Shown: piece by piece, positions 1 through 64,000 of the stretch
How positions within the stretch are numbered: position 1 is the first letter of the stretch
Layout: every line of letters begins with the position of its first letter
Translations under genes and position numbers: made by a program
NCBI GenBank assembly: GCA_021298355.1
Contig: JAJTEH010000001.1
Span: 1 to 64,000 of the forward strand
Origin: Flammeovirgaceae bacterium
Lineage (GTDB): Bacteria; Bacteroidota; Bacteroidia; Cytophagales; Cyclobacteriaceae
DNA: 64,000 nucleotides
Reading direction: 5' to 3'
The notes under the pieces: generated by a model
Databases searched by the model: none
Seen by the model: the letters and a program-made list of their open reading frames with translations, nothing else
What the model was told of the DNA's origin: nothing

Positions 1-1199
1 CTCATGCATTTTATCGTAGTATGGTTTGTCGGCAGTTTCGCGGATACTTTTTTCAAAAGATTTACCAATGCAGCTTGATCGGATAGGACAGTTCGCGCAA
101 TCTTTTCTTGAGCTAAATTTGGTAATTTAAATTGAAGAATTGCGACAACTTCTTCTGATAACGATGAGTGATAAAAGTTTTGTAGGTTTTTTAATTCAGA
201 AAATGATTCAGGCAAATCATGTATTGAGTTGAAGGATACATCAAGCACTTTTAATTTTTTTAAGTTCCCAATAGATTTAGGCAATTGTGTTAGTGAATTA
301 GTTTTCAAATAAACTTCTTCGAGATCTACTAATCTCCCAAGTTCTTCTGGTAATTCTTCTACATCATTAAAAAACAGATCTAGCACTTTTAATTTTTTAA
401 AGTTTTTTATCCGACCGTCAATCTGTGTGAGATGACATGAATTAATTTTTAAGTATTCAACGTTTTCACATTGATACAAGTGGTCGGGTAGGGTGTTGAT
501 ATTTTTATTTGTAATCACTAAATTTTTTATTTGCTCAGGATTAGTAAAAGGTATTTCCGGATTTGGAATGAAGTTTCCATCAAAGAGATAATACTCAATA
601 TAATCTTCAATCCATGTTAAAAAGTCTATTGGTTTATCTGTTCCATTTACGAACTGTGGATAAAGTGCGTAAATCTGTGAATCATCTTGAGGTTCAACAT
701 CAGTAAACAGATACCAAACTTGTCCTTTGCATTCGCCATTAAGTATCAGAATATAATAACCACCACAACCATATTCAGCAAGAAATAAGTATCCGCCAGT
801 GTTTACAGGTATCGTTAAACAATAAGAAGAATCTTGGGAGTATTCTTTTCTAAATTTGGTTACTTCGTTATTGGTAAATGGAAATGTTTTTGAATAATGC
901 TCAGGATGTTCTTGAAGATACTTTTCTCCTAGCGGATACAAAGAATGTTGTAAAGGGTACATGCCGTAGTAAGGGCCTATACCACCGTTAGAAACATGTT
1001 GTAAATACTCTTTGTATTGTTCTGGTAAGGCTATCTTAAAATGCTTTTCTCCCGCTTCTAATTCATCTTTGACAAAAGGTTTGAAAAATTTATAAGCGTG
1101 TTGGGCAGCACCAAAAATTTCAAGTTTACTATCTTTCTCTGCTAGTTGTTCCCAATTTATTTTTACCTGTGCAAGTCTTTCGTGTAAGTTCATATTCAT
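1..1199 (-). CDS. SUKH (SMI1/KNR4) domain plus leucine-rich repeat protein, C-terminus cut by window edge
   Basis: I translated this reading frame from the minus strand; it runs off the left edge without a stop. Residues about 50-75 read ALPEQYKEYLQHVSNGGIGP, the typical start of a SMI1/KNR4 (SUKH) domain, followed by further SUKH-like sequence to about residue 210. From about residue 235 there are four or five leucine-rich repeats of about 23 residues (LKVLDLFFNDVEELPEELGRL is the clearest type). SUKH proteins are often immunity proteins against polymorphic or contact-dependent toxins, and LRRs are protein-binding. A role in immunity or protein binding is inferred; no toxin gene is visible in the window. 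Two ATGs lie at the start (1199 and 1193); 1199 is taken. There is no signal peptide, so it is probably cytoplasmic. Confidence 0.75.
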   Translation of the reverse strand, partial: MNMNLHERLAQVKINWEQLAEKDSKLEIFGAAQHAYKFFKPFVKDELEAGEKHFKIALPEQYKEYLQHVSNGGIGPYYGMYPLQHSLYPLGEKYLQEHPEHYSKTFPFTNNEVTKFRKEYSQDSSYCLTIPVNTGGYLFLAEYGCGGYYILILNGECKGQVWYLFTDVEPQDDSQIYALYPQFVNGTDKPIDFLTWIEDYIEYYLFDGNFIPNPEIPFTNPEQIKNLVITNKNINTLPDHLYQCENVEYLKINSCHLTQIDGRIKNFKKLKVLDLFFNDVEELPEELGRLVDLEEVYLKTNSLTQLPKSIGNLKKLKVLDVSFNSIHDLPESFSELKNLQNFYHSSLSEEVVAILQFKLPNLAQEKIARTVLSDQAALVNLLKKVSAKLPTNHTTIKCM

Positions 1200-1209
1200 T
1201 GTTTTTATT

Positions 1210-1217
1210 CAAAAGTA
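1210..1217 (-). promoter_or_regulatory. Promoter -7 box candidate for the SUKH-LRR gene
   Basis: On the minus strand the bases read TACTTTTG, a match to the Bacteroidota -7 consensus TAnnTTTG, 10 bases upstream of the ATG at 1199. No clear TTTG -33 element is visible at the usual spacing. The untranslated leader would be very short. Confidence 0.35.
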
Positions 1218-1370
1218 AAAACAGGATGATGAACTTCATTTTGTTAAACGTTCAATTTACAAGTGATTTAATTCTATTTAGAAGTATGAAATTGGAATTT
1301 TCTTTTTGCATTAATAAATGCATCTACTACATAACCTCTTCAATTTTAATTCTGATTTTCTTAAATTAAA

Positions 1371-3290
1371 TTATAGGGTTAACTCAAAAGCACTTTTATA
1401 AAATTGATGGGTTTGTAAAAACTCTATCCATTTTTCGTAGAATGGATGTGCACCTAAGGTGGCAGAATCGCCTACGGCAATTACTTTTTTTCTGGCTCGC
1501 GTTAAGGCCACATTCGTTCTGCGTATGTCGCCTAAAAATCCAACTTCAGCCTCAGCATTAGAACGCACAAAACTTATAGCTATCAAATCTCTTTCCTGCC
1601 CTTGAAAGGCATCTACTGTATTAATGGTTACGAATTCTTTGATGTTTACAATTTCTTCTGATTGTTCTGCAAGAGTTGCCAGCCATTCTACTTGTGCACT
1701 ATAGGGTGTGATAATACCTATCGTTAATTTTTCTTCTCGCCATTTTTCTTCTCCTACTTCTCTGATCATTTGTTCAATTAATTGAATAAGTAAGCGAGCT
1801 TCTTCTTCATTGAATCTACTCAATGTTTCAGGATGATGTTTTTCATCGTATCCCTTTCCGGCAGTATCTACAAATAAAATGGGTGTTGTGTTATTCGGTA
1901 ACAAATGATTTTTTACTTTTTCATCTGCCTCTAATTCATTTTGATAAAAATAGGCAGATGAAAATGCCATAATTTTTTCGTGCATGCGGTATTGCGTGCG
2001 CAACATACTGGCAACGTTGGGCATTCGCTTTTGGCATTTCTCCATTAATGTTTCTGATAAACCGGCTTTTGCTGCTTCAAAAGATTTAATAGTTGGCGGT
2101 AATTGCTGATGGTCACCGGCAAAAATAACACGCTCGCTTTTTAAAATCGGAATCCAACACGCTGGTTCAAGCGATTGCGCAGCTTCATCAATAAAAACTG
2201 TTTTGAATTTTTTTCCTTTTAAAACATAATGATTGGCGCCCACTAAAGTACACGCAATCACATCACTGTTTTCAATTAGATTATTTGTAATGTAGAATTC
2301 CAAAACATCAGCATCTGCTTTTAAGGCGCGTACTTCATCCATCAACAATTTACGTTGCTCCCGTTCTTCATATCCATACTTGCGTTTGTATTTAAAGGCC
2401 ATGGTGCGCAATTCTTCCATTCGCCTGCGCATCAGTTTTAAATCGCGGTAATAGTCGTGTGTAGCAATGCGATAATCTAAAGTTTTGCTAAGCGATTGTT
2501 CGGTTACACGAGCCGGATGCCCGATACGCAAAACATTCAAACCTTTATCACTTAATTTTTCCACTAATAAATCGATAGCTGCATTACTAGGCGCACAAAC
2601 TAAAACTTGTTTTTCATTTTTCACTACTTCTTCTATACAGGCAACCAATGTGGTTGTTTTACCAGTTCCCGGAGGTCCGTGAATAACGCCAACATCTTGT
2701 GCTTGTATCATCTTTACCAGAGCTTGTTGCTGACTTTCATTTAAGTGTTTAGGTTTTTCAACTTGTAATGTTGTGTTGAAACTAGCTTGTGTTTTCCCTA
2801 GTAAAATTTCTCTTAATTCAACAATTCTTCCTTCGGTTGCTTTAATTACTTGTTTAATAGCAAAGTCCATTTCGCGGTAACTGTTCTCATCAAACATAAC
2901 ATCTACGCCTAAGGAACCATCGTCTATCCATTCTGGTAAATCATCCACATTTAAAGTTAACACCATCTGATTATCGCGCACATAGTTTACAACAGCGTTA
3001 ACATGATCGCGTGTTGGTTTTTGTTGTGCATTCGAGAAGAAACTAACGGCACGTCCGGCTTGAAACAAATGTTTTTGTTCGAATGAATTGGTTCTTTGTA
3101 ATTCTACAATTAATCTTTCTCCCGTACCGATGTAAGACCGATCGAGTTTAACAGGATACCAACAAATTCCCGATTTCTTTTTTTCGCTAATCGATTGCCG
3201 CAATACTTTTTGTTGATATTGAAGCAGGTCTTCTTCTTTTTCTTTCTTCAATAATTCGTAAGTATGCCTTAACTCTTCAATACTATTCAT
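1371..3290 (-). CDS. IGHMBP2/SMUBP-2-like superfamily 1 DNA/RNA helicase
   Basis: This is an Upf1-like SF1B helicase of 639 residues. Visible motifs are Walker A GPPGTGKT (205-212), motif II DEAA (368-371), GDHQQLPPT (392-400), RTQYRMHEKI (431-440) and, near the C-terminus, TVDAFQGQERD and the RTNVALTRA region. The N-terminal 180 residues match the beta-barrel/stalk part of the IGHMBP2 family and contain a charged, probably helical start. The family unwinds DNA or RNA 5'-3' using ATP; the physiological substrate of the bacterial members is mostly unknown. The start codon lies 1 base after the stop of the WYL regulator gene upstream, so the two are almost certainly cotranscribed. Confidence 0.9.
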   Translation of the reverse strand: MNSIEELRHTYELLKKEKEEDLLQYQQKVLRQSISEKKKSGICWYPVKLDRSYIGTGERLIVELQRTNSFEQKHLFQAGRAVSFFSNAQQKPTRDHVNAVVNYVRDNQMVLTLNVDDLPEWIDDGSLGVDVMFDENSYREMDFAIKQVIKATEGRIVELREILLGKTQASFNTTLQVEKPKHLNESQQQALVKMIQAQDVGVIHGPPGTGKTTTLVACIEEVVKNEKQVLVCAPSNAAIDLLVEKLSDKGLNVLRIGHPARVTEQSLSKTLDYRIATHDYYRDLKLMRRRMEELRTMAFKYKRKYGYEEREQRKLLMDEVRALKADADVLEFYITNNLIENSDVIACTLVGANHYVLKGKKFKTVFIDEAAQSLEPACWIPILKSERVIFAGDHQQLPPTIKSFEAAKAGLSETLMEKCQKRMPNVASMLRTQYRMHEKIMAFSSAYFYQNELEADEKVKNHLLPNNTTPILFVDTAGKGYDEKHHPETLSRFNEEEARLLIQLIEQMIREVGEEKWREEKLTIGIITPYSAQVEWLATLAEQSEEIVNIKEFVTINTVDAFQGQERDLIAISFVRSNAEAEVGFLGDIRRTNVALTRARKKVIAVGDSATLGAHPFYEKWIEFLQTHQFYKSAFELTL

Positions 3291-3291
3291 G

Positions 3292-4215
3292 CTATACGAG
3301 GGTCTGCTTCTTGATAATATCTTTAATGTAATCTTTAAATTCCTTCGGACTTTCTATTTCAATTTCATCAGCAAGTCCCATTACAAACCTTCCAATTCCT
3401 TTGTAGTTTAATACGGGTCCGTTGAAATGATATAGTTTGCTTTCACTGGCTTCATCTTTTTCAACATACTTCGCAGCCAACGGAAATTCTTCTCTCAACA
3501 ACACACACGCTTTTAAACTTAACTTCATTTTTACCCAAACTTGTTTGCGACCACTCAAACCAAAAATATCGGTAGCATTTTTCTGATGCAGTTGTTCAAA
3601 CTTATATCCTTTATCTAAAACCTGAACATCGCCAATGCGCTCGAGTTTAAAATATTTACTTTGTTTGTCTTTAGTATCGAGTGCTAATACAGATTGAAAG
3701 CCTTCTCCAAATTGAAAAGGTTCCACCAGTCTATCCGTAATTTCCTGACTATTGGCAGAGTGATAATTTTTTAGAACGATTTGTTTTTTGTTTTCTATGG
3801 CTTCGTTAATCGTTCTGAAGAGTTTTGCTACGCGCATTTTTAAGAATTGCTCGGGTAGATCACGTGCTTCAGAGTGAAAAGATAACTTTCGCAGCAAAGC
3901 TTGTTGCAGCGGATGTCCAGAAGCGCCACTTTGTAACAGTTGTCGCATCATGCTTACCTCTTCCAAAGAAAATCTATCTTCCGGATTCTCTCCATCTTCA
4001 CGATGAATAAAAAATTTACCATGAAAATCCTGGTCGATGATAAACCCCAGCTCTTCTAATAACTTAAAGTAGCGGTAAATCGTGCGTGCGTTGGCATCTA
4101 ATTGCTGAGCCAATTGTTGCACCGTTCGCCCTCCGGCTTTTAACAAACCGATTAATTGAAAAACACGTAAAATCTTGGCTTGCGGTATATCTGCGGTTTT
4201 GGCTTTCTTTTTCAT
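3292..4215 (-). CDS. HTH/WYL domain transcriptional regulator
   Basis: Residues about 15-60 form a winged helix-turn-helix of the HTH_11 type (QQLAQQLDANARTIYRYFKLLEELGF). The middle and C-terminal parts (about 130-300) are a degenerate WYL domain with the adjoining WCX region. WYL proteins are ligand-responsive regulators, often linked to DNA damage, nucleic-acid sensing or phage defence, with the WYL pocket thought to bind nucleic acid fragments. The length of 307 is normal. It is the first gene of a two-gene operon with the IGHMBP2-type helicase, which suggests that it controls that helicase or itself (inference). A short divergent intergenic region separates it from the next gene to the right. 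Confidence 0.85.
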   Translation of the reverse strand: MKKKAKTADIPQAKILRVFQLIGLLKAGGRTVQQLAQQLDANARTIYRYFKLLEELGFIIDQDFHGKFFIHREDGENPEDRFSLEEVSMMRQLLQSGASGHPLQQALLRKLSFHSEARDLPEQFLKMRVAKLFRTINEAIENKKQIVLKNYHSANSQEITDRLVEPFQFGEGFQSVLALDTKDKQSKYFKLERIGDVQVLDKGYKFEQLHQKNATDIFGLSGRKQVWVKMKLSLKACVLLREEFPLAAKYVEKDEASESKLYHFNGPVLNYKGIGRFVMGLADEIEIESPKEFKDYIKDIIKKQTLV

Positions 4216-4313
4216 GTTTGAGGTAGAATGATGCAGCTAGTTACATCCTTTTCGGGATTGACACAAATTGTCTTTTGACTTTATTTTCTTTACATCATCA
4301 AATCGCACAAGTT

Positions 4314-4658
4314 ATGGACATCTACACTTCAACAACAGGAAAAGAATTGGTGCTCAATCGCTTTTTTAAACAAGTGATTACCGGATATGGACATACCGAT
4401 GATACCGCGCGCTATTTTAATTTTGCCGAGCAAAAACCATTGAACGAAACGGAAATTTTGGAGTATTTAGAAGCCCATTTTAATGGTTTACCTGCGCAAA
4501 GAATTTACCTCGGTCCTGGTTGTTACATAGAGGAAACTTTCTTTGCTGAAGCCTTACGCGGCATGTTGAAAAGTTACGAGAAGAGAGAAGAATACGAAGT
4601 GTGTAAACGCATTGCCAGAACTTTGTTTAAGATTCAACATTTAAAATTAGTAGCATAA
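4314..4658 (+). CDS. Conserved hypothetical protein, small and soluble
   Basis: I do not recognise a named family. The 114-residue product starts MDIYTSTTGKELVL and has mixed alpha/beta character, no signal peptide and no membrane segment. It contains a GPGCYIEETFFAEALRG segment and a basic helical C-terminus (YEVCKRIARTLFKIQHLKLVA). An in-frame TTG start at 4275 exists, but the ATG at 4314 is preferred. It is transcribed divergently from the WYL gene and followed by a terminator, so it is probably monocistronic. Confidence 0.6.
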   Translation: MDIYTSTTGKELVLNRFFKQVITGYGHTDDTARYFNFAEQKPLNETEILEYLEAHFNGLPAQRIYLGPGCYIEETFFAEALRGMLKSYEKREEYEVCKRIARTLFKIQHLKLVA

Positions 4659-4681
4659 AGATACGCCAGCCATAGCGTTTG

Positions 4682-4712
4682 GGGTGTTGTAATTTACAGC
4701 ACCCTTTTTATT
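4682..4712 (+). terminator. Rho-independent terminator
   Basis: GGGTGTTGT (4682-4690) pairs with ACAGCACCC (4696-4704) around a short AATTT loop, with one G-U pair, and is followed by CTTTTTATTTTTA. It ends the small hypothetical gene. The next start codon (4720) is only about 8 bases beyond the T-run. Confidence 0.6.
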
Positions 4713-4719
4713 TTTATAC

Positions 4720-5217
4720 ATGCAAATCAATCTGGAAGAAATAAGAAGAATATCGATAGAGAAAGAAAAAGAGAATCAGGATTTTAAAACATTTATCAAA
4801 ACCATACCCATTAAAGAAATAGATGAACATGTCCATAGTTTGAATGAAGAAGTTTCTAAACAAATTGATTGTACAAAATGTGGTAATTGTTGCAAAGTGT
4901 TGGAGCCACCGGTAACTGCTGAAGAAGTACAGGTTTTATCGGATGTAAAAAATACAACAGAAGAGGAGTTTACGCAGAATTATCTGGCAACTGAGCCGGG
5001 TTCTGCTATTACTTACTTAAAAAAGCAACCTTGTATTTTTCTTGAAGGGAATGTTTGTAGCATCTATCAGAAACGACCTTTTTCTTGTGCGGATTATCCG
5101 CATTTGCATCATCCGCATATAAAGTACCGTTGGCGAAGTGTGATGACAAACTATAAACTTTGTCCTATCGTTTTTAATGTAATTGAGTTATTAAAGAGTA
5201 GGTTGAAATTTAAATAA
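4720..5217 (+). CDS. YkgJ-type cysteine cluster protein (zinc/iron-chelating domain)
   Basis: This 165-residue protein carries the CxxCxxCC signature CTKCGNCC (Cys51, 54, 57, 58). It is followed at about 106-125 by CIFLEGNVCSIYQKRPFSCADYP, which supplies the remaining cysteines of the family's metal or Fe-S binding site. Members of this family (PF03692) bind Zn or Fe and are otherwise poorly characterised. There is no signal peptide, so it is cytoplasmic. It stands alone, between a terminator upstream and a palindromic repeat downstream. Confidence 0.85.
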   Translation: MQINLEEIRRISIEKEKENQDFKTFIKTIPIKEIDEHVHSLNEEVSKQIDCTKCGNCCKVLEPPVTAEEVQVLSDVKNTTEEEFTQNYLATEPGSAITYLKKQPCIFLEGNVCSIYQKRPFSCADYPHLHHPHIKYRWRSVMTNYKLCPIVFNVIELLKSRLKFK

Positions 5218-5255
5218 TAACCTAAGTAAAAAACTTTAAAAGATTTGATTAAAAA

Positions 5256-5277
5256 GTCCACGATTTAAATCGTGGAC
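5256..5277. repeat. 22-bp perfect palindrome, REP-like element copy 1
   Basis: A perfect inverted repeat with core ACGATTTAAATCGT (5260-5273) and flanking GTCC/GGAC arms lies between two convergent genes. The same 14-base core recurs at 43838-43851. There is no T-run directly after it, so it is not a classical terminator. It could be a REP/RAYT-type repeat or a bidirectional transcription stop. Confidence 0.6.
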
Positions 5278-5340
5278 TGTAAATAAAATATAAACTTTAT
5301 TTTTTCTCATTTAAGCTATTAAAAAATAAGTATTTAAAAC

Positions 5341-6444
5341 TTAAAGTATCTTAATCATCCATTCTCCTAAGAAATAACCTACGGCAGCAACACCAAAGCC
5401 AACCAACAACATTTCCCATCCGCTCTTCCATAACCCTTTTCCTGTAAAGAAACTTCGCGCTGCGCCAACTGCATAGTGAGCAAACATAGCGATTACAAAC
5501 GACAACCACGCTGCAGTTGCACCTGAAGTAAACAAAAATGGAATAACTGGAATAATCGAACCAATGGCAGTTGCACTGCCTGTTACCCAGGCTTCTTTCA
5601 ATGGACTGATTGTTTCCGCGCTGATGCCTAATTCTTCTTTTACTTTTTCTTCTAATGCTTTCTCCGGATTCAACATCAATTCCTTCGCCATGCTGCGTGC
5701 ACGGTCTGGTTCAATTCCTTTCGATTCATAAATCGCTGCTAATTCATCTGTTTCTAGTTCGGGCATCAAACGAATTTCATCAGCTTCCATTCTTCTTTCT
5801 TTCTCATATACTTCTTTCTCGCTCTTCGCAGCCAAGTATCCCGATGAACCCATCGACAAGGCATTGGCTAATGTTCCGGCCATGCCACTTAATAAAATAA
5901 TGTGAGGGGCGGCTTGTGCGCCAACAATTCCTGCTAGTAATCCGAAGTTCGCTGTTAAGCCATCGTTAAATCCATACACAACATTGCGCAACATGCCACC
6001 CGATGATGTTTTATGCCACGGTTCTGTAGCGCTATTATTCATCTTGCCCAATTGTTCTGCGTGTTGGGCAGAGTCTTGGGCTAAACGTAAAGCTAATTTT
6101 TGTGTGGGTGCATCAACAGAGTTTTTATAAAGATGGAGATACGATTTTACTTCAGAACTTTCTTCTTTTCTCAACCAATCTTTTAACAGCGATGTTCCTG
6201 TTTTTTTTGTAAAACTTGCCAGCAATCTTGCTTTCAACGAAGGTTGTCGAACCAACTTATTATGGTTCTTTTCTTCTAACATTTTTTCCCAGGCCTGTGC
6301 ATGTTTATCTTCTATATCAGCAAGCTTAAAATAAGAATTTCTTTCTTGTTCGTTGGGTGTAAGGTTGGCTAACACCGTATAGAGATAAGCAGCATCCACT
6401 TCTTCTTGCCAATATTCTCTCCAAATTTTGCTTTCGTTTTTCAT
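5341..6444 (-). CDS. Erythrin-VIT1 family protein: ferritin-like domain fused to a VIT1/CCC1 iron/manganese transporter
   Basis: The first 140 residues form a ferritin-like (rubrerythrin-type) helical domain with metal ligands visible in EYWQEEVDAAYLY, DIEDKHAQAW and QDSAQHAEQL. From about 150 on, a VIT1/CCC1 domain begins with NVVYGFNDGLTANFGLLAGIVG, followed by a cytosolic charged segment (KEVYEKERRMEADEI) and three further membrane segments. The family includes MbfA, which exports iron under iron or peroxide stress in alphaproteobacteria. Here iron or manganese export from the cytoplasm is inferred from the domains only. It appears monocistronic and ends opposite the YkgJ gene. Confidence 0.88.
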   Translation of the reverse strand: MKNESKIWREYWQEEVDAAYLYTVLANLTPNEQERNSYFKLADIEDKHAQAWEKMLEEKNHNKLVRQPSLKARLLASFTKKTGTSLLKDWLRKEESSEVKSYLHLYKNSVDAPTQKLALRLAQDSAQHAEQLGKMNNSATEPWHKTSSGGMLRNVVYGFNDGLTANFGLLAGIVGAQAAPHIILLSGMAGTLANALSMGSSGYLAAKSEKEVYEKERRMEADEIRLMPELETDELAAIYESKGIEPDRARSMAKELMLNPEKALEEKVKEELGISAETISPLKEAWVTGSATAIGSIIPVIPFLFTSGATAAWLSFVIAMFAHYAVGAARSFFTGKGLWKSGWEMLLVGFGVAAVGYFLGEWMIKIL

Positions 6445-6557
6445 TTGTTTGAAATATAGACTATTAAGGTAGAAATGATATCAACTTTTTAATAAATCAG
6501 AAGTAATAATTCATTTCCTATCGTAATTTAGTAACAGTAAAGCACAATAAGAAGTTT

Positions 6558-6947
6558 ATGCGTAGTCCGGCAGTTGATAATTTTTTATTCGATTTACCCG
6601 AAAAGGATCGCCTAACCATGGAAATCCTGCGCGATATCATTTTCGAAACAGTAAAAGGTGTTGAGGAATCGATTAAATGGCGTATTCCATTTTACCAGCA
6701 TCATGGTTTGTTGTGCTACCTTAATTATGAAAAGAAATCGAAACAAGTTTGCGTTGGTTTTGTAGAAGGCGTTTTATTAAAAGATGAAAAAGGAGTTTTA
6801 AGCACAGATACACAAAACATTCGTAAGCTATACGTGCCGGATGTGGAAAAATTAAAAGTAAAAGTATTGAAGGCTTTTTTAAAGCAAGCAGTCGAAATCA
6901 ATAAGAAAAAAGAGAAAAACTTTGTGACCATTAAAAAAAGATTGTGA
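6558..6947 (+). CDS. DUF1801 domain protein (YdhG-like)
   Basis: The product has 129 residues. Its N-terminal half resembles DUF1801/YdhG proteins (LPEKDRLTMEILRDIIFETVKGVEESIKWRIPFYQHHGLLCYLNY), a small alpha/beta fold with unclear function. The C-terminus is very lysine-rich. No signal peptide or membrane segment is seen. Nothing in the context suggests a role. Confidence 0.75.
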   Translation: MRSPAVDNFLFDLPEKDRLTMEILRDIIFETVKGVEESIKWRIPFYQHHGLLCYLNYEKKSKQVCVGFVEGVLLKDEKGVLSTDTQNIRKLYVPDVEKLKVKVLKAFLKQAVEINKKKEKNFVTIKKRL

Positions 6948-7037
6948 CTTTTTGCTCCAGCGATTATTCTATTGGCAACATGTTGATGGTGTAAAACCAT
7001 TCCGCGCGGTTCCTACTATACCTAAACGTTAAAAATT

Positions 7038-7730
7038 ATGGAACCAAAGAAAAATCCTGCCAGCGATGTACATCGCTTACGCCCTGCTTTGTTCTTTACC
7101 GGACTAAGCATCAGTACGCTGATTTTGATTGTGCTATTTGAGTGGTCTGTTCCGGTAAAAATAGAATTAACAGAACGTGAACCATTTAAACTTCCTGTTA
7201 CTATAGTGGAAGAAATGAAAGCATATAAACTTGTTGAATTAAAAAAGGAAATTCCGCAAGCAAAGGAAACTAATCGATTTGTAGAAGTTAAAAATGATGA
7301 ACCCATAGCAGAAAAAGAAGTAGTTATGGTTGAGTTTCAAGAGCCTATCGAATCGGGCGAAGTTTTGGAAATAAATACTAATGTGGTAGAAGCGGAACCT
7401 GAGCCATTAGAAGAAACAACGTTTATTTTTGTTGAATCAATGCCTGAGCCAGTTGGTGGCTTAAAAGGATTTTACGAATTGCTTAGTAAGCATTTGAAAT
7501 ATCCGTCATTCGCTAAAAGAAATGAAATTACGGGTAAGGTAATTATTGAATTTGTAGTTAGAAAAGATGGAAGTTTGAGTGATTTCAAAATTTTAAAAAG
7601 TTTATGCGAGCCTTGTGATGCAGAAGCCATTCGGGTAATCCAAAAAAGTAAATGGAACGCTGGTAAACAAAGAGGCAAACCTGTAAATGTTCGTATGGCA
7701 CAAGCTATACATTTTCAATTACAAAAGTAG
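7038..7730 (+). CDS. TonB family protein (energy transducer)
   Basis: One N-terminal membrane anchor (about 16-35, ALFFTGLSISTLILIVLFEW) is followed by an acidic periplasmic linker rich in Glu, Val and Pro. The C-terminal TonB domain (about 140-228) contains KYPSFAKRNEITGKVIIEFVVRKDG in its first half. The family passes proton-motive energy from ExbB/D to outer-membrane receptors. No exbB or exbD is adjacent. The next gene begins 4 bases after the stop codon, so the two are cotranscribed. It could also be one of the many Bacteroidota TonB-like proteins not dedicated to transport. Confidence 0.85.
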   Translation: MEPKKNPASDVHRLRPALFFTGLSISTLILIVLFEWSVPVKIELTEREPFKLPVTIVEEMKAYKLVELKKEIPQAKETNRFVEVKNDEPIAEKEVVMVEFQEPIESGEVLEINTNVVEAEPEPLEETTFIFVESMPEPVGGLKGFYELLSKHLKYPSFAKRNEITGKVIIEFVVRKDGSLSDFKILKSLCEPCDAEAIRVIQKSKWNAGKQRGKPVNVRMAQAIHFQLQK

Positions 7731-7733
7731 AAA

Positions 7734-8582
7734 ATGAAAATATACCTAAGCTTTATCTTTTTGTTTCTTGTTGTGCATCATCCGTTGCGTTCTTCAACGG
7801 ATGTTTGCATGTTAATTCAAGCACAAAAAAATCACGTACAACCTTCTGGTAAAACGATAGCTTCTCGTTTTATTCCACTATCGGGTTTTGAAAGAGTAAA
7901 AGTAGATGAATCAAGCTTTGCTTATTACTTGCGTAATCTTCCGCTTAAAGAGCATGGAGCTAGAGTTAAATATTTCGATGGTCGTGAAAAAAGCAATTTT
8001 CAGATTTATGATGCTGTTGTAAATCTGCCCATTGGTACTAAAGATTTGCATCAGTGCGCTGATGCGATTATGCATGTACGTGCGCGTTATTTATATGAGC
8101 AGAAACGGAAAAATGAAATTCAGTTTACTTTTACCAATGGATTTGTGGCATCATATGCTAAATGGATGGAAGGAAATAGAATTATTGTAAATGGAAACAA
8201 CGTGCAGTGGAAGAAAACAACAAGTCCTGTCGATAACGAACAAATCTTTTGGAAATACTTAAAAACTGTTTTTACGTATGCTGGCACATTATCTTTAAGC
8301 AAAGAATTAAAACCAAAAGAAATTACTAATCTACAAATCGGAGATGTGTGGATACAAGGTGGAAGTCCGGGCCACGCTTTACTAGTAGTAGATATGGTAC
8401 AAAGAAAATCGGATGGGAAGAAGTTATTTTTACTAGCACAAAGCTACATGCCTGCACAGGAAATTCATATTTTAAAAAATCCTTTAGTATCAAATTTAAG
8501 TCCTTGGTACGAATCTGATTTTCCGCAAACCTTACAAACACCGGAGTGGACTTTTAAGAAAGATGATTTGAAGGGATTTTAA
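7734..8582 (+). CDS. DUF4846 domain protein, exported
   Basis: A signal peptide is visible (MKIYLSFIFLFLVVHHPLRSS). The rest matches DUF4846 as I know it: SGFERVKVDESSFAYYLRNLPL near the start, then VKYFDGREK, and CADAIMHVRARYLYEQKR at about 100-118. The C-terminal part contains LQIGDVWIQGGSPGHALLVVDM, reminiscent of cysteine-peptidase or NlpC-like folds, but I cannot name a catalytic set. The protein is probably periplasmic or surface-located, with unknown function. It lies 4 bases downstream of the tonB-like gene. Confidence 0.8.
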   Translation: MKIYLSFIFLFLVVHHPLRSSTDVCMLIQAQKNHVQPSGKTIASRFIPLSGFERVKVDESSFAYYLRNLPLKEHGARVKYFDGREKSNFQIYDAVVNLPIGTKDLHQCADAIMHVRARYLYEQKRKNEIQFTFTNGFVASYAKWMEGNRIIVNGNNVQWKKTTSPVDNEQIFWKYLKTVFTYAGTLSLSKELKPKEITNLQIGDVWIQGGSPGHALLVVDMVQRKSDGKKLFLLAQSYMPAQEIHILKNPLVSNLSPWYESDFPQTLQTPEWTFKKDDLKGF

Positions 8583-8699
8583 CAGCGGAGAATTATTTTA
8601 TCATTTAATAATTATGAAGAAATTAAAAAGATATGTTGAAATTGAATAATTTTGTTGTTGGTAGCTAGAATTATTTGTTAAAACTAAGTTGTGCTAAGT

Positions 8700-9701
8700 A
8701 TGACAAAATTTATCATTTCAACTTTATTTTGTTTCTCAAGTTTTTTCTCTTTTTCTCAAAAATATGAAGTGAGTTTAAGCGATGTACTGATAAAAACTAA
8801 TACTATAAAATTTGCCGCTGTAATTGACGGAAGAAAAGATAAAAGTAATATTGGTTGGGTACAAACAGGGTTAGCTAATAAAAGACGTATAGCAGATTTC
8901 GAAGATGGATTTGATAAACAGATAAAAGATTTATTTCAACGGTCTTCATTAATAAATGCTGAGAGTGATATACTCATATCCATAAACAGATTATATATAA
9001 ATGAAACGACTAAGGTTACATCCGAAATAGGAAGAGCAGAGGTAGGTATTAATTTTTTTAAATTGATAAACGCTGATTCTTGCTATTTTATTACCTCTGT
9101 AATCGTAGGAGATGAACACAAAAGTATGGATGTAACTAAACAACACGATGAGAACATTACCAAGGCATTCGAAAAAGCAATAGCTGAGTTTTTAAAGAAA
9201 AGATTGCACGTTACATTAAGCAACAAGGCAATTGCAATTACAAGTTTGGGTAATCCTAACCAGACTTTACGGGATATTTCGAAGGTAGCAATTTTGAATA
9301 CTGAAGTATTCGAAGCAGGTATCTATACTAAGTTCGAAGAATTGTTAAGCAATCAGCCATCCATTACTTCTGATTTTATTGTGGATGATGATAAAAAGAT
9401 AAAGTTATTTCGATTAAATACTGAGAGTGGAAAGAAACAGATAAAAGATGGTATATATGGATTCTCGGTTAAAAATAAAATTTATATACTTTTTGATGGT
9501 GAGTTTTGTGAGTTAAAAAAAGTAGAAAACACTTTTCGATTTATGGGACCTAAAAAATCTGATCCCAACGCAGTGGCTACTGGTGCAATTTTAGGAGGTT
9601 TAATTGGAAGTGCCATTGCTTCTTCAGCAAGTAGTATTCAACGAGAGTATGAGTTGGATATCGATACAGGTATGATTTACGAAGTTGGCATAAATAAATA
9701 A
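8700..9701 (+). CDS. Hypothetical exported protein with a C-terminal glycine-zipper-like segment
   Basis: I do not recognise a family. The ATG at 8700 is chosen over an in-frame GTG at 8691 because it places a clean signal peptide at the N-terminus (MTKFIISTLFCFSSFFSFSQ). The mature part is about 310 residues, alternating beta-rich and lysine-rich stretches. A short hydrophobic Gly/Ala segment, AVATGAILGGLIGSAIASSA, lies at about 295-315 and could insert in or lie on a membrane. It ends just before a convergent gene; a weak inverted repeat (AAATTGG 9701-9707 with CCAATTT 9722-9728) lies between them. Confidence 0.65.
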   Translation: MTKFIISTLFCFSSFFSFSQKYEVSLSDVLIKTNTIKFAAVIDGRKDKSNIGWVQTGLANKRRIADFEDGFDKQIKDLFQRSSLINAESDILISINRLYINETTKVTSEIGRAEVGINFFKLINADSCYFITSVIVGDEHKSMDVTKQHDENITKAFEKAIAEFLKKRLHVTLSNKAIAITSLGNPNQTLRDISKVAILNTEVFEAGIYTKFEELLSNQPSITSDFIVDDDKKIKLFRLNTESGKKQIKDGIYGFSVKNKIYILFDGEFCELKKVENTFRFMGPKKSDPNAVATGAILGGLIGSAIASSASSIQREYELDIDTGMIYEVGINK

Positions 9702-9740
9702 AATTGGCAATTAGATATCACCCAATTTCATAAATTCCAA

Positions 9741-10400
9741 TCATATAATCTTCATCTCAGGAATTTCACCTTCAACTACTAACTTACCAGCTGTAGCATT
9801 TTTAATTTGGTCTACAGAAACACCTGGTGCTCGTTCTAACAATTTAAAGCCACCTTCGGGTAATACATCTAACACGGCCATATCGCTTACAATTTTCTTT
9901 ACACATTGTAAACCTGTAAGAGGTAAGGTACACGTTGTTAAAAGTTTAGAAGCTCCATCTTTACTACAATGTTGCATGGCAACAATAATATTTTTGGCAG
10001 ATGCTACTAGATCCATCGCTCCACCCATACCTTTTACCATTTTGCCTGGTACTTTCCAATTCGCAATGTCACCTTTTTCAGAAACTTCCATTGCACCTAA
10101 GATGGTAAGATCAACATGACCGCCTCTTATCATAGCAAAGCTTTCTGCTGAACTAAATAAAGCAGAGCCAGGCATCATGGTAATGGTTTGTTTGCCAGCG
10201 TTAATTAAATCTGGGTCTACTTGTTCTTCTGTTGGAAAAGGCCCAATGCCCAACAATCCATTTTCAGATTGTAATACAACATTTAAATTTTTCGGGATAT
10301 AATTCGCCACAAGTGTAGGAATTCCTATACCTAAATTGATGTACATGCCATCTCTTACTTCTTGTGCAATTCGTTTTGCTATGCCTGTTTTATCAATCAT
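9741..10400 (-). CDS. scoB: 3-oxoacid CoA-transferase subunit B
   Basis: This is the beta subunit of succinyl-CoA:3-ketoacid CoA-transferase, which moves CoA from succinyl-CoA to acetoacetate in ketone-body and leucine catabolism. The catalytic glutamate motif SENGLLGIGP is present, with Glu46 as the probable nucleophile. Also visible are GIGIPTLVANYIP (24-36) and GKGDIANWKVPGKMVKGMGGAMDL-type sequence in the middle. The length of 219 is normal for the subunit. It follows scoA in the same direction with a 36-base gap. Confidence 0.93.
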   Translation of the reverse strand: MIDKTGIAKRIAQEVRDGMYINLGIGIPTLVANYIPKNLNVVLQSENGLLGIGPFPTEEQVDPDLINAGKQTITMMPGSALFSSAESFAMIRGGHVDLTILGAMEVSEKGDIANWKVPGKMVKGMGGAMDLVASAKNIIVAMQHCSKDGASKLLTTCTLPLTGLQCVKKIVSDMAVLDVLPEGGFKLLERAPGVSVDQIKNATAGKLVVEGEIPEMKII

Positions 10401-10436
10401 ATTATTTTCAAATTAACTAATTATCAAATTAATAAA

Positions 10437-11129
10437 TTATCTTGTCGTTCTTTGTTCAATTCTCTTTTCATACCCCGTACCTTTAAAAACACGTTGCACA
10501 TATATGCCCGGAGTATGTATTTGATTAGGATCTAATTCGCCTAGCGGAACCAATTCTTCAACCTCTGCAATAGTTATTTTACCTGCGGCAGCCATCATCG
10601 GATTAAAATTTCGTGCAGTGCCTTTATACACTAAGTTTCCTGCTGTGTCTCCTCTCCAGGCCTTTACAATAGAGAAATCGGCACGCAACCAATTTTCTAA
10701 CAGATAAACTTTACCATCGAACGTGCGTGTTTCTTTTCCAAGTGCCACTTCTGTGCCCACACCAGCCGGAGTATAGAAGGCAGGAATACCGGCACCGCCT
10801 GCGCGAATTCTTTCTGCCAGCGTGCCTTGCGGAATTAATTCAACTTCTAATTCACCGCTTAATAACTGTCGTTCAAATTCTGCGTTTTCGCCAACATAAG
10901 AAGAAATCATTTTTCTTACTTGTCGGGTTTTTAAAAGTAAACCAATTCCGAAGTCATCTACGCCTGCGTTATTAGATATGCAGGTAAGCCCTTTTACACC
11001 TTTTTTTAACAATGCCGAAATAGAATTTTCGGGTATGCCGCATAAGCCAAATCCACCTAACATTAAGGTAGCGTTATCGGGTATATCAGCGGTTGCAACA
11101 ATGGCGTTTTCTACAACTTTGTTTATCAT
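10437..11129 (-). CDS. scoA: 3-oxoacid CoA-transferase subunit A
   Basis: This is the alpha subunit partner of scoB. Residues 25-34 ([10 protein letters not shown]) form the CoA-transferase family I signature 1, and the later [20 protein letters not shown] segment is typical of bacterial SCOT alpha subunits. The length of 230 is normal. It starts 24 bases after the ribF stop and may be read from the ftsX/uppP/truB/ribF operon or from its own promoter; no strong TAnnTTTG box is seen in the AT-rich gap. Confidence 0.93.
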
Positions 11130-11152
11130 ATAGAAAGGTGAATAATTTAAAA

Positions 11153-12079
11153 TTAAGTTAATAATTCCAATGCTTTGATTTTATCGAGTGCGAGTTGTTT
11201 TTTTAAACTTTCTAAATCAGAAAAGGCAGCATCGCTTCTAATTAAGTATTCGAAATTGATGGTGATGGTTTCACCATAAATCGACTTATCAAAATCAAAT
11301 ATATTTACTTCGATGTTGCGCTTTGTTCCGTTAATGGTTGGTCGTGTGCCAATGTACAGCATGCCTTTGTACAAAGCTCTTTCATGCATAACGGTTACTG
11401 CATAAATGGCATCTGCCGGAATAAGTTTATAGGGATAATCTAACTCAATATTTGCTGTAGGGAAACCGAGCATTCTGCCGATTTTATCTCCGGCAATTAC
11501 TCTGCCTGTAATGGAGTAGGAACTTCCAAGGAGTTGTTTGGCTTGTAACACATCTGCCTCGGCTAACGCTTTGCGTATGCGTGTAGATGATACGCCAGCA
11601 TGGTCGATATCTTGCCGCGGAATTTCTTCTACTTCAAAACTATATAAGTGAGCGTTATTTTTTAGTTCTTCGAAACTTCCTTCTCTGTTTTTACCAAAAC
11701 GATGGTCGTACCCGATAACTAATTTTTTGGTTCCGATTTTTTTTACCAGGATTTCGTTGATGTATTCATGTGACGATACGTTCGAAAATTCTTTAGTAAA
11801 AGGAATCCGGATAAGATGATTAATGCCAAACTTTTTTAGTAATTCAGCTTTTTCTTCGAAGGTATTTAATAAGCGAATGGAGGTGTCTTCGGGTTTTAAC
11901 ACTAAACGAGGATGCGGCCAGTAGGTAATAACGACACTTTCTCCCTCATGTATTTTTGCTAATGATGTTAGTCGGTTCAAAATTTTTTGATGACCGACAT
12001 GTACGCCATCAAATGTACCTGTTGTTACCACCGCATAGGGGAGAGGTGAGAAATCTTCTATGCCATGATAAATTTTCAT
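11153..12079 (-). CDS. ribF: Bifunctional riboflavin kinase / FAD synthetase
   Basis: The N-terminal FAD synthetase domain contains the nucleotidyltransferase motif [10 protein letters not shown] (21-30) and [10 protein letters not shown] (about 163-172). The C-terminal flavokinase domain carries [17 protein letters not shown] (about 197-213) and ends near residue 306. The enzyme makes FMN from riboflavin and ATP, then FAD. The length of 308 is standard. Its ATG overlaps the truB stop (ATGA type), so translation is coupled. The truB-ribF pairing is common in bacteria. Confidence 0.96.
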
Positions 12080-12750
12080 AACGTCTCTTGTGTTTCGTCT
12101 TTTTTAAAAGATGTTATTTCTTTTGCATTCTCTAACAAAAAGTTTCCGATTCTTGTTCTGCACAGAGCGGATAAATACGCTCCTGTGCCTAAAGCTTCGC
12201 CCACATCGCGAGCTAAACTTCTGATGTAAGTTCCTTTAGAACAAACTACTTTAAAATCAATAAGAGGTAAATCAAATTTTGTTATTTCGAATGATGTGAT
12301 TGTAATCTTTCTTTTTTTCAAGTCAACTTCTTCACCTTTACGGGCCAATTCGTAAGCACGTTTTCCATTTACTTTAATGGCAGAATGAGCTGGAGGAATT
12401 TGTTCTATTTCACCTACAAATTTTTTGAATACATCATTTGTAAAATCTTTTGTGATATGATGATACTCCTTTCCGTTTTCAGGTTGGGTTTCTAGGTCGT
12501 AAGATGGTGTAGTATGCCCAATGGTTAACGTTCCTGTATATTCTTTCTCCATGCCCATAAAGGCATCGATTTGTTTCGTCATTTTCCCGGCACAAACTAT
12601 TAGTAAACCGCTTGCCAATGGATCAAGTGTTCCGGCATGTCCAATCTTTTTTATTTTTAGTGTGTAGCGAAGTTTTCTTACTACATCGAAGGATGTCCAG
12701 CCGATAGGTTTGTTTAGTAAAAGCATTAATCCTTCTGCCGGAATTTCCAT
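12076..12750 (-). CDS. truB: tRNA pseudouridine(55) synthase
   Basis: TruB isomerises U55 in the T-loop of tRNAs. The catalytic Asp lies in [14 protein letters not shown] (Asp43), and the family motif [17 protein letters not shown] is visible near 178-194. The ATG at 12750 is chosen over an in-frame TTG at 12762: it lies 4 bases after the uppP stop, and the protein then starts [20 protein letters not shown], as expected for the family. The product has 224 residues. It lacks a C-terminal PUA extension, as is usual in this phylum. Confidence 0.95.
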
Positions 12751-12754
12751 AGTG

Positions 12755-13546
12755 TTACACAATTTTTAAATCGTAACCTAATGCAAGAAAAATTAAGAGA
12801 ATAACACCTAACGCTATTCTATAGTAACCAAAGATTTTGAAACCATGTTTAGTTAGATAAGCAATAAAAGATTTTATCGCCAGCATAGCTACTATAAAGG
12901 CAATTGCATTACCAATTAACAGAATAGAAATTTCACTTTCTCCAAAAGTGCCACCGTTTTTCCAATATGAAAATAGTTTATAGGAAGTGGCAGCAAACAT
13001 GGTGGGCACGGCTAAAAAGAATGAAAACTCTGCTGCATTTTTTTTAGTCAAGCCTTGGGTTAATCCTCCAATAATGGTAGCAGCCGAGCGAGAAACACCC
13101 GGAACCAAGGCCAATAATTGAAATAATCCTATTTTGAATGATGATGCGTAGGTGGAATCTTTTGGTTGGTTTTCGTTTTGTTTAAAAATTTTATCAACCC
13201 ATAAAAAGAAAATGCCACCTGCTATGAGCATACATGCAACTACGTCTACTCTTTCTAATAAAGCATCGATGAAGTCGTTCAATAAAAAACCGATACCAGC
13301 TGCAGGAATAAAGGCTAACAGAATTTTAAAATAGAATTCGAATGATTGAAAAAAACGTTTCCAGTATAATACAATAACCGATAATATTGCTCCTAATTGA
13401 ATGGCGATTGTAAATAATTTAACAAACGAATCCGAGGCAATGCCCATGAAGGATGAAACAATTATCATATGCCCGGTTGAAGAAACCGGTAAAAACTCTG
13501 TGATACCTTCAACGATAGCTAAAACAATCGCTTGCCAGATTTCCAT
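12755..13546 (-). CDS. uppP: Undecaprenyl-diphosphatase
   Basis: This is an integral membrane phosphatase of the BacA/UppP family. It regenerates undecaprenyl phosphate for peptidoglycan and other envelope polymers. The two family motifs are visible: [16 protein letters not shown] (13-28), with catalytic Glu and Ser/His, and [15 protein letters not shown] (about 145-160). Eight hydrophobic segments fill the 263 residues. It lies between the DUF3098 gene (10-base gap) and truB (4-base gap), in the conserved Bacteroidota order. Confidence 0.95.
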
Positions 13547-13555
13547 TAAAACAGA

Positions 13556-13759
13556 TTATTTTTTAGGCGAATAAAGAATGGCATAGATTTCGAAAATAAA
13601 ACCGGCCATAACAACAACGGGGCCGAGTGTTATTCCTAAAAAGCCGAAGCCAAAAGGTTCAGTATCTAATGACATGATGATAAATCCTGAAATTAGTATG
13701 GCTAAACCAATGATCATTAACTGGTAATTTTTTTTTGTAAACGGAAGTTTGTTTTCCAC
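13556..13759 (-). CDS. DUF3098 small membrane protein
   Basis: This 67-residue protein has two membrane segments (about 15-33 and 39-62) and ends YSPKK. The family is found in Bacteroidota between ftsX and uppP, and that is where it sits here. Function is unknown; a link to cell-envelope synthesis or division is suggested only by neighbours. The start codon is GTG. Confidence 0.85.
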   Translation of the reverse strand: MENKLPFTKKNYQLMIIGLAILISGFIIMSLDTEPFGFGFLGITLGPVVVMAGFIFEIYAILYSPKK

Positions 13760-13775
13760 GTGTTGTGTAATTAAG

Positions 13776-14657
13776 TTAAAATAATTCGTCTAAAGATAGT
13801 CTTAGGTATTTTTTCACAGCAAAGAAAGAGCTTACTGTACTAATGAAAATTCCTATTACTAAAAGGCATGTTCCTATTATCATGAAGTTTTGTAGGTTAA
13901 ACAAAACAGATAGATCTTTTATTTGATTTTGAATGTACAGGATAGAAGCATATAGGGTTATGGTTGCAAATAATCCTGCGAAAAATCCGTATAAGGCAGC
14001 TCGTTTCAAATAGGGCCACTGTATAAAGCTTTGTTTAGCGCCAACCAACTGCATGGATCTGATTAGGAACCGTTGAGAGAATAATGCAATACGAATGGTA
14101 TTATTTATAAGCACTATAATGGTAACGAGGAGAAGAATAACAACAAACACGAGGAAAAACGCGATTTTAGTTACATTATTATTGATATCATCAATTAGCC
14201 CGGCCACATAAAATACTTGAAACACGCCATTAATTTTTTCAATTTCTTTTTTTACAGATTCTAATTTTTCTTCTGTTTGATAGGTTGGGCTAATGCGTAA
14301 GAGGTATGCATCTTTTAAAGGATTTTCGCCTAAAAAGGATTGGAAATCTTCTCCCGTTTCTGCGATAAACTTTTTGGCGGCTTCTTCTTTTGATACAAAC
14401 TCAATTGGGGAAGTATAAGATTTGTCTGTAAATGGAAGGTTTACTAGTTTATTTTCTATTTGTTGCCGTTGCGATTCTTTTACAGTAGTATTCAGGTATA
14501 CTTGAAGTTTTACATTTTCGCGCACTAATTTTTCAAGTGTTTCTGCATAGCTGAATAAAATTCCAAAAACACCAATAGCATACAAGGCTAAAGCAATGCT
14601 AAGTGTAACACCCACCGCGGGATATGATCCTACCTTTTTGCTATACTGCATTTTCAT
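13776..14657 (-). CDS. ftsX: Cell division protein FtsX-like ABC permease
   Basis: This is a four-segment membrane protein: one N-terminal helix (about 14-35) and a periplasmic domain (about 40-165) with VQVYLN-type strands and a conserved central FtsX fold. Three C-terminal helices follow (about 170-200, 222-245, 258-280). FtsX with the ATPase FtsE controls cell-wall hydrolases during division. The length of 293 is normal for the phylum. ftsE is not in this window, so the ATPase is encoded elsewhere. Two close ATGs (14657 and 14651) are possible; a TAACTTTG box 5 bases upstream implies a very short leader. Confidence 0.93.
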   Translation of the reverse strand: MKMQYSKKVGSYPAVGVTLSIALALYAIGVFGILFSYAETLEKLVRENVKLQVYLNTTVKESQRQQIENKLVNLPFTDKSYTSPIEFVSKEEAAKKFIAETGEDFQSFLGENPLKDAYLLRISPTYQTEEKLESVKKEIEKINGVFQVFYVAGLIDDINNNVTKIAFFLVFVVILLLVTIIVLINNTIRIALFSQRFLIRSMQLVGAKQSFIQWPYLKRAALYGFFAGLFATITLYASILYIQNQIKDLSVLFNLQNFMIIGTCLLVIGIFISTVSSFFAVKKYLRLSLDELF

Positions 14658-14661
14658 GTTT

Positions 14662-14669
14662 CAAAGTTA
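14662..14669 (-). promoter_or_regulatory. Promoter -7 box candidate for the ftsX operon
   Basis: Minus-strand TAACTTTG matches TAnnTTTG exactly. It is followed by a start codon only 5 bases later. No -33 TTTG is visible at the usual distance. It lies downstream of the terminator of the sigma/anti-sigma unit, as expected for an independent promoter. Confidence 0.4.
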
Positions 14670-14699
14670 GCAATTTGCCTTTTATAATAAGGGTTATAA

Positions 14700-14728
14700 A
14701 ACGAAAAAGCCGCTTTCGCGGCCTTTTC
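14700..14728 (-). terminator. Rho-independent terminator
   Basis: On the minus strand, GCCGC-GAAA-GCGGC (14709-14722) forms a five-base G/C stem with a GNRA-type loop followed by TTTTTCGTTTT. It separates the sigma/anti-sigma unit from ftsX. A run of A and T on both sides may make it weakly bidirectional. Confidence 0.75.
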
Positions 14729-15634
14729 TTATTCGTTTTGTTTTCGGTATTGTTCTAATCTTTCTATCAATTTAGGATCCATTACAGGCCGGAGTTCCTT
14801 TTCACCTTCAGTTGCTGTTAGTGAATAATAGGTTTTGTTAAAGTATAGGAACGCAGTTCGCTTATCATTGGTAAAGAATTCTAACACAGTATATAGCTCC
14901 TTTTTGAACGGACCAACCAAGGTTAATTGATCGCCAATTAACTGATAATGGAAATTGTGTTTTCTTTCTTTGTAAATTACTTCGGTGCGTAATGTATTGG
15001 ATTTGGTAAATACATCTTCTTCAGGTTTATCGTTAATGATTGGTTTTTCTTCTTCCTGAATTTCATCACTATTGGGATCAAAAACTTCAATTTTCGGATC
15101 TACTGCCTTTCCTTCTTTTATTTCTGTGGCAAGTTTTGGTTCTTTATTGCTTTTCTGTTGTAAAGTGTTGTTTGTTGCCAGATCTGATTTTTGTGTTTTA
15201 ACTTCCTTGTTTTGTACAGCTAAGTTTGTTTCTGGTTGCTCTTCTTCAAAAACAGACGTTTGAGTGGAATCAACCTCTAAAGAATTTTTTTCCGAAGGTT
15301 TCTGTGCCTGAGGTTGCGTAACGCTTTTGGGATTAAATACTAATAAATACGTGAGAGATGTAAGAATGATAGCGGTGGTTATGCCTATAGAAACTTTTAT
15401 AATGGTTGTAGATTGAGATGAATGGGCTGGTGTAATTGGCACCTTATTTAAAACTGATTTAAGTTCGGCTATCCGCACTTTTTGAATTGCATTTACAATA
15501 TCTTTTTGTAGGCGAAATTCGCGTGAAAGCTCGGCATCGTTTTGCAATCGCTTTTCGAAAGATGCTTTGTCTACCTCGGATAGTTTGTTGGCCAAATAAT
15601 GGTCAATTAATTCAATATCTTTTTCTGTAATCAT
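14729..15634 (-). CDS. Probable anti-sigma factor-like single-pass membrane protein
   Basis: The N-terminal about 75 residues (ELIDHYLANKLSEVDKASFE) look like the cytoplasmic domain of Bacteroidota anti-sigma proteins. One membrane segment follows (about 83-102, VSIGITTAIILTSLTYLLVF), then a long Glu/Lys/Thr-rich linker and a C-terminal beta-rich domain (about 210-280) facing the periplasm. It starts 4 bases after the sigma-factor stop. The inferred role is to hold the sigma factor at the membrane until an envelope signal arrives. No ZAS zinc motif is seen. Confidence 0.7.
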   Translation of the reverse strand: MITEKDIELIDHYLANKLSEVDKASFEKRLQNDAELSREFRLQKDIVNAIQKVRIAELKSVLNKVPITPAHSSQSTTIIKVSIGITTAIILTSLTYLLVFNPKSVTQPQAQKPSEKNSLEVDSTQTSVFEEEQPETNLAVQNKEVKTQKSDLATNNTLQQKSNKEPKLATEIKEGKAVDPKIEVFDPNSDEIQEEEKPIINDKPEEDVFTKSNTLRTEVIYKERKHNFHYQLIGDQLTLVGPFKKELYTVLEFFTNDKRTAFLYFNKTYYSLTATEGEKELRPVMDPKLIERLEQYRKQNE

Positions 15635-15638
15635 TCTT

Positions 15639-16199
15639 TTAATCTAAAAAGTCCATTTCCGAGTACTTTGATTTGACCAATTCATCCAGCTTTTTTTTAC
15701 ACTTATATTTTTTTGTTTTAGCTGTATCGGTGTTAGCAAATCCCATTTTATCAGCTATGTCTTGCATGGAGAGTTCATCGAAATAGTAATAAGTAAGTAC
15801 CTTCTTACATGTTTCGCCTAGCTCATTGATGCAGGCTGCGATAATTTTTTCTCTTTCAGAAGAATCTGTATCCATTATAACAGACCCATCTTTTTCTTCG
15901 TTCGAAAGTCTCTTTTTTCTTTCTAATTCTTTTCTCCAAAGGTTTTGACAAATGCTGTAAATGTAGGTGCTGATTTTAGAAGTCATCACCAAATTGCCTG
16001 AAGTACATTTTTGCCAAAACACCACCAAAGCTTCCTGATAGATGTCTCTGGCTTCGTCTTCTGTTCCACTATTGGTGATAACGAGTTTGGTCATCATCCT
16101 ATAGTATTTTTTATAAAGGTATTCCAACGCTTTTTCGTCTCCGCCTTTTATGCGATCGAATACCTCAGTTTCGCTCATTTCCTTGTTTTTAAATGCCAT
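15639..16199 (-). CDS. RNA polymerase sigma-70 family, ECF-type sigma factor
   Basis: The 186-residue protein has a region 2 (about 15-85, with YQEALVVFWQKC) and a region 4 helix-turn-helix (about 120-170, ELSMQDIADKMGFANTDTAKTKKYKCKKKLDE). It is followed directly by an anti-sigma-like gene, so an extracytoplasmic stress response is likely. Its target promoters cannot be read from this window. Confidence 0.88.
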   Translation of the reverse strand: MAFKNKEMSETEVFDRIKGGDEKALEYLYKKYYRMMTKLVITNSGTEDEARDIYQEALVVFWQKCTSGNLVMTSKISTYIYSICQNLWRKELERKKRLSNEEKDGSVIMDTDSSEREKIIAACINELGETCKKVLTYYYFDELSMQDIADKMGFANTDTAKTKKYKCKKKLDELVKSKYSEMDFLD

Positions 16200-16248
16200 G
16201 GAATATCAATAAGTAACCGCGCATACTATTTTTCAACAAAAATTTCGA

Positions 16249-16680
16249 TCAACGAACCGGAAGCCAGGTTTGTGTTCTGTAAAAGGGACCTAAGTAGCCA
16301 CGAACTTTTAATTTTTTTTCTTCGAGCCAAATTTTACACTTGTATATGTTGCCATTTTCCGGATCTAAAATTTCACCTGAGTTCCATTCATTATTTGATT
16401 TTTTTAATCTTCGAATGATTTCCATACCGATTATTTTTTTCTTGTGCCGATCATCATCTTCGTCACACTCTAAGCAAACAGGATCCTGGTCTTCTCCTGC
16501 TTTTGGAAAGATACTGATAATTTCCCCATACGTTAATCCTTCTTTTTCATATATCTCGATAATGGATTTTACCTCACCGGAGTTGTCGTCCACAGTTTTC
16601 CATTTCCCAACAATTGAATTCTGAGGAAAGGCAATTGAAGCAAAAAGAAGCAGAAGGAGCAATACAAAGGATTGTTTCAT
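16249..16680 (-). CDS. DUF2147 exported protein
   Basis: A signal peptide is clear when the ATG at 16680 is used (MKQSFVLLLLLLFASIAFPQN). The upstream ATG at 16704 lies inside the terminator hairpin of the hppA gene and would add eight residues before the signal, so it is rejected. The mature domain (about 120 residues) matches DUF2147, with IVGKWKTVDDNSGEVKS at its start and GYLGPFYRTQTWLPV at its end. A pair of cysteines lies in DPVCLECDEDDD. DUF2147 is a lipocalin-like beta fold of unknown ligand. Confidence 0.85.
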   Translation of the reverse strand: MKQSFVLLLLLLFASIAFPQNSIVGKWKTVDDNSGEVKSIIEIYEKEGLTYGEIISIFPKAGEDQDPVCLECDEDDDRHKKKIIGMEIIRRLKKSNNEWNSGEILDPENGNIYKCKIWLEEKKLKVRGYLGPFYRTQTWLPVR

Positions 16681-16692
16681 GTGTTCAAAAAT

Positions 16693-16726
16693 ATGAAAAG
16701 CCATAACATTTGTTATGGCTTTTCAT
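16693..16726 (-). terminator. Long perfect stem-loop terminator of hppA
   Basis: A 16-base perfect inverted repeat (16693-16708 with 16711-16726) with a 2-base spacer contains GCCATAAC and GTTATGGC. On the minus strand the stem is followed by ATTTTTG. It lies 20 bases after the hppA stop. Confidence 0.8.
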
Positions 16727-16745
16727 GAAAGGTAAAAGAACAGGA

Positions 16746-19070
16746 TTACTGAACTTCTTTTTCTGTTTTTTCTTCTGTTTCAGCAGGTGTTGTTTCAGCC
16801 GGAGTTTGGCTCACAATTTCCAGTACTGGTTTTTGTGCTTCTACAGTTGCAACTGGTTCTTTTTCTAAAGCAATGAGTGGAGCAATAACCAAGGCTACTA
16901 CCGACATTAACTTTAACAAGATATTTAACGAAGGACCTGAAGTATCTTTGAAAGGATCACCTACTGTATCTCCCACAACAGCTGCTTTGTGTGGCTCTGA
17001 TTTTTTATAGTATTTCTGTCCGTTGATTTCTACACCTTCTTCGAAGCTTTTCTTGGCATTGTCCCAGGCACCACCGGCATTAGATTGAAAAATCGCCATC
17101 AACACACCGGCAACCGTCACGCCAGCTAACATTCCTCCGAGTGCTTCAACGCCAAAACCTGGTAGGAAAGCAATTACAACCGGAACAACAACAGCCATTA
17201 GGCCTGGTAAAACCATTTCTCTGATAGCTGCTTTGGTTGAGATTTCAACGCACTTGCCGTATTCTGCTTTTCCATCTGCTTCGCTAAAAGTTTTCTGGTC
17301 TTCTGCAGACCAATCGTGCATATCCTTATCACCATTTTTGCGCATAACTTCCAACGCTGCTTTTAAAGCCGGAATATTATTGAATTGTCTGCGTACTTCT
17401 TCAATCATGCTCATAGCCGCGCGACCTACTGCACCCATAGCCAAAGCAGAGAATACGAAAGGTAACATCGCACCGATAAATAAGCCGGCCATTACATTGG
17501 CTTTTGATACATCGATTGATTTTAAGTTAGCTGTTGTCATGAAGGCACCAAACAAGGCTAAAGCAGTTAAAGCAGCAGAAGCAATTGCAAAACCTTTTCC
17601 GATAGCGGCAGTTGTGTTACCAACTGCATCCAACTTATCGGTGCGTGAGCGTACTTCTTTAGGTAATTCAGACATCTCTGCAATACCACCAGCGTTATCA
17701 GATATCGGTCCGTAAGCATCAACAGCTAATTGAATACCGAGGTTAGATAACATACCAACCGCTGCGATGGCGATACCATATAATCCACCAAATTCAAATG
17801 CACCGATAATAGAGAATGCAATGATGATGATAGGCAACGCGGTTGACATCATACCTACGCCTAAACCAGCGATGATGTTTGTTGCTGCACCAGTTGAAGA
17901 CTGTCTTACAATGGATAGTACGGGTTTTTTACCCATACCTGTATAATATTCTGTAATTAAACCAACTAATAAACCACCGATCAAACCAATTACGGTTGCC
18001 CAGAAAATACCAAGAGCGGTATAGTGGTTACCCAATTCTGGATTTTCCCAAGCATATAGCGGATCTTTGAACCACCATTCTGCAGGTAACATCCATGTGA
18101 TGATAAAATAGGAAGCTGCAATCATGAAGGCAGAAGAAATAAATTCTCCTCTGTTCAATGCTTTTTGCGGATCGCCACCTTCTGCCACGCGCACGAAGAA
18201 AGTTCCGAGGAAAGACATCACGATACCAACTGCCGCCAAAACCAAAGGCAATAATACAGCAGATAAGCCATCAAAATTATCTGCAAAACCAGGTACCATA
18301 AAAGCAGCACCTAATACCATAGTACCCACAATCGACCCAACATAAGATTCAAATAAATCGGCACCCATACCGGCTACATCACCCACGTTATCACCTACGT
18401 TATCGGCAATGGTAGCAGGGTTAAGCGGATGGTCTTCCGGAATTCCGGCTTCTACTTTACCAACTAAGTCGGCACCCACATCGGCAGCTTTTGTGTAAAT
18501 ACCACCGCCTACACGGGCAAAAAGTGCAATAGAAGATGCACCGAATGAAAAGCCCGTTAAAACGGTAATAACTTGATTTAAACTATTTTGAGAATCAACG
18601 CCAAAAATCTGAGCGTAAACTATAAATAATGAACTAAGACCTAATACTCCTAAACCTACAACACCCATACCCATTACCGAACCTCCGGTAAAGGCAACTT
18701 CCAAAGCTTTGCCTAAAGAAGTTCTGGCTGCATTGGTAGTGCGCACATTGGCTTTGGTTGCCACACGCATACCGATAAAACCGGCTAAGGCTGATGTAAA
18801 GGCACCAAAAACAAAGGATACAGCAACTAGAGGTGAAGAAGTTTCTGAGTTAGCCGTTACACCTAATAAGATGGCCACACACACCACGAAGATGGCGAGT
18901 ATTTTATACTCAGCTTTTAAAAAGGCCATAGCGCCCTCGGCAATGTGGGCAGCAATTTTTTTCATTTTGTCGGTGCCGGCATCCTGTTTGGCAATCCAGG
19001 CGCTTTTCCATACAACGAAAAGCAAACCGAGCAAACCGAAAACAGGTAATGAGTAGAGTACGTTTTCCAT
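16746..19070 (-). CDS. hppA: K+-dependent membrane-bound pyrophosphatase (Na+ and/or H+ pump)
   Basis: This is a 16-helix membrane pyrophosphatase of 774 residues, which couples PPi hydrolysis to export of Na+ or H+. The substrate motif [11 protein letters not shown] (197-207) and the acidic motif DNVGDNVGD (223-231) are intact. The sequence [10 protein letters not shown] (484-493) has Ala and Gly where K+-independent enzymes have Lys and Thr, so it should be K+-dependent. The sequence does not decide between Na+, H+ or both. The last 40 residues are an acidic Glu/Thr/Pro tail after the final helix, longer than in most members. It is monocistronic, with its own promoter and terminator. Confidence 0.95.
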
Positions 19071-19095
19071 GTTTAAGTTTTGGTTTATTATATAC

Positions 19096-19120
19096 TAAAA
19101 ACCACCCGGTAACAGGGTGG
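19096..19120 (-). terminator. Terminator-like hairpin upstream of hppA
   Basis: On the minus strand, CCACCC (19120-19115) pairs with GGGTGG (19107-19102) around TGTTACC, followed by TTTTT. It most simply ends the upstream gene (stop at 19189). Because the hppA promoter box lies upstream of it, the hairpin would also be in the hppA leader. Confidence 0.6.
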
Positions 19121-19132
19121 CAAAAGGCGTGG

Positions 19133-19162
19133 CAAATATAGAACAAGAAAAATAAAGCGCAA
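19133..19162 (-). promoter_or_regulatory. Promoter of hppA
   Basis: Minus-strand TATATTTG (19140-19133) is an exact TAnnTTTG match, with TTG about 19 bases upstream (19162-19160) at the spacing expected for the -33 element. It lies 63 bases before the hppA start codon. Confidence 0.6.
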
Positions 19163-19188
19163 GCAAGGCAAATGCTTGATTTTCAGGC

Positions 19189-19557
19189 TTAGGAGAAGGC
19201 TTTCTTAAGATTACCCCACAAAATTTTCTTTTCGTTATCGTTTAAGGCGTTTAGTTCAGGAGAAAAAACCACTTTATTATTTTGAAGCGCCATAAAACCA
19301 TGTGCTTCTTTCTCCGGAGTTACGAAACCAAAAGCAAGTGTTTTGGTTGCATTTTGTTTTTGTAGGATAGTGGTATCTATTTCATCTGTTTTGATACACA
19401 CCACGCCTGCAGGATTAACTTTTACTGCACTTAGAATTTTATTCAATAAAATAACTTCATCCTCCGTTAGATCCACCCAATTTTTTTTAAGCAAAACAAC
19501 TGTGGTTTCTGGTTGGGTGTATATCTCTTTGTCGAATAGAAAAGATGCCCAATTCAT
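19189..19557 (-). CDS. Conserved hypothetical protein
   Basis: I do not recognise the family. The 122-residue product (MNWASFLFDKEIYTQPETTV...) is soluble, with strand-rich first half and a helical, basic C-terminal end (NDNEKKILWGNLKKAF). It has no signal peptide. Its ATG overlaps the thioesterase stop by 4 bases, so it is translated from the pcm-thioesterase transcript. It ends in front of a terminator. Confidence 0.65.
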   Translation of the reverse strand: MNWASFLFDKEIYTQPETTVVLLKKNWVDLTEDEVILLNKILSAVKVNPAGVVCIKTDEIDTTILQKQNATKTLAFGFVTPEKEAHGFMALQNNKVVFSPELNALNDNEKKILWGNLKKAFS

Positions 19558-20045
19558 TTTTTATCATCTTTAACATCGAAAATAGATTTTAGCTCGTTGG
19601 CTTCGGTAGGCTTCATTCTTCCGGATAAAATCAGGCGAAGTTGTCTTCTGCGTAAAGCTCCATTATAGAACTCTTTTTCTTCCTCTGTTTCTGGTTCTAC
19701 CTCAGGCACATCGATTGGTCTTCCGGTTTGGTCAACAGCTACAAATGTAAAATACGCGCTGTTGCTTTCTACTTTTCGGCTGGCTGGTATATCTTCTGCA
19801 TCTACATCAATTCGAACTTCCATCGAAGAATTAAAGGCGCGGGTTACTTTGGCTTTTAACGTTACAACATTGCCCAATTGAATAGGATGTTTGAAAGATA
19901 TGTTATCCACAGAAGCTGTTACCACAATTCGATTAGAATGTTTTTGAGCTGCAATGGCCGAAACTATATCCATCCAATGCATGAGGCGCCCGCCCATTAA
20001 ATTATTTAATGTGTTGGTGTCGTTGGGCAGCACTAATTCCGTCAT
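19554..20045 (-). CDS. Acyl-CoA thioesterase (hotdog fold)
   Basis: This is a hotdog-fold thioesterase of the YciA/BACH type: MTELVLPNDTNTLNNLMGG (1-19), ASVDNISFKHPIQLGNVV (about 44-61), and SAYFTFVAVD near 100. These enzymes hydrolyse acyl-CoA to free acid and CoA. The ATG at 20045 is used, giving 163 residues. An in-frame TTG at 20102 would add MVIRKNKKCCASASESFIS; the last part of this, ASESFIS, also looks like genuine family sequence. That implies the native start may have been lost or that the TTG is used. The gene overlaps the 3' end of pcm in another frame. Confidence 0.88.
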   Translation of the reverse strand: MTELVLPNDTNTLNNLMGGRLMHWMDIVSAIAAQKHSNRIVVTASVDNISFKHPIQLGNVVTLKAKVTRAFNSSMEVRIDVDAEDIPASRKVESNSAYFTFVAVDQTGRPIDVPEVEPETEEEKEFYNGALRRRQLRLILSGRMKPTEANELKSIFDVKDDKK

Positions 20046-20631
20046 GCTGATAAATGATTCGCTTGCGGATGCGCAACATTTTTTGTTTTTCCTGATTACC
20101 AACCGGAATGATTAAAATGCCTCCTTCCGCCAATTGCTGAGTAAGTGCTTCTGGGACAACGGGCGCACCAGCGGTTACGATGATTTTATCAAAAGGAGCT
20201 TTATTTGGCAATCCCTTAGAACCATCTCCATAAAAGAAAAACGGTTTATATCCCATTTCGGGAAGAAATTTTCGGGTTTTTTCGTATAAAACCTGGTTGT
20301 ATTCGATTGTATAAACAGTAGCGCCCATTTCCAATAAAACAGCGGCCTGATAGCCAGAACCAGTTCCTACTTCCAAAACTTTGTCTTTTGGTTTGATTTC
20401 TAATTTTTCGGTTTGAAATGCCACTGTATAGGGTTGAGAAATGGTTTGACCCTCGCCAATCGGAAAAGCCTTATCCTGGTAGGCGTGTTCCAGAAGTGCG
20501 GTCTCAAAAAAAATATGTCGAGGAACCTTTCCGATGGCTTGCAAAACTGATAAATCTGTAACTCCCTTATTTTCAAGGAGTTTTACTAATTTGTTTCGTA
20601 AACCGCGTGTTTTATAGGTATCTAAGGCCAT
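20002..20631 (-). CDS. pcm: Protein-L-isoaspartate O-methyltransferase, altered C-terminus
   Basis: Pcm repairs isoaspartyl residues in aged proteins using SAM. The ATG at 20631 gives MALDTYKTRGLRNKLVKLLENKG; a TTG at 20673 is rejected. Family features are IGKVPRHIFFE, GQTISQPYTVAFQTEKL and the SAM motif VLEVGTGSGYQAAVLLEMG, with DKIIVTAGAP later. After NQEKQKMLRIRK the frame reads RIIYQHDGISAAQRHQHIK, which does not look like the usual Pcm end (an FVPL-type motif) and overlaps thioesterase coding sequence in another frame. The 3' end is thus probably lost to a deletion. Confidence 0.85.
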   Translation of the reverse strand: MALDTYKTRGLRNKLVKLLENKGVTDLSVLQAIGKVPRHIFFETALLEHAYQDKAFPIGEGQTISQPYTVAFQTEKLEIKPKDKVLEVGTGSGYQAAVLLEMGATVYTIEYNQVLYEKTRKFLPEMGYKPFFFYGDGSKGLPNKAPFDKIIVTAGAPVVPEALTQQLAEGGILIIPVGNQEKQKMLRIRKRIIYQHDGISAAQRHQHIK

Positions 20632-20736
20632 GAAATTATGGCACGAAAAAAGCCAATTTTTCCGCTTTAACAAAGTTTCTAAAAAACTTTAGGAAAAGTG
20701 AAACCAACCTCCTTACTTTAGGGTTCTCTCTACACA

Positions 20737-21147
20737 GTGTTTAAGCTTTTTGCCATAGCGTTCACGTGTGTTTACCTGCACCTGACAGTAGGCGTGGTTA
20801 AAACCACTCACTACTGCCTGGGCAGGGAGAGTGGTTTTTCATACTACTCTTTCTCTGTTAAATCGTGCGCTTGTTCTGCTTTTCTCTCAAAATTGGAAAA
20901 ATCACCATGCTGTTCTGATAAAACAGATTTGATTCAATTAGATGAAGATCAAACAGCAACAGTTTTTGCATCACTTACCGAACCTGAGTTATTCGAACTA
21001 GGAAATTTGTACGAAACAATTGCTGTTTCAACTATTTCTAAATCCGTTTTTAATCCTGAGTTTTTCAATACGAAAGCCCCACCTCTTAAGGTACCGCTTT
21101 ATCGTTTATTTAATCAACCCAAAATCACCGAGTCCTGTTTGAGTTAG
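20737..21147 (+). CDS. HYC_CC_PP family protein
   Basis: This is a 136-residue exported or membrane-anchored protein with the three marks of the family: HYC (25-27), CC (58-59) and PP (115-116). The start codon is GTG; no ATG precedes the hydrophobic N-terminal segment (FKLFAIAFTCVYLHLTVGVV). The family is known from Bacteroidota and often sits next to heavy-metal genes. Here it is followed by an HMA-domain protein and a TonB-dependent receptor. The HYC and CC residues suggest metal binding (inference). Confidence 0.8.
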   Translation: MFKLFAIAFTCVYLHLTVGVVKTTHYCLGRESGFSYYSFSVKSCACSAFLSKLEKSPCCSDKTDLIQLDEDQTATVFASLTEPELFELGNLYETIAVSTISKSVFNPEFFNTKAPPLKVPLYRLFNQPKITESCLS

Positions 21148-21206
21148 TTCTTTTTGTCGGTTCGACAATTCATTTTTTTTATCAAGTAACATTAACTCAA
21201 ATCAGT

Positions 21207-21560
21207 ATGAACTTAATCAATCTTATATTTTATACTTTCTTCATCTTTAATTCGCCTGTACAAGACGATAAAATAAAAACTTCCGAAATCAAAGTATTCG
21301 GAAATTGTGGTATGTGTAAAAGCAGAATCGAAAAAGCTTTAGATCGTACAGGTATTAAAACAGCATCCTGGGATTCGAAAACCAAAATGCTAAAAATAGT
21401 GTACAACAGTGCCAAGGTAAAAGAAACACAAATTCACACCTGGATTGCAGAAGTAGGACACGATACCGAAAAGGCCAAAGCAAAAGATGAAGTGTACGCA
21501 GCGCTTCCATTCTGTTGTTTATACCGCGATCACGACCATAGCGGTATGAAGGATAACTAA
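21207..21560 (+). CDS. Exported heavy-metal-associated (HMA) domain protein
   Basis: A short hydrophobic signal (MNLINLIFYTFFIFNS) precedes an HMA domain of about 70 residues with the metal-binding motif GNCGMC (Cys34 and Cys37), as in copper chaperones of the GMxCxxC type. A second cysteine pair (PFCCLYRDHDH) at the C-terminus, with several His, adds ligands. Metal transfer in the periplasm, perhaps Cu+, is inferred. It is 11 bases upstream of the TonB-dependent receptor start. Confidence 0.83.
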   Translation: MNLINLIFYTFFIFNSPVQDDKIKTSEIKVFGNCGMCKSRIEKALDRTGIKTASWDSKTKMLKIVYNSAKVKETQIHTWIAEVGHDTEKAKAKDEVYAALPFCCLYRDHDHSGMKDN

Positions 21561-21571
21561 TCATCGTAATC

Positions 21572-23875
21572 ATGAAGATTAGATTTTTATGTTTAATCAT
21601 CAGCATGATGCTGATGACAAAACTTGCGCACGCTCAAAAAATTATGGGCTTGGTTATAGAAAAGGATGACAAAGGTGTAGAACAACCATTGCCTGGAGCA
21701 ACCGTAATTTGGTTAGGAAGTACGAAAGGCACTACAACAGGTACTAATGGCGTATTTCTATTAGATAAATTAGATGGCTATAACCGTATAGTGGTCAGTT
21801 ATGTTGGCTATAAAGCGGATACCATTACCTACGAAGGACAATCACCTTTAAAGATTGAGCTAAAGCCTGAAACACTAAATGAAGTAGTGGTACAAGGTTG
21901 GCGTTCGTCTGCCGGTATGGACCAACTTAAACCGATTAACACAGTTGTGATGACCGAGAAAGAATTGTTTAAAGCTGCGTGTTGCAACTTAAGCGAAAGT
22001 TTTGAAACCAATCCTTCTGTGGATGTTGCCTTCACGGATGCTGTTACCGGAACACGCCAAATACAAATGCTAGGCTTGGCCGGACCCAACACCATGATAA
22101 GTGTTGAAAATATGCCGGGTGTTCGTGGATTGGCGGCAAGTCAGGGTATTCAATTCATTCCGGGTACGTGGATACATTCGATACAAGTAACCAAAGGCGT
22201 GGGTTCTGTTGTAAATGGATATGAAAGCATAGCCGGACAAATTAACGTTGAGCTAAAGAAGCCCGAAGAAAGCGAAGACTTATACCTGAATGGATATGTA
22301 AATGAATCGGGGAGAAGTGAGTTGAACGCTAACATTACCAACCATATTGGAAAAAAATTAGCGACAACAACTTTGTTGCATGCGAGTACGCGTCCATTTG
22401 AGATGGATCAGAATGATGATTCATTTTTAGATTTTCCTACCGGCACGCAACTCAACTTTATTAACCGATGGGTATATAGCAATGGAAAAGGATTGCTTAC
22501 GCAATGGGGCGTAAAAGTTTTGTCTGATACAAAGTTCGGTGGACAAACTAATTTTGGTGAGGAAGATAAATTTACAACCAACCGTTATGGTTTGGAAATA
22601 AAAACACAACGACAAGAAGTTTTCGGAAAGGTGGGGTATCAATTTCCTGGTCAACCGTACAAAAGCATTGGCTTTCAATGGAGCGGAAGTTTACACGATC
22701 ACGAAAGTTTTTTTGGTTTTACCCAACACAATGCCAAACAACAATCCGCTTATGGAAATTTGATTTATCAATCCATCATCGGGCAAACCAATCATAAGTT
22801 TAAAACAGGTATTAGCTTTCAATACGATAATTTTGATGAAGTGCTAAGCAACGCACAATTGCCTATCCTCATCCGAAATAATAATGGCACTGAACTGGCT
22901 TTTAACGCACTTGATTTTGACAGAACAGAACAAGTTGTCGGTGGATTTTTTGAGTATGATTATGATAACCATAAAAATGTTCAAGTGATTGCCGGCTTGC
23001 GTATGGATTACCACAATTTATTCGGATGGTTGTTTAATCCTCGTTTACATACTAGATTTTTACTAACTGAATCAACTTCCTTGCGGGCATCTGCCGGTAA
23101 AGGGATGCGAGTTGCCAATTTGTTCACAGAGAATACCGGCATATTAGCTTCGGCAAGACAAATCGTTTTGTCTAATTTTAACACCAACGAAGCTTACGGA
23201 TTTAGAATGGACGAAGCCTGGAATTTCGGATTGAATTTCTCGCAAGACTTTACGTTAGACTACCGTTCAGGCTCCTTTGTGTTAGATTATTTTTATACCG
23301 ACTTTGTTAATCAGGCTGTTTTAGATATGGATGAAAGCACACGCGAGGCCAATTTTTTTGGATTACGTGGCCAATCCTATTCACATAGCTTTCAGGCACA
23401 AGTTGATTACGAATTAATCCGGAGATTAGATTTGCGTATAGCTTACCGTTATTTGTTAGTAGAAGCAGATTATCTATCTCAGCGTTTGCAAAGACCATTG
23501 ATTCCACAGCATCGTGCTTTTATGAATTTGGCATATGAGACTCGCAATCTCTGGAAATTCGATTTCACCATTCAATGGTTAGGTGAACAACGAATTCCGG
23601 ATACTTCTATAAATGATGTTCAAAATCAACTTCCGGCATATTCACCTGATTACGTGTTAATGAATGCACAAATCACCAAAGATTTAGGTAAAAAATGGAG
23701 TGTATATCTTGGCGTTGAGAACTTAGGAAATTATACTTTAAACAATCCGATTCTAGGGGCAAACGATCCCTTTAATGCTAACAATAATTTTGATACATCG
23801 ATGGTGTGGGGTCCTATTTTTGGCAGAATGTCTTACGCTGGTTTTAGATTTAGAGTAGGAGAAGCCAAACATTAA
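21572..23875 (+). CDS. TonB-dependent receptor with CarboxypepD_reg-like N-terminus
   Basis: This is a 767-residue outer-membrane receptor. After a signal peptide (MKIRFLCLIISMMLMTKLAHAQ), a carboxypeptidase-regulatory-like domain (about 24-105) precedes a plug domain (about 115-225, with GSVVNGYESIAGQINVELKK) and a beta-barrel. The last residues (RMSYAGFRFRVGEAKH) follow an aromatic strand pattern. The HYC_CC_PP and HMA genes upstream suggest that the substrate is a metal or metal complex (inference). The start lies 11 bases after the HMA gene. Confidence 0.92.
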   Translation: MKIRFLCLIISMMLMTKLAHAQKIMGLVIEKDDKGVEQPLPGATVIWLGSTKGTTTGTNGVFLLDKLDGYNRIVVSYVGYKADTITYEGQSPLKIELKPETLNEVVVQGWRSSAGMDQLKPINTVVMTEKELFKAACCNLSESFETNPSVDVAFTDAVTGTRQIQMLGLAGPNTMISVENMPGVRGLAASQGIQFIPGTWIHSIQVTKGVGSVVNGYESIAGQINVELKKPEESEDLYLNGYVNESGRSELNANITNHIGKKLATTTLLHASTRPFEMDQNDDSFLDFPTGTQLNFINRWVYSNGKGLLTQWGVKVLSDTKFGGQTNFGEEDKFTTNRYGLEIKTQRQEVFGKVGYQFPGQPYKSIGFQWSGSLHDHESFFGFTQHNAKQQSAYGNLIYQSIIGQTNHKFKTGISFQYDNFDEVLSNAQLPILIRNNNGTELAFNALDFDRTEQVVGGFFEYDYDNHKNVQVIAGLRMDYHNLFGWLFNPRLHTRFLLTESTSLRASAGKGMRVANLFTENTGILASARQIVLSNFNTNEAYGFRMDEAWNFGLNFSQDFTLDYRSGSFVLDYFYTDFVNQAVLDMDESTREANFFGLRGQSYSHSFQAQVDYELIRRLDLRIAYRYLLVEADYLSQRLQRPLIPQHRAFMNLAYETRNLWKFDFTIQWLGEQRIPDTSINDVQNQLPAYSPDYVLMNAQITKDLGKKWSVYLGVENLGNYTLNNPILGANDPFNANNNFDTSMVWGPIFGRMSYAGFRFRVGEAKH

Positions 23876-26496
23876 TACCCTAATAATACGAATGGAGCCC
23901 AGTAATAAGGATCATCATAGCCATCTTTCATTAAAGTAATTTTTGCTTTTTGTAAAGCTTCCGGAAACGGAAGCTTTTTTTCTATTGCATTTTCATAAAA
24001 GTATTGCATCAACAAAGCAGTAGAAGCATCAGCTACTTTCCAGAAGGAAACAATAATTTGTTGTGCACCGGCAAAGCGCAAAGCTCTGGATAAACCGATT
24101 AAACCTTCGCCTTTTCGCATTTTGCCTAAACCAGTTTCGCAAGCTGAAAGCGTGATGAGATTGGCCGGAATTTTTAAGTTGTATAACTCACCGTTATAAA
24201 TAGGGCCATCTTCATTGGATGCTGGCAATAAATAAATTCTCGATTTATCCGGAAATTCTTCGTTTACCTCTCCATGAGTAGCTAAATGAACGATGTTAAA
24301 ATTTACCGATGATGATAGGGCAGACTTAAAATTTACTTCTGTTGCTTGTGTGGAGGTTAAAGAAGTATAGGTTAAGTTTTCTTTTTTAAATGTATTTTCT
24401 ATGTTGATGATTTCGGTTTTGCTTCCTGGTAAATCAGATAGATTATAGTAAGTTGAAAGCGTTTCGGGTGCGCAAAAAAGATTTTGATTGTTGGGTTGAT
24501 AATTGACTTTATTGTCGAGCATAAGGCTGCTCGCAATTTCGTACCTAACACTTTTTCTTTCTAAAAGATATTCTACTTCATCTTGTTTCCCTTTAACAAT
24601 TAAAGCTTCGAAAGGAATAATGCTAAATCGGGCATTCGGAATGATGATCAAGTTTTCTTGTTTTGGTAAACCTTTAGGGAAAAGTAATTTATACAATACA
24701 GAACTTGTTTGGTGGGTGATTACCGGTTCAGAGAAATACAAACCATTTTTAAAACCCGTTATAATTTTATTGTAATTATCCGGAAGTGTTCTTTTCGATA
24801 CAATCAGTTTATGTTTGTTACATTCGAAAATATAGATGGAATGGGTATTGTTATTTTTACTATCATCAATAAAGTAAGTAATCAATACTTCATTTTCATT
24901 CAATTTATTTTGAATAGTAGATACACTTGGAATTTCGTTGTTTACTTTAAGTTTAAAATAGTCAGGATAATTTTGTTTGATGTTATTTTCTAATAAATCT
25001 AATTGCTTCTTTACTTCAAAATATTCTTTTTGTATCGATTCTGATTGCGTGGAATTAGCTAGTTGAAGAGATAAATTAGCCAGTGTTGATTTTAAATTTT
25101 GTTCTACCTTCAAAATATTTTCGGGTAAACCAGCGAAGGTTTTGGCTTTGGCTTGTTGTATGGCTTCTTGTAAAGTTGCCGCCCTGCTTTTCTCGGCATA
25201 GTAAAATGCTAAAGCTAAAAATTGCTTTTTATTTTTACTTGTAACTTCGCTAGCGTAGTGAGCGATACGTACACCATCGGCATATACTTCGTTGGCGATT
25301 TCTGATAATTTTATTTTATCACTTTCTTTGATTGTACTTTTTCTTACAAGGTCAATCAGGCTGTCGGCTCTGTGTATGTGGTATAGAGCGTTAACAATAT
25401 CCTTAAACTTTAATGTTTTTAGCGCATGTTGTTGTTCCAGGTTTTGCGCATGAAAAGAGTGCGCATAGATGGCATAATATGAATTTTTGTAATAAGATAA
25501 GTTGGTACTTGCATTAACTAAATTTACCTGTAAAGCTTTATCAAAATATTCCTTTGCAGTTTTGAATGAATTATTATTTTTTTCGATTAATCCTAAGTTG
25601 TTATAAACTTCTATAACATTAGCAGTAGGAGTAGCGTTATTTTTTGTATAGTAAGCAAGCGCTTGTTGATAATAAGATTTCGCCTCGGACATTTTTTTCA
25701 TTTTCTCATAGGTTATTCCAAGTTGGAATAAAGCGAAACCTATTCTGATGGAATATTTTTCTTCATCTTTTTTAAAAAGAGTAATGGCTTCTTCAAGGTT
25801 ATTGATAGCTTCTCCAAACAATTCATCATTCCGCAATAAAATGGCAGTGTTCATTAAGTTGATGCCAATTTTCGGATGATTGTTCGGTAGTATTTTTTTA
25901 TAAATGCCTAAAGCTTGCTCGTAAGCGATTAATGCTTCGTTGATATTCGAAACACTTTTAATCAGGCCTAAATCGTTTAGCAAGGAAGCATTAAGTAACA
26001 AAAACTGTTTTTTAAAATCTTTGTATAAAGAAATTGCTTGACTGATATTTTCTTCGGCTTCTGCAGTTTGGCCGGCATTAAAGTAGGAGAGGGCAGAAGT
26101 TTTCAAAAATTGTATAAAAGATAAGTTGTTGCTGTTATTTTGTTTGATAAAAATTGATTTTGCTTTTTCGATCGCACCTAGATTTTGTTCTTGCTGATCG
26201 GTTAATAAATAATAGGCTGCCCAATATGTTTGTAGTTTACTTTCTTCAATTGTACCGGGTAAAATAGTGCTTAAAGTATTTTTAAGAAGTATGTTTTCTT
26301 GCTGTTCAATTAATAAATCTATTTCGAATTGTAGTGCTGTGGTTTGATTTTCTTTTTTAAGTAATGCTATCTTTTCTTTGGCTTGGCTAAATTCCCCAGA
26401 TAGAATCAATGAATCAATTTCATCGATTTGTTTTAATTCTTGCCCCCAGGTATAAGTTGTAAGTAGAAGAGATAGTATGGAGATAAAATATTTCAT
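23872..26496 (-). CDS. Exported CHAT-domain protein with tetratricopeptide repeats
   Basis: A signal peptide (MKYFISILSLLLTTYTWGQE) is followed by a long TPR-type helical array (about 40-470). The CHAT peptidase domain (about 560-874) contains the caspase-like catalytic pair: His741 in VHLATHGEV and Cys786 in LSACETGLG. CHAT proteins are clan CD cysteine peptidases; some act in cell death or defence, while many exported Bacteroidota members have no known role. The signal peptide argues for periplasmic or surface work. It overlaps the convergent receptor gene by 4 bases and follows an outer-membrane protein gene by 1 base. Confidence 0.9.
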   Translation of the reverse strand: MKYFISILSLLLTTYTWGQELKQIDEIDSLILSGEFSQAKEKIALLKKENQTTALQFEIDLLIEQQENILLKNTLSTILPGTIEESKLQTYWAAYYLLTDQQEQNLGAIEKAKSIFIKQNNSNNLSFIQFLKTSALSYFNAGQTAEAEENISQAISLYKDFKKQFLLLNASLLNDLGLIKSVSNINEALIAYEQALGIYKKILPNNHPKIGINLMNTAILLRNDELFGEAINNLEEAITLFKKDEEKYSIRIGFALFQLGITYEKMKKMSEAKSYYQQALAYYTKNNATPTANVIEVYNNLGLIEKNNNSFKTAKEYFDKALQVNLVNASTNLSYYKNSYYAIYAHSFHAQNLEQQHALKTLKFKDIVNALYHIHRADSLIDLVRKSTIKESDKIKLSEIANEVYADGVRIAHYASEVTSKNKKQFLALAFYYAEKSRAATLQEAIQQAKAKTFAGLPENILKVEQNLKSTLANLSLQLANSTQSESIQKEYFEVKKQLDLLENNIKQNYPDYFKLKVNNEIPSVSTIQNKLNENEVLITYFIDDSKNNNTHSIYIFECNKHKLIVSKRTLPDNYNKIITGFKNGLYFSEPVITHQTSSVLYKLLFPKGLPKQENLIIIPNARFSIIPFEALIVKGKQDEVEYLLERKSVRYEIASSLMLDNKVNYQPNNQNLFCAPETLSTYYNLSDLPGSKTEIINIENTFKKENLTYTSLTSTQATEVNFKSALSSSVNFNIVHLATHGEVNEEFPDKSRIYLLPASNEDGPIYNGELYNLKIPANLITLSACETGLGKMRKGEGLIGLSRALRFAGAQQIIVSFWKVADASTALLMQYFYENAIEKKLPFPEALQKAKITLMKDGYDDPYYWAPFVLLGY

Positions 26497-26497
26497 T

Positions 26498-27427
26498 TTA
26501 GAAACGGTAAATGTAGGCTATAGAACTTACTAACTCTCTCGACAATCCATCAGCATTGATTTTTCTTTGTTCAATTTTATGCCCTATTAGTAGTCGTAAA
26601 CCATGATGAATGTTTATGTTATAGCCCATTGTGCCTATTACAGATGCGGCCAACCCTTGTGCATCGTTGCTTTTAAAAATACTACCATCGCTTAATCTTA
26701 CTTCGTCTTTTTTAATTCGATAAATAGGAAGTAAACCAAGTGAAAAGTTAAATTGACTAAATCGAAAATTTCTTTCGATGCGTAGCATTACATCAATGCC
26801 TCTGTTTAAATTATTTGCTCGCGCATATTTTTCTATGTAGTCCATGTCTTCTCCACTATCAGCCCAACGCCCCCATAAGAATTCATTTTTGTTTTTATTG
26901 AGAGGGATTTGTATCCCGGTTGCAAACAACCATTTACGTGTTAACAATGAAACACCTGCAATGGCATCGTAAGTACCTAAACTGGTTTGATAATACATGG
27001 GCAGTGGTCTTCCGTTTTCTGTTAGGTTGCTGTTGTTAGTCGGAATTTTTGCACCAACAGAAAAATTGATGTCGTAATCATCGTTACTCACTAAGTTGCG
27101 TGTGGCACTTATTGAAATATCACCGAGTGAAGCTGTGTTGGCCAAACGACCACTCACCATTTGATACGGTAGTTTTACTTGAAAGGAGTATTTATTATTA
27201 ATTGAAAAACTGAAATCTGCATTAGCTACGTAGATGATGGGCGTCATGTTGGTTGTTCCTCTGTAAAATGAAATTTCCATCGCACGTAAACGTATTTGCG
27301 CTTTTTTGTTGTAAGGTTGGTCGGGTTTCATGGCGCCCATCGTGCAAAATCCTGCATCGCTACAACCTTGCGAATAAGCTAGTTTAAGTGTAGAAAGCCA
27401 TAGAAGAGAAATAGCAAGTAATCGCAT
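26498..27427 (-). CDS. Probable outer-membrane beta-barrel protein
   Basis: I do not recognise a named family. A signal peptide (MRLLAISLLWLSTLKLAYSQG) precedes a CSDAGFC segment and about 280 residues of alternating strands. The sequence ends in an aromatic strand (SSIAYIYRF), as outer-membrane proteins do. It is 309 residues long and is transcribed with the CHAT-TPR gene (1-base gap). It may anchor or export its partner; this is an inference. Confidence 0.7.
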   Translation of the reverse strand: MRLLAISLLWLSTLKLAYSQGCSDAGFCTMGAMKPDQPYNKKAQIRLRAMEISFYRGTTNMTPIIYVANADFSFSINNKYSFQVKLPYQMVSGRLANTASLGDISISATRNLVSNDDYDINFSVGAKIPTNNSNLTENGRPLPMYYQTSLGTYDAIAGVSLLTRKWLFATGIQIPLNKNKNEFLWGRWADSGEDMDYIEKYARANNLNRGIDVMLRIERNFRFSQFNFSLGLLPIYRIKKDEVRLSDGSIFKSNDAQGLAASVIGTMGYNINIHHGLRLLIGHKIEQRKINADGLSRELVSSIAYIYRF

Positions 27428-27455
27428 GGGCTAATTTGAATGAGTGAAGATAAAA

Positions 27456-27488
27456 AAAGAAACCCTGCTAAACTAACAGGGTTTCTTT
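27456..27488 (-). terminator. Rho-independent terminator after the M23 peptidase gene
   Basis: AAAGAAACCCTG (27456-27467) and CAGGGTTTCTTT (27477-27488) form a 12-base perfect stem with a 9-base loop. The minus-strand tail is T-rich. Confidence 0.85.
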
Positions 27489-27509
27489 ATCATACAGCAG
27501 AGAGTTTGC

Positions 27510-28490
27510 TTACATACCTAACGATTGGTTTTCGATAGAAGCCAACTCAATAATTTTTTCGTATTCAGATGGTGTTAAATCATTAAAGAAGTAATGCACA
27601 GGATTGATGTGATTACCATTTAATAAAACTTCATAATGCAAATGAGGTGCGGTAGAAAGACCGGTATTGCCAACATATCCGATTAAATCGCCACGTCTTA
27701 CTTGTTGGCCCGGACGAACCGCAAAGTCGTGCATGTGGGCATAGCGTGTTCTAAAACCAAAGCCATGATCGATTTCTACCATTTTACCATACCCACTGAA
27801 TTTAACACTAACTTCTACTATTTTGCCATCGGCAGTAGCGTATATCGGAGTTCCGATAGATGCAGCGAAATCAATGCCTGTGTGCATTTTCTTTACTTTG
27901 TAAACCGGATGAATGCGCATGCCAAAACCCGAAGCCAACGCCAATAATTGTTTATTAGAAACAGGTTGAATGGCAGGTACAGCTGCTAATTGTTTTTCTT
28001 TGTGTTCGGCTAACTGAATCACTTCATCTTGCGATTTCGATTCGATGTATAATTTTCTTCTGAACTGATCTATTTTTTCGTGAAGAGAAACAATCAATTC
28101 TTCCTGATCAATATTTTTATCCTTTATATCGGCATACCGTTCTGCACCGCCAATACCGGCATCGCGCACCGCTTTGTCGATTGGTTCAGCCCCTAATACT
28201 GCACGATAGATGTTATCATCACGTTGTTCTATATTGTTTAGTATGCCACGAAGTTGATCGACTTCGGTATTAAGATTTTTGTAATAGAATTCAAGTTCTT
28301 TTACCTGATTTTTTAAAATTATCTCTCTGGGCGATTCGAAATAGTTGCTGTACATAAACACCAACCCAACCGCTAAAGAAAGGGTAAGCGATATAATACC
28401 CAGAGCGTTGAGGATGATGTCGCTGTTTTTTGTTTTTACTCTTTCGTACTTACACGTTTCGGTGTCGTAATAATATTTTATTCTGGCCAT
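27510..28490 (-). CDS. M23 family metallopeptidase (cell-wall endopeptidase)
   Basis: One N-terminal membrane segment (about 28-48) and a coiled coil (about 55-160) precede an M23 LytM-type domain. The zinc ligands lie in HTGIDFAASIG (His and Asp) and HLHYEV (His). Such peptidases cut peptide cross-links in peptidoglycan. The 326-residue length and layout resemble Bacteroidota MepM-like proteins, here anchored in the inner membrane. It starts 1 base after the trhO stop. Confidence 0.92.
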   Translation of the reverse strand: MARIKYYYDTETCKYERVKTKNSDIILNALGIISLTLSLAVGLVFMYSNYFESPREIILKNQVKELEFYYKNLNTEVDQLRGILNNIEQRDDNIYRAVLGAEPIDKAVRDAGIGGAERYADIKDKNIDQEELIVSLHEKIDQFRRKLYIESKSQDEVIQLAEHKEKQLAAVPAIQPVSNKQLLALASGFGMRIHPVYKVKKMHTGIDFAASIGTPIYATADGKIVEVSVKFSGYGKMVEIDHGFGFRTRYAHMHDFAVRPGQQVRRGDLIGYVGNTGLSTAPHLHYEVLLNGNHINPVHYFFNDLTPSEYEKIIELASIENQSLGM

Positions 28491-28491
28491 A

Positions 28492-29550
28492 TCAGGATTT
28501 TGGGCTTGTGGTTGCTGATAAGTTTTTCATATAAGGAAGTTTTTCGCTTCTTCCTTTTTTAAATACTTGTCTGCCTTTGTTAATTCCTTTTCGTAATTCT
28601 TTTTGGGCTTCAACAGGTAGGGCTATAATTTCTTTGCATTCGGTTGAGCAACATCCGTTGTAGGTTTTAGCGCATTCTTCGCATTGGATAAAGAGCAAAT
28701 GACAACCATCGTTTTTGCAATTGGTGTGTGTATCGCATGGTGCACCGCACTGATGGCAACTGCTGATGATGTCATCAGAAATTCTTTCTCCCAATCGCTC
28801 ATCGAAAACAAAGTTCTTTCCAATGAATTTATTTTCTAACCCTTCAGACTTTACTTGTCGGGCATATTCGATAATACCACCATTTAATTGATACACATTG
28901 TTAAAACCAATATGTTTCATCCAGGCGCTGGCCTTTTCGCAACGGATACCTCCGGTGCAATACATCAACAGGTTTTTGTCTTTGTTATCTTTTAAAATAT
29001 CTTCTACAACTTGTAGTTCTTCTCTGAAGGTATCGACATCTGGTAAGATGGCTCCTTTGAAATGTCCCACTTCGCTTTCGTAGTGGTTGCGCATATCTAC
29101 AATAATCGTGTTGGGGTCTTCTGCCAGTTGATTAAATTCTGATGCGTTAACGTGTTTGCCCGTATTGGTTACATCGAAGGTGGCATCGTCTAATCCATCG
29201 GCTACAATTTTCTTTCTTACCAAAATTTTAAGTTTGAAGAAAGATTTGCCATTATCATCAATAGCAACATTTAAACGTACACCATTCAAAAATGAAATGC
29301 TATATAAGGTATCTCTGAAAATTTCGAATTTATTTTTTGGAATGGATAGTTGAGCGTTTATGCCTTCGTGCGCTACGTAAATTCTGCCCATTACATGAAT
29401 TTGCTCGAAGGTTTTGTACAGCGTATCGCGGAAAATCTGTGGTTCGGCAATTTGATGGTATTTATAGAAAGAAATGGTAATTCTTTCTTCCTGCAAATGC
29501 GAAAGTTTTTCTTTTAAAATACGTTTGTCGATGCGGTTGTGTAAGGGCAT
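28492..29550 (-). CDS. trhO: tRNA uridine-34 hydroxylase
   Basis: TrhO (formerly YceA) is a rhodanese-domain enzyme that makes 5-hydroxyuridine at tRNA position 34. The active loop MYCTGGIRCEKAS puts the catalytic cysteine at 198. A C-terminal zinc-binding cysteine-rich region (CHQCGAPCDTHTNCKNDGCH and later CEECAKTYNGCC) is present. The ATG at 29550 is used, giving 352 residues; an in-frame TTG at 29574 overlaps the promoter box and is rejected. Confidence 0.93.
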   Translation of the reverse strand: MPLHNRIDKRILKEKLSHLQEERITISFYKYHQIAEPQIFRDTLYKTFEQIHVMGRIYVAHEGINAQLSIPKNKFEIFRDTLYSISFLNGVRLNVAIDDNGKSFFKLKILVRKKIVADGLDDATFDVTNTGKHVNASEFNQLAEDPNTIIVDMRNHYESEVGHFKGAILPDVDTFREELQVVEDILKDNKDKNLLMYCTGGIRCEKASAWMKHIGFNNVYQLNGGIIEYARQVKSEGLENKFIGKNFVFDERLGERISDDIISSCHQCGAPCDTHTNCKNDGCHLLFIQCEECAKTYNGCCSTECKEIIALPVEAQKELRKGINKGRQVFKKGRSEKLPYMKNLSATTSPKS

Positions 29551-29553
29551 ATT

Positions 29554-29579
29554 GGGTTGAAAATCAACCCACAAAGATA
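29554..29579 (-). promoter_or_regulatory. Promoter -7 box and leader hairpin upstream of trhO
   Basis: Minus-strand TATCTTTG (29579-29572) is a TAnnTTTG match. It is followed by a 7-base inverted repeat, GGGTTGA (29554-29560) with TCAACCC (29564-29570), which lies 4 bases upstream of the ATG and would sit in the 5' leader. Confidence 0.45.
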
Positions 29580-29661
29580 ATGAATGTCAGGCAGATAGCT
29601 TGAAAAATATTAGGTAGTAGAAACGACAGTTAATCCGGATTTACGTCAATTTAACGAGAAA

Positions 29662-30309
29662 TCAGGGTTTTTGCTGTGGTTGAAGTTCACCACGTATCAG
29701 TTTGTTATAGTCTTCGCAACTCAATAGGCCATGCTTGTTGCAATAGGTACACGTTTTAAACGATTCGCCAAAAACGCCTGTTTTTTTAATTACAGTTGTG
29801 CCTTTGCAAACAGGGCATACTACTTTTCCGCCCGGTCCGCAGTCGATATCATAGTTTCTTGATAGCACTTCTTCTACTTGTTTGCTTTCAATTTTACGGC
29901 TGTCGAGGTAAGCTGATTCTGCTTTTTGTAAGACTGATATTGCTTCGGTATAATGTTGCCCACCTGTGCCTTTAAGTTGAACATATTTAGTAAGCCAATC
30001 TATACTTTGTTTATATTTTCCTAGCAAGTAAGAATTTTTGCCGAAGAAAAAGGCGAGATCGGAAGGAACACTTTTAATATTGTCAAGTACATATTTAAAT
30101 TTCTTATCAGCTGCCTCGTATTGTGTTTCTTCCATCAGCAATTTGGCAGAATCTAATTGTTGAAATAATAATCCTTTTCTGAATGCCTCTTGTTGCAATT
30201 GGTATTCGCGTGCTTTTTCCTGATCGGTTTGTGCCTGAACATAAAAACTGTTCATTACCCAACCACACACCACAACGAGTTTTAGTATGTTATTTAAAAT
30301 CTTTTTCAT
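29662..30309 (-). CDS. Exported protein with a DnaJ-type zinc knuckle
   Basis: I do not recognise a named family. The 215-residue protein has a signal peptide (about 1-27, ending SFYVQAQ), TPR-like helices in the middle, and near the C-terminus two CxxC pairs in VCPVCKGTTVIKK and CTYCNKHGLLSC, like half of a DnaJ zinc finger. It overlaps the ACMSD gene by 20 bases and may be translated from its transcript. A role in protein folding in the envelope is only a guess. Confidence 0.65.
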   Translation of the reverse strand: MKKILNNILKLVVVCGWVMNSFYVQAQTDQEKAREYQLQQEAFRKGLLFQQLDSAKLLMEETQYEAADKKFKYVLDNIKSVPSDLAFFFGKNSYLLGKYKQSIDWLTKYVQLKGTGGQHYTEAISVLQKAESAYLDSRKIESKQVEEVLSRNYDIDCGPGGKVVCPVCKGTTVIKKTGVFGESFKTCTYCNKHGLLSCEDYNKLIRGELQPQQKP

Positions 30310-31297
30310 TCAGGTTTAACCAAGTTAGTGTAGATCGATAGAAAATGTTTTCGATATCTTCTTTTGGTAGGTTCATGTCTTCAATAAACTTGCCAATCTC
30401 TAAATCACCTAAAGGAAAAGGATAATCGCTTCCTAAGGTAATTTTTGCCGAGCCTTGCATTTTCATTACATATTCTAGCATCATCGGATCGTGTGTGATG
30501 CTATCAACCCAAAATTTACCAATGTAATTTTTAGGAGGAACCGGATTGTCGATGGCTACCAAATCAGGTCTGCAATCAAAGCCATGTTGTATGCGGCCGA
30601 TGGTTGGCAAAAAAGAGCCTCCGGCATGAGCAAAATTTACGCGTAGGTTGGGCAACCTTTCGAAAATACCACCGAAGATAAATGAGCATATAGCACGGGT
30701 TGTTTCAGCCGGCATACCTACAAGCCAAGGCAACCAGTAACGTTGCATGTTTTTTTGTCCCATCATGTTCCAGGGGTGAACGAGCACGGCCATGCCTAAC
30801 TTTTCGCACGCTTCGAAAACGGGAAAGAATTTTTCTTCGTTTAGATTTTCATCGTTTATGTTCGAGCCTATTTGAATGCCAACCAAACCAATTTCTCTGC
30901 ATCTTTCTAGTTCCTGTATGGCCACTTCGGCATCTTGCATGGGCACAGTGCCTAAACCTATGTATTGTTTGGGATATGTTTTTACAAGTTCGGCTATGTG
31001 GTCGTTTAAAAATTTTGAAACATCCAAACAATCCAATGGTTTGGCCCAATACGAAAACATAACCGGTATAGTACAAACGACTTGTACATTTGTATGAAAC
31101 TGTTTGTATTCTTCTAAGCGAATGTCGGCATCCCAACAGTTTTCTTTTATCTCTCTGAAAAACTGATTGCCACGCATCATTTTAGCAAAACCTTTTTTGT
31201 GGTGTTGCAGGTAGATGAAATCGCCATAACCGAACTTATCGCTCCAGTTAGGAAGTTTCTTGGGGATGATGTGGGTGTGGGCGTCTATTTTGAGCAT
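30290..31297 (-). CDS. Amidohydrolase family protein, ACMSD-like decarboxylase
   Basis: The protein resembles 2-amino-3-carboxymuconate-6-semialdehyde decarboxylase of the kynurenine pathway. Metal ligands are visible: HTH (His7 and His9), HPWNMMG, NFAHAGGSF, and GSDYPFPLG with the catalytic Asp. Its length (335) fits. No other kynurenine-pathway gene is in the window, so the true substrate could be another carboxylated ring-cleavage product. Confidence 0.87.
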   Translation of the reverse strand: MLKIDAHTHIIPKKLPNWSDKFGYGDFIYLQHHKKGFAKMMRGNQFFREIKENCWDADIRLEEYKQFHTNVQVVCTIPVMFSYWAKPLDCLDVSKFLNDHIAELVKTYPKQYIGLGTVPMQDAEVAIQELERCREIGLVGIQIGSNINDENLNEEKFFPVFEACEKLGMAVLVHPWNMMGQKNMQRYWLPWLVGMPAETTRAICSFIFGGIFERLPNLRVNFAHAGGSFLPTIGRIQHGFDCRPDLVAIDNPVPPKNYIGKFWVDSITHDPMMLEYVMKMQGSAKITLGSDYPFPLGDLEIGKFIEDMNLPKEDIENIFYRSTLTWLNLNEKDFK

Positions 31298-31347
31298 GGA
31301 ACAATCTGTCGAAATATCGTTGATTTGCCCGACCTGAAAAACTTATT

Positions 31348-31641
31348 TTATAAATCGATAAATCTTTCGAGCGAAAAGGCTTGTGAGCGCTCGGAAAATA
31401 AGGTTTTTACCTGGCCCCACACTTTACCGAAAAGGGCAGATTGTCGGTAATGTTCTAAATCTTCTTCGCTATTCCAATGGCTAAGTGTTGTATAAACCGT
31501 GGGGTCGTTAACATCTTTCAGTAATTGTAAATGCGTACATCCCGGAAAATTCCTGATTTGTGTTTTATGTTGGTTAAACACTTGAAGAAATTCTTCTACA
31601 CCGGCTTCGGTAAAATGCATGCGTACAATTCTAATGATCAT
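31348..31641 (-). CDS. Antibiotic biosynthesis monooxygenase (ABM) domain protein
   Basis: A 97-residue protein with the dimeric alpha+beta barrel fold: MIIRIVRMHFTEAGVEEFLQ, PGCTHLQLLKD, TLSHWNSEEDLEHYRQS. Members of the family act as cofactor-free monooxygenases or have no known reaction. It starts 4 bases after the SAM-hydrolase stop and lies 50 bases before the ACMSD-like gene. Confidence 0.85.
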   Translation of the reverse strand: MIIRIVRMHFTEAGVEEFLQVFNQHKTQIRNFPGCTHLQLLKDVNDPTVYTTLSHWNSEEDLEHYRQSALFGKVWGQVKTLFSERSQAFSLERFIDL

Positions 31642-31645
31642 GTTT

Positions 31646-32419
31646 TTATTCTTCGAACGTTATGGTTACGGCACTATCGTATTGCATACCTAATAATTCG
31701 GAGGCGTTACCGCGGTTAACACCAATTTCTAATAAACCCAGAGAATTAAATAAGATAAAGCAATCGCCTTCTTCCACATCAAAATATTGCTGATGGATTC
31801 TCCTGAATTTCTCTCCACCGAAGGCAACGGTAAAAACTTTGTCTTTACTCAAAATATCAAAAGCATCTTTAGGAATGTTGGTAATTAAATTGCCGTAAGC
31901 ATCTACACGAACTACAGTTCCGGCAATTCCTTTTTTGGTTGCTTTTACTGTTCGGTCAATCATTCTTTTAAAAGAGGGCATGGGTCGACCTAAATCGGTT
32001 AACGATACGCCACTGGCTAATTTAGCAGCCGCCAATGCGAAAATATCTTTTTCCGGAAAAGTGGTAACAATAGGTTGAATGGTATTAAGCTCTGCAATTT
32101 GCTGATGCGATTTATCGGTAATCAATCCGAACAAACCATTATCGGCCCCAACAAAAAAATGATCTTCTAACTGCATGGCAATGGCAGCGTCTTTATTTTT
32201 TCCGGTGGCATCTACCCCCACTAAATGGATGGTTCCTTTTGGGAAATCACGAAAAACCGATTTTAACACAAAGGCAGCATGACCTAAATCGCAAGGCGCA
32301 ATTTTATGAGAGATATCAATAATTTTAATAGATGGGTTGGTAGACAATATCTTTGCCTTTATGGCTGCCACATAGTGATCGTTTTCTCCGGAATCTGTTA
32401 ATAAGGTAACGATGGCCAT
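31646..32419 (-). CDS. S-adenosyl-L-methionine hydrolase (hydroxide adenosyltransferase) family, DUF62
   Basis: The ATG at 32419 gives MAIVTLLTDSGENDHYVAAIKA, the usual N-terminus, with Asp8 as part of the active site; an earlier in-frame start at 32497 would overlap phoH on the other strand and is rejected. The motif GVDATGKNKD-like sequence and the FVGADNGLFGLI segment (about 100-112) match DUF62. These proteins hydrolyse SAM to adenosine and methionine. It is the first gene of a four-gene operon with ABM, ACMSD-like and zinc-knuckle proteins. Confidence 0.88.
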   Translation of the reverse strand: MAIVTLLTDSGENDHYVAAIKAKILSTNPSIKIIDISHKIAPCDLGHAAFVLKSVFRDFPKGTIHLVGVDATGKNKDAAIAMQLEDHFFVGADNGLFGLITDKSHQQIAELNTIQPIVTTFPEKDIFALAAAKLASGVSLTDLGRPMPSFKRMIDRTVKATKKGIAGTVVRVDAYGNLITNIPKDAFDILSKDKVFTVAFGGEKFRRIHQQYFDVEEGDCFILFNSLGLLEIGVNRGNASELLGMQYDSAVTITFEE

Positions 32420-32503
32420 GATAGAAGCTACCTGAGTAATGATTAAATTTACGGGCAAGTTAAACACTTTTATACATTTTTGTTTCTTACTAAACACATT
32501 GAT

Positions 32504-33460
32504 TTGACAGAAAAAATTATTGAACTAGACATTGTTTCGCTGGTAGATTTTCTGGGAGAAGAAAACCGAAACATTTACACGTTGGCTTCGGCCTTTCCTA
32601 AAAGCAGAATTGTTTCGCGTGGCGATCAGATTATTGTAAAAGGAACGCCATCTGAAATTCAGCAAATTGAAGAAATTGTGCAATCGCTCATCAGGCATTA
32701 CCACGAGTATGGCAGGGTTACACAAGATAATGTGTTATCGCGCATTGGCAAAGAAGAAGAAGCAATGTTGCCCGAGCCGCTCATTCCTCAGCACGAAGAT
32801 ATTTTGCTGTACGGCACAAAGGGTGTGCCCATAAAACCCAAAACGGTTAACCAACTTAAATTGGTGCAACTGGTAGAAGACAACGATTTGGTTTTTGCAT
32901 CAGGCCCGGCAGGTACCGGAAAAACTTTTATTTCGGTTGCGATGGCGGTAAAGGCATTGAAGGAAAAACACATCAAGAAAATTATTATTACCCGACCGGC
33001 CGTTGAGGCTGGTGAAAATCTTGGTTTTTTGCCGGGCGATTTAAAAGAGAAAATTGATCCATATTTACGACCCATTTATGATGCGCTCAATGATATGATA
33101 CCCTTTGAAAAACTGCGGTATTATATGGAACGCGAAATTATCGAAATCGCACCTTTGGCCTATATGCGCGGTAGAACACTGAACCATGCCTTTATCTTAT
33201 TAGATGAAGCACAAAACACCACACCCATGCAAATGAAAATGTTTTTAACCCGCATGGGGCCCGAATCTAAAATGGTAGTAACCGGAGATGCTTCGCAAAT
33301 TGATTTACCGCATAATCAAAAATCAGGATTAAAAGAAGCTATCAGAATTTTAACTGGAGTGAGAGGCATTGGCTTCGTAGAGTTGAATGAAAAAGATGTG
33401 GTGCGTCATAAATTAGTGAGAGACATTATAGAAGCCTACGAGAAAAGTTCGCATGGGTAA
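32504..33460 (+). CDS. PhoH-like ATPase
   Basis: This is a PhoH family P-loop ATPase of about 318 residues: Walker A GPAGTGKT (about 134-141), LLDEAQN Walker B, and the GDASQIDLP motif. The chosen start is TTG at 32504, giving LTEKIIELDIVSLVDFL, which matches the usual family start; another TTG at 32480 is possible. Function is uncertain; links to RNA metabolism have been proposed for the family. It overlaps comEC by 8 bases. Confidence 0.9.
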   Translation: MTEKIIELDIVSLVDFLGEENRNIYTLASAFPKSRIVSRGDQIIVKGTPSEIQQIEEIVQSLIRHYHEYGRVTQDNVLSRIGKEEEAMLPEPLIPQHEDILLYGTKGVPIKPKTVNQLKLVQLVEDNDLVFASGPAGTGKTFISVAMAVKALKEKHIKKIIITRPAVEAGENLGFLPGDLKEKIDPYLRPIYDALNDMIPFEKLRYYMEREIIEIAPLAYMRGRTLNHAFILLDEAQNTTPMQMKMFLTRMGPESKMVVTGDASQIDLPHNQKSGLKEAIRILTGVRGIGFVELNEKDVVRHKLVRDIIEAYEKSSHG

Positions 33461-35525
33461 ATCCGGTTTGTTCTGGACTCCCTTTGTTTTTGTAAGATAC
33501 GTTTTGTTTTTAGCCGCAGGTATTATTGCCGGTGTTTTCTTTATTGCCGATTATCCTGCGTGGTGGTTTTTTATTTTTTGTTTGTTGCTAAGTGTTGGGT
33601 TGATTGTATTGTTTAATGTTAAACTCAATCAACATAAACTATCAGTAGGATTATTATCCTTGCTTATCTTATTTACGCTAGGCATGATGCGCGTAAAAAT
33701 GTGCAAAGAAAGCACAGATGCTTTGCACATTATCAATCAGAAAGATACCATCGTATATTACACCGTTAAAATCGATTACTTTTTTCAGGAGCGAGAAAAA
33801 GTTTGGAAAACCATAGGGCAAATAAACCAAGTTAAAACCAAAAAAGGCTGGCAACAAGCCATTGGTAAAGTTCAATTGTATTTCTTTAAATATGATTTTG
33901 GTACCATTCCATTTTATGGCGACCTGTTGCTTATACAAGGTCAACCACAAGTTTTAGAAGAACCAAAAAACCCCGGAGAATTTAACATTAAGCAATATTT
34001 ATCTTTTAAACAGATATATCATCAGCATTTTATTCGTAAAGAGAATTACTTTGGTTGTATTCAATCTGATGTTGGCAATCCTGTTATTTATTATGCTTTG
34101 AAGATGCGGCAATGGGCTGATGGCATTTTAAAACAAAATTTTCATCAACCTGAAAGATTAGAAATTATGCGTGCTCTGGTATTAGGTGTAACCGATGGTA
34201 TTGATGATGACATTTCGCAAGCCTATGCGGCAGCCGGAGCCATGCATGTGTTGGCAGTGTCGGGCATGCACGTTACTATTTTATATACTTTATTAATTAG
34301 CTTAGCAAAACCACTCGGTAAAAAAGTTACGCATGGTTGGTGGTTAGCGATAGTAAGTTTAATCATCATGTGGACATACGCCTTCATTACCGGTTGGTCG
34401 CCTTCGGTTATGCGATCTGCTGTTATGATTTCTATTATGGTGTTATCCAAACCTTTGAAAAGAAAAGGTAATGTATTCAACGCTGTGGCTTTATCTGCAT
34501 TTGTATTGTTACTCTGGGATCCTTTCATGTTGATGTCAGTAGGATTTCAATTATCATATTTAGCAGTGTTGGGCATAATCATTTTTCAAAATCCGATTTA
34601 TCGTTTGTATGAACCACGCACCTATATAAGCGATCAAATCTGGAAAGTATGCGCGGTATCTATAGCTGCACAATTGGCAACCTTGCCTTTGGGTTTATTG
34701 TACTTCCATCAGTTTCCGGTTTATTTTATTTTTTCGAATCTGATTGTGATTCCGGTATCAACCATAGCCTTAGTTGGAGGTTTGGCCTGTTTAGCTTTTT
34801 CTTTTTCTGATTTATTGGTGTCTGGCTTAGTTTGGATAACGGATTTAATGATAGTGATTATGAATGCATCTGTTCGATTAGTTGAACAATTGCCGGGAAG
34901 TGTGATTAATAATATTTACATCAACATTACACAGAGTTGGTTGTTGTTGAGCATGTTATTTGGTTTGTGGTTACTATGGGAACATAAATTGAAATTCGGA
35001 GCTTGGTTACTGGCAGGAAGTTTCTCTTTCTTGTTATTAGTACAACTGGAACACGAATTAAATTTTCGGCAAACAGATCAATTGGTTATCCACGCCATCA
35101 ACAATCAAACAAGTGTTGAACATTTTCAAAAAGGAAAAAGCATTTGGTATCGGGCAGATACATTAACAAAAAATAATAGTTCATTGCGCATGCATATTGA
35201 ACCCGGAAGATTGAGAGCCGGGGTTTCTCCGAACGGTATTCAGCATTTTGTTTTATCGCAACAAAACGATTTTACATTCATTCAGTATCACAATAAGATA
35301 TTGGCCATTGTTAACCGTAAACCGAAACACTGGCCCAATTTTAAAGTGGATTATTACCTAATTTCCCATCAGGCTGTCTTGCCACAGCACATTCCAGTTT
35401 CGCAACAAGATGCAGTTTTCCTTTTAGATGCTTCAAACAAAGTGTATTTTACCAAACTTTTCGAAAGAGAAGCTAGCAAAAAGAAATTACAATACTTGAT
35501 TTTACATCAATCTCTTACTTTATGA
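33453..35525 (+). CDS. comEC: ComEC/Rec2 family DNA uptake channel protein
   Basis: This is a polytopic inner-membrane protein of 690 residues. The N-terminal region with DUF4131-like beta strands (about 50-200) precedes the competence domain (about 225-500, starting RALVLGVTDGIDDDISQAYAAAG). ComEC forms the DNA channel of natural transformation. The last 160 residues have no HxHxDH metallo-beta-lactamase motif; this shorter end is seen in several Bacteroidota members. It overlaps phoH upstream and the next gene downstream (ATGA). Confidence 0.9.
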   Translation: MGKSGLFWTPFVFVRYVLFLAAGIIAGVFFIADYPAWWFFIFCLLLSVGLIVLFNVKLNQHKLSVGLLSLLILFTLGMMRVKMCKESTDALHIINQKDTIVYYTVKIDYFFQEREKVWKTIGQINQVKTKKGWQQAIGKVQLYFFKYDFGTIPFYGDLLLIQGQPQVLEEPKNPGEFNIKQYLSFKQIYHQHFIRKENYFGCIQSDVGNPVIYYALKMRQWADGILKQNFHQPERLEIMRALVLGVTDGIDDDISQAYAAAGAMHVLAVSGMHVTILYTLLISLAKPLGKKVTHGWWLAIVSLIIMWTYAFITGWSPSVMRSAVMISIMVLSKPLKRKGNVFNAVALSAFVLLLWDPFMLMSVGFQLSYLAVLGIIIFQNPIYRLYEPRTYISDQIWKVCAVSIAAQLATLPLGLLYFHQFPVYFIFSNLIVIPVSTIALVGGLACLAFSFSDLLVSGLVWITDLMIVIMNASVRLVEQLPGSVINNIYINITQSWLLLSMLFGLWLLWEHKLKFGAWLLAGSFSFLLLVQLEHELNFRQTDQLVIHAINNQTSVEHFQKGKSIWYRADTLTKNNSSLRMHIEPGRLRAGVSPNGIQHFVLSQQNDFTFIQYHNKILAIVNRKPKHWPNFKVDYYLISHQAVLPQHIPVSQQDAVFLLDASNKVYFTKLFEREASKKKLQYLILHQSLTL

Positions 35526-36301
35526 CAAATATGATAGTAACGTATGAAACCAAAGACCGTGTGGGGTACATTACCTTAAATCGACCAGAGAAAAGAAATG
35601 CATTGAGTTATGAAATGGTGAGTGAATTAAAAAAAGCGTTTAAACAAGCTGAAGAAGATGCGCAAGCCAAAGTAATCGTATTGCAATCCAACGGAGAATC
35701 TTTTTGTGCCGGTGCAGATTTGGCTTACTTGCAACAATTGCAAGCCAATACCTTACAACAAAACCACGAAGACTCCACGCATTTGAAAGAATTGTTTTTT
35801 CAGATATACACCTTACCGAAAGTTATAATTGCCTCCGTGCAAGGCCATGCTTTAGCCGGAGGTTGTGGGTTAGCTTCTGTTTGTGATTTTGCTATAGCAG
35901 TGCCGGGTGCTAAGTTCGGTTATACAGAAGTGAAGATTGGTTTCATTCCTGCTATTGTTATGTATTTTTTGGTGAAGAAAATAGGGGAAGGAAAAGCAAG
36001 ACAATTATTGTTGAGTGGAGATTTAATCACAGCAGAACAGGCAGCACAAATGGGTTTAATTAATCAAGTGGTTGAAGCAGAAAAATTACAAGAACAAGTA
36101 TCAACATTAGCGCAGCAACTGATTACACAAAATTCTGCTCAAGCAATGGCTACTACAAAAAAAATGTTAGCGGCTATCTCTGGTTTAGATGTAAACTCAG
36201 CATTGGCGTATGCCGCAGCCATGAACGCTGAAGCAAGAGCTACCGCTGATTGTAAAAAAGGAATTGCGGCATTTTTAGCCAAAGAAAAAATAAGCTGGTA
36301 A
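35522..36301 (+). CDS. Enoyl-CoA hydratase/isomerase family protein
   Basis: This is a crotonase-fold protein of 259 residues. The CoA- and oxyanion-hole motifs are ESFCAGADLAYLQ (about 57-70) and VQGHALAGGCGLASVCDFAIA (about 100-120); GYTEVKIGFIPAIV follows. It could act on enoyl-CoA or methylglutaconyl-CoA; the sequence does not decide. With the CoA-transferase genes elsewhere in the window a role in leucine or fatty-acid breakdown is possible. The start codon overlaps the comEC stop. Confidence 0.9.
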   Translation: MTNMIVTYETKDRVGYITLNRPEKRNALSYEMVSELKKAFKQAEEDAQAKVIVLQSNGESFCAGADLAYLQQLQANTLQQNHEDSTHLKELFFQIYTLPKVIIASVQGHALAGGCGLASVCDFAIAVPGAKFGYTEVKIGFIPAIVMYFLVKKIGEGKARQLLLSGDLITAEQAAQMGLINQVVEAEKLQEQVSTLAQQLITQNSAQAMATTKKMLAAISGLDVNSALAYAAAMNAEARATADCKKGIAAFLAKEKISW

Positions 36302-36322
36302 ATAACGTTTAGCTATATATCG

Positions 36323-38230
36323 ATGAACGAAGCTTTACGAATTTTGCAATCCTATTGGGGCTATACCCAATTTCGTTCTCCGCAAGATGAGATCATCGAT
36401 ACTATTTTAAAAGGAAACGATACCTTAGCTTTACTACCTACCGGAGGAGGTAAGTCCATCTGTTTTCAAGTACCCGGTATGATACGCGAAGGTGTGTGCA
36501 TCGTTATCTCTCCACTTATTGCTTTGATGAAAGACCAAGTTGAAAACTTAAAAAAACGTGGTATTCTGGCAGAAGCCATTTACAGTGGCATGAGTTTTCG
36601 GGAAATAGATTTGTATTTGAATAATGCTTTAAATGGTGGATTAAAATTTTTATATGTTTCACCAGAAAGATTGAAAACCGATATTTTTCTGGAGCGCTTT
36701 AAAAACATGCAAGTTAGCTTACTGGCGGTAGACGAAGCGCATTGCATCTCACAGTGGGGTTATGATTTCCGACCTTCTTATTTAGAGATTGCTACCATCA
36801 GAGAACTACAACCTAACGTTCCTGTACTAGCTTTAACCGCATCGGCCACACCCGAAGCGCAAGCTGATATTATAGAGAAACTGGCATTTCGAAAGCCCTA
36901 TCAACGGTTTTTTAAAAGTTTTAAGCGCGATAACATTAGTTTCGTTGTTCGAAAAACAGATAACAAAGAAAAAAAGTTGTTAGATGTATTAAAAAAAGTA
37001 CCGGGTACAGCTATCGTTTACACAAGGTCAAGAAAACGGTCGCAAGAGCTGGCTTCGTTTTTAAATACACATGGTTTTTCAGCTTTGTTTTACCATGCCG
37101 GATTAAAACAAGAAATAAGAAACGAATTGCAAGATGCATGGATTCAAAATAAAAACAGAATCATGGTTTCTACCAATGCATTTGGTATGGGTATCGATAA
37201 ACCCGATGTGCGTTTAGTGGTGCACATGGATTTACCGGAAAACCTCGAAGCCTATTATCAGGAAGCAGGAAGAGCAGGACGAGATGGGAAAAAATCGTAC
37301 GCTACTGTTTTATACGATTTGGCCGATATCGATGTATTAAAAGATAAAACAGCAAAATCCAATCCGGAAAGAGAATACGTAGATCGTGTTTATACTGCCT
37401 TGATGAATTACTTTCAAATTGCAATGGGAGCGGGAGAAGGAGAGAATTACGATTTTGATTTGGCAGAGTTTAGCGATCGTTTTCATTTTTTCTCCCACGA
37501 AGTTTTTCATGCTTTAAAAAAATTAGAAGAAAATGGTATCCTTACTTTTAATGAAAGTTATTATAGTCCATCGTTATTACACATAAGCGTTGATAAAGGA
37601 AGATTATACGAATTTCAGGTAGCCCAGGCACGATTCGATTTTTTTATAAAAGTATTGCTTCGTATGTATGGCGGTGTGTTGTTGAGCGAGTATGTTAAAA
37701 TACATGAGAAACAATTGGCAGAAGCAGCAAAAGTATCGTTAAAAGAATGTATGGATCTTTTGCAACACTTGAGCAAAATGCAGATTGTAGATTATCAGCC
37801 AAAGAAAGATACACCACAAATTACATTTCTTCACCGCAGAGTAGAGGCAAAGCATTTGCCTATCGACAGGCAAAAATGGGAAGCAAGAAGAGCTTTACTG
37901 GAAAATAAAATGCAAGCTGTTGTAAACTATGTGCAACAACAAGAGTTATGCAGAATGTTGGTGATGATGCACTATTTTGGTGAGAAAGATGGCGAAGCTT
38001 GCGGCCAATGCGATGTTTGTATTGATAAGAAAAAAACTTTACATGAAAACGAAACTCATCATCTGCAAGAAGTAATAATCAAAATTTTGTCAAGCGAAAG
38101 CATGACGATTGAAGCCTTAGAAGAGAGAGTGAATCCTGAGGATACAAATGAGTTTTCTGAGGCGATACGAGTTTTACTAGAGCAAAACATGATCATGTAT
38201 GATGATATCTGGAAGTTGAGGTTAAAATAA
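36323..38230 (+). CDS. recQ: RecQ family ATP-dependent DNA helicase
   Basis: The 635-residue protein has Walker A in PTGGGKS (39-45), DEAH (137-140), GIDKPDVRLVVH and YYQEAGRAGRDG motifs, and the zinc-binding region with EACGQCDVC toward the end. The RQC winged-helix part is short and an HRDC domain is not evident. It resembles the second RecQ of Bacteroidota. RecQ unwinds DNA in recombination repair. It follows the enoyl-CoA hydratase by 21 bases and is followed by a terminator. Confidence 0.92.
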   Translation: MNEALRILQSYWGYTQFRSPQDEIIDTILKGNDTLALLPTGGGKSICFQVPGMIREGVCIVISPLIALMKDQVENLKKRGILAEAIYSGMSFREIDLYLNNALNGGLKFLYVSPERLKTDIFLERFKNMQVSLLAVDEAHCISQWGYDFRPSYLEIATIRELQPNVPVLALTASATPEAQADIIEKLAFRKPYQRFFKSFKRDNISFVVRKTDNKEKKLLDVLKKVPGTAIVYTRSRKRSQELASFLNTHGFSALFYHAGLKQEIRNELQDAWIQNKNRIMVSTNAFGMGIDKPDVRLVVHMDLPENLEAYYQEAGRAGRDGKKSYATVLYDLADIDVLKDKTAKSNPEREYVDRVYTALMNYFQIAMGAGEGENYDFDLAEFSDRFHFFSHEVFHALKKLEENGILTFNESYYSPSLLHISVDKGRLYEFQVAQARFDFFIKVLLRMYGGVLLSEYVKIHEKQLAEAAKVSLKECMDLLQHLSKMQIVDYQPKKDTPQITFLHRRVEAKHLPIDRQKWEARRALLENKMQAVVNYVQQQELCRMLVMMHYFGEKDGEACGQCDVCIDKKKTLHENETHHLQEVIIKILSSESMTIEALEERVNPEDTNEFSEAIRVLLEQNMIMYDDIWKLRLK

Positions 38231-38268
38231 TAAAAGCCACCCAATCAGGTGGCTTTTATTTTTTCTAT
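38229..38268 (+). terminator. Bidirectional rho-independent terminator between recQ and ftsH
   Basis: AATAAAAGCCACC (38229-38241) pairs perfectly with GGTGGCTTTTATT (38248-38260) around a 6-base loop, then TTTT. The A-run on the left makes it work for ftsH on the minus strand also. Confidence 0.85.
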
Positions 38269-38278
38269 TAAATAAAAA

Positions 38279-40315
38279 TTATTCAGCCGTTTTTTCTTCC
38301 GGTGTGGCAGCATTCTCAACAGCTTTTTCTTCTGGTTTCACTTCTTCTTTCTTATCCATGCTACCGTTCGTAAATTGTTGGTAAGTCGTTAATTTTTCGA
38401 AAGGTCTTTTGCCTATCAATCTTTCTAAATCAGATTGGAATAGTATTTCTTTCTCTAACAATTCTTTAGCAATTATTTCTAATTCGTTTTTATGTTTTAA
38501 AAGCAATTGCTTGGTTCTTTCGTAAGCGCCATCGATAATGCGTTTTACTTCAACATCAATTTTTTCAGCGGTTGCTTCTGAGTAAGGCTTATTGAAATTA
38601 TACTCAGAGGCTTTGCTATCGTAGAACGACATATTTCCGATTTTATCGTTCATGCCATATACAGTAACTATGCTGTAGGCCATTTTGGTAATGCGTTCTA
38701 AATCACTCAACGCACCGGTAGATATTTTTCCGAACACAATGTCTTCTGCCGCACGACCACCAAAAGTCATGCACATCTCATCTAACATTTGTTCTGTTTG
38801 ATATAAGAATTGTTCTTTCGGCAAATATTGCGCATAACCCAATGCAGCTACTCCGCGTGGTACAATGCTTACTTTTACGAGAGGATCGGCATGTTCTAAA
38901 AACCAACCTGCTACTGCATGTCCTGCTTCGTGGTACGCAACTATTTTCTTTTCTTCGGGTGAAATAATTTTGGTTTTCTTTTCTAAACCGCCAATTACTC
39001 TGTCGATGGCATCTTGAAAGTCTTGCATATCAACAGCTTTCTTATCTCTACGCGCTGCTATAAGTGCAGCTTCGTTACACACGTTGGCAATTTCTGCTCC
39101 GGCAAACCCAGGTGTTTGTGCTGCTAATTTTTTCACATCAACATCTGGTTCAAGTTTGATGGGTTTTAAGTGAACTTTGAAGATGGCTTCTCTTCCTACA
39201 ACATCGGGTTTGTCAATAGAAATTTGTCTATCAAAACGACCTGGCCTTAACAAGGCAGAGTCTAAAACATCTGGTCGGTTGGTTGCAGCTAAAATAATTA
39301 CACCTGAGTCAGTTGCAAAACCATCCATTTCTACTAACAATGAGTTCAATGTGTTTTCTCTTTCATCGTTAGCGCCTGGCATTTGTCCGCGCCCGCGCGA
39401 GCGACCAATTGCATCAATCTCATCTATAAATACAATACACGGTGCTTTCTCTTTGGCTTGCTTAAATAAATCTCTTACGCGCGCTGCGCCTACACCCACA
39501 AACATTTCAACAAAGTCTGAACCTGATAATGAGAAGAAAGGAACACCTGCTTCACCAGCTACGGCTTTTGCTAATAAGGTTTTACCGGTACCCGGAGGGC
39601 CAACTAACAATGCGCCTTTCGGAATTTTGCCACCAAGTTTGGTAAACTTAGTTGGCGTTTTTAAGAAGTCTACAATTTCTTTTATTTCTTCTTTGGCTTC
39701 ATCTAAACCGGCTACATCAGCGAACGTAATTTTTACTTTATTCTCAGCATCAAATAATGCTGCCTTGCTTTTACCAATGTTAAAGATTTGTCCGCCCGGT
39801 CCGCCCCCGCCACTCATTCTGCGCATCAACATCCAGAAACCAATTAACACTAAAAAGAGCAATCCCCAGCTGAAAAATAATCCAACATAATCATCGCGCT
39901 TTTCTACGTTGTATTGAATTTGTTCACTAGTCGGTAATTTTTTATTGAGTTCTGCGAATTCTTTTTCGAATCCTTCTATCGAGCCGATGTTTAATTTATA
40001 GTGCGGACCATTGGCATTAATGCCCATGGCGTTTCCTCTTTCGAGTTCATCTTTGTATTTAGTGTTTTGTAAAGCTTGAGACTTTAACGTGATTTCAACG
40101 TACTCCAGGTTTTTAATCAACACAACTTTTTTCACATTGCGTTCAGCCACCATCGCTTTAAAATTTAACATGTCGGTTTCTTTTAAGCTACCGGCATTGT
40201 TCAGAACCATAAGGGCTACAACTAAAACAATTGTTCCAAGAATAACCCATAATTGGTAATTTCCGCGTGGATTATTTTTGGGTGCTAAAGGTCCTTTATT
40301 ACTAGGCTTGTCCAT
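38279..40315 (-). CDS. ftsH: ATP-dependent zinc metalloprotease FtsH
   Basis: Two membrane segments (about 22-40 and 145-164) enclose a periplasmic domain, followed by the AAA+ module with Walker A GPPGTGKT (239-246), Walker B FIDEIDA, and the protease site HEAGH (462-466). FtsH degrades misfolded membrane proteins and regulators. A glycine-rich linker (SGGGGPGGQ) follows the second membrane segment. The length of 678 and acidic Glu/Lys C-terminus are normal for Bacteroidota. It is downstream of rsfS. Confidence 0.96.
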   Translation of the reverse strand: MDKPSNKGPLAPKNNPRGNYQLWVILGTIVLVVALMVLNNAGSLKETDMLNFKAMVAERNVKKVVLIKNLEYVEITLKSQALQNTKYKDELERGNAMGINANGPHYKLNIGSIEGFEKEFAELNKKLPTSEQIQYNVEKRDDYVGLFFSWGLLFLVLIGFWMLMRRMSGGGGPGGQIFNIGKSKAALFDAENKVKITFADVAGLDEAKEEIKEIVDFLKTPTKFTKLGGKIPKGALLVGPPGTGKTLLAKAVAGEAGVPFFSLSGSDFVEMFVGVGAARVRDLFKQAKEKAPCIVFIDEIDAIGRSRGRGQMPGANDERENTLNSLLVEMDGFATDSGVIILAATNRPDVLDSALLRPGRFDRQISIDKPDVVGREAIFKVHLKPIKLEPDVDVKKLAAQTPGFAGAEIANVCNEAALIAARRDKKAVDMQDFQDAIDRVIGGLEKKTKIISPEEKKIVAYHEAGHAVAGWFLEHADPLVKVSIVPRGVAALGYAQYLPKEQFLYQTEQMLDEMCMTFGGRAAEDIVFGKISTGALSDLERITKMAYSIVTVYGMNDKIGNMSFYDSKASEYNFNKPYSEATAEKIDVEVKRIIDGAYERTKQLLLKHKNELEIIAKELLEKEILFQSDLERLIGKRPFEKLTTYQQFTNGSMDKKEEVKPEEKAVENAATPEEKTAE

Positions 40316-40368
40316 TCTTATTTTTAAAATTTACTATCAAACAAATAACGGTTTCTATTGGCTTTGGT

Positions 40369-40746
40369 TCAATTAGAATCTTCTATTTCGGTAATATCCG
40401 CATCTCCCCAAAGTTTTTCCAGCGCATAGAATTCTCTTTTATCTTTTCTAAACACATGGGCAACCACATTGATGTAGTCGAGTAACACCCACTCTTTAGT
40501 GTTTTTTCCTTCCATGTGCCATGGATTTTCTTTTAAATCTTTTAAAACTACCTCATCGATAGAGTCTGCAATGGCATCGAGTTGTTTATCGCTGTTACCG
40601 GAGCAAACTACAAAAAAGTCGGCTACTGCGTTTTTTACCTGTCGCAAGTCCATCATAACAATATCGACTGCCTTCTTTTCTTGCATGCCCTTTACGATAG
40701 TTTGAGCTAGTTTTTCTGAATTATTTGATTTTCTTTTTTTTGCCAT
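40369..40746 (-). CDS. rsfS: Ribosomal silencing factor RsfS
   Basis: The ATG at 40746 gives MAKKRKSNNSEKLAQTIVKGM, 125 residues; an in-frame TTG at 40782 lies in the promoter region and is rejected. Family motifs are KKAVDIVMMDLRQ, ADFFVVCSGNSDKQLDAIADS, WVLLDYINVVAHVF and YALEKLWGDA. RsfS binds ribosomal protein uL14 and blocks subunit joining in starvation. It precedes ftsH by 53 bases, a usual pairing in this phylum. Confidence 0.95.
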   Translation of the reverse strand: MAKKRKSNNSEKLAQTIVKGMQEKKAVDIVMMDLRQVKNAVADFFVVCSGNSDKQLDAIADSIDEVVLKDLKENPWHMEGKNTKEWVLLDYINVVAHVFRKDKREFYALEKLWGDADITEIEDSN

Positions 40747-40779
40747 CAGGCTGATTACTATTTTGAATTGTACAATTTG

Positions 40780-40787
40780 CAAAGTTA
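40780..40787 (-). promoter_or_regulatory. Promoter -7 box candidate for rsfS-ftsH
   Basis: Minus-strand TAACTTTG matches TAnnTTTG exactly, 33 bases upstream of the rsfS ATG and in the divergent region with birA. A clear -33 TTTG is not visible. Confidence 0.45.
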
Positions 40788-40797
40788 ACCCAATTTA

Positions 40798-41562
40798 ATG
40801 GTGTACGAAACAGTAAACGACACGCTTTTTACCGCAAAACAGATAATTTATCTGCCTGAATGCCCGTCAACCAATGATTTTTTGCTGGCTGAACTAAATC
40901 GCCAAACATCAGTTGAAGGCTTAGTTGTTATTACCAACAAGCAAACTGCCGGTAAAGGACAAAGAGGTAATACATGGATTACTGAACCAGGTAAAAACCT
41001 TACTTTTTCCATTTTGTTTAAACCTGTTTTTGTATTGCCGAAACATCAATTTTTTATGAGCATGGCGTGTAGTTTAGCAGTTGCCGATTGGTTAAAGAGC
41101 TTGAACATAAATGATGTGAAAGTAAAATGGCCAAACGATGTATATGTTGGTAAGAAAAAAATAGCCGGGATTTTAATAGAAAATCAACTGAGAGGTACAA
41201 TCATTCAACATAGTGTTTGGGGAATTGGCATTAACATCAATCAAACCGATTTTGGAGATTTTCCGGCAACATCAGTTTACCAGATAATAGGAGTAGAGCA
41301 AGATGTAAGATCATGTTTTCAATCTCTTATACTATGTATAGAGAAAAGATATTTACAATTGAAAGCCGGTTTAAACAAACATATCAAACAAGATTATCTT
41401 TCTTCATTATTAGCCTACCAAACAATGCAACAATTTGAAGATGCCGATGGTTTGTTTATGGGTAAAATTGAAGATGTGTTAGACTCCGGTCATGTTTGCA
41501 TCCAGCAATCGGGCAGTATAAAGCAGTACGATCTAAAAGAAGTTAAAATGATATTAGATTGA
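40798..41562 (+). CDS. birA: Biotin--[acetyl-CoA-carboxylase] ligase
   Basis: BirA attaches biotin to the carboxyl carrier protein of acetyl-CoA carboxylase. Motifs are LPECPSTNDFLLAEL, GLVVITNKQTAGKGQRGNTW (biotinoyl-AMP loop) and VKWPNDVYVGKKKIAGILIE. It has no N-terminal HTH, so it is a pure ligase. The length of 254 is normal. It is transcribed divergently from rsfS. Confidence 0.94.
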   Translation: MVYETVNDTLFTAKQIIYLPECPSTNDFLLAELNRQTSVEGLVVITNKQTAGKGQRGNTWITEPGKNLTFSILFKPVFVLPKHQFFMSMACSLAVADWLKSLNINDVKVKWPNDVYVGKKKIAGILIENQLRGTIIQHSVWGIGININQTDFGDFPATSVYQIIGVEQDVRSCFQSLILCIEKRYLQLKAGLNKHIKQDYLSSLLAYQTMQQFEDADGLFMGKIEDVLDSGHVCIQQSGSIKQYDLKEVKMILD

Positions 41563-41574
41563 AATGTTTTAACG

Positions 41575-42270
41575 TCAACAATTTTCTCCATCTACATCGC
41601 AGTTTTCTTCGGTAAGCGATTGTTCTTTTTGTAAACCGGTAAATATTTCTAAAAAGGTTGCAGTAGGTTGCGCACCCGAAACACCTGTTTTATTATTGAT
41701 GATAAAGAAAGGAACTCCGCTAATACCAAGTTGTTGCATTTGTTTTTCTAATTCATCAACATGGTTTTCGTTGGCTTTGGTTTGTAAAAAGTGTTGAAGG
41801 TTTCCGCTTACACCAACGCCTTCTGCTAAGCGAACCAGATTTTCTTCGCTCGACAAATCCACACCCTCGGTAAAGTATGCTTTCATCAAAGCTTCTTTTA
41901 ACGCGTTTTGTTTACCTTGCTGGATAGCCAGTAACAAAAGCATGTGTGCTTTTCTAGTATTGGGCGAAACTTGTTGTAAATCAAATCTAAAGGATAAACC
42001 TTCGGTTGCCGCTACCTCGCTTACATTTTGTGTAATTTGATGATACTTTTCTTCGCTGCCGAATTTTTTAGTTAGATAGGTAGGCTGATGCATGCCTTTT
42101 TCGGGCATTAATGGATTTAACTCGAATGGCAGATAGGTAACGCTAAACTCATGGGTATCTTTGAGTTGATCAATTGCCTTTTCTAACCTTCTTTTACCTA
42201 TATAACACCAGGGGCAAACCACATCAGAAACAACATCAACCTTAACTTTAATCTTTTCTTTCATTTTCAT
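41575..42270 (-). CDS. DsbA family oxidoreductase, FrnE-like
   Basis: A thioredoxin-fold protein of 231 residues with active site CPWC (19-22) and the cis-Pro segment ISGVPFFIINN near 180. It lacks a signal peptide, so it is a cytoplasmic FrnE/2-hydroxychromene isomerase-like member; FrnE proteins act on disulphides under oxidative stress. The last residues contain two further cysteines (ENCDVDGENC). It ends 12 bases from the convergent birA stop. Confidence 0.9.
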   Translation of the reverse strand: MKMKEKIKVKVDVVSDVVCPWCYIGKRRLEKAIDQLKDTHEFSVTYLPFELNPLMPEKGMHQPTYLTKKFGSEEKYHQITQNVSEVAATEGLSFRFDLQQVSPNTRKAHMLLLLAIQQGKQNALKEALMKAYFTEGVDLSSEENLVRLAEGVGVSGNLQHFLQTKANENHVDELEKQMQQLGISGVPFFIINNKTGVSGAQPTATFLEIFTGLQKEQSLTEENCDVDGENC

Positions 42271-42347
42271 TCGATTTCGGATAAGCGATAAACCCTAAGG
42301 GATACTAAATAGTTCAACAACAGGCTACAACGTATAAACCTTTGCCT

Positions 42348-42355
42348 TATCTTTG
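42348..42355 (+). promoter_or_regulatory. Promoter -7 box candidate for ahcY
   Basis: TATCTTTG matches TAnnTTTG, 28 bases upstream of the ahcY ATG. No clear -33 TTTG is seen at the expected distance. Confidence 0.5.
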
Positions 42356-42383
42356 TGTTTTGAAAAGACTTAAACATTAAAAC

Positions 42384-43691
42384 ATGGTGGTTGACGCAAC
42401 TGTAAAGTACAAGGTAAAAGACCTTAGTCTGGCCGAATGGGGCCGCAAAGAAATTAAATTAGCCGAAGCGGAAATGCCAGGCTTAATGGCGCTACGCGAA
42501 GAGTTTGGTAAAGAGAAGCCATTAAAAGGTGCTCGCATCGCTGGCTGTTTACACATGACTATCCAAACGGCTGTTCTTATCGAAACATTAGTTGAATTAG
42601 GAGCAGAGGTAAGCTGGTCATCTTGTAACATTTTCTCAACGCAAGATCATGCAGCGTCTGCCATTGCAGCTGCAGGAATTCCTGTGTTTGCCTGGAAAGG
42701 CATGAACGAACAAGAGTTTGATTGGTGCATTGAACAAACTTTGTTTGCCTTTAAAGATGGCAAGCCTTTGAATATGATTTTAGATGATGGTGGCGATTTA
42801 ACCAACATGGTGTTAGATCGTTATCCGGAGTTAGTGGCGGGCATTCGCGGTATATCTGAAGAAACAACAACAGGTGTACACCGCTTACAAGAGCGTGCGA
42901 ACAAAGGAACACTTCCTTTGCCGGCTATCAACATCAACGATTCAGTTACTAAATCTAAGTTTGATAACAAATACGGTTGTAAAGAATCGTTGGTAGATGC
43001 CATCCGCAGAGCCACCGATGTGATGATTGCCGGTAAAGTGGCAGTTGTTGCGGGTTATGGAGATGTAGGAAAAGGATCTGCTGCTTCTTTGCGTGGCGCA
43101 GGTTGCCGTGTAATTGTAACAGAAATCGATCCTATCTGTGCGTTACAAGCAGCAATGGATGGTTTCGCTGTAAAGAAAATGGATGATGTTGTTGGCGAAG
43201 TGGATATCGTTGTAACAGCTACCGGAAACTTCGGTATTGTTACCGACAGACATTTTAAGAAGATGAAAGACAAAACCATCGTATGTAACATTGGTCACTT
43301 CGATAATGAAATTGATGTTGCCTGGTTGCGCGAAAATGGTGAGTGGGATAACATTAAGCCACAAGTTGATTTAGTAAACTTGAAAAACGGAAATCAAATT
43401 ATCTTATTAGCAGAAGGAAGATTAGTAAACTTAGGCTGTGCAACCGGTCACCCTTCGTTTGTTATGTCTAACTCATTTACTAACCAAACCTTAGCACAAA
43501 TCGAACTTTGGAAACATGCAGATAAGTATGAAAACAAAGTGTACATGTTGCCTAAGCATTTAGATGAGAAAGTAGCTTTCCTACATTTAAAGAAAATAGG
43601 CGTAGAGTTAGAAACACTTTCTACTGAACAAGCAAAATACATTGGCGTAGAGCCACAAGGTCCTTTCAAGCCAGAGTATTATAGATATTAA
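42384..43691 (+). CDS. ahcY: Adenosylhomocysteinase
   Basis: AhcY hydrolyses S-adenosylhomocysteine to adenosine and homocysteine in the methyl cycle, using bound NAD. Visible features are [13 protein letters not shown] near 52, [14 protein letters not shown] and [10 protein letters not shown], the Rossmann motif [13 protein letters not shown] near 215, and the C-terminal PFKPEYYRY signature. The length of 435 is normal. It is monocistronic with a strong terminator. Confidence 0.97.
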
Positions 43692-43715
43692 TTTCGATTA
43701 ATAGTTTTTGAATTT

Positions 43716-43749
43716 AAAAGACACGATCTCCATCGTGTCTTTTTTTTTG
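43716..43749 (+). terminator. Rho-independent terminator of ahcY
   Basis: AGACACGAT (43719-43727) pairs with ATCGTGTCT (43732-43740) around CTCC, followed by eight or more T. This is the strongest terminator in the window. Confidence 0.9.
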
Positions 43750-43837
43750 TGAATATGAGTATGAGTATGAATTTGATATAATCGGTAATCTGGTATAGTG
43801 TTCGTAAGATGCAGCAATCAATTTGTTAATTCAGAAC

Positions 43838-43851
43838 ACGATTTAAATCGT
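43838..43851. repeat. Palindrome ACGATTTAAATCGT, REP-like element copy 2
   Basis: The 14-base core is identical to the core of the palindrome at 5260-5273. Here the outer arms are degenerate (AACACG... on the left, ...GTATCC on the right). It is intergenic, 90 bases after the ahcY terminator. Confidence 0.5.
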
Positions 43852-43917
43852 ATCCTTAAATTAAATTTATTTAAAAGCCCTTGTATGAAAAAGGAAAGAA
43901 AAAACTAATTTTAGAAT

Positions 43918-44205
43918 ATGAAATCACTAACCATCATCTTTCTTTCCCTTCTTCTGTTTTCATTTACCGATAATAAATTCGATTATCAGGAAAATGTAGA
44001 ATTTGTATGTAACAAAACGTTAAAAGCAAAAAACGAATGTCATTACAACTTTCTTGTAGATGGGGGGAAATTCAGGCATGTAGATGTTGGTTGCAGAAGA
44101 AAAAAAGAAGATGTAATTGAAAAAGTAAAAGCCGGAGAAATTCCTTTGGCAAAAGATTGGAAGCTGGAATGCCCCATGCCTAAAAAAGAAGAAGGAGGCT
44201 TGTAG
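43918..44205 (+). CDS. Small exported cysteine-containing hypothetical protein
   Basis: I do not recognise the family. The 95-residue product begins with a signal peptide (MKSLTIIFLSLLLFSFTDN). The mature part is basic and has four cysteines (VCNKTLKAKNEC, GCRRK, LECPMP), which could form two disulphides. It ends close to the convergent anti-sigma-like gene. Confidence 0.6.
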   Translation: MKSLTIIFLSLLLFSFTDNKFDYQENVEFVCNKTLKAKNECHYNFLVDGGKFRHVDVGCRRKKEDVIEKVKAGEIPLAKDWKLECPMPKKEEGGL

Positions 44206-44212
44206 GCCTCCG

Positions 44213-44743
44213 TTACGAATGTCGCATTCTTTTTTGAAAGAATGGTCTAAGTACTGTTCTATCTAATAAAACAAAACCAATTATCAGGTTTAAAATGATG
44301 ATACCATTTACCACTATTTTGTTGTTGATGGTAAACTGACTCGCTTCCGGCATGTTGGGCAAATATTGATTTACAACAGGATTTACTTCCGGCAATTTTA
44401 TGGTTCCTGGCGAGTCGAAAATTCCTTTCGATACTAAAAAGGCAGTAAGTAAAGTTACTACCAAAACACCAGCTAATAAAAGCATACTACGCTTGATAGA
44501 AATAGAAAACTCTCCTTGCACTTTCTGAATTTTCTCCATCACCAGATTGGTAAATCCTGCGCTGGGTTCGCTGAGTTTAATCCGGGTAAAATGTAATCGG
44601 ATTAGGTTTTCTTCTTCCAGTATTTTTTCTAAATTTTTATCAGTTTTTACAGCTGCTAAAAAATTAGATTTTTCTTCCTCGCTCATGTCATGGTCGAGGT
44701 AGCGCCAAACATCTTCTCTCTTAAAATTCTTACCGACACTCAT
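44213..44743 (-). CDS. Probable anti-sigma-like membrane protein
   Basis: A cytoplasmic N-terminal part (WRYLDHDMSEEEKSNFLAAV) resembles anti-sigma domains. Two membrane segments follow (about 88-106 and 145-162). The sequence ends in a basic tail. It starts 2 bases after the ECF sigma gene stop, so it is probably the partner of that sigma factor; no family-specific motif proves this. Confidence 0.65.
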   Translation of the reverse strand: MSVGKNFKREDVWRYLDHDMSEEEKSNFLAAVKTDKNLEKILEEENLIRLHFTRIKLSEPSAGFTNLVMEKIQKVQGEFSISIKRSMLLLAGVLVVTLLTAFLVSKGIFDSPGTIKLPEVNPVVNQYLPNMPEASQFTINNKIVVNGIIILNLIIGFVLLDRTVLRPFFQKRMRHS

Positions 44744-44745
44744 AC

Positions 44746-45294
44746 CTATAAAGTTAATGCTTCTTTTTTCAATATGGTTTTTAAAATTTCCGCTAGTTTT
44801 AACCGAGCCCTGTGTACACGAACTTTAACAGTGTTAGCCGGACTTTGCAAAATCTCAGCCATTTCTTCTAATGAAAGTTCTTGCATATAGTAAAGCGTTA
44901 TTACGGCTTGATCTTGCTCCGATAATTGATGTATCGCTTGCGCAATAAATTTCTTTTTATCGGCTTGTTCAGCATCATCTTGCCAATATCCTTTTTGTAG
45001 TTGCTCTATGCTTTGCCAACTTACCTTGTTTTTTCTCTTATACGTAATCGCGGTGTTAAACACAATGCGATATAGCCAGGTAGAAAACTTCGATTCTTGT
45101 TGGAAGGAAGCCAGGTATTTAAATGCTTTTATGAATGAGTCTTGCGCAATTTCTTCCGCATCAGCTTTGTTTTCGATTATCCGTAAAGCAAGCGAATAAG
45201 CATACGATTTATGCTTATTCACTAACTGCGCGAATAAGTGTTGTTCGCCAGCGAGAATTCTGTTGATCAATATGCTGTCTGCATCTGTAACCAT
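44746..45294 (-). CDS. ECF-type RNA polymerase sigma factor (second unit)
   Basis: The 182-residue protein has region 2 (about 20-90, with ADAEEIAQDSFIKAFKYLASF and STWLYRIVFNTAI) and region 4 (about 125-175, with ELSLEEMAEILQSPANTVKVRVHRARLKL). It differs clearly from the first ECF factor at 15.6 kb. The DUF6249 gene upstream (17-base gap) and the anti-sigma-like gene downstream form one transcription unit. Confidence 0.9.
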   Translation of the reverse strand: MVTDADSILINRILAGEQHLFAQLVNKHKSYAYSLALRIIENKADAEEIAQDSFIKAFKYLASFQQESKFSTWLYRIVFNTAITYKRKNKVSWQSIEQLQKGYWQDDAEQADKKKFIAQAIHQLSEQDQAVITLYYMQELSLEEMAEILQSPANTVKVRVHRARLKLAEILKTILKKEALTL

Positions 45295-45311
45295 GTACGA
45301 GGAGGCAGTTC

Positions 45312-45671
45312 TTAAAGAGTTGATTCAGTATTGCTTTTCTCTTTTTTCTCTTCAATCAGGTATGCAACAACTAACCCAACTCCACCTAAGATAAATAGCA
45401 TAGCAAAATAGCCAACTTCTTCCATATTGTATTGTAAGTCTAAGAAATAGCCGATGAAGAAGCCCAGACCTACACCAATAGAAAGAAGGCCAAAGCGCAG
45501 CGCAGCAGAACTTCTTCCTTTCTTTTTAGATGCTAAAAATTCAGGACTTACTCCTTTTTCAATCATCGCCAATTTTTCTAGGTGAATCATTTTGCGGATA
45601 TAACTCGCCAGTACCACACCACTGATAACGGTTACAATCGGGATAAATACTGCAATGTTTTCGGTTTCCAT
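45312..45671 (-). CDS. DUF6249 membrane protein
   Basis: A 119-residue protein with an N-terminal membrane segment (about 6-24), a basic cytoplasmic loop (about 25-58), and two more segments (about 60-78 and 90-106). DUF6249 has unknown function and is often found next to ECF sigma factors in Bacteroidota. It is the first gene of the sigma/anti-sigma unit. Confidence 0.75.
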   Translation of the reverse strand: METENIAVFIPIVTVISGVVLASYIRKMIHLEKLAMIEKGVSPEFLASKKKGRSSAALRFGLLSIGVGLGFFIGYFLDLQYNMEEVGYFAMLFILGGVGLVVAYLIEEKKEKSNTESTL

Positions 45672-45867
45672 ATTTTTATTGTTTGTGATTTGGTGCTTTG
45701 ACTGTGCTTCTCATCTTTCGGTTACAACCATTTCAGTTTTATTTCAAAGATTCTTTTTCATAGATGAATCGGCCTTGCATCGCTTCATGCTTTTCTTACT
45801 TGGTGGGTTTGGTGCAAACTCAAGTTAACCTTACTTCAGAAATAATTCATAAAATCATAACCTGATG

Positions 45868-45900
45868 TTGTGAATTTCGTTTTTTATTCCATTAATTTTG
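45868..45900 (+). promoter_or_regulatory. Promoter of the arginine cluster
   Basis: TAATTTTG (45893-45900) matches TAnnTTTG and is preceded by TTG at 45868-45870, 22 bases upstream, near the expected -33 position. Transcription would begin near 45907, about 285 bases before the first gene. Confidence 0.5.
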
Positions 45901-45906
45901 TACAAA

Positions 45907-46190
45907 ACAAGTGTTCATGCCTTTTATCTAACAAAAAACATCTTACGCGAATTGAAAAAATTGTTCACCCCTTCTGAGGTTTCCGGTTTCGATACCAACC
46001 TCTTCAGTGCCACTCCGGCATTGTTCAACGCTCCACTCTCTGCCTGTCAGGTGACCAGGCGCCCGCACAGGCGAATCCGAATCTGAATCGTTAATCTTTC
46101 TTACTAACACCCTTGCGAAAATCAACAGTTGACTTTCGCCTTCTTGTGCTTTTGCACTGGTTTATCTATTCATTTTAACTTTTTCTACTT
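45907..46190 (+). promoter_or_regulatory. Structured leader of the arginine cluster, candidate attenuator
   Basis: The stretch 45672-46190 has no ordinary gene. It holds the promoter, then an RNA leader with stems GAGGTT/AACCTC (about 45976-46001), GCCTGT/ACAGGC (46042-46047 with 46067-46072), which competes with GCCTG/CAGGC (46042-46046 with 46056-46060), GCGAAA/TTTCGC (46115-46120 with 46134-46139) and GTGC-TTTT-GCAC (46146-46157). A reading frame crosses it and ends in Arg-rich codons. The first gene of the cluster starts 33 bases after the last hairpin. Control of transcription or translation by arginine supply is inferred, not shown. Confidence 0.5.
45952..46086 (+). CDS. Putative arginine-rich leader peptide
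   Basis: From a possible TTG start at 45952 the frame gives a 44-residue product starting MKKLFTPSEV and ending TRRPHRRIRI before TGA. Five Arg codons fall in the last ten sense codons: AGG 46057, CGC 46060, AGG 46069, CGA 46072, CGA 46078. AGG and CGA are probably uncommon in this AT-rich genome. A GTG at 46051 could start an 11-residue version. The Arg-rich end overlaps the competing stems. The real start is unknown and expression is not proven. Confidence 0.35.
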   Translation: MKKLFTPSEVSGFDTNLFSATPALFNAPLSACQVTRRPHRRIRI

Positions 46191-46931
46191 GTGACAAACT
46201 CAATACTTGTCAGAACAGCTACTGCTGCTGACAAACATTATGCTGAAACCATTACTACAGAAATGGCTGAGTCGGCCAAAGTACGTGGTACAGGAATTGC
46301 CAAACGCTCGCCACTGTATATCCAACAAAAGATGGAAGAAGGAAAAGCCGTTATTGCTTTAACACCCGATGGCACGTGGGTTGGCTTTTGCTACATCGAA
46401 TCGTGGGAACACGAAAAGTTTGTTGCCAACAGCGGCCTTATTGTTTCTCCGTTGTTTCGTAAAACAGGGGTAGCCACGGAAATCAAACGCAAAGTGTTTG
46501 AACTATCGCGCCAAAAATATCCGCATGCTAAAATTTTCGGATTAACAACTGGTTTAGCTGTAATGAAAATCAATTCTGATTTGGGCTACGAACCCGTAAC
46601 CTACAACCAACTAACAACCGATGATCAGTTTTGGAAAGGATGCCAGAGTTGTGTGAACTACGACATACTGATGAGTAAGAACAGACAAAATTGTATTTGT
46701 ACAGCCATGTTGTACGATCCTGTTGAAAAAGCAAAAGAAGCTGAAGAAAAGAAAAATCGCGAAGCAAATGCGCAAAACTTTTGGGGCCGAAGTTTGCGAA
46801 AAGACAATAAGGTTTTCGACCGTTGGGTGCGCTTCAAACAATTTGTATTACTTAAAGGATGGAAGAAGAAAGATGAGCATACAGATAAGCCCAAGAAAAA
46901 TGCTATTCTCAGTTTTTTGTTTTTCTGGTAA
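46191..46931 (+). CDS. GNAT family N-acetyltransferase of the arginine cluster, candidate N-acylglutamate synthase
   Basis: A 246-residue protein, GTG start. The GNAT fold spans about 5-150, with the acyl-CoA loop in LIVSPLFRKTGVATEIK (84-100). After it comes a four-cysteine cluster (Cys151, 154, 168, 170), which may bind zinc, and a basic helical tail. As the first gene of the arginine cluster, it could do the missing first step, acylation of glutamate; no classical argA or argJ is in the cluster. That role is inferred from position. Confidence 0.82.
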   Translation: MTNSILVRTATAADKHYAETITTEMAESAKVRGTGIAKRSPLYIQQKMEEGKAVIALTPDGTWVGFCYIESWEHEKFVANSGLIVSPLFRKTGVATEIKRKVFELSRQKYPHAKIFGLTTGLAVMKINSDLGYEPVTYNQLTTDDQFWKGCQSCVNYDILMSKNRQNCICTAMLYDPVEKAKEAEEKKNREANAQNFWGRSLRKDNKVFDRWVRFKQFVLLKGWKKKDEHTDKPKKNAILSFLFFW

Positions 46932-47008
46932 GCGTACTAAAAAACAAAAAGACTAATGAGGTTTATCTCTTATTAATAAAATGATAACTAAAAAGAATTT
47001 AACTAAAG

Positions 47009-48208
47009 ATGAAAAAAGTAGTACTCGCATTTAGTGGTGGTTTAGATACATCTTATTGTGCAAAATATTTATCTGAAGATCTTGGCTATGAAGTACACGC
47101 GATAACAGTTAACACAGGAGGTTTTACTTCTGATGAAGTACACGAAATTGAAAGCAGAGCAAAAAATTTAGGCGTTGCTTCTCACATTACGGTAGATGAA
47201 GTACACAACTATTACCAAAAAGTAATTAAGTATTTAGTATTTGGTAATGTATTAAAGAATGCAACGTATCCATTAAGCGTAAGTGCCGAGCGTATGTCGC
47301 AAGCCTTAGCTGTTGCAAACTATGCCAAACACATACAAGCCGATGCAGTAGCACACGGTAGCACAGGCGCAGGTAACGACCAAGTTCGTTTCGATATGAT
47401 TTTACACATCATGCTTCCGGCTGTTGAAATCATTACGCCCATTCGCGACAAACGTTTAAGTCGCGAAGCTGAAATTGATTACCTCAAAAGCAAAGGTGTA
47501 TCCTTCAATTTTGAAAAAGCAAAATACTCTATTAATAAAGGTATTTGGGGAACTTCTGTTGGTGGGCAAGAAACACTTACTTCTATGGGGCAATTACCGG
47601 AAGAAGCGTGGCCAACACCCATTACTAAAACTGGTAGTGAAGAAATAAAATTACACTTTGAAAAAGGAGAATTAGTTGGCATAAACAATAAATTTTTTCA
47701 TCATCCAACCGAAGCGATACTTGCTTTGCACAGATTGGCTTCTCCATATGGCATAGGTAGAGATATTCATATAGGCGACACCATCATTGGTATTAAAGGA
47801 AGAGTGGGTTTCGAAGCCGCTGCGCCACTTATAATTATAAAGGCACACCATACTTTAGAAAAACACGTGTTAACCAAATGGCAATTAAACTGGAAAGAAC
47901 AATTGAGCCAATTTTATGGCAATTGGTTGCACGAAGGTCAATACCTCGATCCGGTTATGCGCGATATAGAAGCTTTTCTGGAGCAATCACAACAACAGGT
48001 TAGTGGAGTAGTGTCGTTAACATTATTCCCACATCGTTTTGTTATCAATGGTATCGAATCGAAATATGATTTAATGTCTTCGCGCTTTGGTAAATATGGA
48101 GAAATGAATGTGGGGTGGACAGGTGAGGATGTAAAAGGATTTACCAAAATAGCAGGTAATCAGGTTTCTATTTTTCATCATGTAAAAGCTGAAGCAGAGA
48201 AAGTATGA
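47009..48208 (+). CDS. argG: Argininosuccinate synthase
   Basis: ArgG joins citrulline and aspartate using ATP. The ATP motif SGGLDTSY (9-16) is intact, and HGSTGAGNDQVRFD (about 115-128) and SINKGIWGTSVGG are characteristic. The length of 399 is normal. In a pathway with acylated intermediates it acts after the deacylase (ArgE-like) step. It overlaps argC by 4 bases. Confidence 0.96.
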   Translation: MKKVVLAFSGGLDTSYCAKYLSEDLGYEVHAITVNTGGFTSDEVHEIESRAKNLGVASHITVDEVHNYYQKVIKYLVFGNVLKNATYPLSVSAERMSQALAVANYAKHIQADAVAHGSTGAGNDQVRFDMILHIMLPAVEIITPIRDKRLSREAEIDYLKSKGVSFNFEKAKYSINKGIWGTSVGGQETLTSMGQLPEEAWPTPITKTGSEEIKLHFEKGELVGINNKFFHHPTEAILALHRLASPYGIGRDIHIGDTIIGIKGRVGFEAAAPLIIIKAHHTLEKHVLTKWQLNWKEQLSQFYGNWLHEGQYLDPVMRDIEAFLEQSQQQVSGVVSLTLFPHRFVINGIESKYDLMSSRFGKYGEMNVGWTGEDVKGFTKIAGNQVSIFHHVKAEAEKV

Positions 48209-49185
48209 GTACAAAAAAAATAAAAGCAGGTATTGTTGGTGCTGCCGGTTATACAGGAGGAGAAACGCTTCGGCTATTGTTACAACATCCTGATGTAGAT
48301 GTGGTGTGTGCACAAAGCAGAAGCCAGGCAGGTAAATCAGTTGCAACGGTGCATAAAGATTTACTAGGCGAAACAAATTTACAATTTGCATCTGAAATTC
48401 AACAGCAGGTAGATGTGCTTTTCGTATGCTTGACTCATGGAGAAAGCAAAGAGTGGTTGAAGCAAAACGCACTTTCATTATCTACAAAAATTATCGATTT
48501 AGGAAATGATTTCAGAATTGATAATACAGTTGGCGAAAGAGAGTTTGTTTATGGTTTACCTGAGTTGTATCGAGATAAAATAAGAAAAGCACAAAACATT
48601 GCGAACCCAGGTTGTTTTGCCACAGCTATTCAATTGAGTTTGTTACCCTTGGCAAAGGAAAAAATATTGAATGAAGTTTTTGTTACAGGCATAACAGGTT
48701 CTACCGGGGCAGGACGAAAATTACAAGATACCTCTCACTTCACTTGGCGTTCTCATAATGTATCAGCTTACAAAACGTTAACACACCAACATCTTGGTGA
48801 GATTACTAAAAGCATTCAACATCTCCATCCTTCTTTTCAAGAAGGTATTCATTTTGTGCCGTGGCGAGGTGATTTTACAAGAGGAATTTTTACTTCGTCT
48901 GTAGTTACTTGTGATGTGAGTTTACTAGAGCTTAATGATTTGTATTCGTCTTATTACTCAACGCATCCTTTTACACATATAACACCTGCAACACTTGATT
49001 TAAAGCAAGTCATCAACACCAATAAATGTGTATTACAACTTGAAAAAGTTGGAAGTAAGTTGGTTATACATGCCGCGATAGATAATCTGATTAAAGGCGC
49101 GAGCGGACAAGCCATACAAAATATGAATTTACTTTTTGATTTAGACGAAACAGCAGGTTTAAAAATTAAAGCATCAGCATTTTAA
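48205..49185 (+). CDS. argC: N-acyl-gamma-glutamyl-phosphate reductase
   Basis: ArgC reduces N-acylglutamyl phosphate with NADPH to the semialdehyde. The NADP motif VGAAGYTGGETLRLL (11-25) and the catalytic-cysteine motif NPGCFATA (Cys137) are present. The length of 326 is normal. It starts inside the argG stop codon (ATGA) and is followed by argD after 10 bases. Confidence 0.96.
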   Translation: MSTKKIKAGIVGAAGYTGGETLRLLLQHPDVDVVCAQSRSQAGKSVATVHKDLLGETNLQFASEIQQQVDVLFVCLTHGESKEWLKQNALSLSTKIIDLGNDFRIDNTVGEREFVYGLPELYRDKIRKAQNIANPGCFATAIQLSLLPLAKEKILNEVFVTGITGSTGAGRKLQDTSHFTWRSHNVSAYKTLTHQHLGEITKSIQHLHPSFQEGIHFVPWRGDFTRGIFTSSVVTCDVSLLELNDLYSSYYSTHPFTHITPATLDLKQVINTNKCVLQLEKVGSKLVIHAAIDNLIKGASGQAIQNMNLLFDLDETAGLKIKASAF

Positions 49186-49195
49186 TTCTATCAAC

Positions 49196-50323
49196 ATGAA
49201 ATTATTTGATGTTTACCCATTATTTCCAATTGAACCTGTTAAAGCCAGTGGATCGTGGTTGTGGGATGTAAACAATAAAAAGTACCTGGATTTATATGGT
49301 GGTCATGCGGTTATCAGCATCGGCCATAATCATCCGCACTTTGTAGCAAGATTAACTGAGCAATTGCATAAAATTTCTTTTTACAGCAACAGTGTTAAAA
49401 ATACGTTACAAGAAGAACTTGCTGATAAATTAGGTCAGCTTTCAGGTTATCCTACGTATCAATTATTCCTATGTAACTCCGGAGCAGAAGCGAACGAGAA
49501 CGCCATCAAGTTGGCCTCTTTTGTAACAGGAAGAAAAAAAGTAATTGCTTTTCAAAAAGCATTTCACGGTCGTACGTCCGGAGCGGTAGCCGTTACAGAT
49601 AATAAAAAAATTGTTGCACCCTTTAATGCAGTGCATGAGGTAATTTTTTTGCCGCTTAATGATGTTGCAGCTCTTCATCAGCATATAGATGAAACAGTGG
49701 CGGCTGTTTTGATAGAAGGAATACAAGGAGTAGGAGGTATTTATATTCCGGAGGCATCCTTTTTACAGCAACTGTCGGCTATATGTAAGAAAAATGGTAC
49801 ATTATTAATTGCAGATGAAGTTCAATCTGGCTATGGCCGCACTGGTAAATTTTTTGCACATCAGCATGCCGATAGTCAACCCGATTTAATTACGGTAGCC
49901 AAAGGAATGGGCAATGGCTTTCCAATAGGAGGTGTTTTAATTCATCCTTCTATTCAACCGTGGAGCGGCATGTTAGGTACAACTTTTGGAGGCAATTACT
50001 TGGCTTGTGCAGCAGCATTGGCTGTGTTAGAAGTGATTGAAAAAGAGAATCTGATGCATCATGCACAAAAAATAGGAAATGAAATCTTAGAAAGATTGAA
50101 AGCTAGTCAGTATTTTGAAGATGTGCGAGGCAAAGGTTTGATGATTGGTTTTGATTTGCCACAACCTTTATTGCACTTAAGAAACACTTTGCTTACCGAG
50201 CACAGCATTTTTACGGGCGAAGCCAAAGCCAACACTATTCGTTTGCTACCTTCACTTGCATTAACAAAAGAAGAAGCAACCTATTTTTTTAGCGCATTAG
50301 AAAAAGAAACAAGTAAATATTAA
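49196..50323 (+). CDS. argD: Acyl-ornithine aminotransferase
   Basis: A class III PLP-dependent aminotransferase of 375 residues. The PLP-binding region is DEVQSGYGRTGKFF (207-220) with Lys236 in TVAKGMGNGFPIGG as the Schiff-base lysine. It converts the acyl-glutamate semialdehyde to acyl-ornithine with glutamate as donor. It can act with acetyl or succinyl substrates in this phylum. Confidence 0.95.
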   Translation: MKLFDVYPLFPIEPVKASGSWLWDVNNKKYLDLYGGHAVISIGHNHPHFVARLTEQLHKISFYSNSVKNTLQEELADKLGQLSGYPTYQLFLCNSGAEANENAIKLASFVTGRKKVIAFQKAFHGRTSGAVAVTDNKKIVAPFNAVHEVIFLPLNDVAALHQHIDETVAAVLIEGIQGVGGIYIPEASFLQQLSAICKKNGTLLIADEVQSGYGRTGKFFAHQHADSQPDLITVAKGMGNGFPIGGVLIHPSIQPWSGMLGTTFGGNYLACAAALAVLEVIEKENLMHHAQKIGNEILERLKASQYFEDVRGKGLMIGFDLPQPLLHLRNTLLTEHSIFTGEAKANTIRLLPSLALTKEEATYFFSALEKETSKY

Positions 50324-50324
50324 G

Positions 50325-51287
50325 ATGAAGCAATTTATTTCTGTTGAGGATGTTCCCGACATCCAACACTTGGTTAATAAAGCATTGGCTTATAAAATCA
50401 ATCCCTATTTGCATAGTACTTTAGGTAACAAAAAAAGAATGGGATTACTTTTTTTAAATCCTAGTATGCGCACGCGTTTAAGTACGCAAGTTGCTGCACA
50501 ACAATTGGGAATGGAAGTAGTAGTGTTTAATGTAGGGCAAGATGGTTGGGCATTAGAATTTGAAGAAGGTGCCATTATGCAGGGCCATACTGTTGAACAC
50601 ATTAAAGATGCCGCTCCCATCTTAGGAAAATATTTTAACGTGATAGGTGTTCGTACATTTCCAGGTTTACACAACAAAGAAGAAGATTATGCAGAGTTTT
50701 ATTTACAGCAAATTATACACTATGCAGGTGTTCCTATCATCAGTTTAGAGAGTGCCACGTTACATCCTTTACAAAGTTTAACAGACATTATAACTATTCA
50801 AGAACATTTTAAAGAAAAACGTAAACCAAAAATTGTGTTAACGTGGGCTCCGCATATCAAAGCGTTGCCACAATGTGTAGCCAATAGCTTTGCTCAATGG
50901 ATAACCCAATGGAATCAAGCTGATTTTGTTATCACGCACCCTGAAGGATATGAATTGGCTGAGAACTTTACCAAAGGTGCTATAATAACGCATAATCAGA
51001 CAGAAGCTTTACAAGACGCAGATTTTGTGTATGTAAAAAATTGGAGTGCTTATCGCGAGTATGGTAAGGTGTTAGGTAATCATTCAAACTGGATGTTGAC
51101 TATGGATAAACTTCAACATACAAATAATGCGAAAATCATGCATTGTTTACCTGTTAGAAGAAACATCGAAATAAGCGATGAAGTTTTAGACAGCCAGCGC
51201 AGTTTGGTAACCGAACAAGCAGCCAACAGAGTTTGGGCTGCGCAAGCTGTATTAAGTGAAATTTTAACGGCAAGCAGTCATGAATAA
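50325..51287 (+). CDS. argF': N-acyl-L-ornithine transcarbamylase (probably succinyl-type)
   Basis: A transcarbamylase of 320 residues. The carbamoyl-phosphate loop is SMRTRLST (47-54), and HPLQSLTDII and the C-terminal HCLPVRR are present. It belongs to the acetyl/succinyl-ornithine group (AOTC/SOTC), not to ornithine transcarbamylase, judged by FLNPSMRTR and the THTWAPH-like LTWAPHIKALP segment. In the 80s loop, the position decisive for acetyl versus succinyl (E92 in X. campestris AOTC, P90 in B. fragilis SOTC) is Val90 here. It starts 1 base after argD and overlaps argB by 8 bases. Confidence 0.9.
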   Translation: MKQFISVEDVPDIQHLVNKALAYKINPYLHSTLGNKKRMGLLFLNPSMRTRLSTQVAAQQLGMEVVVFNVGQDGWALEFEEGAIMQGHTVEHIKDAAPILGKYFNVIGVRTFPGLHNKEEDYAEFYLQQIIHYAGVPIISLESATLHPLQSLTDIITIQEHFKEKRKPKIVLTWAPHIKALPQCVANSFAQWITQWNQADFVITHPEGYELAENFTKGAIITHNQTEALQDADFVYVKNWSAYREYGKVLGNHSNWMLTMDKLQHTNNAKIMHCLPVRRNIEISDEVLDSQRSLVTEQAANRVWAAQAVLSEILTASSHE

Positions 51288-52068
51288 AGTATACATCATT
51301 AAAATCGGTGGACATGTATTGGATGATGAGCCATCCTTAAAAAAGTTTTTGACAGATTTCGCACACATTAAAGCACCAAAAATTTTAGTTCATGGTGGAG
51401 GAAAATTAGCTACTCGTATTGGAGACCAACTAGGTATTCAATCGCACTACGTAAAAGGTAGAAGGATTACCGATGAACAGACCTTGGATTTGGTAACGAT
51501 GGTATATGGCGGCTTGGTGAACAAACAACTAGTGGCTCAATTACAAGCTTTACAATGCAATGCCATAGGAGTAACCGGTGCCGATGGAAATTTAATACGA
51601 GCAACCAAAAGAGAAGTAAAAGGAACAGACTATGGTTTTGTAGGCGACATAACTCCAGAAAGTGTTCATTCTACTTTTTTATATTTTCTTTTAAAACAAA
51701 ATGTTGTTCCAGTGTTTGCACCTTTAACACATGCCAGTGGAACCATGCTTAATACCAATGCAGATACGATTGCCTCCGTATTGGCTATTGCATTAAGTAA
51801 ACATTTTGAGATTCGTTTACTTTATTGTTTCGAGAAAGCGGGTGTATTAAGAAATGTGCAGGATGAAAACTCTGTTATAAGTACACTTACAAAAGCTACC
51901 TACGAAAAATTACTTTCTGAAAATATATTTCACGATGGGATACTTCCAAAATTGGAAAATGCATTTAATGCCATACAAGCCGGTGTAAAGGAAGTGGTAA
52001 TTGGCGAACACAAACACTTGATTGCCAATTTAGGATATGAAACAAAAGGAACGTTAATTCTGCCGTAA
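51280..52068 (+). CDS. argB: N-acylglutamate kinase
   Basis: An amino-acid kinase-fold protein of 262 residues, with the glycine-rich ATP loop HGGGK (38-42), VTGADGNLIRA and the NTNADTIASVLA segment that binds the substrate. It phosphorylates N-acylglutamate. It lacks the N-terminal helix of arginine-inhibited hexameric NAGKs, so feedback control by arginine is not obvious from the sequence. Confidence 0.94.
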   Translation: MNKVYIIKIGGHVLDDEPSLKKFLTDFAHIKAPKILVHGGGKLATRIGDQLGIQSHYVKGRRITDEQTLDLVTMVYGGLVNKQLVAQLQALQCNAIGVTGADGNLIRATKREVKGTDYGFVGDITPESVHSTFLYFLLKQNVVPVFAPLTHASGTMLNTNADTIASVLAIALSKHFEIRLLYCFEKAGVLRNVQDENSVISTLTKATYEKLLSENIFHDGILPKLENAFNAIQAGVKEVVIGEHKHLIANLGYETKGTLILP

Positions 52069-52070
52069 TC

Positions 52071-53150
52071 GTGAAAGAAGATACTTTAACATCAGCAATA
52101 AAATTATTAAAACAATTGATTGCCATTCCATCGTTTAGCAAGGAAGAAGAGCATACGGCTGTGTTACTTTTTAAATTTTTAAAAAGTCAGGATATAAACG
52201 TACATCGCAAGGGAAATAATGTGTGGGCAACCAATAAGTTTTTCGATTTACAAAAACCAACTTTATTGCTCAACTCGCATCATGATACCGTTAAGCCCAA
52301 TGCGGGGTATACACGCAATCCGTTTAATGCAAGTGAAGAAGAAGGAAAGATTTTCGGATTAGGAAGCAATGATGCCGGTGCTTCGCTTGTATCCTTACTG
52401 TTTACTTTTTTACATTTTTATAAAGAAAAGAATTTAAGTTTTAATATTATTCTTGCGCTAACAGCAGAAGAAGAAATTTCCGGAAAAGGTGGAATTGAGT
52501 TTCTATGGAATGACTTACCTACGATTGACTGTGCCATTGTAGGAGAACCAACCAGCATGCAAGTGGCCATTGTAGAAAAGGGATTACTTGTTTTAGATTG
52601 TACAGCAAAAGGTAGGGCAGGGCATGCAGCACGAGAGGAGGGAGTAAATGCTATTTATCAGGCATTGCCGGATGTGCAATGGTTTCAACACTTTCAGTTT
52701 CAAAAAATTTCTGAAACACTAGGTAAAGTAAAAATGTCGGTAACTAGTATTCACGCTGGCCAGGCGCATAATCAGGTTCCGCCCGAATGTAATTTTGTAG
52801 TAGATATCAGAGTAACGGATTCCTATACGTTAGAGGAAGTGTTATCAATTATTAAAAATAATGTAAACTGCGAAGTAGTTCCACGTTCCATCCGAATCAG
52901 GCCTTCATGCATTGCTCTATCACATCCTTTGGTTCAAGCAGCTTCCACATTAGGGTATCAATTTTATGGTTCTCCTACCACTTCCGATCAGGCTTTGATT
53001 CCCGTTCCATCTATTAAACTCGGACCGGGCGATTCTGCCCGTTCGCATAGTGCAGATGAGTTTGTTTATGTGGATGAAGTTAAAAAAGGTATAGAAGGGT
53101 ATATTCAATTGATAGAAACCGTATGGCATCAAAATTTATTTTCTAAGTAA
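52071..53150 (+). CDS. argE: M20 family deacylase, ArgE-like
   Basis: A zinc-dependent M20 peptidase of 359 residues with metal ligands in HHDTVKP (His71, Asp73 region), the catalytic ALTAEEEISG (Glu pair) and GEPTSMQVAIVEKG. Position in the cluster implies removal of the acyl group from acyl-citrulline, the product of the argF' step. A GTG start 2 bases after argB is used. Confidence 0.9.
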   Translation: MKEDTLTSAIKLLKQLIAIPSFSKEEEHTAVLLFKFLKSQDINVHRKGNNVWATNKFFDLQKPTLLLNSHHDTVKPNAGYTRNPFNASEEEGKIFGLGSNDAGASLVSLLFTFLHFYKEKNLSFNIILALTAEEEISGKGGIEFLWNDLPTIDCAIVGEPTSMQVAIVEKGLLVLDCTAKGRAGHAAREEGVNAIYQALPDVQWFQHFQFQKISETLGKVKMSVTSIHAGQAHNQVPPECNFVVDIRVTDSYTLEEVLSIIKNNVNCEVVPRSIRIRPSCIALSHPLVQAASTLGYQFYGSPTTSDQALIPVPSIKLGPGDSARSHSADEFVYVDEVKKGIEGYIQLIETVWHQNLFSK

Positions 53151-53170
53151 AACAATTTAGCATAAGCAAT

Positions 53171-54502
53171 ATGAAACTTTGGCAAAAAGATTCTGTAAGT
53201 CACACTAAAGTAAATGATTTTACTGTTGGCAACGATAAACAATTCGATTTACGGTTAGCGCAATACGATGTGCAAGGCTCTTTAGCGCATATCAACATGT
53301 TGGCTTCGGTAGGCATATTGAAAAATGAAGAATGGCAAATCCTTTCAACATCTTTAAAAGAAATTTATGCACAAATTCATAGAGGTGAGTTTATAATAGA
53401 AGAAGGTATAGAAGATGTTCATTCGCAAATAGAACTGATGCTGACGAACAAACATGGCGATATAGGAAAGAAAATTCATAGTGCGAGATCGCGCAACGAC
53501 CAGGTGTTGGTAGACATGAAACTTTTTATGCGCGCTGAATTACAACAAGTAGTTAGTAAAGTAGAATCCTTATTCTATTTGTTGTTAAACAAAAGTGAGA
53601 AACACCAAAATGACTTAATGCCAGGCTACACCCATTTACAAATTGCTATGCCTTCATCATTTGGTTTGTGGTTTGGAGCATACGCTGAGAGTTTATCAGA
53701 TGATTTAATAATGATTGAATCAGCTTTTCGTTTGGTCAATAAAAATCCTTTAGGTTCAGCGGCTGGTTATGGTTCTTCTTTTCCTATAAACCGAACGTTA
53801 ACTACTACTTTATTGGGATTTGAAGATTTACATTATAATTCAGTATATGCCCAAATGATGCGAGGCAAAACAGAACGAATCGTAGCGCAAGCAATGGGCA
53901 ACGTAGCTGCAACTTTATCTAAATTAGCCATGGATATTTGTTTGTTCGTTAATCAGAATTTTGATTTTGTTTCTTTTCCTACTGCCTTAACGACAGGTTC
54001 AAGTATTATGCCGCACAAAAAAAATCCGGATGTGTTTGAGTTGATTCGGGCAAAGTGCAACGACTTGCAAGGTTTACCTAATCAAATAATTTTATTAACA
54101 AATAATTTACCTTCAGGCTATCATCGCGATTTGCAATTGGTAAAAGAAAAAATAGTACCAGCCTTTGCAACGCTCAATTCTTGTTTAGAAATGATGCACT
54201 TTATGTTATCTAATATAATAGTTAAAACTAATTTGTTAGCCGATGAGAAATACAAGTATATTTTTAGTGTAGAAGAAGTAAATAAGTTAGTTGTAGCAGG
54301 AGTTCCGTTTCGGGATGCCTATAAGCAAGTGGGGTTGGCCATAGAGAACGGCACGTTTACGTATAGTGGGCCTATACAACACACACACGAAGGAAGTATT
54401 GGGAATTTAAGTTTAGATAGAATAAAATCAAATTTTGAAAATACTAAGCGAATGTTTCCTTTTACAGGAATTGAAAAAGCTATTCAAGAATTGATCAAGT
54501 AA
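53171..54502 (+). CDS. argH: Argininosuccinate lyase
   Basis: ArgH cleaves argininosuccinate to arginine and fumarate. The fumarase/aspartase superfamily signature GSSIMPHKKNPD lies at 276-287, with HSARSRNDQV (103-112) and MPGYTHLQ (150-157). The length of 443 is normal. It is the last gene of the arginine cluster. Confidence 0.96.
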   Translation: MKLWQKDSVSHTKVNDFTVGNDKQFDLRLAQYDVQGSLAHINMLASVGILKNEEWQILSTSLKEIYAQIHRGEFIIEEGIEDVHSQIELMLTNKHGDIGKKIHSARSRNDQVLVDMKLFMRAELQQVVSKVESLFYLLLNKSEKHQNDLMPGYTHLQIAMPSSFGLWFGAYAESLSDDLIMIESAFRLVNKNPLGSAAGYGSSFPINRTLTTTLLGFEDLHYNSVYAQMMRGKTERIVAQAMGNVAATLSKLAMDICLFVNQNFDFVSFPTALTTGSSIMPHKKNPDVFELIRAKCNDLQGLPNQIILLTNNLPSGYHRDLQLVKEKIVPAFATLNSCLEMMHFMLSNIIVKTNLLADEKYKYIFSVEEVNKLVVAGVPFRDAYKQVGLAIENGTFTYSGPIQHTHEGSIGNLSLDRIKSNFENTKRMFPFTGIEKAIQELIK

Positions 54503-54532
54503 TGGTAAAGAAAAGGAGTAAAAAAGATTCTT

Positions 54533-54568
54533 CCTAAAAATATTTTCATGCAGAAATACTTTTTTAGG
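54533..54568 (+). terminator. Possible terminator hairpin after argH
   Basis: CCTAAAAATATTT and AAATACTTTTTTAGG form an AT-rich stem of about 13 pairs with small defects. There is no T-run after the stem, so the call is weak. Confidence 0.35.
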
Positions 54569-54605
54569 CGTGTAAGAATTTCTTGCTTTATGCTACAAAT
54601 AGAAC

Positions 54606-55664
54606 ATGACGAAAAATGTATACTTAATCACGCTTTTTTCCTTGGTTTTAACTGGAGTTTACGCCCAACAATGGACGAAACTTTCTACTGAGGCTTACCC
54701 CGGTAAACAAGATGATATTACTTTTATTGATGACCAAACTGGGTGGTACATCAATGGGTATGGTAAGGTATATCAAACTAAAAATGGTGGAACAACGTGG
54801 AATAAATTATTTGAGAGTAAAGGATCGTTCTTTCGCGCTATTGCTTTTACAGATAGCCTGACAGGATACATGGGTACTGTTGGTACAGATTATTTTCCTA
54901 ATGTACAAGATACCATTCCGCTTTATAAAACAATTGATGGTGGCAAAACATGGAAAGCCGTAGCGTATAAAGGTCCGTATGTAAAAGGAATTTGTGCTAT
55001 AGATGTTGTAAAAGAAGAATTCATAAACCACGGCAAGCTGGATGTTAAATACCATATTTATGCAGTGGGTAGGGTAGGTAGCCCCTCCGGATTAATTGTA
55101 TCGCATGATAGTGGTGCAACATGGCAATCGTACGACTTAACCAGTTATGGCAAAATGTTTTTCGATATTAAAATGTTTGATAAGAAAAATGGAATTGCTT
55201 GTTCTGCCAGTAATGCCGATATAAGCCAGAGCAATGCGCTTATTTTAAAAACGAATGATGGTGGATTAACATGGAAAAAAGTATATCAGTCTAACCGACC
55301 ATACGAAACAACATGGAAGGTTTCTTTTCCCAGTGCCAAAGTTGGTTACGTAACCATTCAATCTTATAATCCTGATCCGGCTGTAACGCAACAGCGAATT
55401 GCGAAAACAACAGATGGAGGTGAAACATGGGTTGAGCTCGATTTAGTACAAGACAACAGAGCAAGAGAATTTGGTATTGGCTTCATCAGTGAACAAGTAG
55501 GTTTTGTAGGCACAGTTACAAGCGGGTATCAAACCGAGGATGGTGGCAAAACATGGAAGCCGATTAACCTGGGCAGAGCTTGCAATAAAATCAGAATCTA
55601 TCAAGACAAATCAAAAACATGGGGTTATGCTATTGGTGTTGATGTGTTGAAGCTTACTTACTAG
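54606..55664 (+). CDS. Exported BNR/Ycf48-like beta-propeller protein
   Basis: A signal peptide (MTKNVYLITLFSLVLTGVYAQQ) precedes repeated motifs of the BNR type with the Asp/Gly/Gly/Trp pattern, for example TKNGGTTWNKL, TIDGGKTWKA, SHDSGATWQS, TNDGGLTWKK, TTDGGETWVE and TEDGGKTWKP. Six such repeats imply a beta-propeller. Members of this kind (Ycf48/BNR) occur as exported proteins in Bacteroidota; function is unknown. Confidence 0.85.
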   Translation: MTKNVYLITLFSLVLTGVYAQQWTKLSTEAYPGKQDDITFIDDQTGWYINGYGKVYQTKNGGTTWNKLFESKGSFFRAIAFTDSLTGYMGTVGTDYFPNVQDTIPLYKTIDGGKTWKAVAYKGPYVKGICAIDVVKEEFINHGKLDVKYHIYAVGRVGSPSGLIVSHDSGATWQSYDLTSYGKMFFDIKMFDKKNGIACSASNADISQSNALILKTNDGGLTWKKVYQSNRPYETTWKVSFPSAKVGYVTIQSYNPDPAVTQQRIAKTTDGGETWVELDLVQDNRAREFGIGFISEQVGFVGTVTSGYQTEDGGKTWKPINLGRACNKIRIYQDKSKTWGYAIGVDVLKLTY

Positions 55665-55811
55665 ATAGAAGGAAATTTTAAATTCAAAATATCAACAAAT
55701 GTTTAGTTATGAGTAAGATGTTGGTAATCTGCCTATCATCTCAAAACAAACGCTACTTGATGAAGATACTTTGAGGTTTTATCTGAAAAGGTAATTACTT
55801 TCGCTATCGAC

Positions 55812-56387
55812 ATGAAAACGGATTTAGAACCATTTATTCTTTCCATCAATAACCTGGATGAAACGATTTTACAAGATGTAACGCCTGCTTTCCGGCATTA
55901 CGAATATCCGAAAGGTTATTTTTTATTGAAAGCCGGAAAAGTTTGCGATCAACTTTGGTTTATGACAAAAGGCTGCGTTCGCTATTTTTATACAGATGAA
56001 AACGGAAAGGAAGCCAACACATGGTTTTCTTTGGATGAACAGATTGTTACCGATACGATAAGTTTCGTGACCAGAAAGCCAGCGCAAGAAAGTATTCAAG
56101 TAGTAGAAGACGCTTCTTTTTATGCTATCGACTGTGAAGCCATACAGCGATTACTAAAGAAACACCATGCTTTTGCCTTATGGTATATAAAATTAGTTGA
56201 GAAACATTATATAGAACAAGTTGAAGACAGAATTGCCGATCTGCAATTTTTGGATGCGAAACAGCGCTACGAAAAATTAACAACTCTTTATCCTTCCATA
56301 ACCAATAGAATCAGTTTAGGACATATTGCATCATACTTAAATATTACACAAGAGACGTTAAGCCGAATCCGATCTGGCAAACTCTAG
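55812..56387 (+). CDS. Crp/Fnr family transcriptional regulator
   Basis: The N-terminal cyclic-nucleotide-binding-type barrel spans about 20-120. The C-terminal helix-turn-helix (about 163-189) contains ISLGHIASYLNITQETLSRI; the recognition helix carries ETLSR, i.e. the ExxSR motif that in FNR contacts TTGAT half-sites. Cysteines are few (45, 55 and 130 region) and do not form the FNR Fe-S set, so the signal is unknown. The next gene is preceded by matching boxes. Confidence 0.88.
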   Translation: MKTDLEPFILSINNLDETILQDVTPAFRHYEYPKGYFLLKAGKVCDQLWFMTKGCVRYFYTDENGKEANTWFSLDEQIVTDTISFVTRKPAQESIQVVEDASFYAIDCEAIQRLLKKHHAFALWYIKLVEKHYIEQVEDRIADLQFLDAKQRYEKLTTLYPSITNRISLGHIASYLNITQETLSRIRSGKL

Positions 56388-56390
56388 AAT

Positions 56391-56404
56391 TTGATCTACA
56401 TCAA
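56391..56404 (+). promoter_or_regulatory. Perfect FNR/CRP-type box TTGATCTACATCAA
   Basis: TTGAT-CTAC-ATCAA fits the FNR consensus TTGATnnnnATCAA exactly. It lies 4 bases after the Crp/Fnr gene stop and 76 bases before the fusion gene start. Confidence 0.65.
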
Positions 56405-56412
56405 AATGCTTT

Positions 56413-56426
56413 TTGTGCTACATCAA
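56413..56426 (+). promoter_or_regulatory. Degenerate second FNR-type box TTGTGCTACATCAA
   Basis: It shares the right arm CTACATCAA and the TTG start with the first box. The centre-to-centre spacing is 22 bp, two helical turns, so both could be bound on one face. Confidence 0.45.
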
Positions 56427-56479
56427 ATATAGGTACGTGCTTATTCTGCTGTTTTGCTATACAAACTAGTAAACACAGT

Positions 56480-58300
56480 ATGTACCTCTACGACATCTTA
56501 TCTGGCATTGCTGCCGCTTTCAAAGAAAACTTTTTATGGTATGCGAGTTTTGCTTTTCCTTTCTTTATCCTTTTCTGGATAGTTGGAAAGAAATATTTTC
56601 AACGCATCCGAATTCAACTAACGCAAAGAGCCAATACCCATCATTTTAAGCATGATCTTTTATACTCTGCTTCAACTTTTTTGGTATTTGCCATTCTCGA
56701 TGTATGCTTTTATTTCTTACACGATTTAGGCTATACTAATTTATACACCGAGGTAGCTGATTTTGGCTGGCCCTATTTGCTGATCAGTTTCTTTGTTGTA
56801 TTGTTTCTGGATGATACCTTCTTTTATTGGAGTCATAGAGCCATGCATACATCTGGGTTATATCGCTTTTTCCACAGGGTGCATCACGAGAGTACCGATC
56901 CATCTCCTTTAACCGCTTTTGCTTTTCATCCGTCTGAAGCACTTGTAGAAAATTTAATGCATGTGGTTTTACCCTTTTTGTTTCCTATACATGTAGGCGT
57001 AATGATTACGTGGCAAATTTTCTCCATGCTAAACAATGTGCTGGCGCATTTAGGATACGAAATATATCCAAAGAGTTGGCTATCGATACCGGTATTAAAA
57101 TTTAAAACAGCTTCAACGCATCACAACATGCATCATCAGTTATTCAATGGCAATTACGCCTTGTATTTTACCTGGTGGGATAAATGGATGGGTACAGAGT
57201 TTAAAGATTACGAAACACGACATCAGGCAATTTTTGAACGAAGTAAAGAAACAACAAACAACGATGGATTTTATCCGGTAGAAGTTATTCAGGTAAAGAA
57301 AGAAGCTAATAATGCCTTAACCCTTTGGTGCAAAGATAAAAGTGGAAGGTTTAAAAATTATCTGCCCGGCCAGCATGTTACCCTAAAAGTTACCAAGGGT
57401 GCACAAACGTATTACCGAACATTTTCTCTTTCTTCTATTCCACATGTACACGAAAACTTTTCGTTAACAATAAAGAAAATAGAAAGCGGTATCGTTACAC
57501 CGTATCTACATAATCATGTAAAAGTTGGGGATGTGCTTTCTATTAGTTCGCCATCCGGTCAGTTTTTTGTGGAAGTAGATCCTGCTAAAGGCAAAGAGTA
57601 TGTATTGATTGCAGGTGGCAGTGGCATTACACCGCTGTATAGTATGCTCGGTAGTATTTTAACGTTCGAACCAAAGAGTACGGTTACCTTATTATATGCT
57701 AACCGGAATTTTCAATCTATCATTTTTAGAAACGAAATAGAAAAGTGGCAACGAGAGTTTCCAGAGAGATTAAATGTGATTCACTTCTTAAGTGAAGAGA
57801 AAAAACCTGAACGTGCTATCGGGGGTTATATAACGCGCATCAGCCTGGAACAAATTATAAATACTGATAAAGAGAAAAAGCTACACTTTTATTTGTGCGG
57901 CCCTGAGTTGATGACGAGCAAATTGATGGAGGACTTGCAATACCTTGGTATAGCTGCTGAGAGAATAAACAGAGAATTATTTCATACGAATAGAAGCATT
58001 ACAGACATACAAGGAGTACATGCCAAAGTAGAAGCAAAAGTGTATAACAAAAAATATACGTACGAAGCCAAACCCGGTTATACTTTGTTGGAGAGTGCCT
58101 TACAACAAAACATTCCGTTATCGTTTTCTTGTAAGAGTGGTATTTGTGGAATGTGCAAAGCCAAATGCACAAGTGGAAATGTGCACATTAAAAACAATCA
58201 GGTGTTAACGGATAACGAAATAAAAGCTGGATACATATTGGCTTGTCAATCGGTGCCTTTAACGAATCATGTTACTATTAGTCAGTCAGGCCATGATTGA
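56480..58300 (+). CDS. Fatty acid hydroxylase-ferredoxin reductase-[2Fe-2S] ferredoxin fusion protein
   Basis: A three-part protein of 606 residues. The first part (about 1-255) is a membrane sterol-desaturase/fatty acid hydroxylase domain with histidine boxes SHRAMH (118-123), HRVHH (132-136) and HHNMHH (214-219). The second (about 265-500) is a ferredoxin-NAD(P)+ reductase module with RTFSLSS (FAD), GGSGITPLYSML (NAD) and YLCGPELM. The third (about 515-606) is a plant-type 2Fe-2S ferredoxin with Cys551, 556, 559 and 589. Electrons could thus flow from NAD(P)H through FAD and 2Fe-2S to the di-iron site inside one chain. The lipid substrate is unknown. Confidence 0.92.
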   Translation: MYLYDILSGIAAAFKENFLWYASFAFPFFILFWIVGKKYFQRIRIQLTQRANTHHFKHDLLYSASTFLVFAILDVCFYFLHDLGYTNLYTEVADFGWPYLLISFFVVLFLDDTFFYWSHRAMHTSGLYRFFHRVHHESTDPSPLTAFAFHPSEALVENLMHVVLPFLFPIHVGVMITWQIFSMLNNVLAHLGYEIYPKSWLSIPVLKFKTASTHHNMHHQLFNGNYALYFTWWDKWMGTEFKDYETRHQAIFERSKETTNNDGFYPVEVIQVKKEANNALTLWCKDKSGRFKNYLPGQHVTLKVTKGAQTYYRTFSLSSIPHVHENFSLTIKKIESGIVTPYLHNHVKVGDVLSISSPSGQFFVEVDPAKGKEYVLIAGGSGITPLYSMLGSILTFEPKSTVTLLYANRNFQSIIFRNEIEKWQREFPERLNVIHFLSEEKKPERAIGGYITRISLEQIINTDKEKKLHFYLCGPELMTSKLMEDLQYLGIAAERINRELFHTNRSITDIQGVHAKVEAKVYNKKYTYEAKPGYTLLESALQQNIPLSFSCKSGICGMCKAKCTSGNVHIKNNQVLTDNEIKAGYILACQSVPLTNHVTISQSGHD

Positions 58301-58910
58301 TAAAAAATATTATCTGATTTTGATCTTTAACCTTATTGCATTACCATCTAGCGCACAAGTTGCCGTAGAAGTATTAACCGGAAACAAGCAAACACATTAT
58401 ATCAATTACCTGGAAAAAGATTTTGGAGAGGAAGCCAAATGGAATTACTTTAACCTAAATCGGTTTACAGTAGATTACGAAAGTAAAAGCAACAATAGTG
58501 TTTCTATAGAAGGACAATTAACCTACAACATAAATACTTGGTTTGGTTTTTCTGCCGGAGGTGGACTTTATGGTGAAGTATTTGTGCCAACGGCTGGCGT
58601 AAGCATATCACTCGATAAACCGGATAAAAGTATTTTCATGCAAGTATATCCCACGTTGGGGTGGGCAAATCGTAAGCTCATGCCCAGCGTTTTAGGTTTA
58701 TTGGGTTATGCCCCAACGTTTAATTCACGATGGGGTTTATCCACGCAAGTGATATTTTCTGTTGATGCTAGCGAAAGTGTACAATTGATTCGTGTTGGAG
58801 TTGATTATCAATCTACTTTGCAATTTGGCATAGGTGCTGATTTGCAACAATCATTTGAAGATGGTCGAGCGAATTATAATGTTGGGCCTTTTATTCGTTT
58901 TACTTTTTAA
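58293..58910 (+). CDS. Hypothetical outer-membrane beta-barrel protein
   Basis: The start at 58293 (ATG overlapping the fusion gene's stop region) gives a signal peptide MIDKKYYLILIFNLIALPSSAQ; an in-frame ATG at 58269 is rejected. About 180 residues of alternating strands follow, ending in VGPFIRFTF, typical of outer-membrane proteins. The family is unrecognised. It shares the transcript of the fusion gene. Confidence 0.65.
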   Translation: MIDKKYYLILIFNLIALPSSAQVAVEVLTGNKQTHYINYLEKDFGEEAKWNYFNLNRFTVDYESKSNNSVSIEGQLTYNINTWFGFSAGGGLYGEVFVPTAGVSISLDKPDKSIFMQVYPTLGWANRKLMPSVLGLLGYAPTFNSRWGLSTQVIFSVDASESVQLIRVGVDYQSTLQFGIGADLQQSFEDGRANYNVGPFIRFTF

Positions 58911-59177
58911 TACTAAATAAATCTAGTAAGAGATGAATAGTTGTCTTTAAACGAGGGTTCTGCAATTTTTTGTAACTGAAAAGAAATTATTATGCAGATT
59001 ATAATGCTTATTTTTAAGTGAAAGGGATATACTTAGTAGTCTGTAAATTCTTTATCAGATTACTATACACTTTATTTCACATAAAGGAAAACCTGTTTTA
59101 CATGGCATTTTATGGGAATCGTCAAAAAAATTCTTTTTTACACTGGGTATACCACACCTTTACAAAAAAAGAAGAAT

Positions 59178-59594
59178 ATGCGATTATTCATTTGCTTTTT
59201 TATTGCCTTTTTATTGGGTTTATGTATTGCCAATACACTTTGTGTGCAGCAAATAGTTTTGCAAGGGTATGTAAAGGATGCAGTTAACCAGGAGCCAATT
59301 CCTTTTGCCAATGTATATCTTGAAAATATTTATGTGGGCACATCTACTAATTTAGATGGCTATTTTACCTTAAAAATACCTGCTGTTCATCACGACAAAG
59401 TAGTGTTAGTTTCCTACTTGGGCTATGAGGTAGCAAAACTTAACATCTTAACATGGCATCAAAATAATAGTCCTATAATTTATCTGAAAGAATCGGCAAA
59501 GAAGTTAAAAGAAATAATTATAACGGCAGAATCTGCGGCAGAGATAGTTACCAAAGCCCATGCTGCAATAGATAAAGAACTATCCAATGGGTAA
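59178..59594 (+). pseudogene. N-terminal part of an exported CarboxypepD_reg-like outer-membrane protein, split by a frameshift
   Basis: The ATG at 59178 begins a signal peptide (MRLFICFFIAFLLGLCIANT), followed by a carboxypeptidase-regulatory-like domain (IVLQGYVKDAVNQEPIPFANVYL and later EIIITAESAAEIVTKAHAAI). The frame then stops at TAA 59592-59594, while the rest of the protein continues in another frame from 59587. One extra G in the GGG at 59589-59591 would explain the break. An ATG at 59112 is in frame but not preferred. The two halves are one gene broken by an indel, or one gene with programmed frameshifting. Confidence 0.7.
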
Positions 59595-61161
59595 TACATT
59601 GCTTACAGGCTTTTACAGAGAAACAAATATTCATAAAGAGATAGATAGTGTTGAACACTATTACTATGTAATTGAAGCCATTACGAAAATCAATAAACCA
59701 TCGTATCAAACTAAATTACCGGAAGGAGATATAAAGTTAGAGCAAGTGCGAAAGAATCAGTTTGTTGCAGAAGATGTAAAATTTACCAAGTGGTATGCCG
59801 GTGCGTATACACCCATGCGATTTGATGTTGTAAAGAAACGCATGGAGTTTATTGTTCCCAATCAACAAGATCGCTATGCTTATCAGATTGAAAGGCAAAC
59901 TACGTATTACGACCGCATTGTTTTTGAAATCAGTTTTAAACCAGTAAAAAATAGTGCCGATTATGAAGGGAAATTGTATATAGATACAGACACGTATGCT
60001 ATTGTGAAAGCAGATTACCAATACAGTAAAGAAAGATTGCGTAGAGAAAACATAGATAGACAACACACCGGTTTACAGAGCAGACAATTTAAAGTAAACT
60101 ATCAACCTGTAGGTAATGTATGGCACCTGCAAAGCATTTGGCAACAAGCTACCGGTTTCGATAAAAACGCCAATACAACGTTTAGGTATATAACCGAATA
60201 TGCCACAACCGGTATTCAGGAAAACACAGTTGAAGATTTTGATTATATAGATAAAATACAATGGGGCGAAGTTTTTTTAACCAAGAATACAAATTACGAT
60301 AGTACGTTTTGGAAAGACTTTAACATTGTTACTGAAACCAAGGCATTAACCGATCATTTAATTGATACAACGTATCAGCTAAAAGTTAAACAAGAAATGG
60401 CAACATCTTTATCTGCAACCGAATTGAAAAAAACAAACAGAAAACAAAAGCGATTAAACCCTTTTTTTACGATAACAAATTACGGTATGCAACCTAACGG
60501 AAATGCTTTATCGATTACATATTCTAATCCAGATAATTCATTTACTGTAAATGAGCAACGTAACCTAAACCAAACCTATTTTGCATGGAGCAGTAGTTTT
60601 GGGTTAACGTACGATGTTGGTAAAAATATGTATGTATCTGCACAAGTTTATAATGGGTTTAGCAGAAATAAATTTTCTGGTTTCGATATAGGTTTAGGGC
60701 ACAGGTTTTTATTGAGCAAACCAAACAACAGACCAAAGCATGTAGCTATTGAACTGCTCTTTTCTTCATCGCGCTTTTTCTACAGAATAGCTGATTATAA
60801 GAATAACAACATTACTATTGATGGTGTAACTTTCAAAAATGATAAGGTAAGACTAGAACTCATGAACGAACAGTTAGCAATTAAACCTAAAATCAATTAT
60901 GAAGTAGAAATTAACAGAAAGTATTCATTCTATTTTGAAGTAGGTTATTTGTTAACCTTTTCTCAACGGCATAGGCTTTTGTTTTCTGATGAAAACAAAA
61001 ATGGAGCATTAGGAAGTATTGGGTTAAACAGAAAAGCTTTACCCTTTTCGAATGAACGAACATCTGTTTTAGTAAATGGCCAACCGGCAGAACGATTTCC
61101 TTTCGAGAATTTACTATATATTACCATTGGATGTAAAGGCTCCATAAAACTATTCAGGTAG
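59587..61161 (+). pseudogene. C-terminal part of the same outer-membrane protein (second frame)
   Basis: The frame begins MGNTLLTGFYRETN and has no signal peptide, although LTGFYRE is normally found in the middle of a CarboxypepD_reg-like protein of 600-800 residues. About 520 residues of beta-strand-rich sequence follow, with a probable barrel in the second half. If one base is removed at 59589-59591 the joined reading is IDKELSNGNTLLTGFYRE. Translated alone it would stay in the cytoplasm. It is followed 2 bases later by the LytS gene. Confidence 0.7.
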
Positions 61162-61163
61162 AA

Positions 61164-62135
61164 ATGAAATCCATATTGTTCCATTCCAGAATCTGGTTTC
61201 ACATAGGCTTTTGGCTTTCTATCCTTTTTGTAATGGTTCAATTTGATGTAGATATTCTTGTTGTATTTTACAGTATGTTGGTTTTAATGGTGCCTGTTTA
61301 CGTATGCAACACATTTCTTGTTAATTACTATTATAAGAAAAGAAAGTATTTGCACTTTGTTTTAGGTATGCTATTGCTGGTATTGGTATATACTTTATTC
61401 GTGTATTGGTTGCCGGCTACCATTTATAAAAAAGACAAAGACGATCTTTTTACCATTTATCTAGACCTGCTTTTTTTTACCGTGTTTGCAGCCAGTATAA
61501 AAATTGGGCGATATAGTTTTTACAAAGAAAAAGAGTATGCTGCTATACAAATACAACAACTACAATCAGAATTATCTTTACTGAAAGCACAAGTTAATCC
61601 ACATTTTTTGTTCAACACCCTAAACAATGTTTATGGTTTGATTTTACAACAACAAACCAACCAAGCTGCCGAAGTAACTTTAAAACTATCTGATTTAATG
61701 CGGTATATGTTAGAAAGTAGCAAACTGAATTTAGTGTTGTTACGTAAAGAAATTAAATTTATAGAAGATTACTTATCGTTAGAACGCATACGCTTATCGC
61801 CAACCAATACCATAACATTTGAGGTTTCGGGGGTAGACCGTGAAATATTTATACCACCTTTATTGTTTATTCCTTTGGTAGAAAATGCTTTTAAACATGG
61901 TTTGCAAAATCAGGTAGATGTAGGTTGTGCTTCTTTTCATCTTACGTTACAACAACACGAATTGTATTTTGAAGCCATAAACACAAAAGGAAATTCTTTA
62001 CAAAAAACAGAAGTAAGTGGTACCGGTTTAGAAAACTTAACGAAACGTTTGCAATTACTTTATCCGGATAAACACACATTACAAATAGAAGAAAGTGCAG
62101 AAATGTTTAAAGTTATCCTCCATATAACAGTATGA
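61164..62135 (+). CDS. LytS-family sensor histidine kinase
   Basis: The 323-residue protein has four membrane segments in the first 120 residues and then a His_kinase domain (PF06580 type) with phospho-accepting His147 in QVNPHFLFNTLNNVYG. The ATP-binding part ends in GTGLENLTKRLQLLYPDK. It starts 2 bases after the split receptor and overlaps the response regulator by 4 bases. Signal unknown. Confidence 0.93.
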   Translation: MKSILFHSRIWFHIGFWLSILFVMVQFDVDILVVFYSMLVLMVPVYVCNTFLVNYYYKKRKYLHFVLGMLLLVLVYTLFVYWLPATIYKKDKDDLFTIYLDLLFFTVFAASIKIGRYSFYKEKEYAAIQIQQLQSELSLLKAQVNPHFLFNTLNNVYGLILQQQTNQAAEVTLKLSDLMRYMLESSKLNLVLLRKEIKFIEDYLSLERIRLSPTNTITFEVSGVDREIFIPPLLFIPLVENAFKHGLQNQVDVGCASFHLTLQQHELYFEAINTKGNSLQKTEVSGTGLENLTKRLQLLYPDKHTLQIEESAEMFKVILHITV

Positions 62136-62854
62136 AAATACGATGTTTAATTGTTGATGACGAGCCCATCGCTCAGCAAATTTTAGAAAACTTTGTTAAG
62201 CACGTGCAGTCGTTAGAATGCGTGGGCACTTGCCAAAATGCCTTTGATGCACTTAAAATTTTACATTCAGAAAAAATTGATCTGCTTTTTCTTGACATTA
62301 AAATGCCGAGTTTTTCCGGGTTAGATTTACTTAAATCGTTAACGCATCCGCCTAAAGTTATTTTAACAACTGCATTTTCAGAGTTTGCAGTTGAGAGTTA
62401 CGAATATGGTGTAAGCGATTATTTACTAAAGCCCATCAGCTTCGATCGGTTTCTTAAAGCAGTAAACAAAGTATTACTGCCGGGGCATGTAACTTTCCAA
62501 ACGCAAAACACAGTTGAAAATTCTGGTAATCAACCTGATTTTATTTTTTTAAAGGCTGATAAGAAAATTCATAAAATTCAACATCAGAATATTATCTATA
62601 TAGAAGGAAGTGGCAATTACATTAAAGTATACAGACAAAGCGAACCCATGTTAATGGTATTAGAAAAGTTAAGTGATTTAGAAAATAAATTACCACAAAC
62701 GCTATTTGTGCGCGTACATAAATCGTACCTCGTTAATCTTTCTCATATTGCTCAAATGGAAGGTAATATGCTTAAAGTGGGGAATGCATCAATACCTGTT
62801 TCTGCATCGTATAAAGAGCGATTAGAAAAAATATTGAATAACGATTTTAAATAA
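62132..62854 (+). CDS. LytTR-type response regulator
   Basis: The receiver domain has the acidic pair at Asp9/Asp10 and the phospho-acceptor Asp55 in LLFLDIKMP. The C-terminal LytTR DNA-binding domain (about 135-235) contains IYIEGSGNYIKVY and FVRVHKSYLVNLSHI. It pairs with the LytS kinase upstream, which overlaps it by 4 bases. Confidence 0.95.
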   Translation: MKIRCLIVDDEPIAQQILENFVKHVQSLECVGTCQNAFDALKILHSEKIDLLFLDIKMPSFSGLDLLKSLTHPPKVILTTAFSEFAVESYEYGVSDYLLKPISFDRFLKAVNKVLLPGHVTFQTQNTVENSGNQPDFIFLKADKKIHKIQHQNIIYIEGSGNYIKVYRQSEPMLMVLEKLSDLENKLPQTLFVRVHKSYLVNLSHIAQMEGNMLKVGNASIPVSASYKERLEKILNNDFK

Positions 62855-63292
62855 TAGAATATAAAACTTAACAAAGTATAGTATAAAAGGTATAGCGAAG
62901 AGAAACAGCGTGTAGGTGTACTAATCTCTATTTTTATAGTAGGATTGGAGTTCTTTTCAGGTGGGGCTATACTTACCTCGTTTACTTATATATGTTTCTT
63001 ACGATACAATGTGTAGTATCCTATAAAAGAACTAAGGAATAGAATTTAACTGTTTATTCTCCATACCATCAGTACTAGTTGTTTAATAGTTCATAGTTCA
63101 GCTTTTAGAGTTATTTGCATGCTTTGATTAATAGATGGAAGATAAACTAAAAACATTTTTCACTATAGGGTAAACGTTAGTATTACCTGGTATCGATGTT
63201 CGATTTGTTGATTTGGTATCTGTTTCGTATCAGATTAGTAATCTGCCTTTTTTTACTTTAGTAAAGTATGGAGATATGGTTAGGGGAAGAAA
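62855..63292. other. Intergenic region between convergent genes
   Basis: No gene, RNA or clear terminator is seen. There is one inverted repeat with long spacing (GTTCTTTT 62950-62957 with AAAAGAAC 63025-63032); the span between the arms is about 67 bases, so it is not a convincing terminator. Confidence 0.4.
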
Positions 63293-64000
63293 TTATAATT
63301 CAATTTTATCTAACAATAACCAAGATAGAAAAACGATAATAATAATAGAAGCTAAGTCAAGCCAAAATCCGGCTTTTACCATATCCTTCATTCGGATATA
63401 TCCACTAGAAAAAACAATAGCGTTGGGTGGTGTAGATATAGGCAACATATAGCCACTACTAGCAGCGAATGTAACAGGCAACCCAAGCAGGATAGGATTA
63501 ATGTTAAATGAATTGGCCATTCCAAAAACAACTGGAATAAAAATGGTAACAAGTGCAATGTTGCTCATAATTTCTGTAAGCAATACAGAAGCTGTTACTA
63601 TAATCAAGAGCAAAATAATAAGACTAACCGGACCACTCTCAGCTATAGAATCGCCTATATATTGAATAATACCAGTTTCGCCCATTCCTTTTGCTAAACA
63701 TATACCACCACCAAATAAAAGTAGTATACCCCATGGTAGTTTTTTAGTATCTTCCCAGTGTAACAGAAAGGTAAAATCTCTCCAACGTTCTGGTATAAGA
63801 AACATGGTTATTCCACCTGCAATTGCCACATTCGTATCGTTTAATACTTCGCTTTCCAGAAAATTATTAATCGGTAATTGAAAAATCCAGGCTAGGGCAG
63901 TGCACACGAATACAAACAGCACAAGTTTTTCTCCGATTTGTGGTTTACCCAATTGTTTTAATTTTTCTGATATAATGGTTTCGCTTCCTACTATCTTTTT
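63293..64000 (-). CDS. DASS (SLC13/CitT) family anion symporter, N-terminus beyond the window
   Basis: The C-terminal 235 or so residues of a sodium-coupled dicarboxylate or sulphate carrier are present; the frame is open to 64000. Characteristic parts are WGILLLFGGGICLAKGM, LTEIMSNIALVTIFIPVV and the family signature region YMLPISTPPNAIVFSSG. The substrate (C4-dicarboxylate, citrate or sulphate) cannot be told from this part. Confidence 0.9.
   Translation of the reverse strand, partial: KKIVGSETIISEKLKQLGKPQIGEKLVLFVFVCTALAWIFQLPINNFLESEVLNDTNVAIAGGITMFLIPERWRDFTFLLHWEDTKKLPWGILLLFGGGICLAKGMGETGIIQYIGDSIAESGPVSLIILLLIIVTASVLLTEIMSNIALVTIFIPVVFGMANSFNINPILLGLPVTFAASSGYMLPISTPPNAIVFSSGYIRMKDMVKAGFWLDLASIIIIVFLSWLLLDKIEL

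Follow-up and report, generated by a model that had tools for sequence, protein, structure and literature searches.

A candidate arginine-sensing leader upstream of the GNAT-arginine biosynthesis operon in Cyclobacteriaceae and related Bacteroidota

The GNAT-arg operon and its leader region

The window, a 64,000-nucleotide stretch of DNA from an environmental bacterium whose lineage is Cyclobacteriaceae and Chryseolinea-like, carries an arginine biosynthesis operon on its + strand; the closest named relative is a Cyclobacteriaceae MAG with 96% identity in the GNAT product. The first gene of the operon (46191..46931) begins with a GTG at 46191 and encodes a GNAT acetyltransferase, which matches Pfam Acetyltransf_1 at 21.8 bits (cut-off 20.7). 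Behind it (47009..54502, +) lie argG, argC, argD, N-acetylornithine carbamoyltransferase, argB, an ArgE/DapE-type deacylase and argH, each named after its best-matching NCBIfam family; argC, argB and argH exceed the curated NCBIfam cut-off and the remaining arg genes fall below it. An ArgG start motif follows the GNAT gene in 52 of 63 related loci, and one further locus is too short. No GNAT match was obtained in G003, a genome of the same genus listed as 99% complete.

The region in front of the operon was proposed by the initial annotation to be an arginine attenuator. The exact TAnnTTTG box that it placed upstream is present in the letters as TAATTTTG (45893..45900, +), and a box of this form, which we take to be the Bacteroidota-type -7 promoter element, lies upstream of 40 of 42 clade leaders. 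From its position we infer that the leader RNA begins near 45906. The leader ORF, LKKLFTPSEVSGFDTNLFSATPALFNAPLSACQVTRRPHRRIRI (45952..46086, +), has 44 codons followed by TGA and probably starts at the TTG at 45952, which is kept in relatives; a second TTG located within the promoter box was set aside as the start. Bacteroidota initiate translation largely without Shine-Dalgarno pairing. The ORF ends ACC AGG CGC CCG CAC AGG CGA ATC CGA ATC TGA, with the Arg codon cluster running from the first AGG to the last CGA (46057..46080, +). Five of the last ten sense codons are thus Arg, just as had been noted, and the GC-rich patch described there is equally real, with 63% GC at 46030-46086 against 37% window-wide. 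Two hairpins separate the ORF from the GNAT gene, both read correctly from the letters at the outset: hairpin T, a candidate terminator (GCGAAAATCAACAGTTGACTTTCGC, 46115..46139, +, then CTTCTTGT), and a small GTGC-TTTT-GCAC hairpin (GTGCTTTTGCAC, 46146..46157, +).

Arginine coding is conserved at the end of the leader ORF

Among named organisms, leaders of the same type are found in Chryseosolibacter, Parachryseolinea, Ohtaekwangia koreensis, Dawidia soli and Chryseolinea serpens, among others. Fifty-four leaders ending in Arg-Ile were collected, of which 43 remained after removal of near-identical ones and 37 entered the structure and codon alignment. Six were left out, four because hairpin T is displaced or weak (L212, L245, L251 and L218) and two as divergent leader types, though with a hairpin near the usual place (L215 and L253); the counts for hairpin and codons that follow are tilted somewhat in favor by this selection. 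The penultimate codon (position -2) specifies Arg in 37/37 aligned leaders, with each of the six Arg codons in use; position -5 is Arg in 36/37, written with five. Over the last 16 alignment columns, codon position 3 varies most (0.56, compared with 0.34 and 0.24 at the other two positions). The use of all six Arg codons together with the variable third position points to selection for arginine and not for one nucleotide motif. Conservation of the Arg codons in relatives had been named in advance as one check on the attenuator proposal, and the proposal came through it. The N-terminal part of the leader peptide is poorly conserved among the same leaders, and a Pfam search with the 44-residue peptide, a query of limited power, returned no family at E up to 0.01.

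Two further features of the ORF end were observed. Position -1 is Ile in 37/37 leaders (in the window, within 46081-46086), an invariance for which codon sensing alone gives no explanation, and the sequence around the leader stop is often GTATCTGATAC in the clade alignment.

Within 464 kb of the source genome (the window plus 400 kb), only 3 of 329 gene-sized ORFs, this one included, have at least five Arg codons in the tail (last 12 codons) of an upstream ORF. Another of the three, in front of a histone-deacetylase-like gene (L306:6175-7077), was rejected as a probable chance case that overlaps what seems to be coding sequence further upstream. At the lower threshold of at least three Arg codons, 41 of the 329 qualify; one Arg-rich tail alone is therefore not decisive, and conservation is the deciding evidence.

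Arg-rich leaders precede the GNAT gene in many Bacteroidota

A total of 255 distinct upstream regions was gathered through GNAT searches of relatives (matches in 43/59 genomes), the class (136/395), the family (267/295, best 30 loci used) and named genome contigs (64 loci). In 163 of the 255 there is an ORF that stops 40-260 nt ahead of the GNAT gene and has at least three Arg among its 12 final codons. When one region was taken per genus (118 genera, 46 families), 66.9% contained a tail with at least three Arg, as compared to 14.1% of dinucleotide shuffles and 22.9% of reverse strands; tails with at least four Arg were found in 39.0%, against 2.2% and 8.5%, respectively. Pro was the sole other amino acid clearly raised, with at least three residues in 23.7% of the genera (10.0% and 5.9% in the controls). 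Arg-rich leaders lie upstream of the GNAT gene in 25/37 families of the class sample, where single matches can be chance. The tails diverge in sequence from one family to the next, with Arg richness as their main common trait. Among 20 named or chosen loci, 11 reach at least three Arg; no such leader was found at the Alistipes (3 loci), Draconibacterium (3 loci) and Flavobacterium chilense loci.

Outside the clade, a different hairpin recurs. Of 163 non-clade regions in front of the GNAT gene, 39 contain a TAYGN-pentaloop hairpin with changing stems (4.7 expected by shuffling), for example L040, L041, L050, L053, L058-L061, L068, L070, L080, L191 and others; many are located soon after the leader stop, followed by a pyrimidine-rich tail with no clean T run. 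In one family (f73: G447, G430, G391, G327, G411, G370 and G191) a hairpin after the leader stop contains the common core TAGGTGAGTCC or a similar sequence, and the outer stems differ around it.

No leader was seen where an ArgR gene adjoins the GNAT gene

The protein ArgR regulates arginine genes. ArgR (PF01316) scored over the cut-off in 16/395 class genomes, and in 11 of these, belonging to 4 families, its gene lies directly upstream of the GNAT gene on the same strand. Four of the other five have no GNAT match, and the fifth (G221) has a borderline ArgR match elsewhere. For the comparison, 132 of the 136 GNAT-containing class genomes were used; weak matches in G290, G100 and G338 were dropped, G421 was absent and second GNAT copies were not used. 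None of the 11 genomes with ArgR adjoining GNAT has a leader, as against 77 of the 121 others (p 3.5e-5, with the borderline match of G221, 26.9 bits on another contig, counted as no ArgR). Recounting G221 as an ArgR genome gives 1/12 against 76/120 (p 2.8e-4). Since the 11 ArgR genomes fall in only 4 families, the independent events behind this pattern may be few. Of 15 clade genomes tested, none had ArgR over the cut-off and two had weak sub-threshold matches. Forty-four of the 121 genomes without ArgR next to GNAT showed no leader at the threshold used; some are just under it, such as G436, G378, G102 and G243 with two Arg, and families f13, f26, f35 and f41 have neither leader nor ArgR.

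A four-codon mini-ORF precedes the leader ORF

Between the promoter box and the leader ORF, the window contains a mini-ORF, ATG CCT TTT ATC TAA (M-P-F-I-stop; 45917..45931, +). A mini-ORF of this form (ATG, three codons and a stop) is located 32-44 nt before the TTG in 37/42 clade leaders, where shuffling predicts 2.9. Its third residue is Phe in 36 of the 37, giving the pattern M-x-F-x-stop, and its stop is TAA in 20, TGA in 13 and TAG in 4. Relative to the leader ORF, each of the three frames is represented (8, 18 and 11 mini-ORFs). This frame independence argues against frameshifting and would be consistent with reinitiation or ribosome loading. In other families, mini-ORFs were found in 3/85 regions, with 5.8 expected.

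Hairpin T covaries and the end of the ORF shows an excess of predicted downstream pairing

The structure of hairpin T was derived from the sequence-only alignment of 37 leaders and was also scored on it. The arms of T pair in 91.8% of cells; sliding the partner lowers this to 29-48%, and none of 500 column shuffles exceeded 64%. The double-change score of T is 0.80, with maxima of 0.15 for slid partners and 0.23 for shuffled columns. We rely on this alignment because permutation tests on the hairpin arms, which had been chosen by complementarity, say nothing independent about the hairpins and are circular for them. In the clade, the sequence following T gives better folds than any of its 300 shuffles, and so does the spacer between leader stop and T, but in the window that spacer is unfolded. 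The whole window leader folds only modestly better than shuffles (z -1.95, 5/200 as good). Terminator-like sites between the leader stop and the gene were identified in 22/43 clade leaders, where shuffles gave 1.9 on average and never more than 4, and in 12/66 other genera, where they gave 2.8 on average and never more than 7. A strict terminator scan of the window returned none, and the T tract after hairpin T is weak.

Attenuation implies that a ribosome at the stop covers the end of the ORF and that one stalled at the first codons of the Arg cluster leaves it free. The candidate antiterminator strand consists of the final 18 nt of the ORF (46066..46083, +). Their predicted pairing with positions +40..+100 exceeds that of synonymous recodings, both in the 37 clade leaders (z -4.86) and in 66 other genera (z -2.66), with smaller values for +13..+60 (z -2.78 and -1.51, respectively). 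No such excess was obtained for the two ORF segments before them (z +0.5 to +2.5). A possible duplex in the window joins AGGCGAA (46069-46075) to TTCGCCT (46135-46141). Among 26 segment pairs tested, the Arg region scored z -3.2 and -3.6 with the stretch behind T, and -2.9 with the far T arm plus the stretch behind, and the distal part scored -2.8, values that are weak individually and take no account of phylogeny. Pairing of the Arg region with either T arm alone was no better than with swapped partners.

The initial annotation had proposed a switch made of two mutually exclusive small stems overlapping the Arg codons, GCCTG/CAGGC (46042-46046/46056-46060) and GCCTGT/ACAGGC (46042-46047/46067-46072). 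Both stems are present in the window; as a switch they did not hold up, for no coevolution was seen between the Arg region and the segment carrying their 5' arm (S1:S2 z +1.85), and the stems are missing in several subgroups. A better candidate strand would be the 18-nt ORF end, paired with the far T arm and the stretch behind it.

Folding of the window predicts a probability of hairpin T of 0.52 with the ribosome stalled at the first Arg codon and 0.94 with the ribosome at the stop. The predicted probability drops by more than 0.2 on stalling in 4/37 leaders, the window included, and shows the reverse in 2; in most relatives T is predicted as formed in every modeled state, and a classical all-or-none T switch is not predicted for them. 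A mutually exclusive switch has statistical backing from the distal pairing, and the modeled folds give no clean two-state structure.

Discussion

Comparison among relatives indicates that Arg coding is conserved, that hairpin T covaries, that the ORF end pairs downstream more strongly than its recodings do, and that leader and ArgR gene do not occur together. It is very probable that ribosome-read Arg codons control the operon in cis. That this amounts to arginine attenuation through premature termination of transcription is the reading we favor, with fair rather than strong confidence. It is supported by the conserved Arg, the enrichment across genera, the T covariation, the distal pairing, the terminator-like sites, the absence of leaders beside ArgR genes and the arginine-synthesis operon downstream; it is weakened by the predicted stability of T in most modeled states, the lack of coevolution between the Arg region and the T arms alone, the negative strict scan of the window, the invariant Ile and the 44/121 leaderless genomes. 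The initial proposal of an arginine attenuator is in this sense supported, with Arg-rich leaders extending over many families.

We infer translation of the leader, stalling, the sign of the regulation and termination as the output, in the following form. A ribosome would translate the 44-codon leader peptide into its terminal Arg codon cluster. When arginine is plentiful, it would reach the stop and cover the ORF end, so that hairpin T, followed by the small hairpin, could form and most likely end transcription ahead of the GNAT-arg operon. When charged Arg-tRNA is scarce, it would stall on the first Arg codons and leave the ORF end free to pair with the far T arm and the stretch behind, and RNA polymerase would read on.

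The same sensor may act through another output, namely Rho-dependent termination, translation initiation or mRNA stability, as in Salmonella speF/orf34, for which excerpts of PMC6386406 describe a mechanism of this type that uses two Arg codons. The clade spacer that folds better than any of its shuffles, the TAYGN hairpins of the non-clade regions, many of them soon after a leader stop, and the stability of T together with its weak T tract in the window would all suit such an output. The excess of terminator-like sites in the clade speaks against it, as does a spacer that in the window has no fold; we consider a non-intrinsic output rather unlikely on this analysis. An arrest peptide, whose nascent chain would respond to arginine (or to a metabolite related to it) in place of codon supply and halt the ribosome at or near the stop codon, would fit the conserved C-terminal part within the clade, with its Ile at -1 and Arg at -2 in every aligned leader. 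The fungal arginine attenuator peptide is the model for this reading. Between families the tails differ and share mainly their Arg richness, which makes an arrest peptide improbable.

That the ORF is Arg-rich by chance, or encodes an ordinary small protein without any part in regulation, is very improbable indeed. Arg-rich tails are common enough in the source genome (41/329), and the named Alistipes, Draconibacterium and F. chilense loci have no such leader; against this stand the conservation of Arg through six codons, the enrichment over genera, the missing Pfam family and the poorly conserved N-terminal part.

Returning to ribosome-mediated attenuation, the mini-ORF, an unusual uORF if confirmed, raises a conceivable, on balance doubtful, extension to a two-uORF arginine sensor. 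The mini-ORF would be translated first, and reinitiation at the weak TTG plus stalling at the Arg codons would set operon expression in a clade without recognizable ArgR, leader and ArgR gene having been swapped at one site during Bacteroidota evolution. Apart from this extension, the comparison places a probable RNA device and a repressor gene at the same position in different families. The leader offers a concrete, testable model for the way in which arginine synthesis may be controlled in many Bacteroidota that lack ArgR, and would extend ribosome-sensed attenuation to arginine biosynthesis in this phylum.

The trp, his, leu and thr leaders are ribosome-mediated transcription attenuators of amino-acid operons. 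Like them, the window has a short ORF rich in codons for the end product, hairpins behind it and a biosynthetic operon downstream; unlike them, it concerns arginine, has a TTG start and a mini-ORF in front, and lacks a clean mutually exclusive hairpin pair. ArgR (PF01316) likewise serves arginine gene regulation, and its gene occupies the site of the leader in 11 genomes, but it is a protein repressor. Bacteroid-trp RNA, which precedes trp genes and is linked to Trp attenuation, resembles the leader as a candidate cis-regulatory RNA in Bacteroidota. It appears as RF01692 among the entries listed in PMC2864571. Rfam models, Bacteroid-trp and T-box included, gave no gathering-score match in the window or 40 related loci, only weak sub-threshold ones.

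A literature search returned no recognized description of an arginine leader peptide for a Bacteroidota arginine biosynthesis operon; Lopatovskaya et al., 2010 and the supplement of PMC9723704 might hold one. Excerpts of PMC9723704 report clues to leader-peptide attenuation upstream of Flavobacterium psychrophilum amino-acid operons and do not name arginine there, and those of PMC7366714 mention leader-like sORFs in Bacteroides thetaiotaomicron. By term counts, the word arginine is absent from the main text of PMC2965389 and PMC4833913.

Arginine-sensing uORFs are described in two other bacteria. In S. aureus rbfL, as excerpted from PMC13009471, Arg codons of a uORF sense arginine limitation as proposed here. 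There, however, the stalled ribosome occludes the ribosome binding site from which a biofilm regulator is translated; the sign is opposite, and the target is not an arg operon. In Salmonella speF/orf34, according to the excerpts of PMC6386406, Arg codons in the leader sense arginine and a hairpin just downstream of the stop decides the outcome. The window leader gave no match to the SpeFL/orf34 family, named there as PF10940, in a 44-residue query of limited power. The speF system belongs to a polyamine gene in gamma-proteobacteria and has two Arg codons near the ORF start, unlike the many Arg codons at the ORF end in the window. Both have Arg codons in a leader ORF and a hairpin past its stop. 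Of the tested mechanisms, speF/orf34 as excerpted is the nearest to the window leader.
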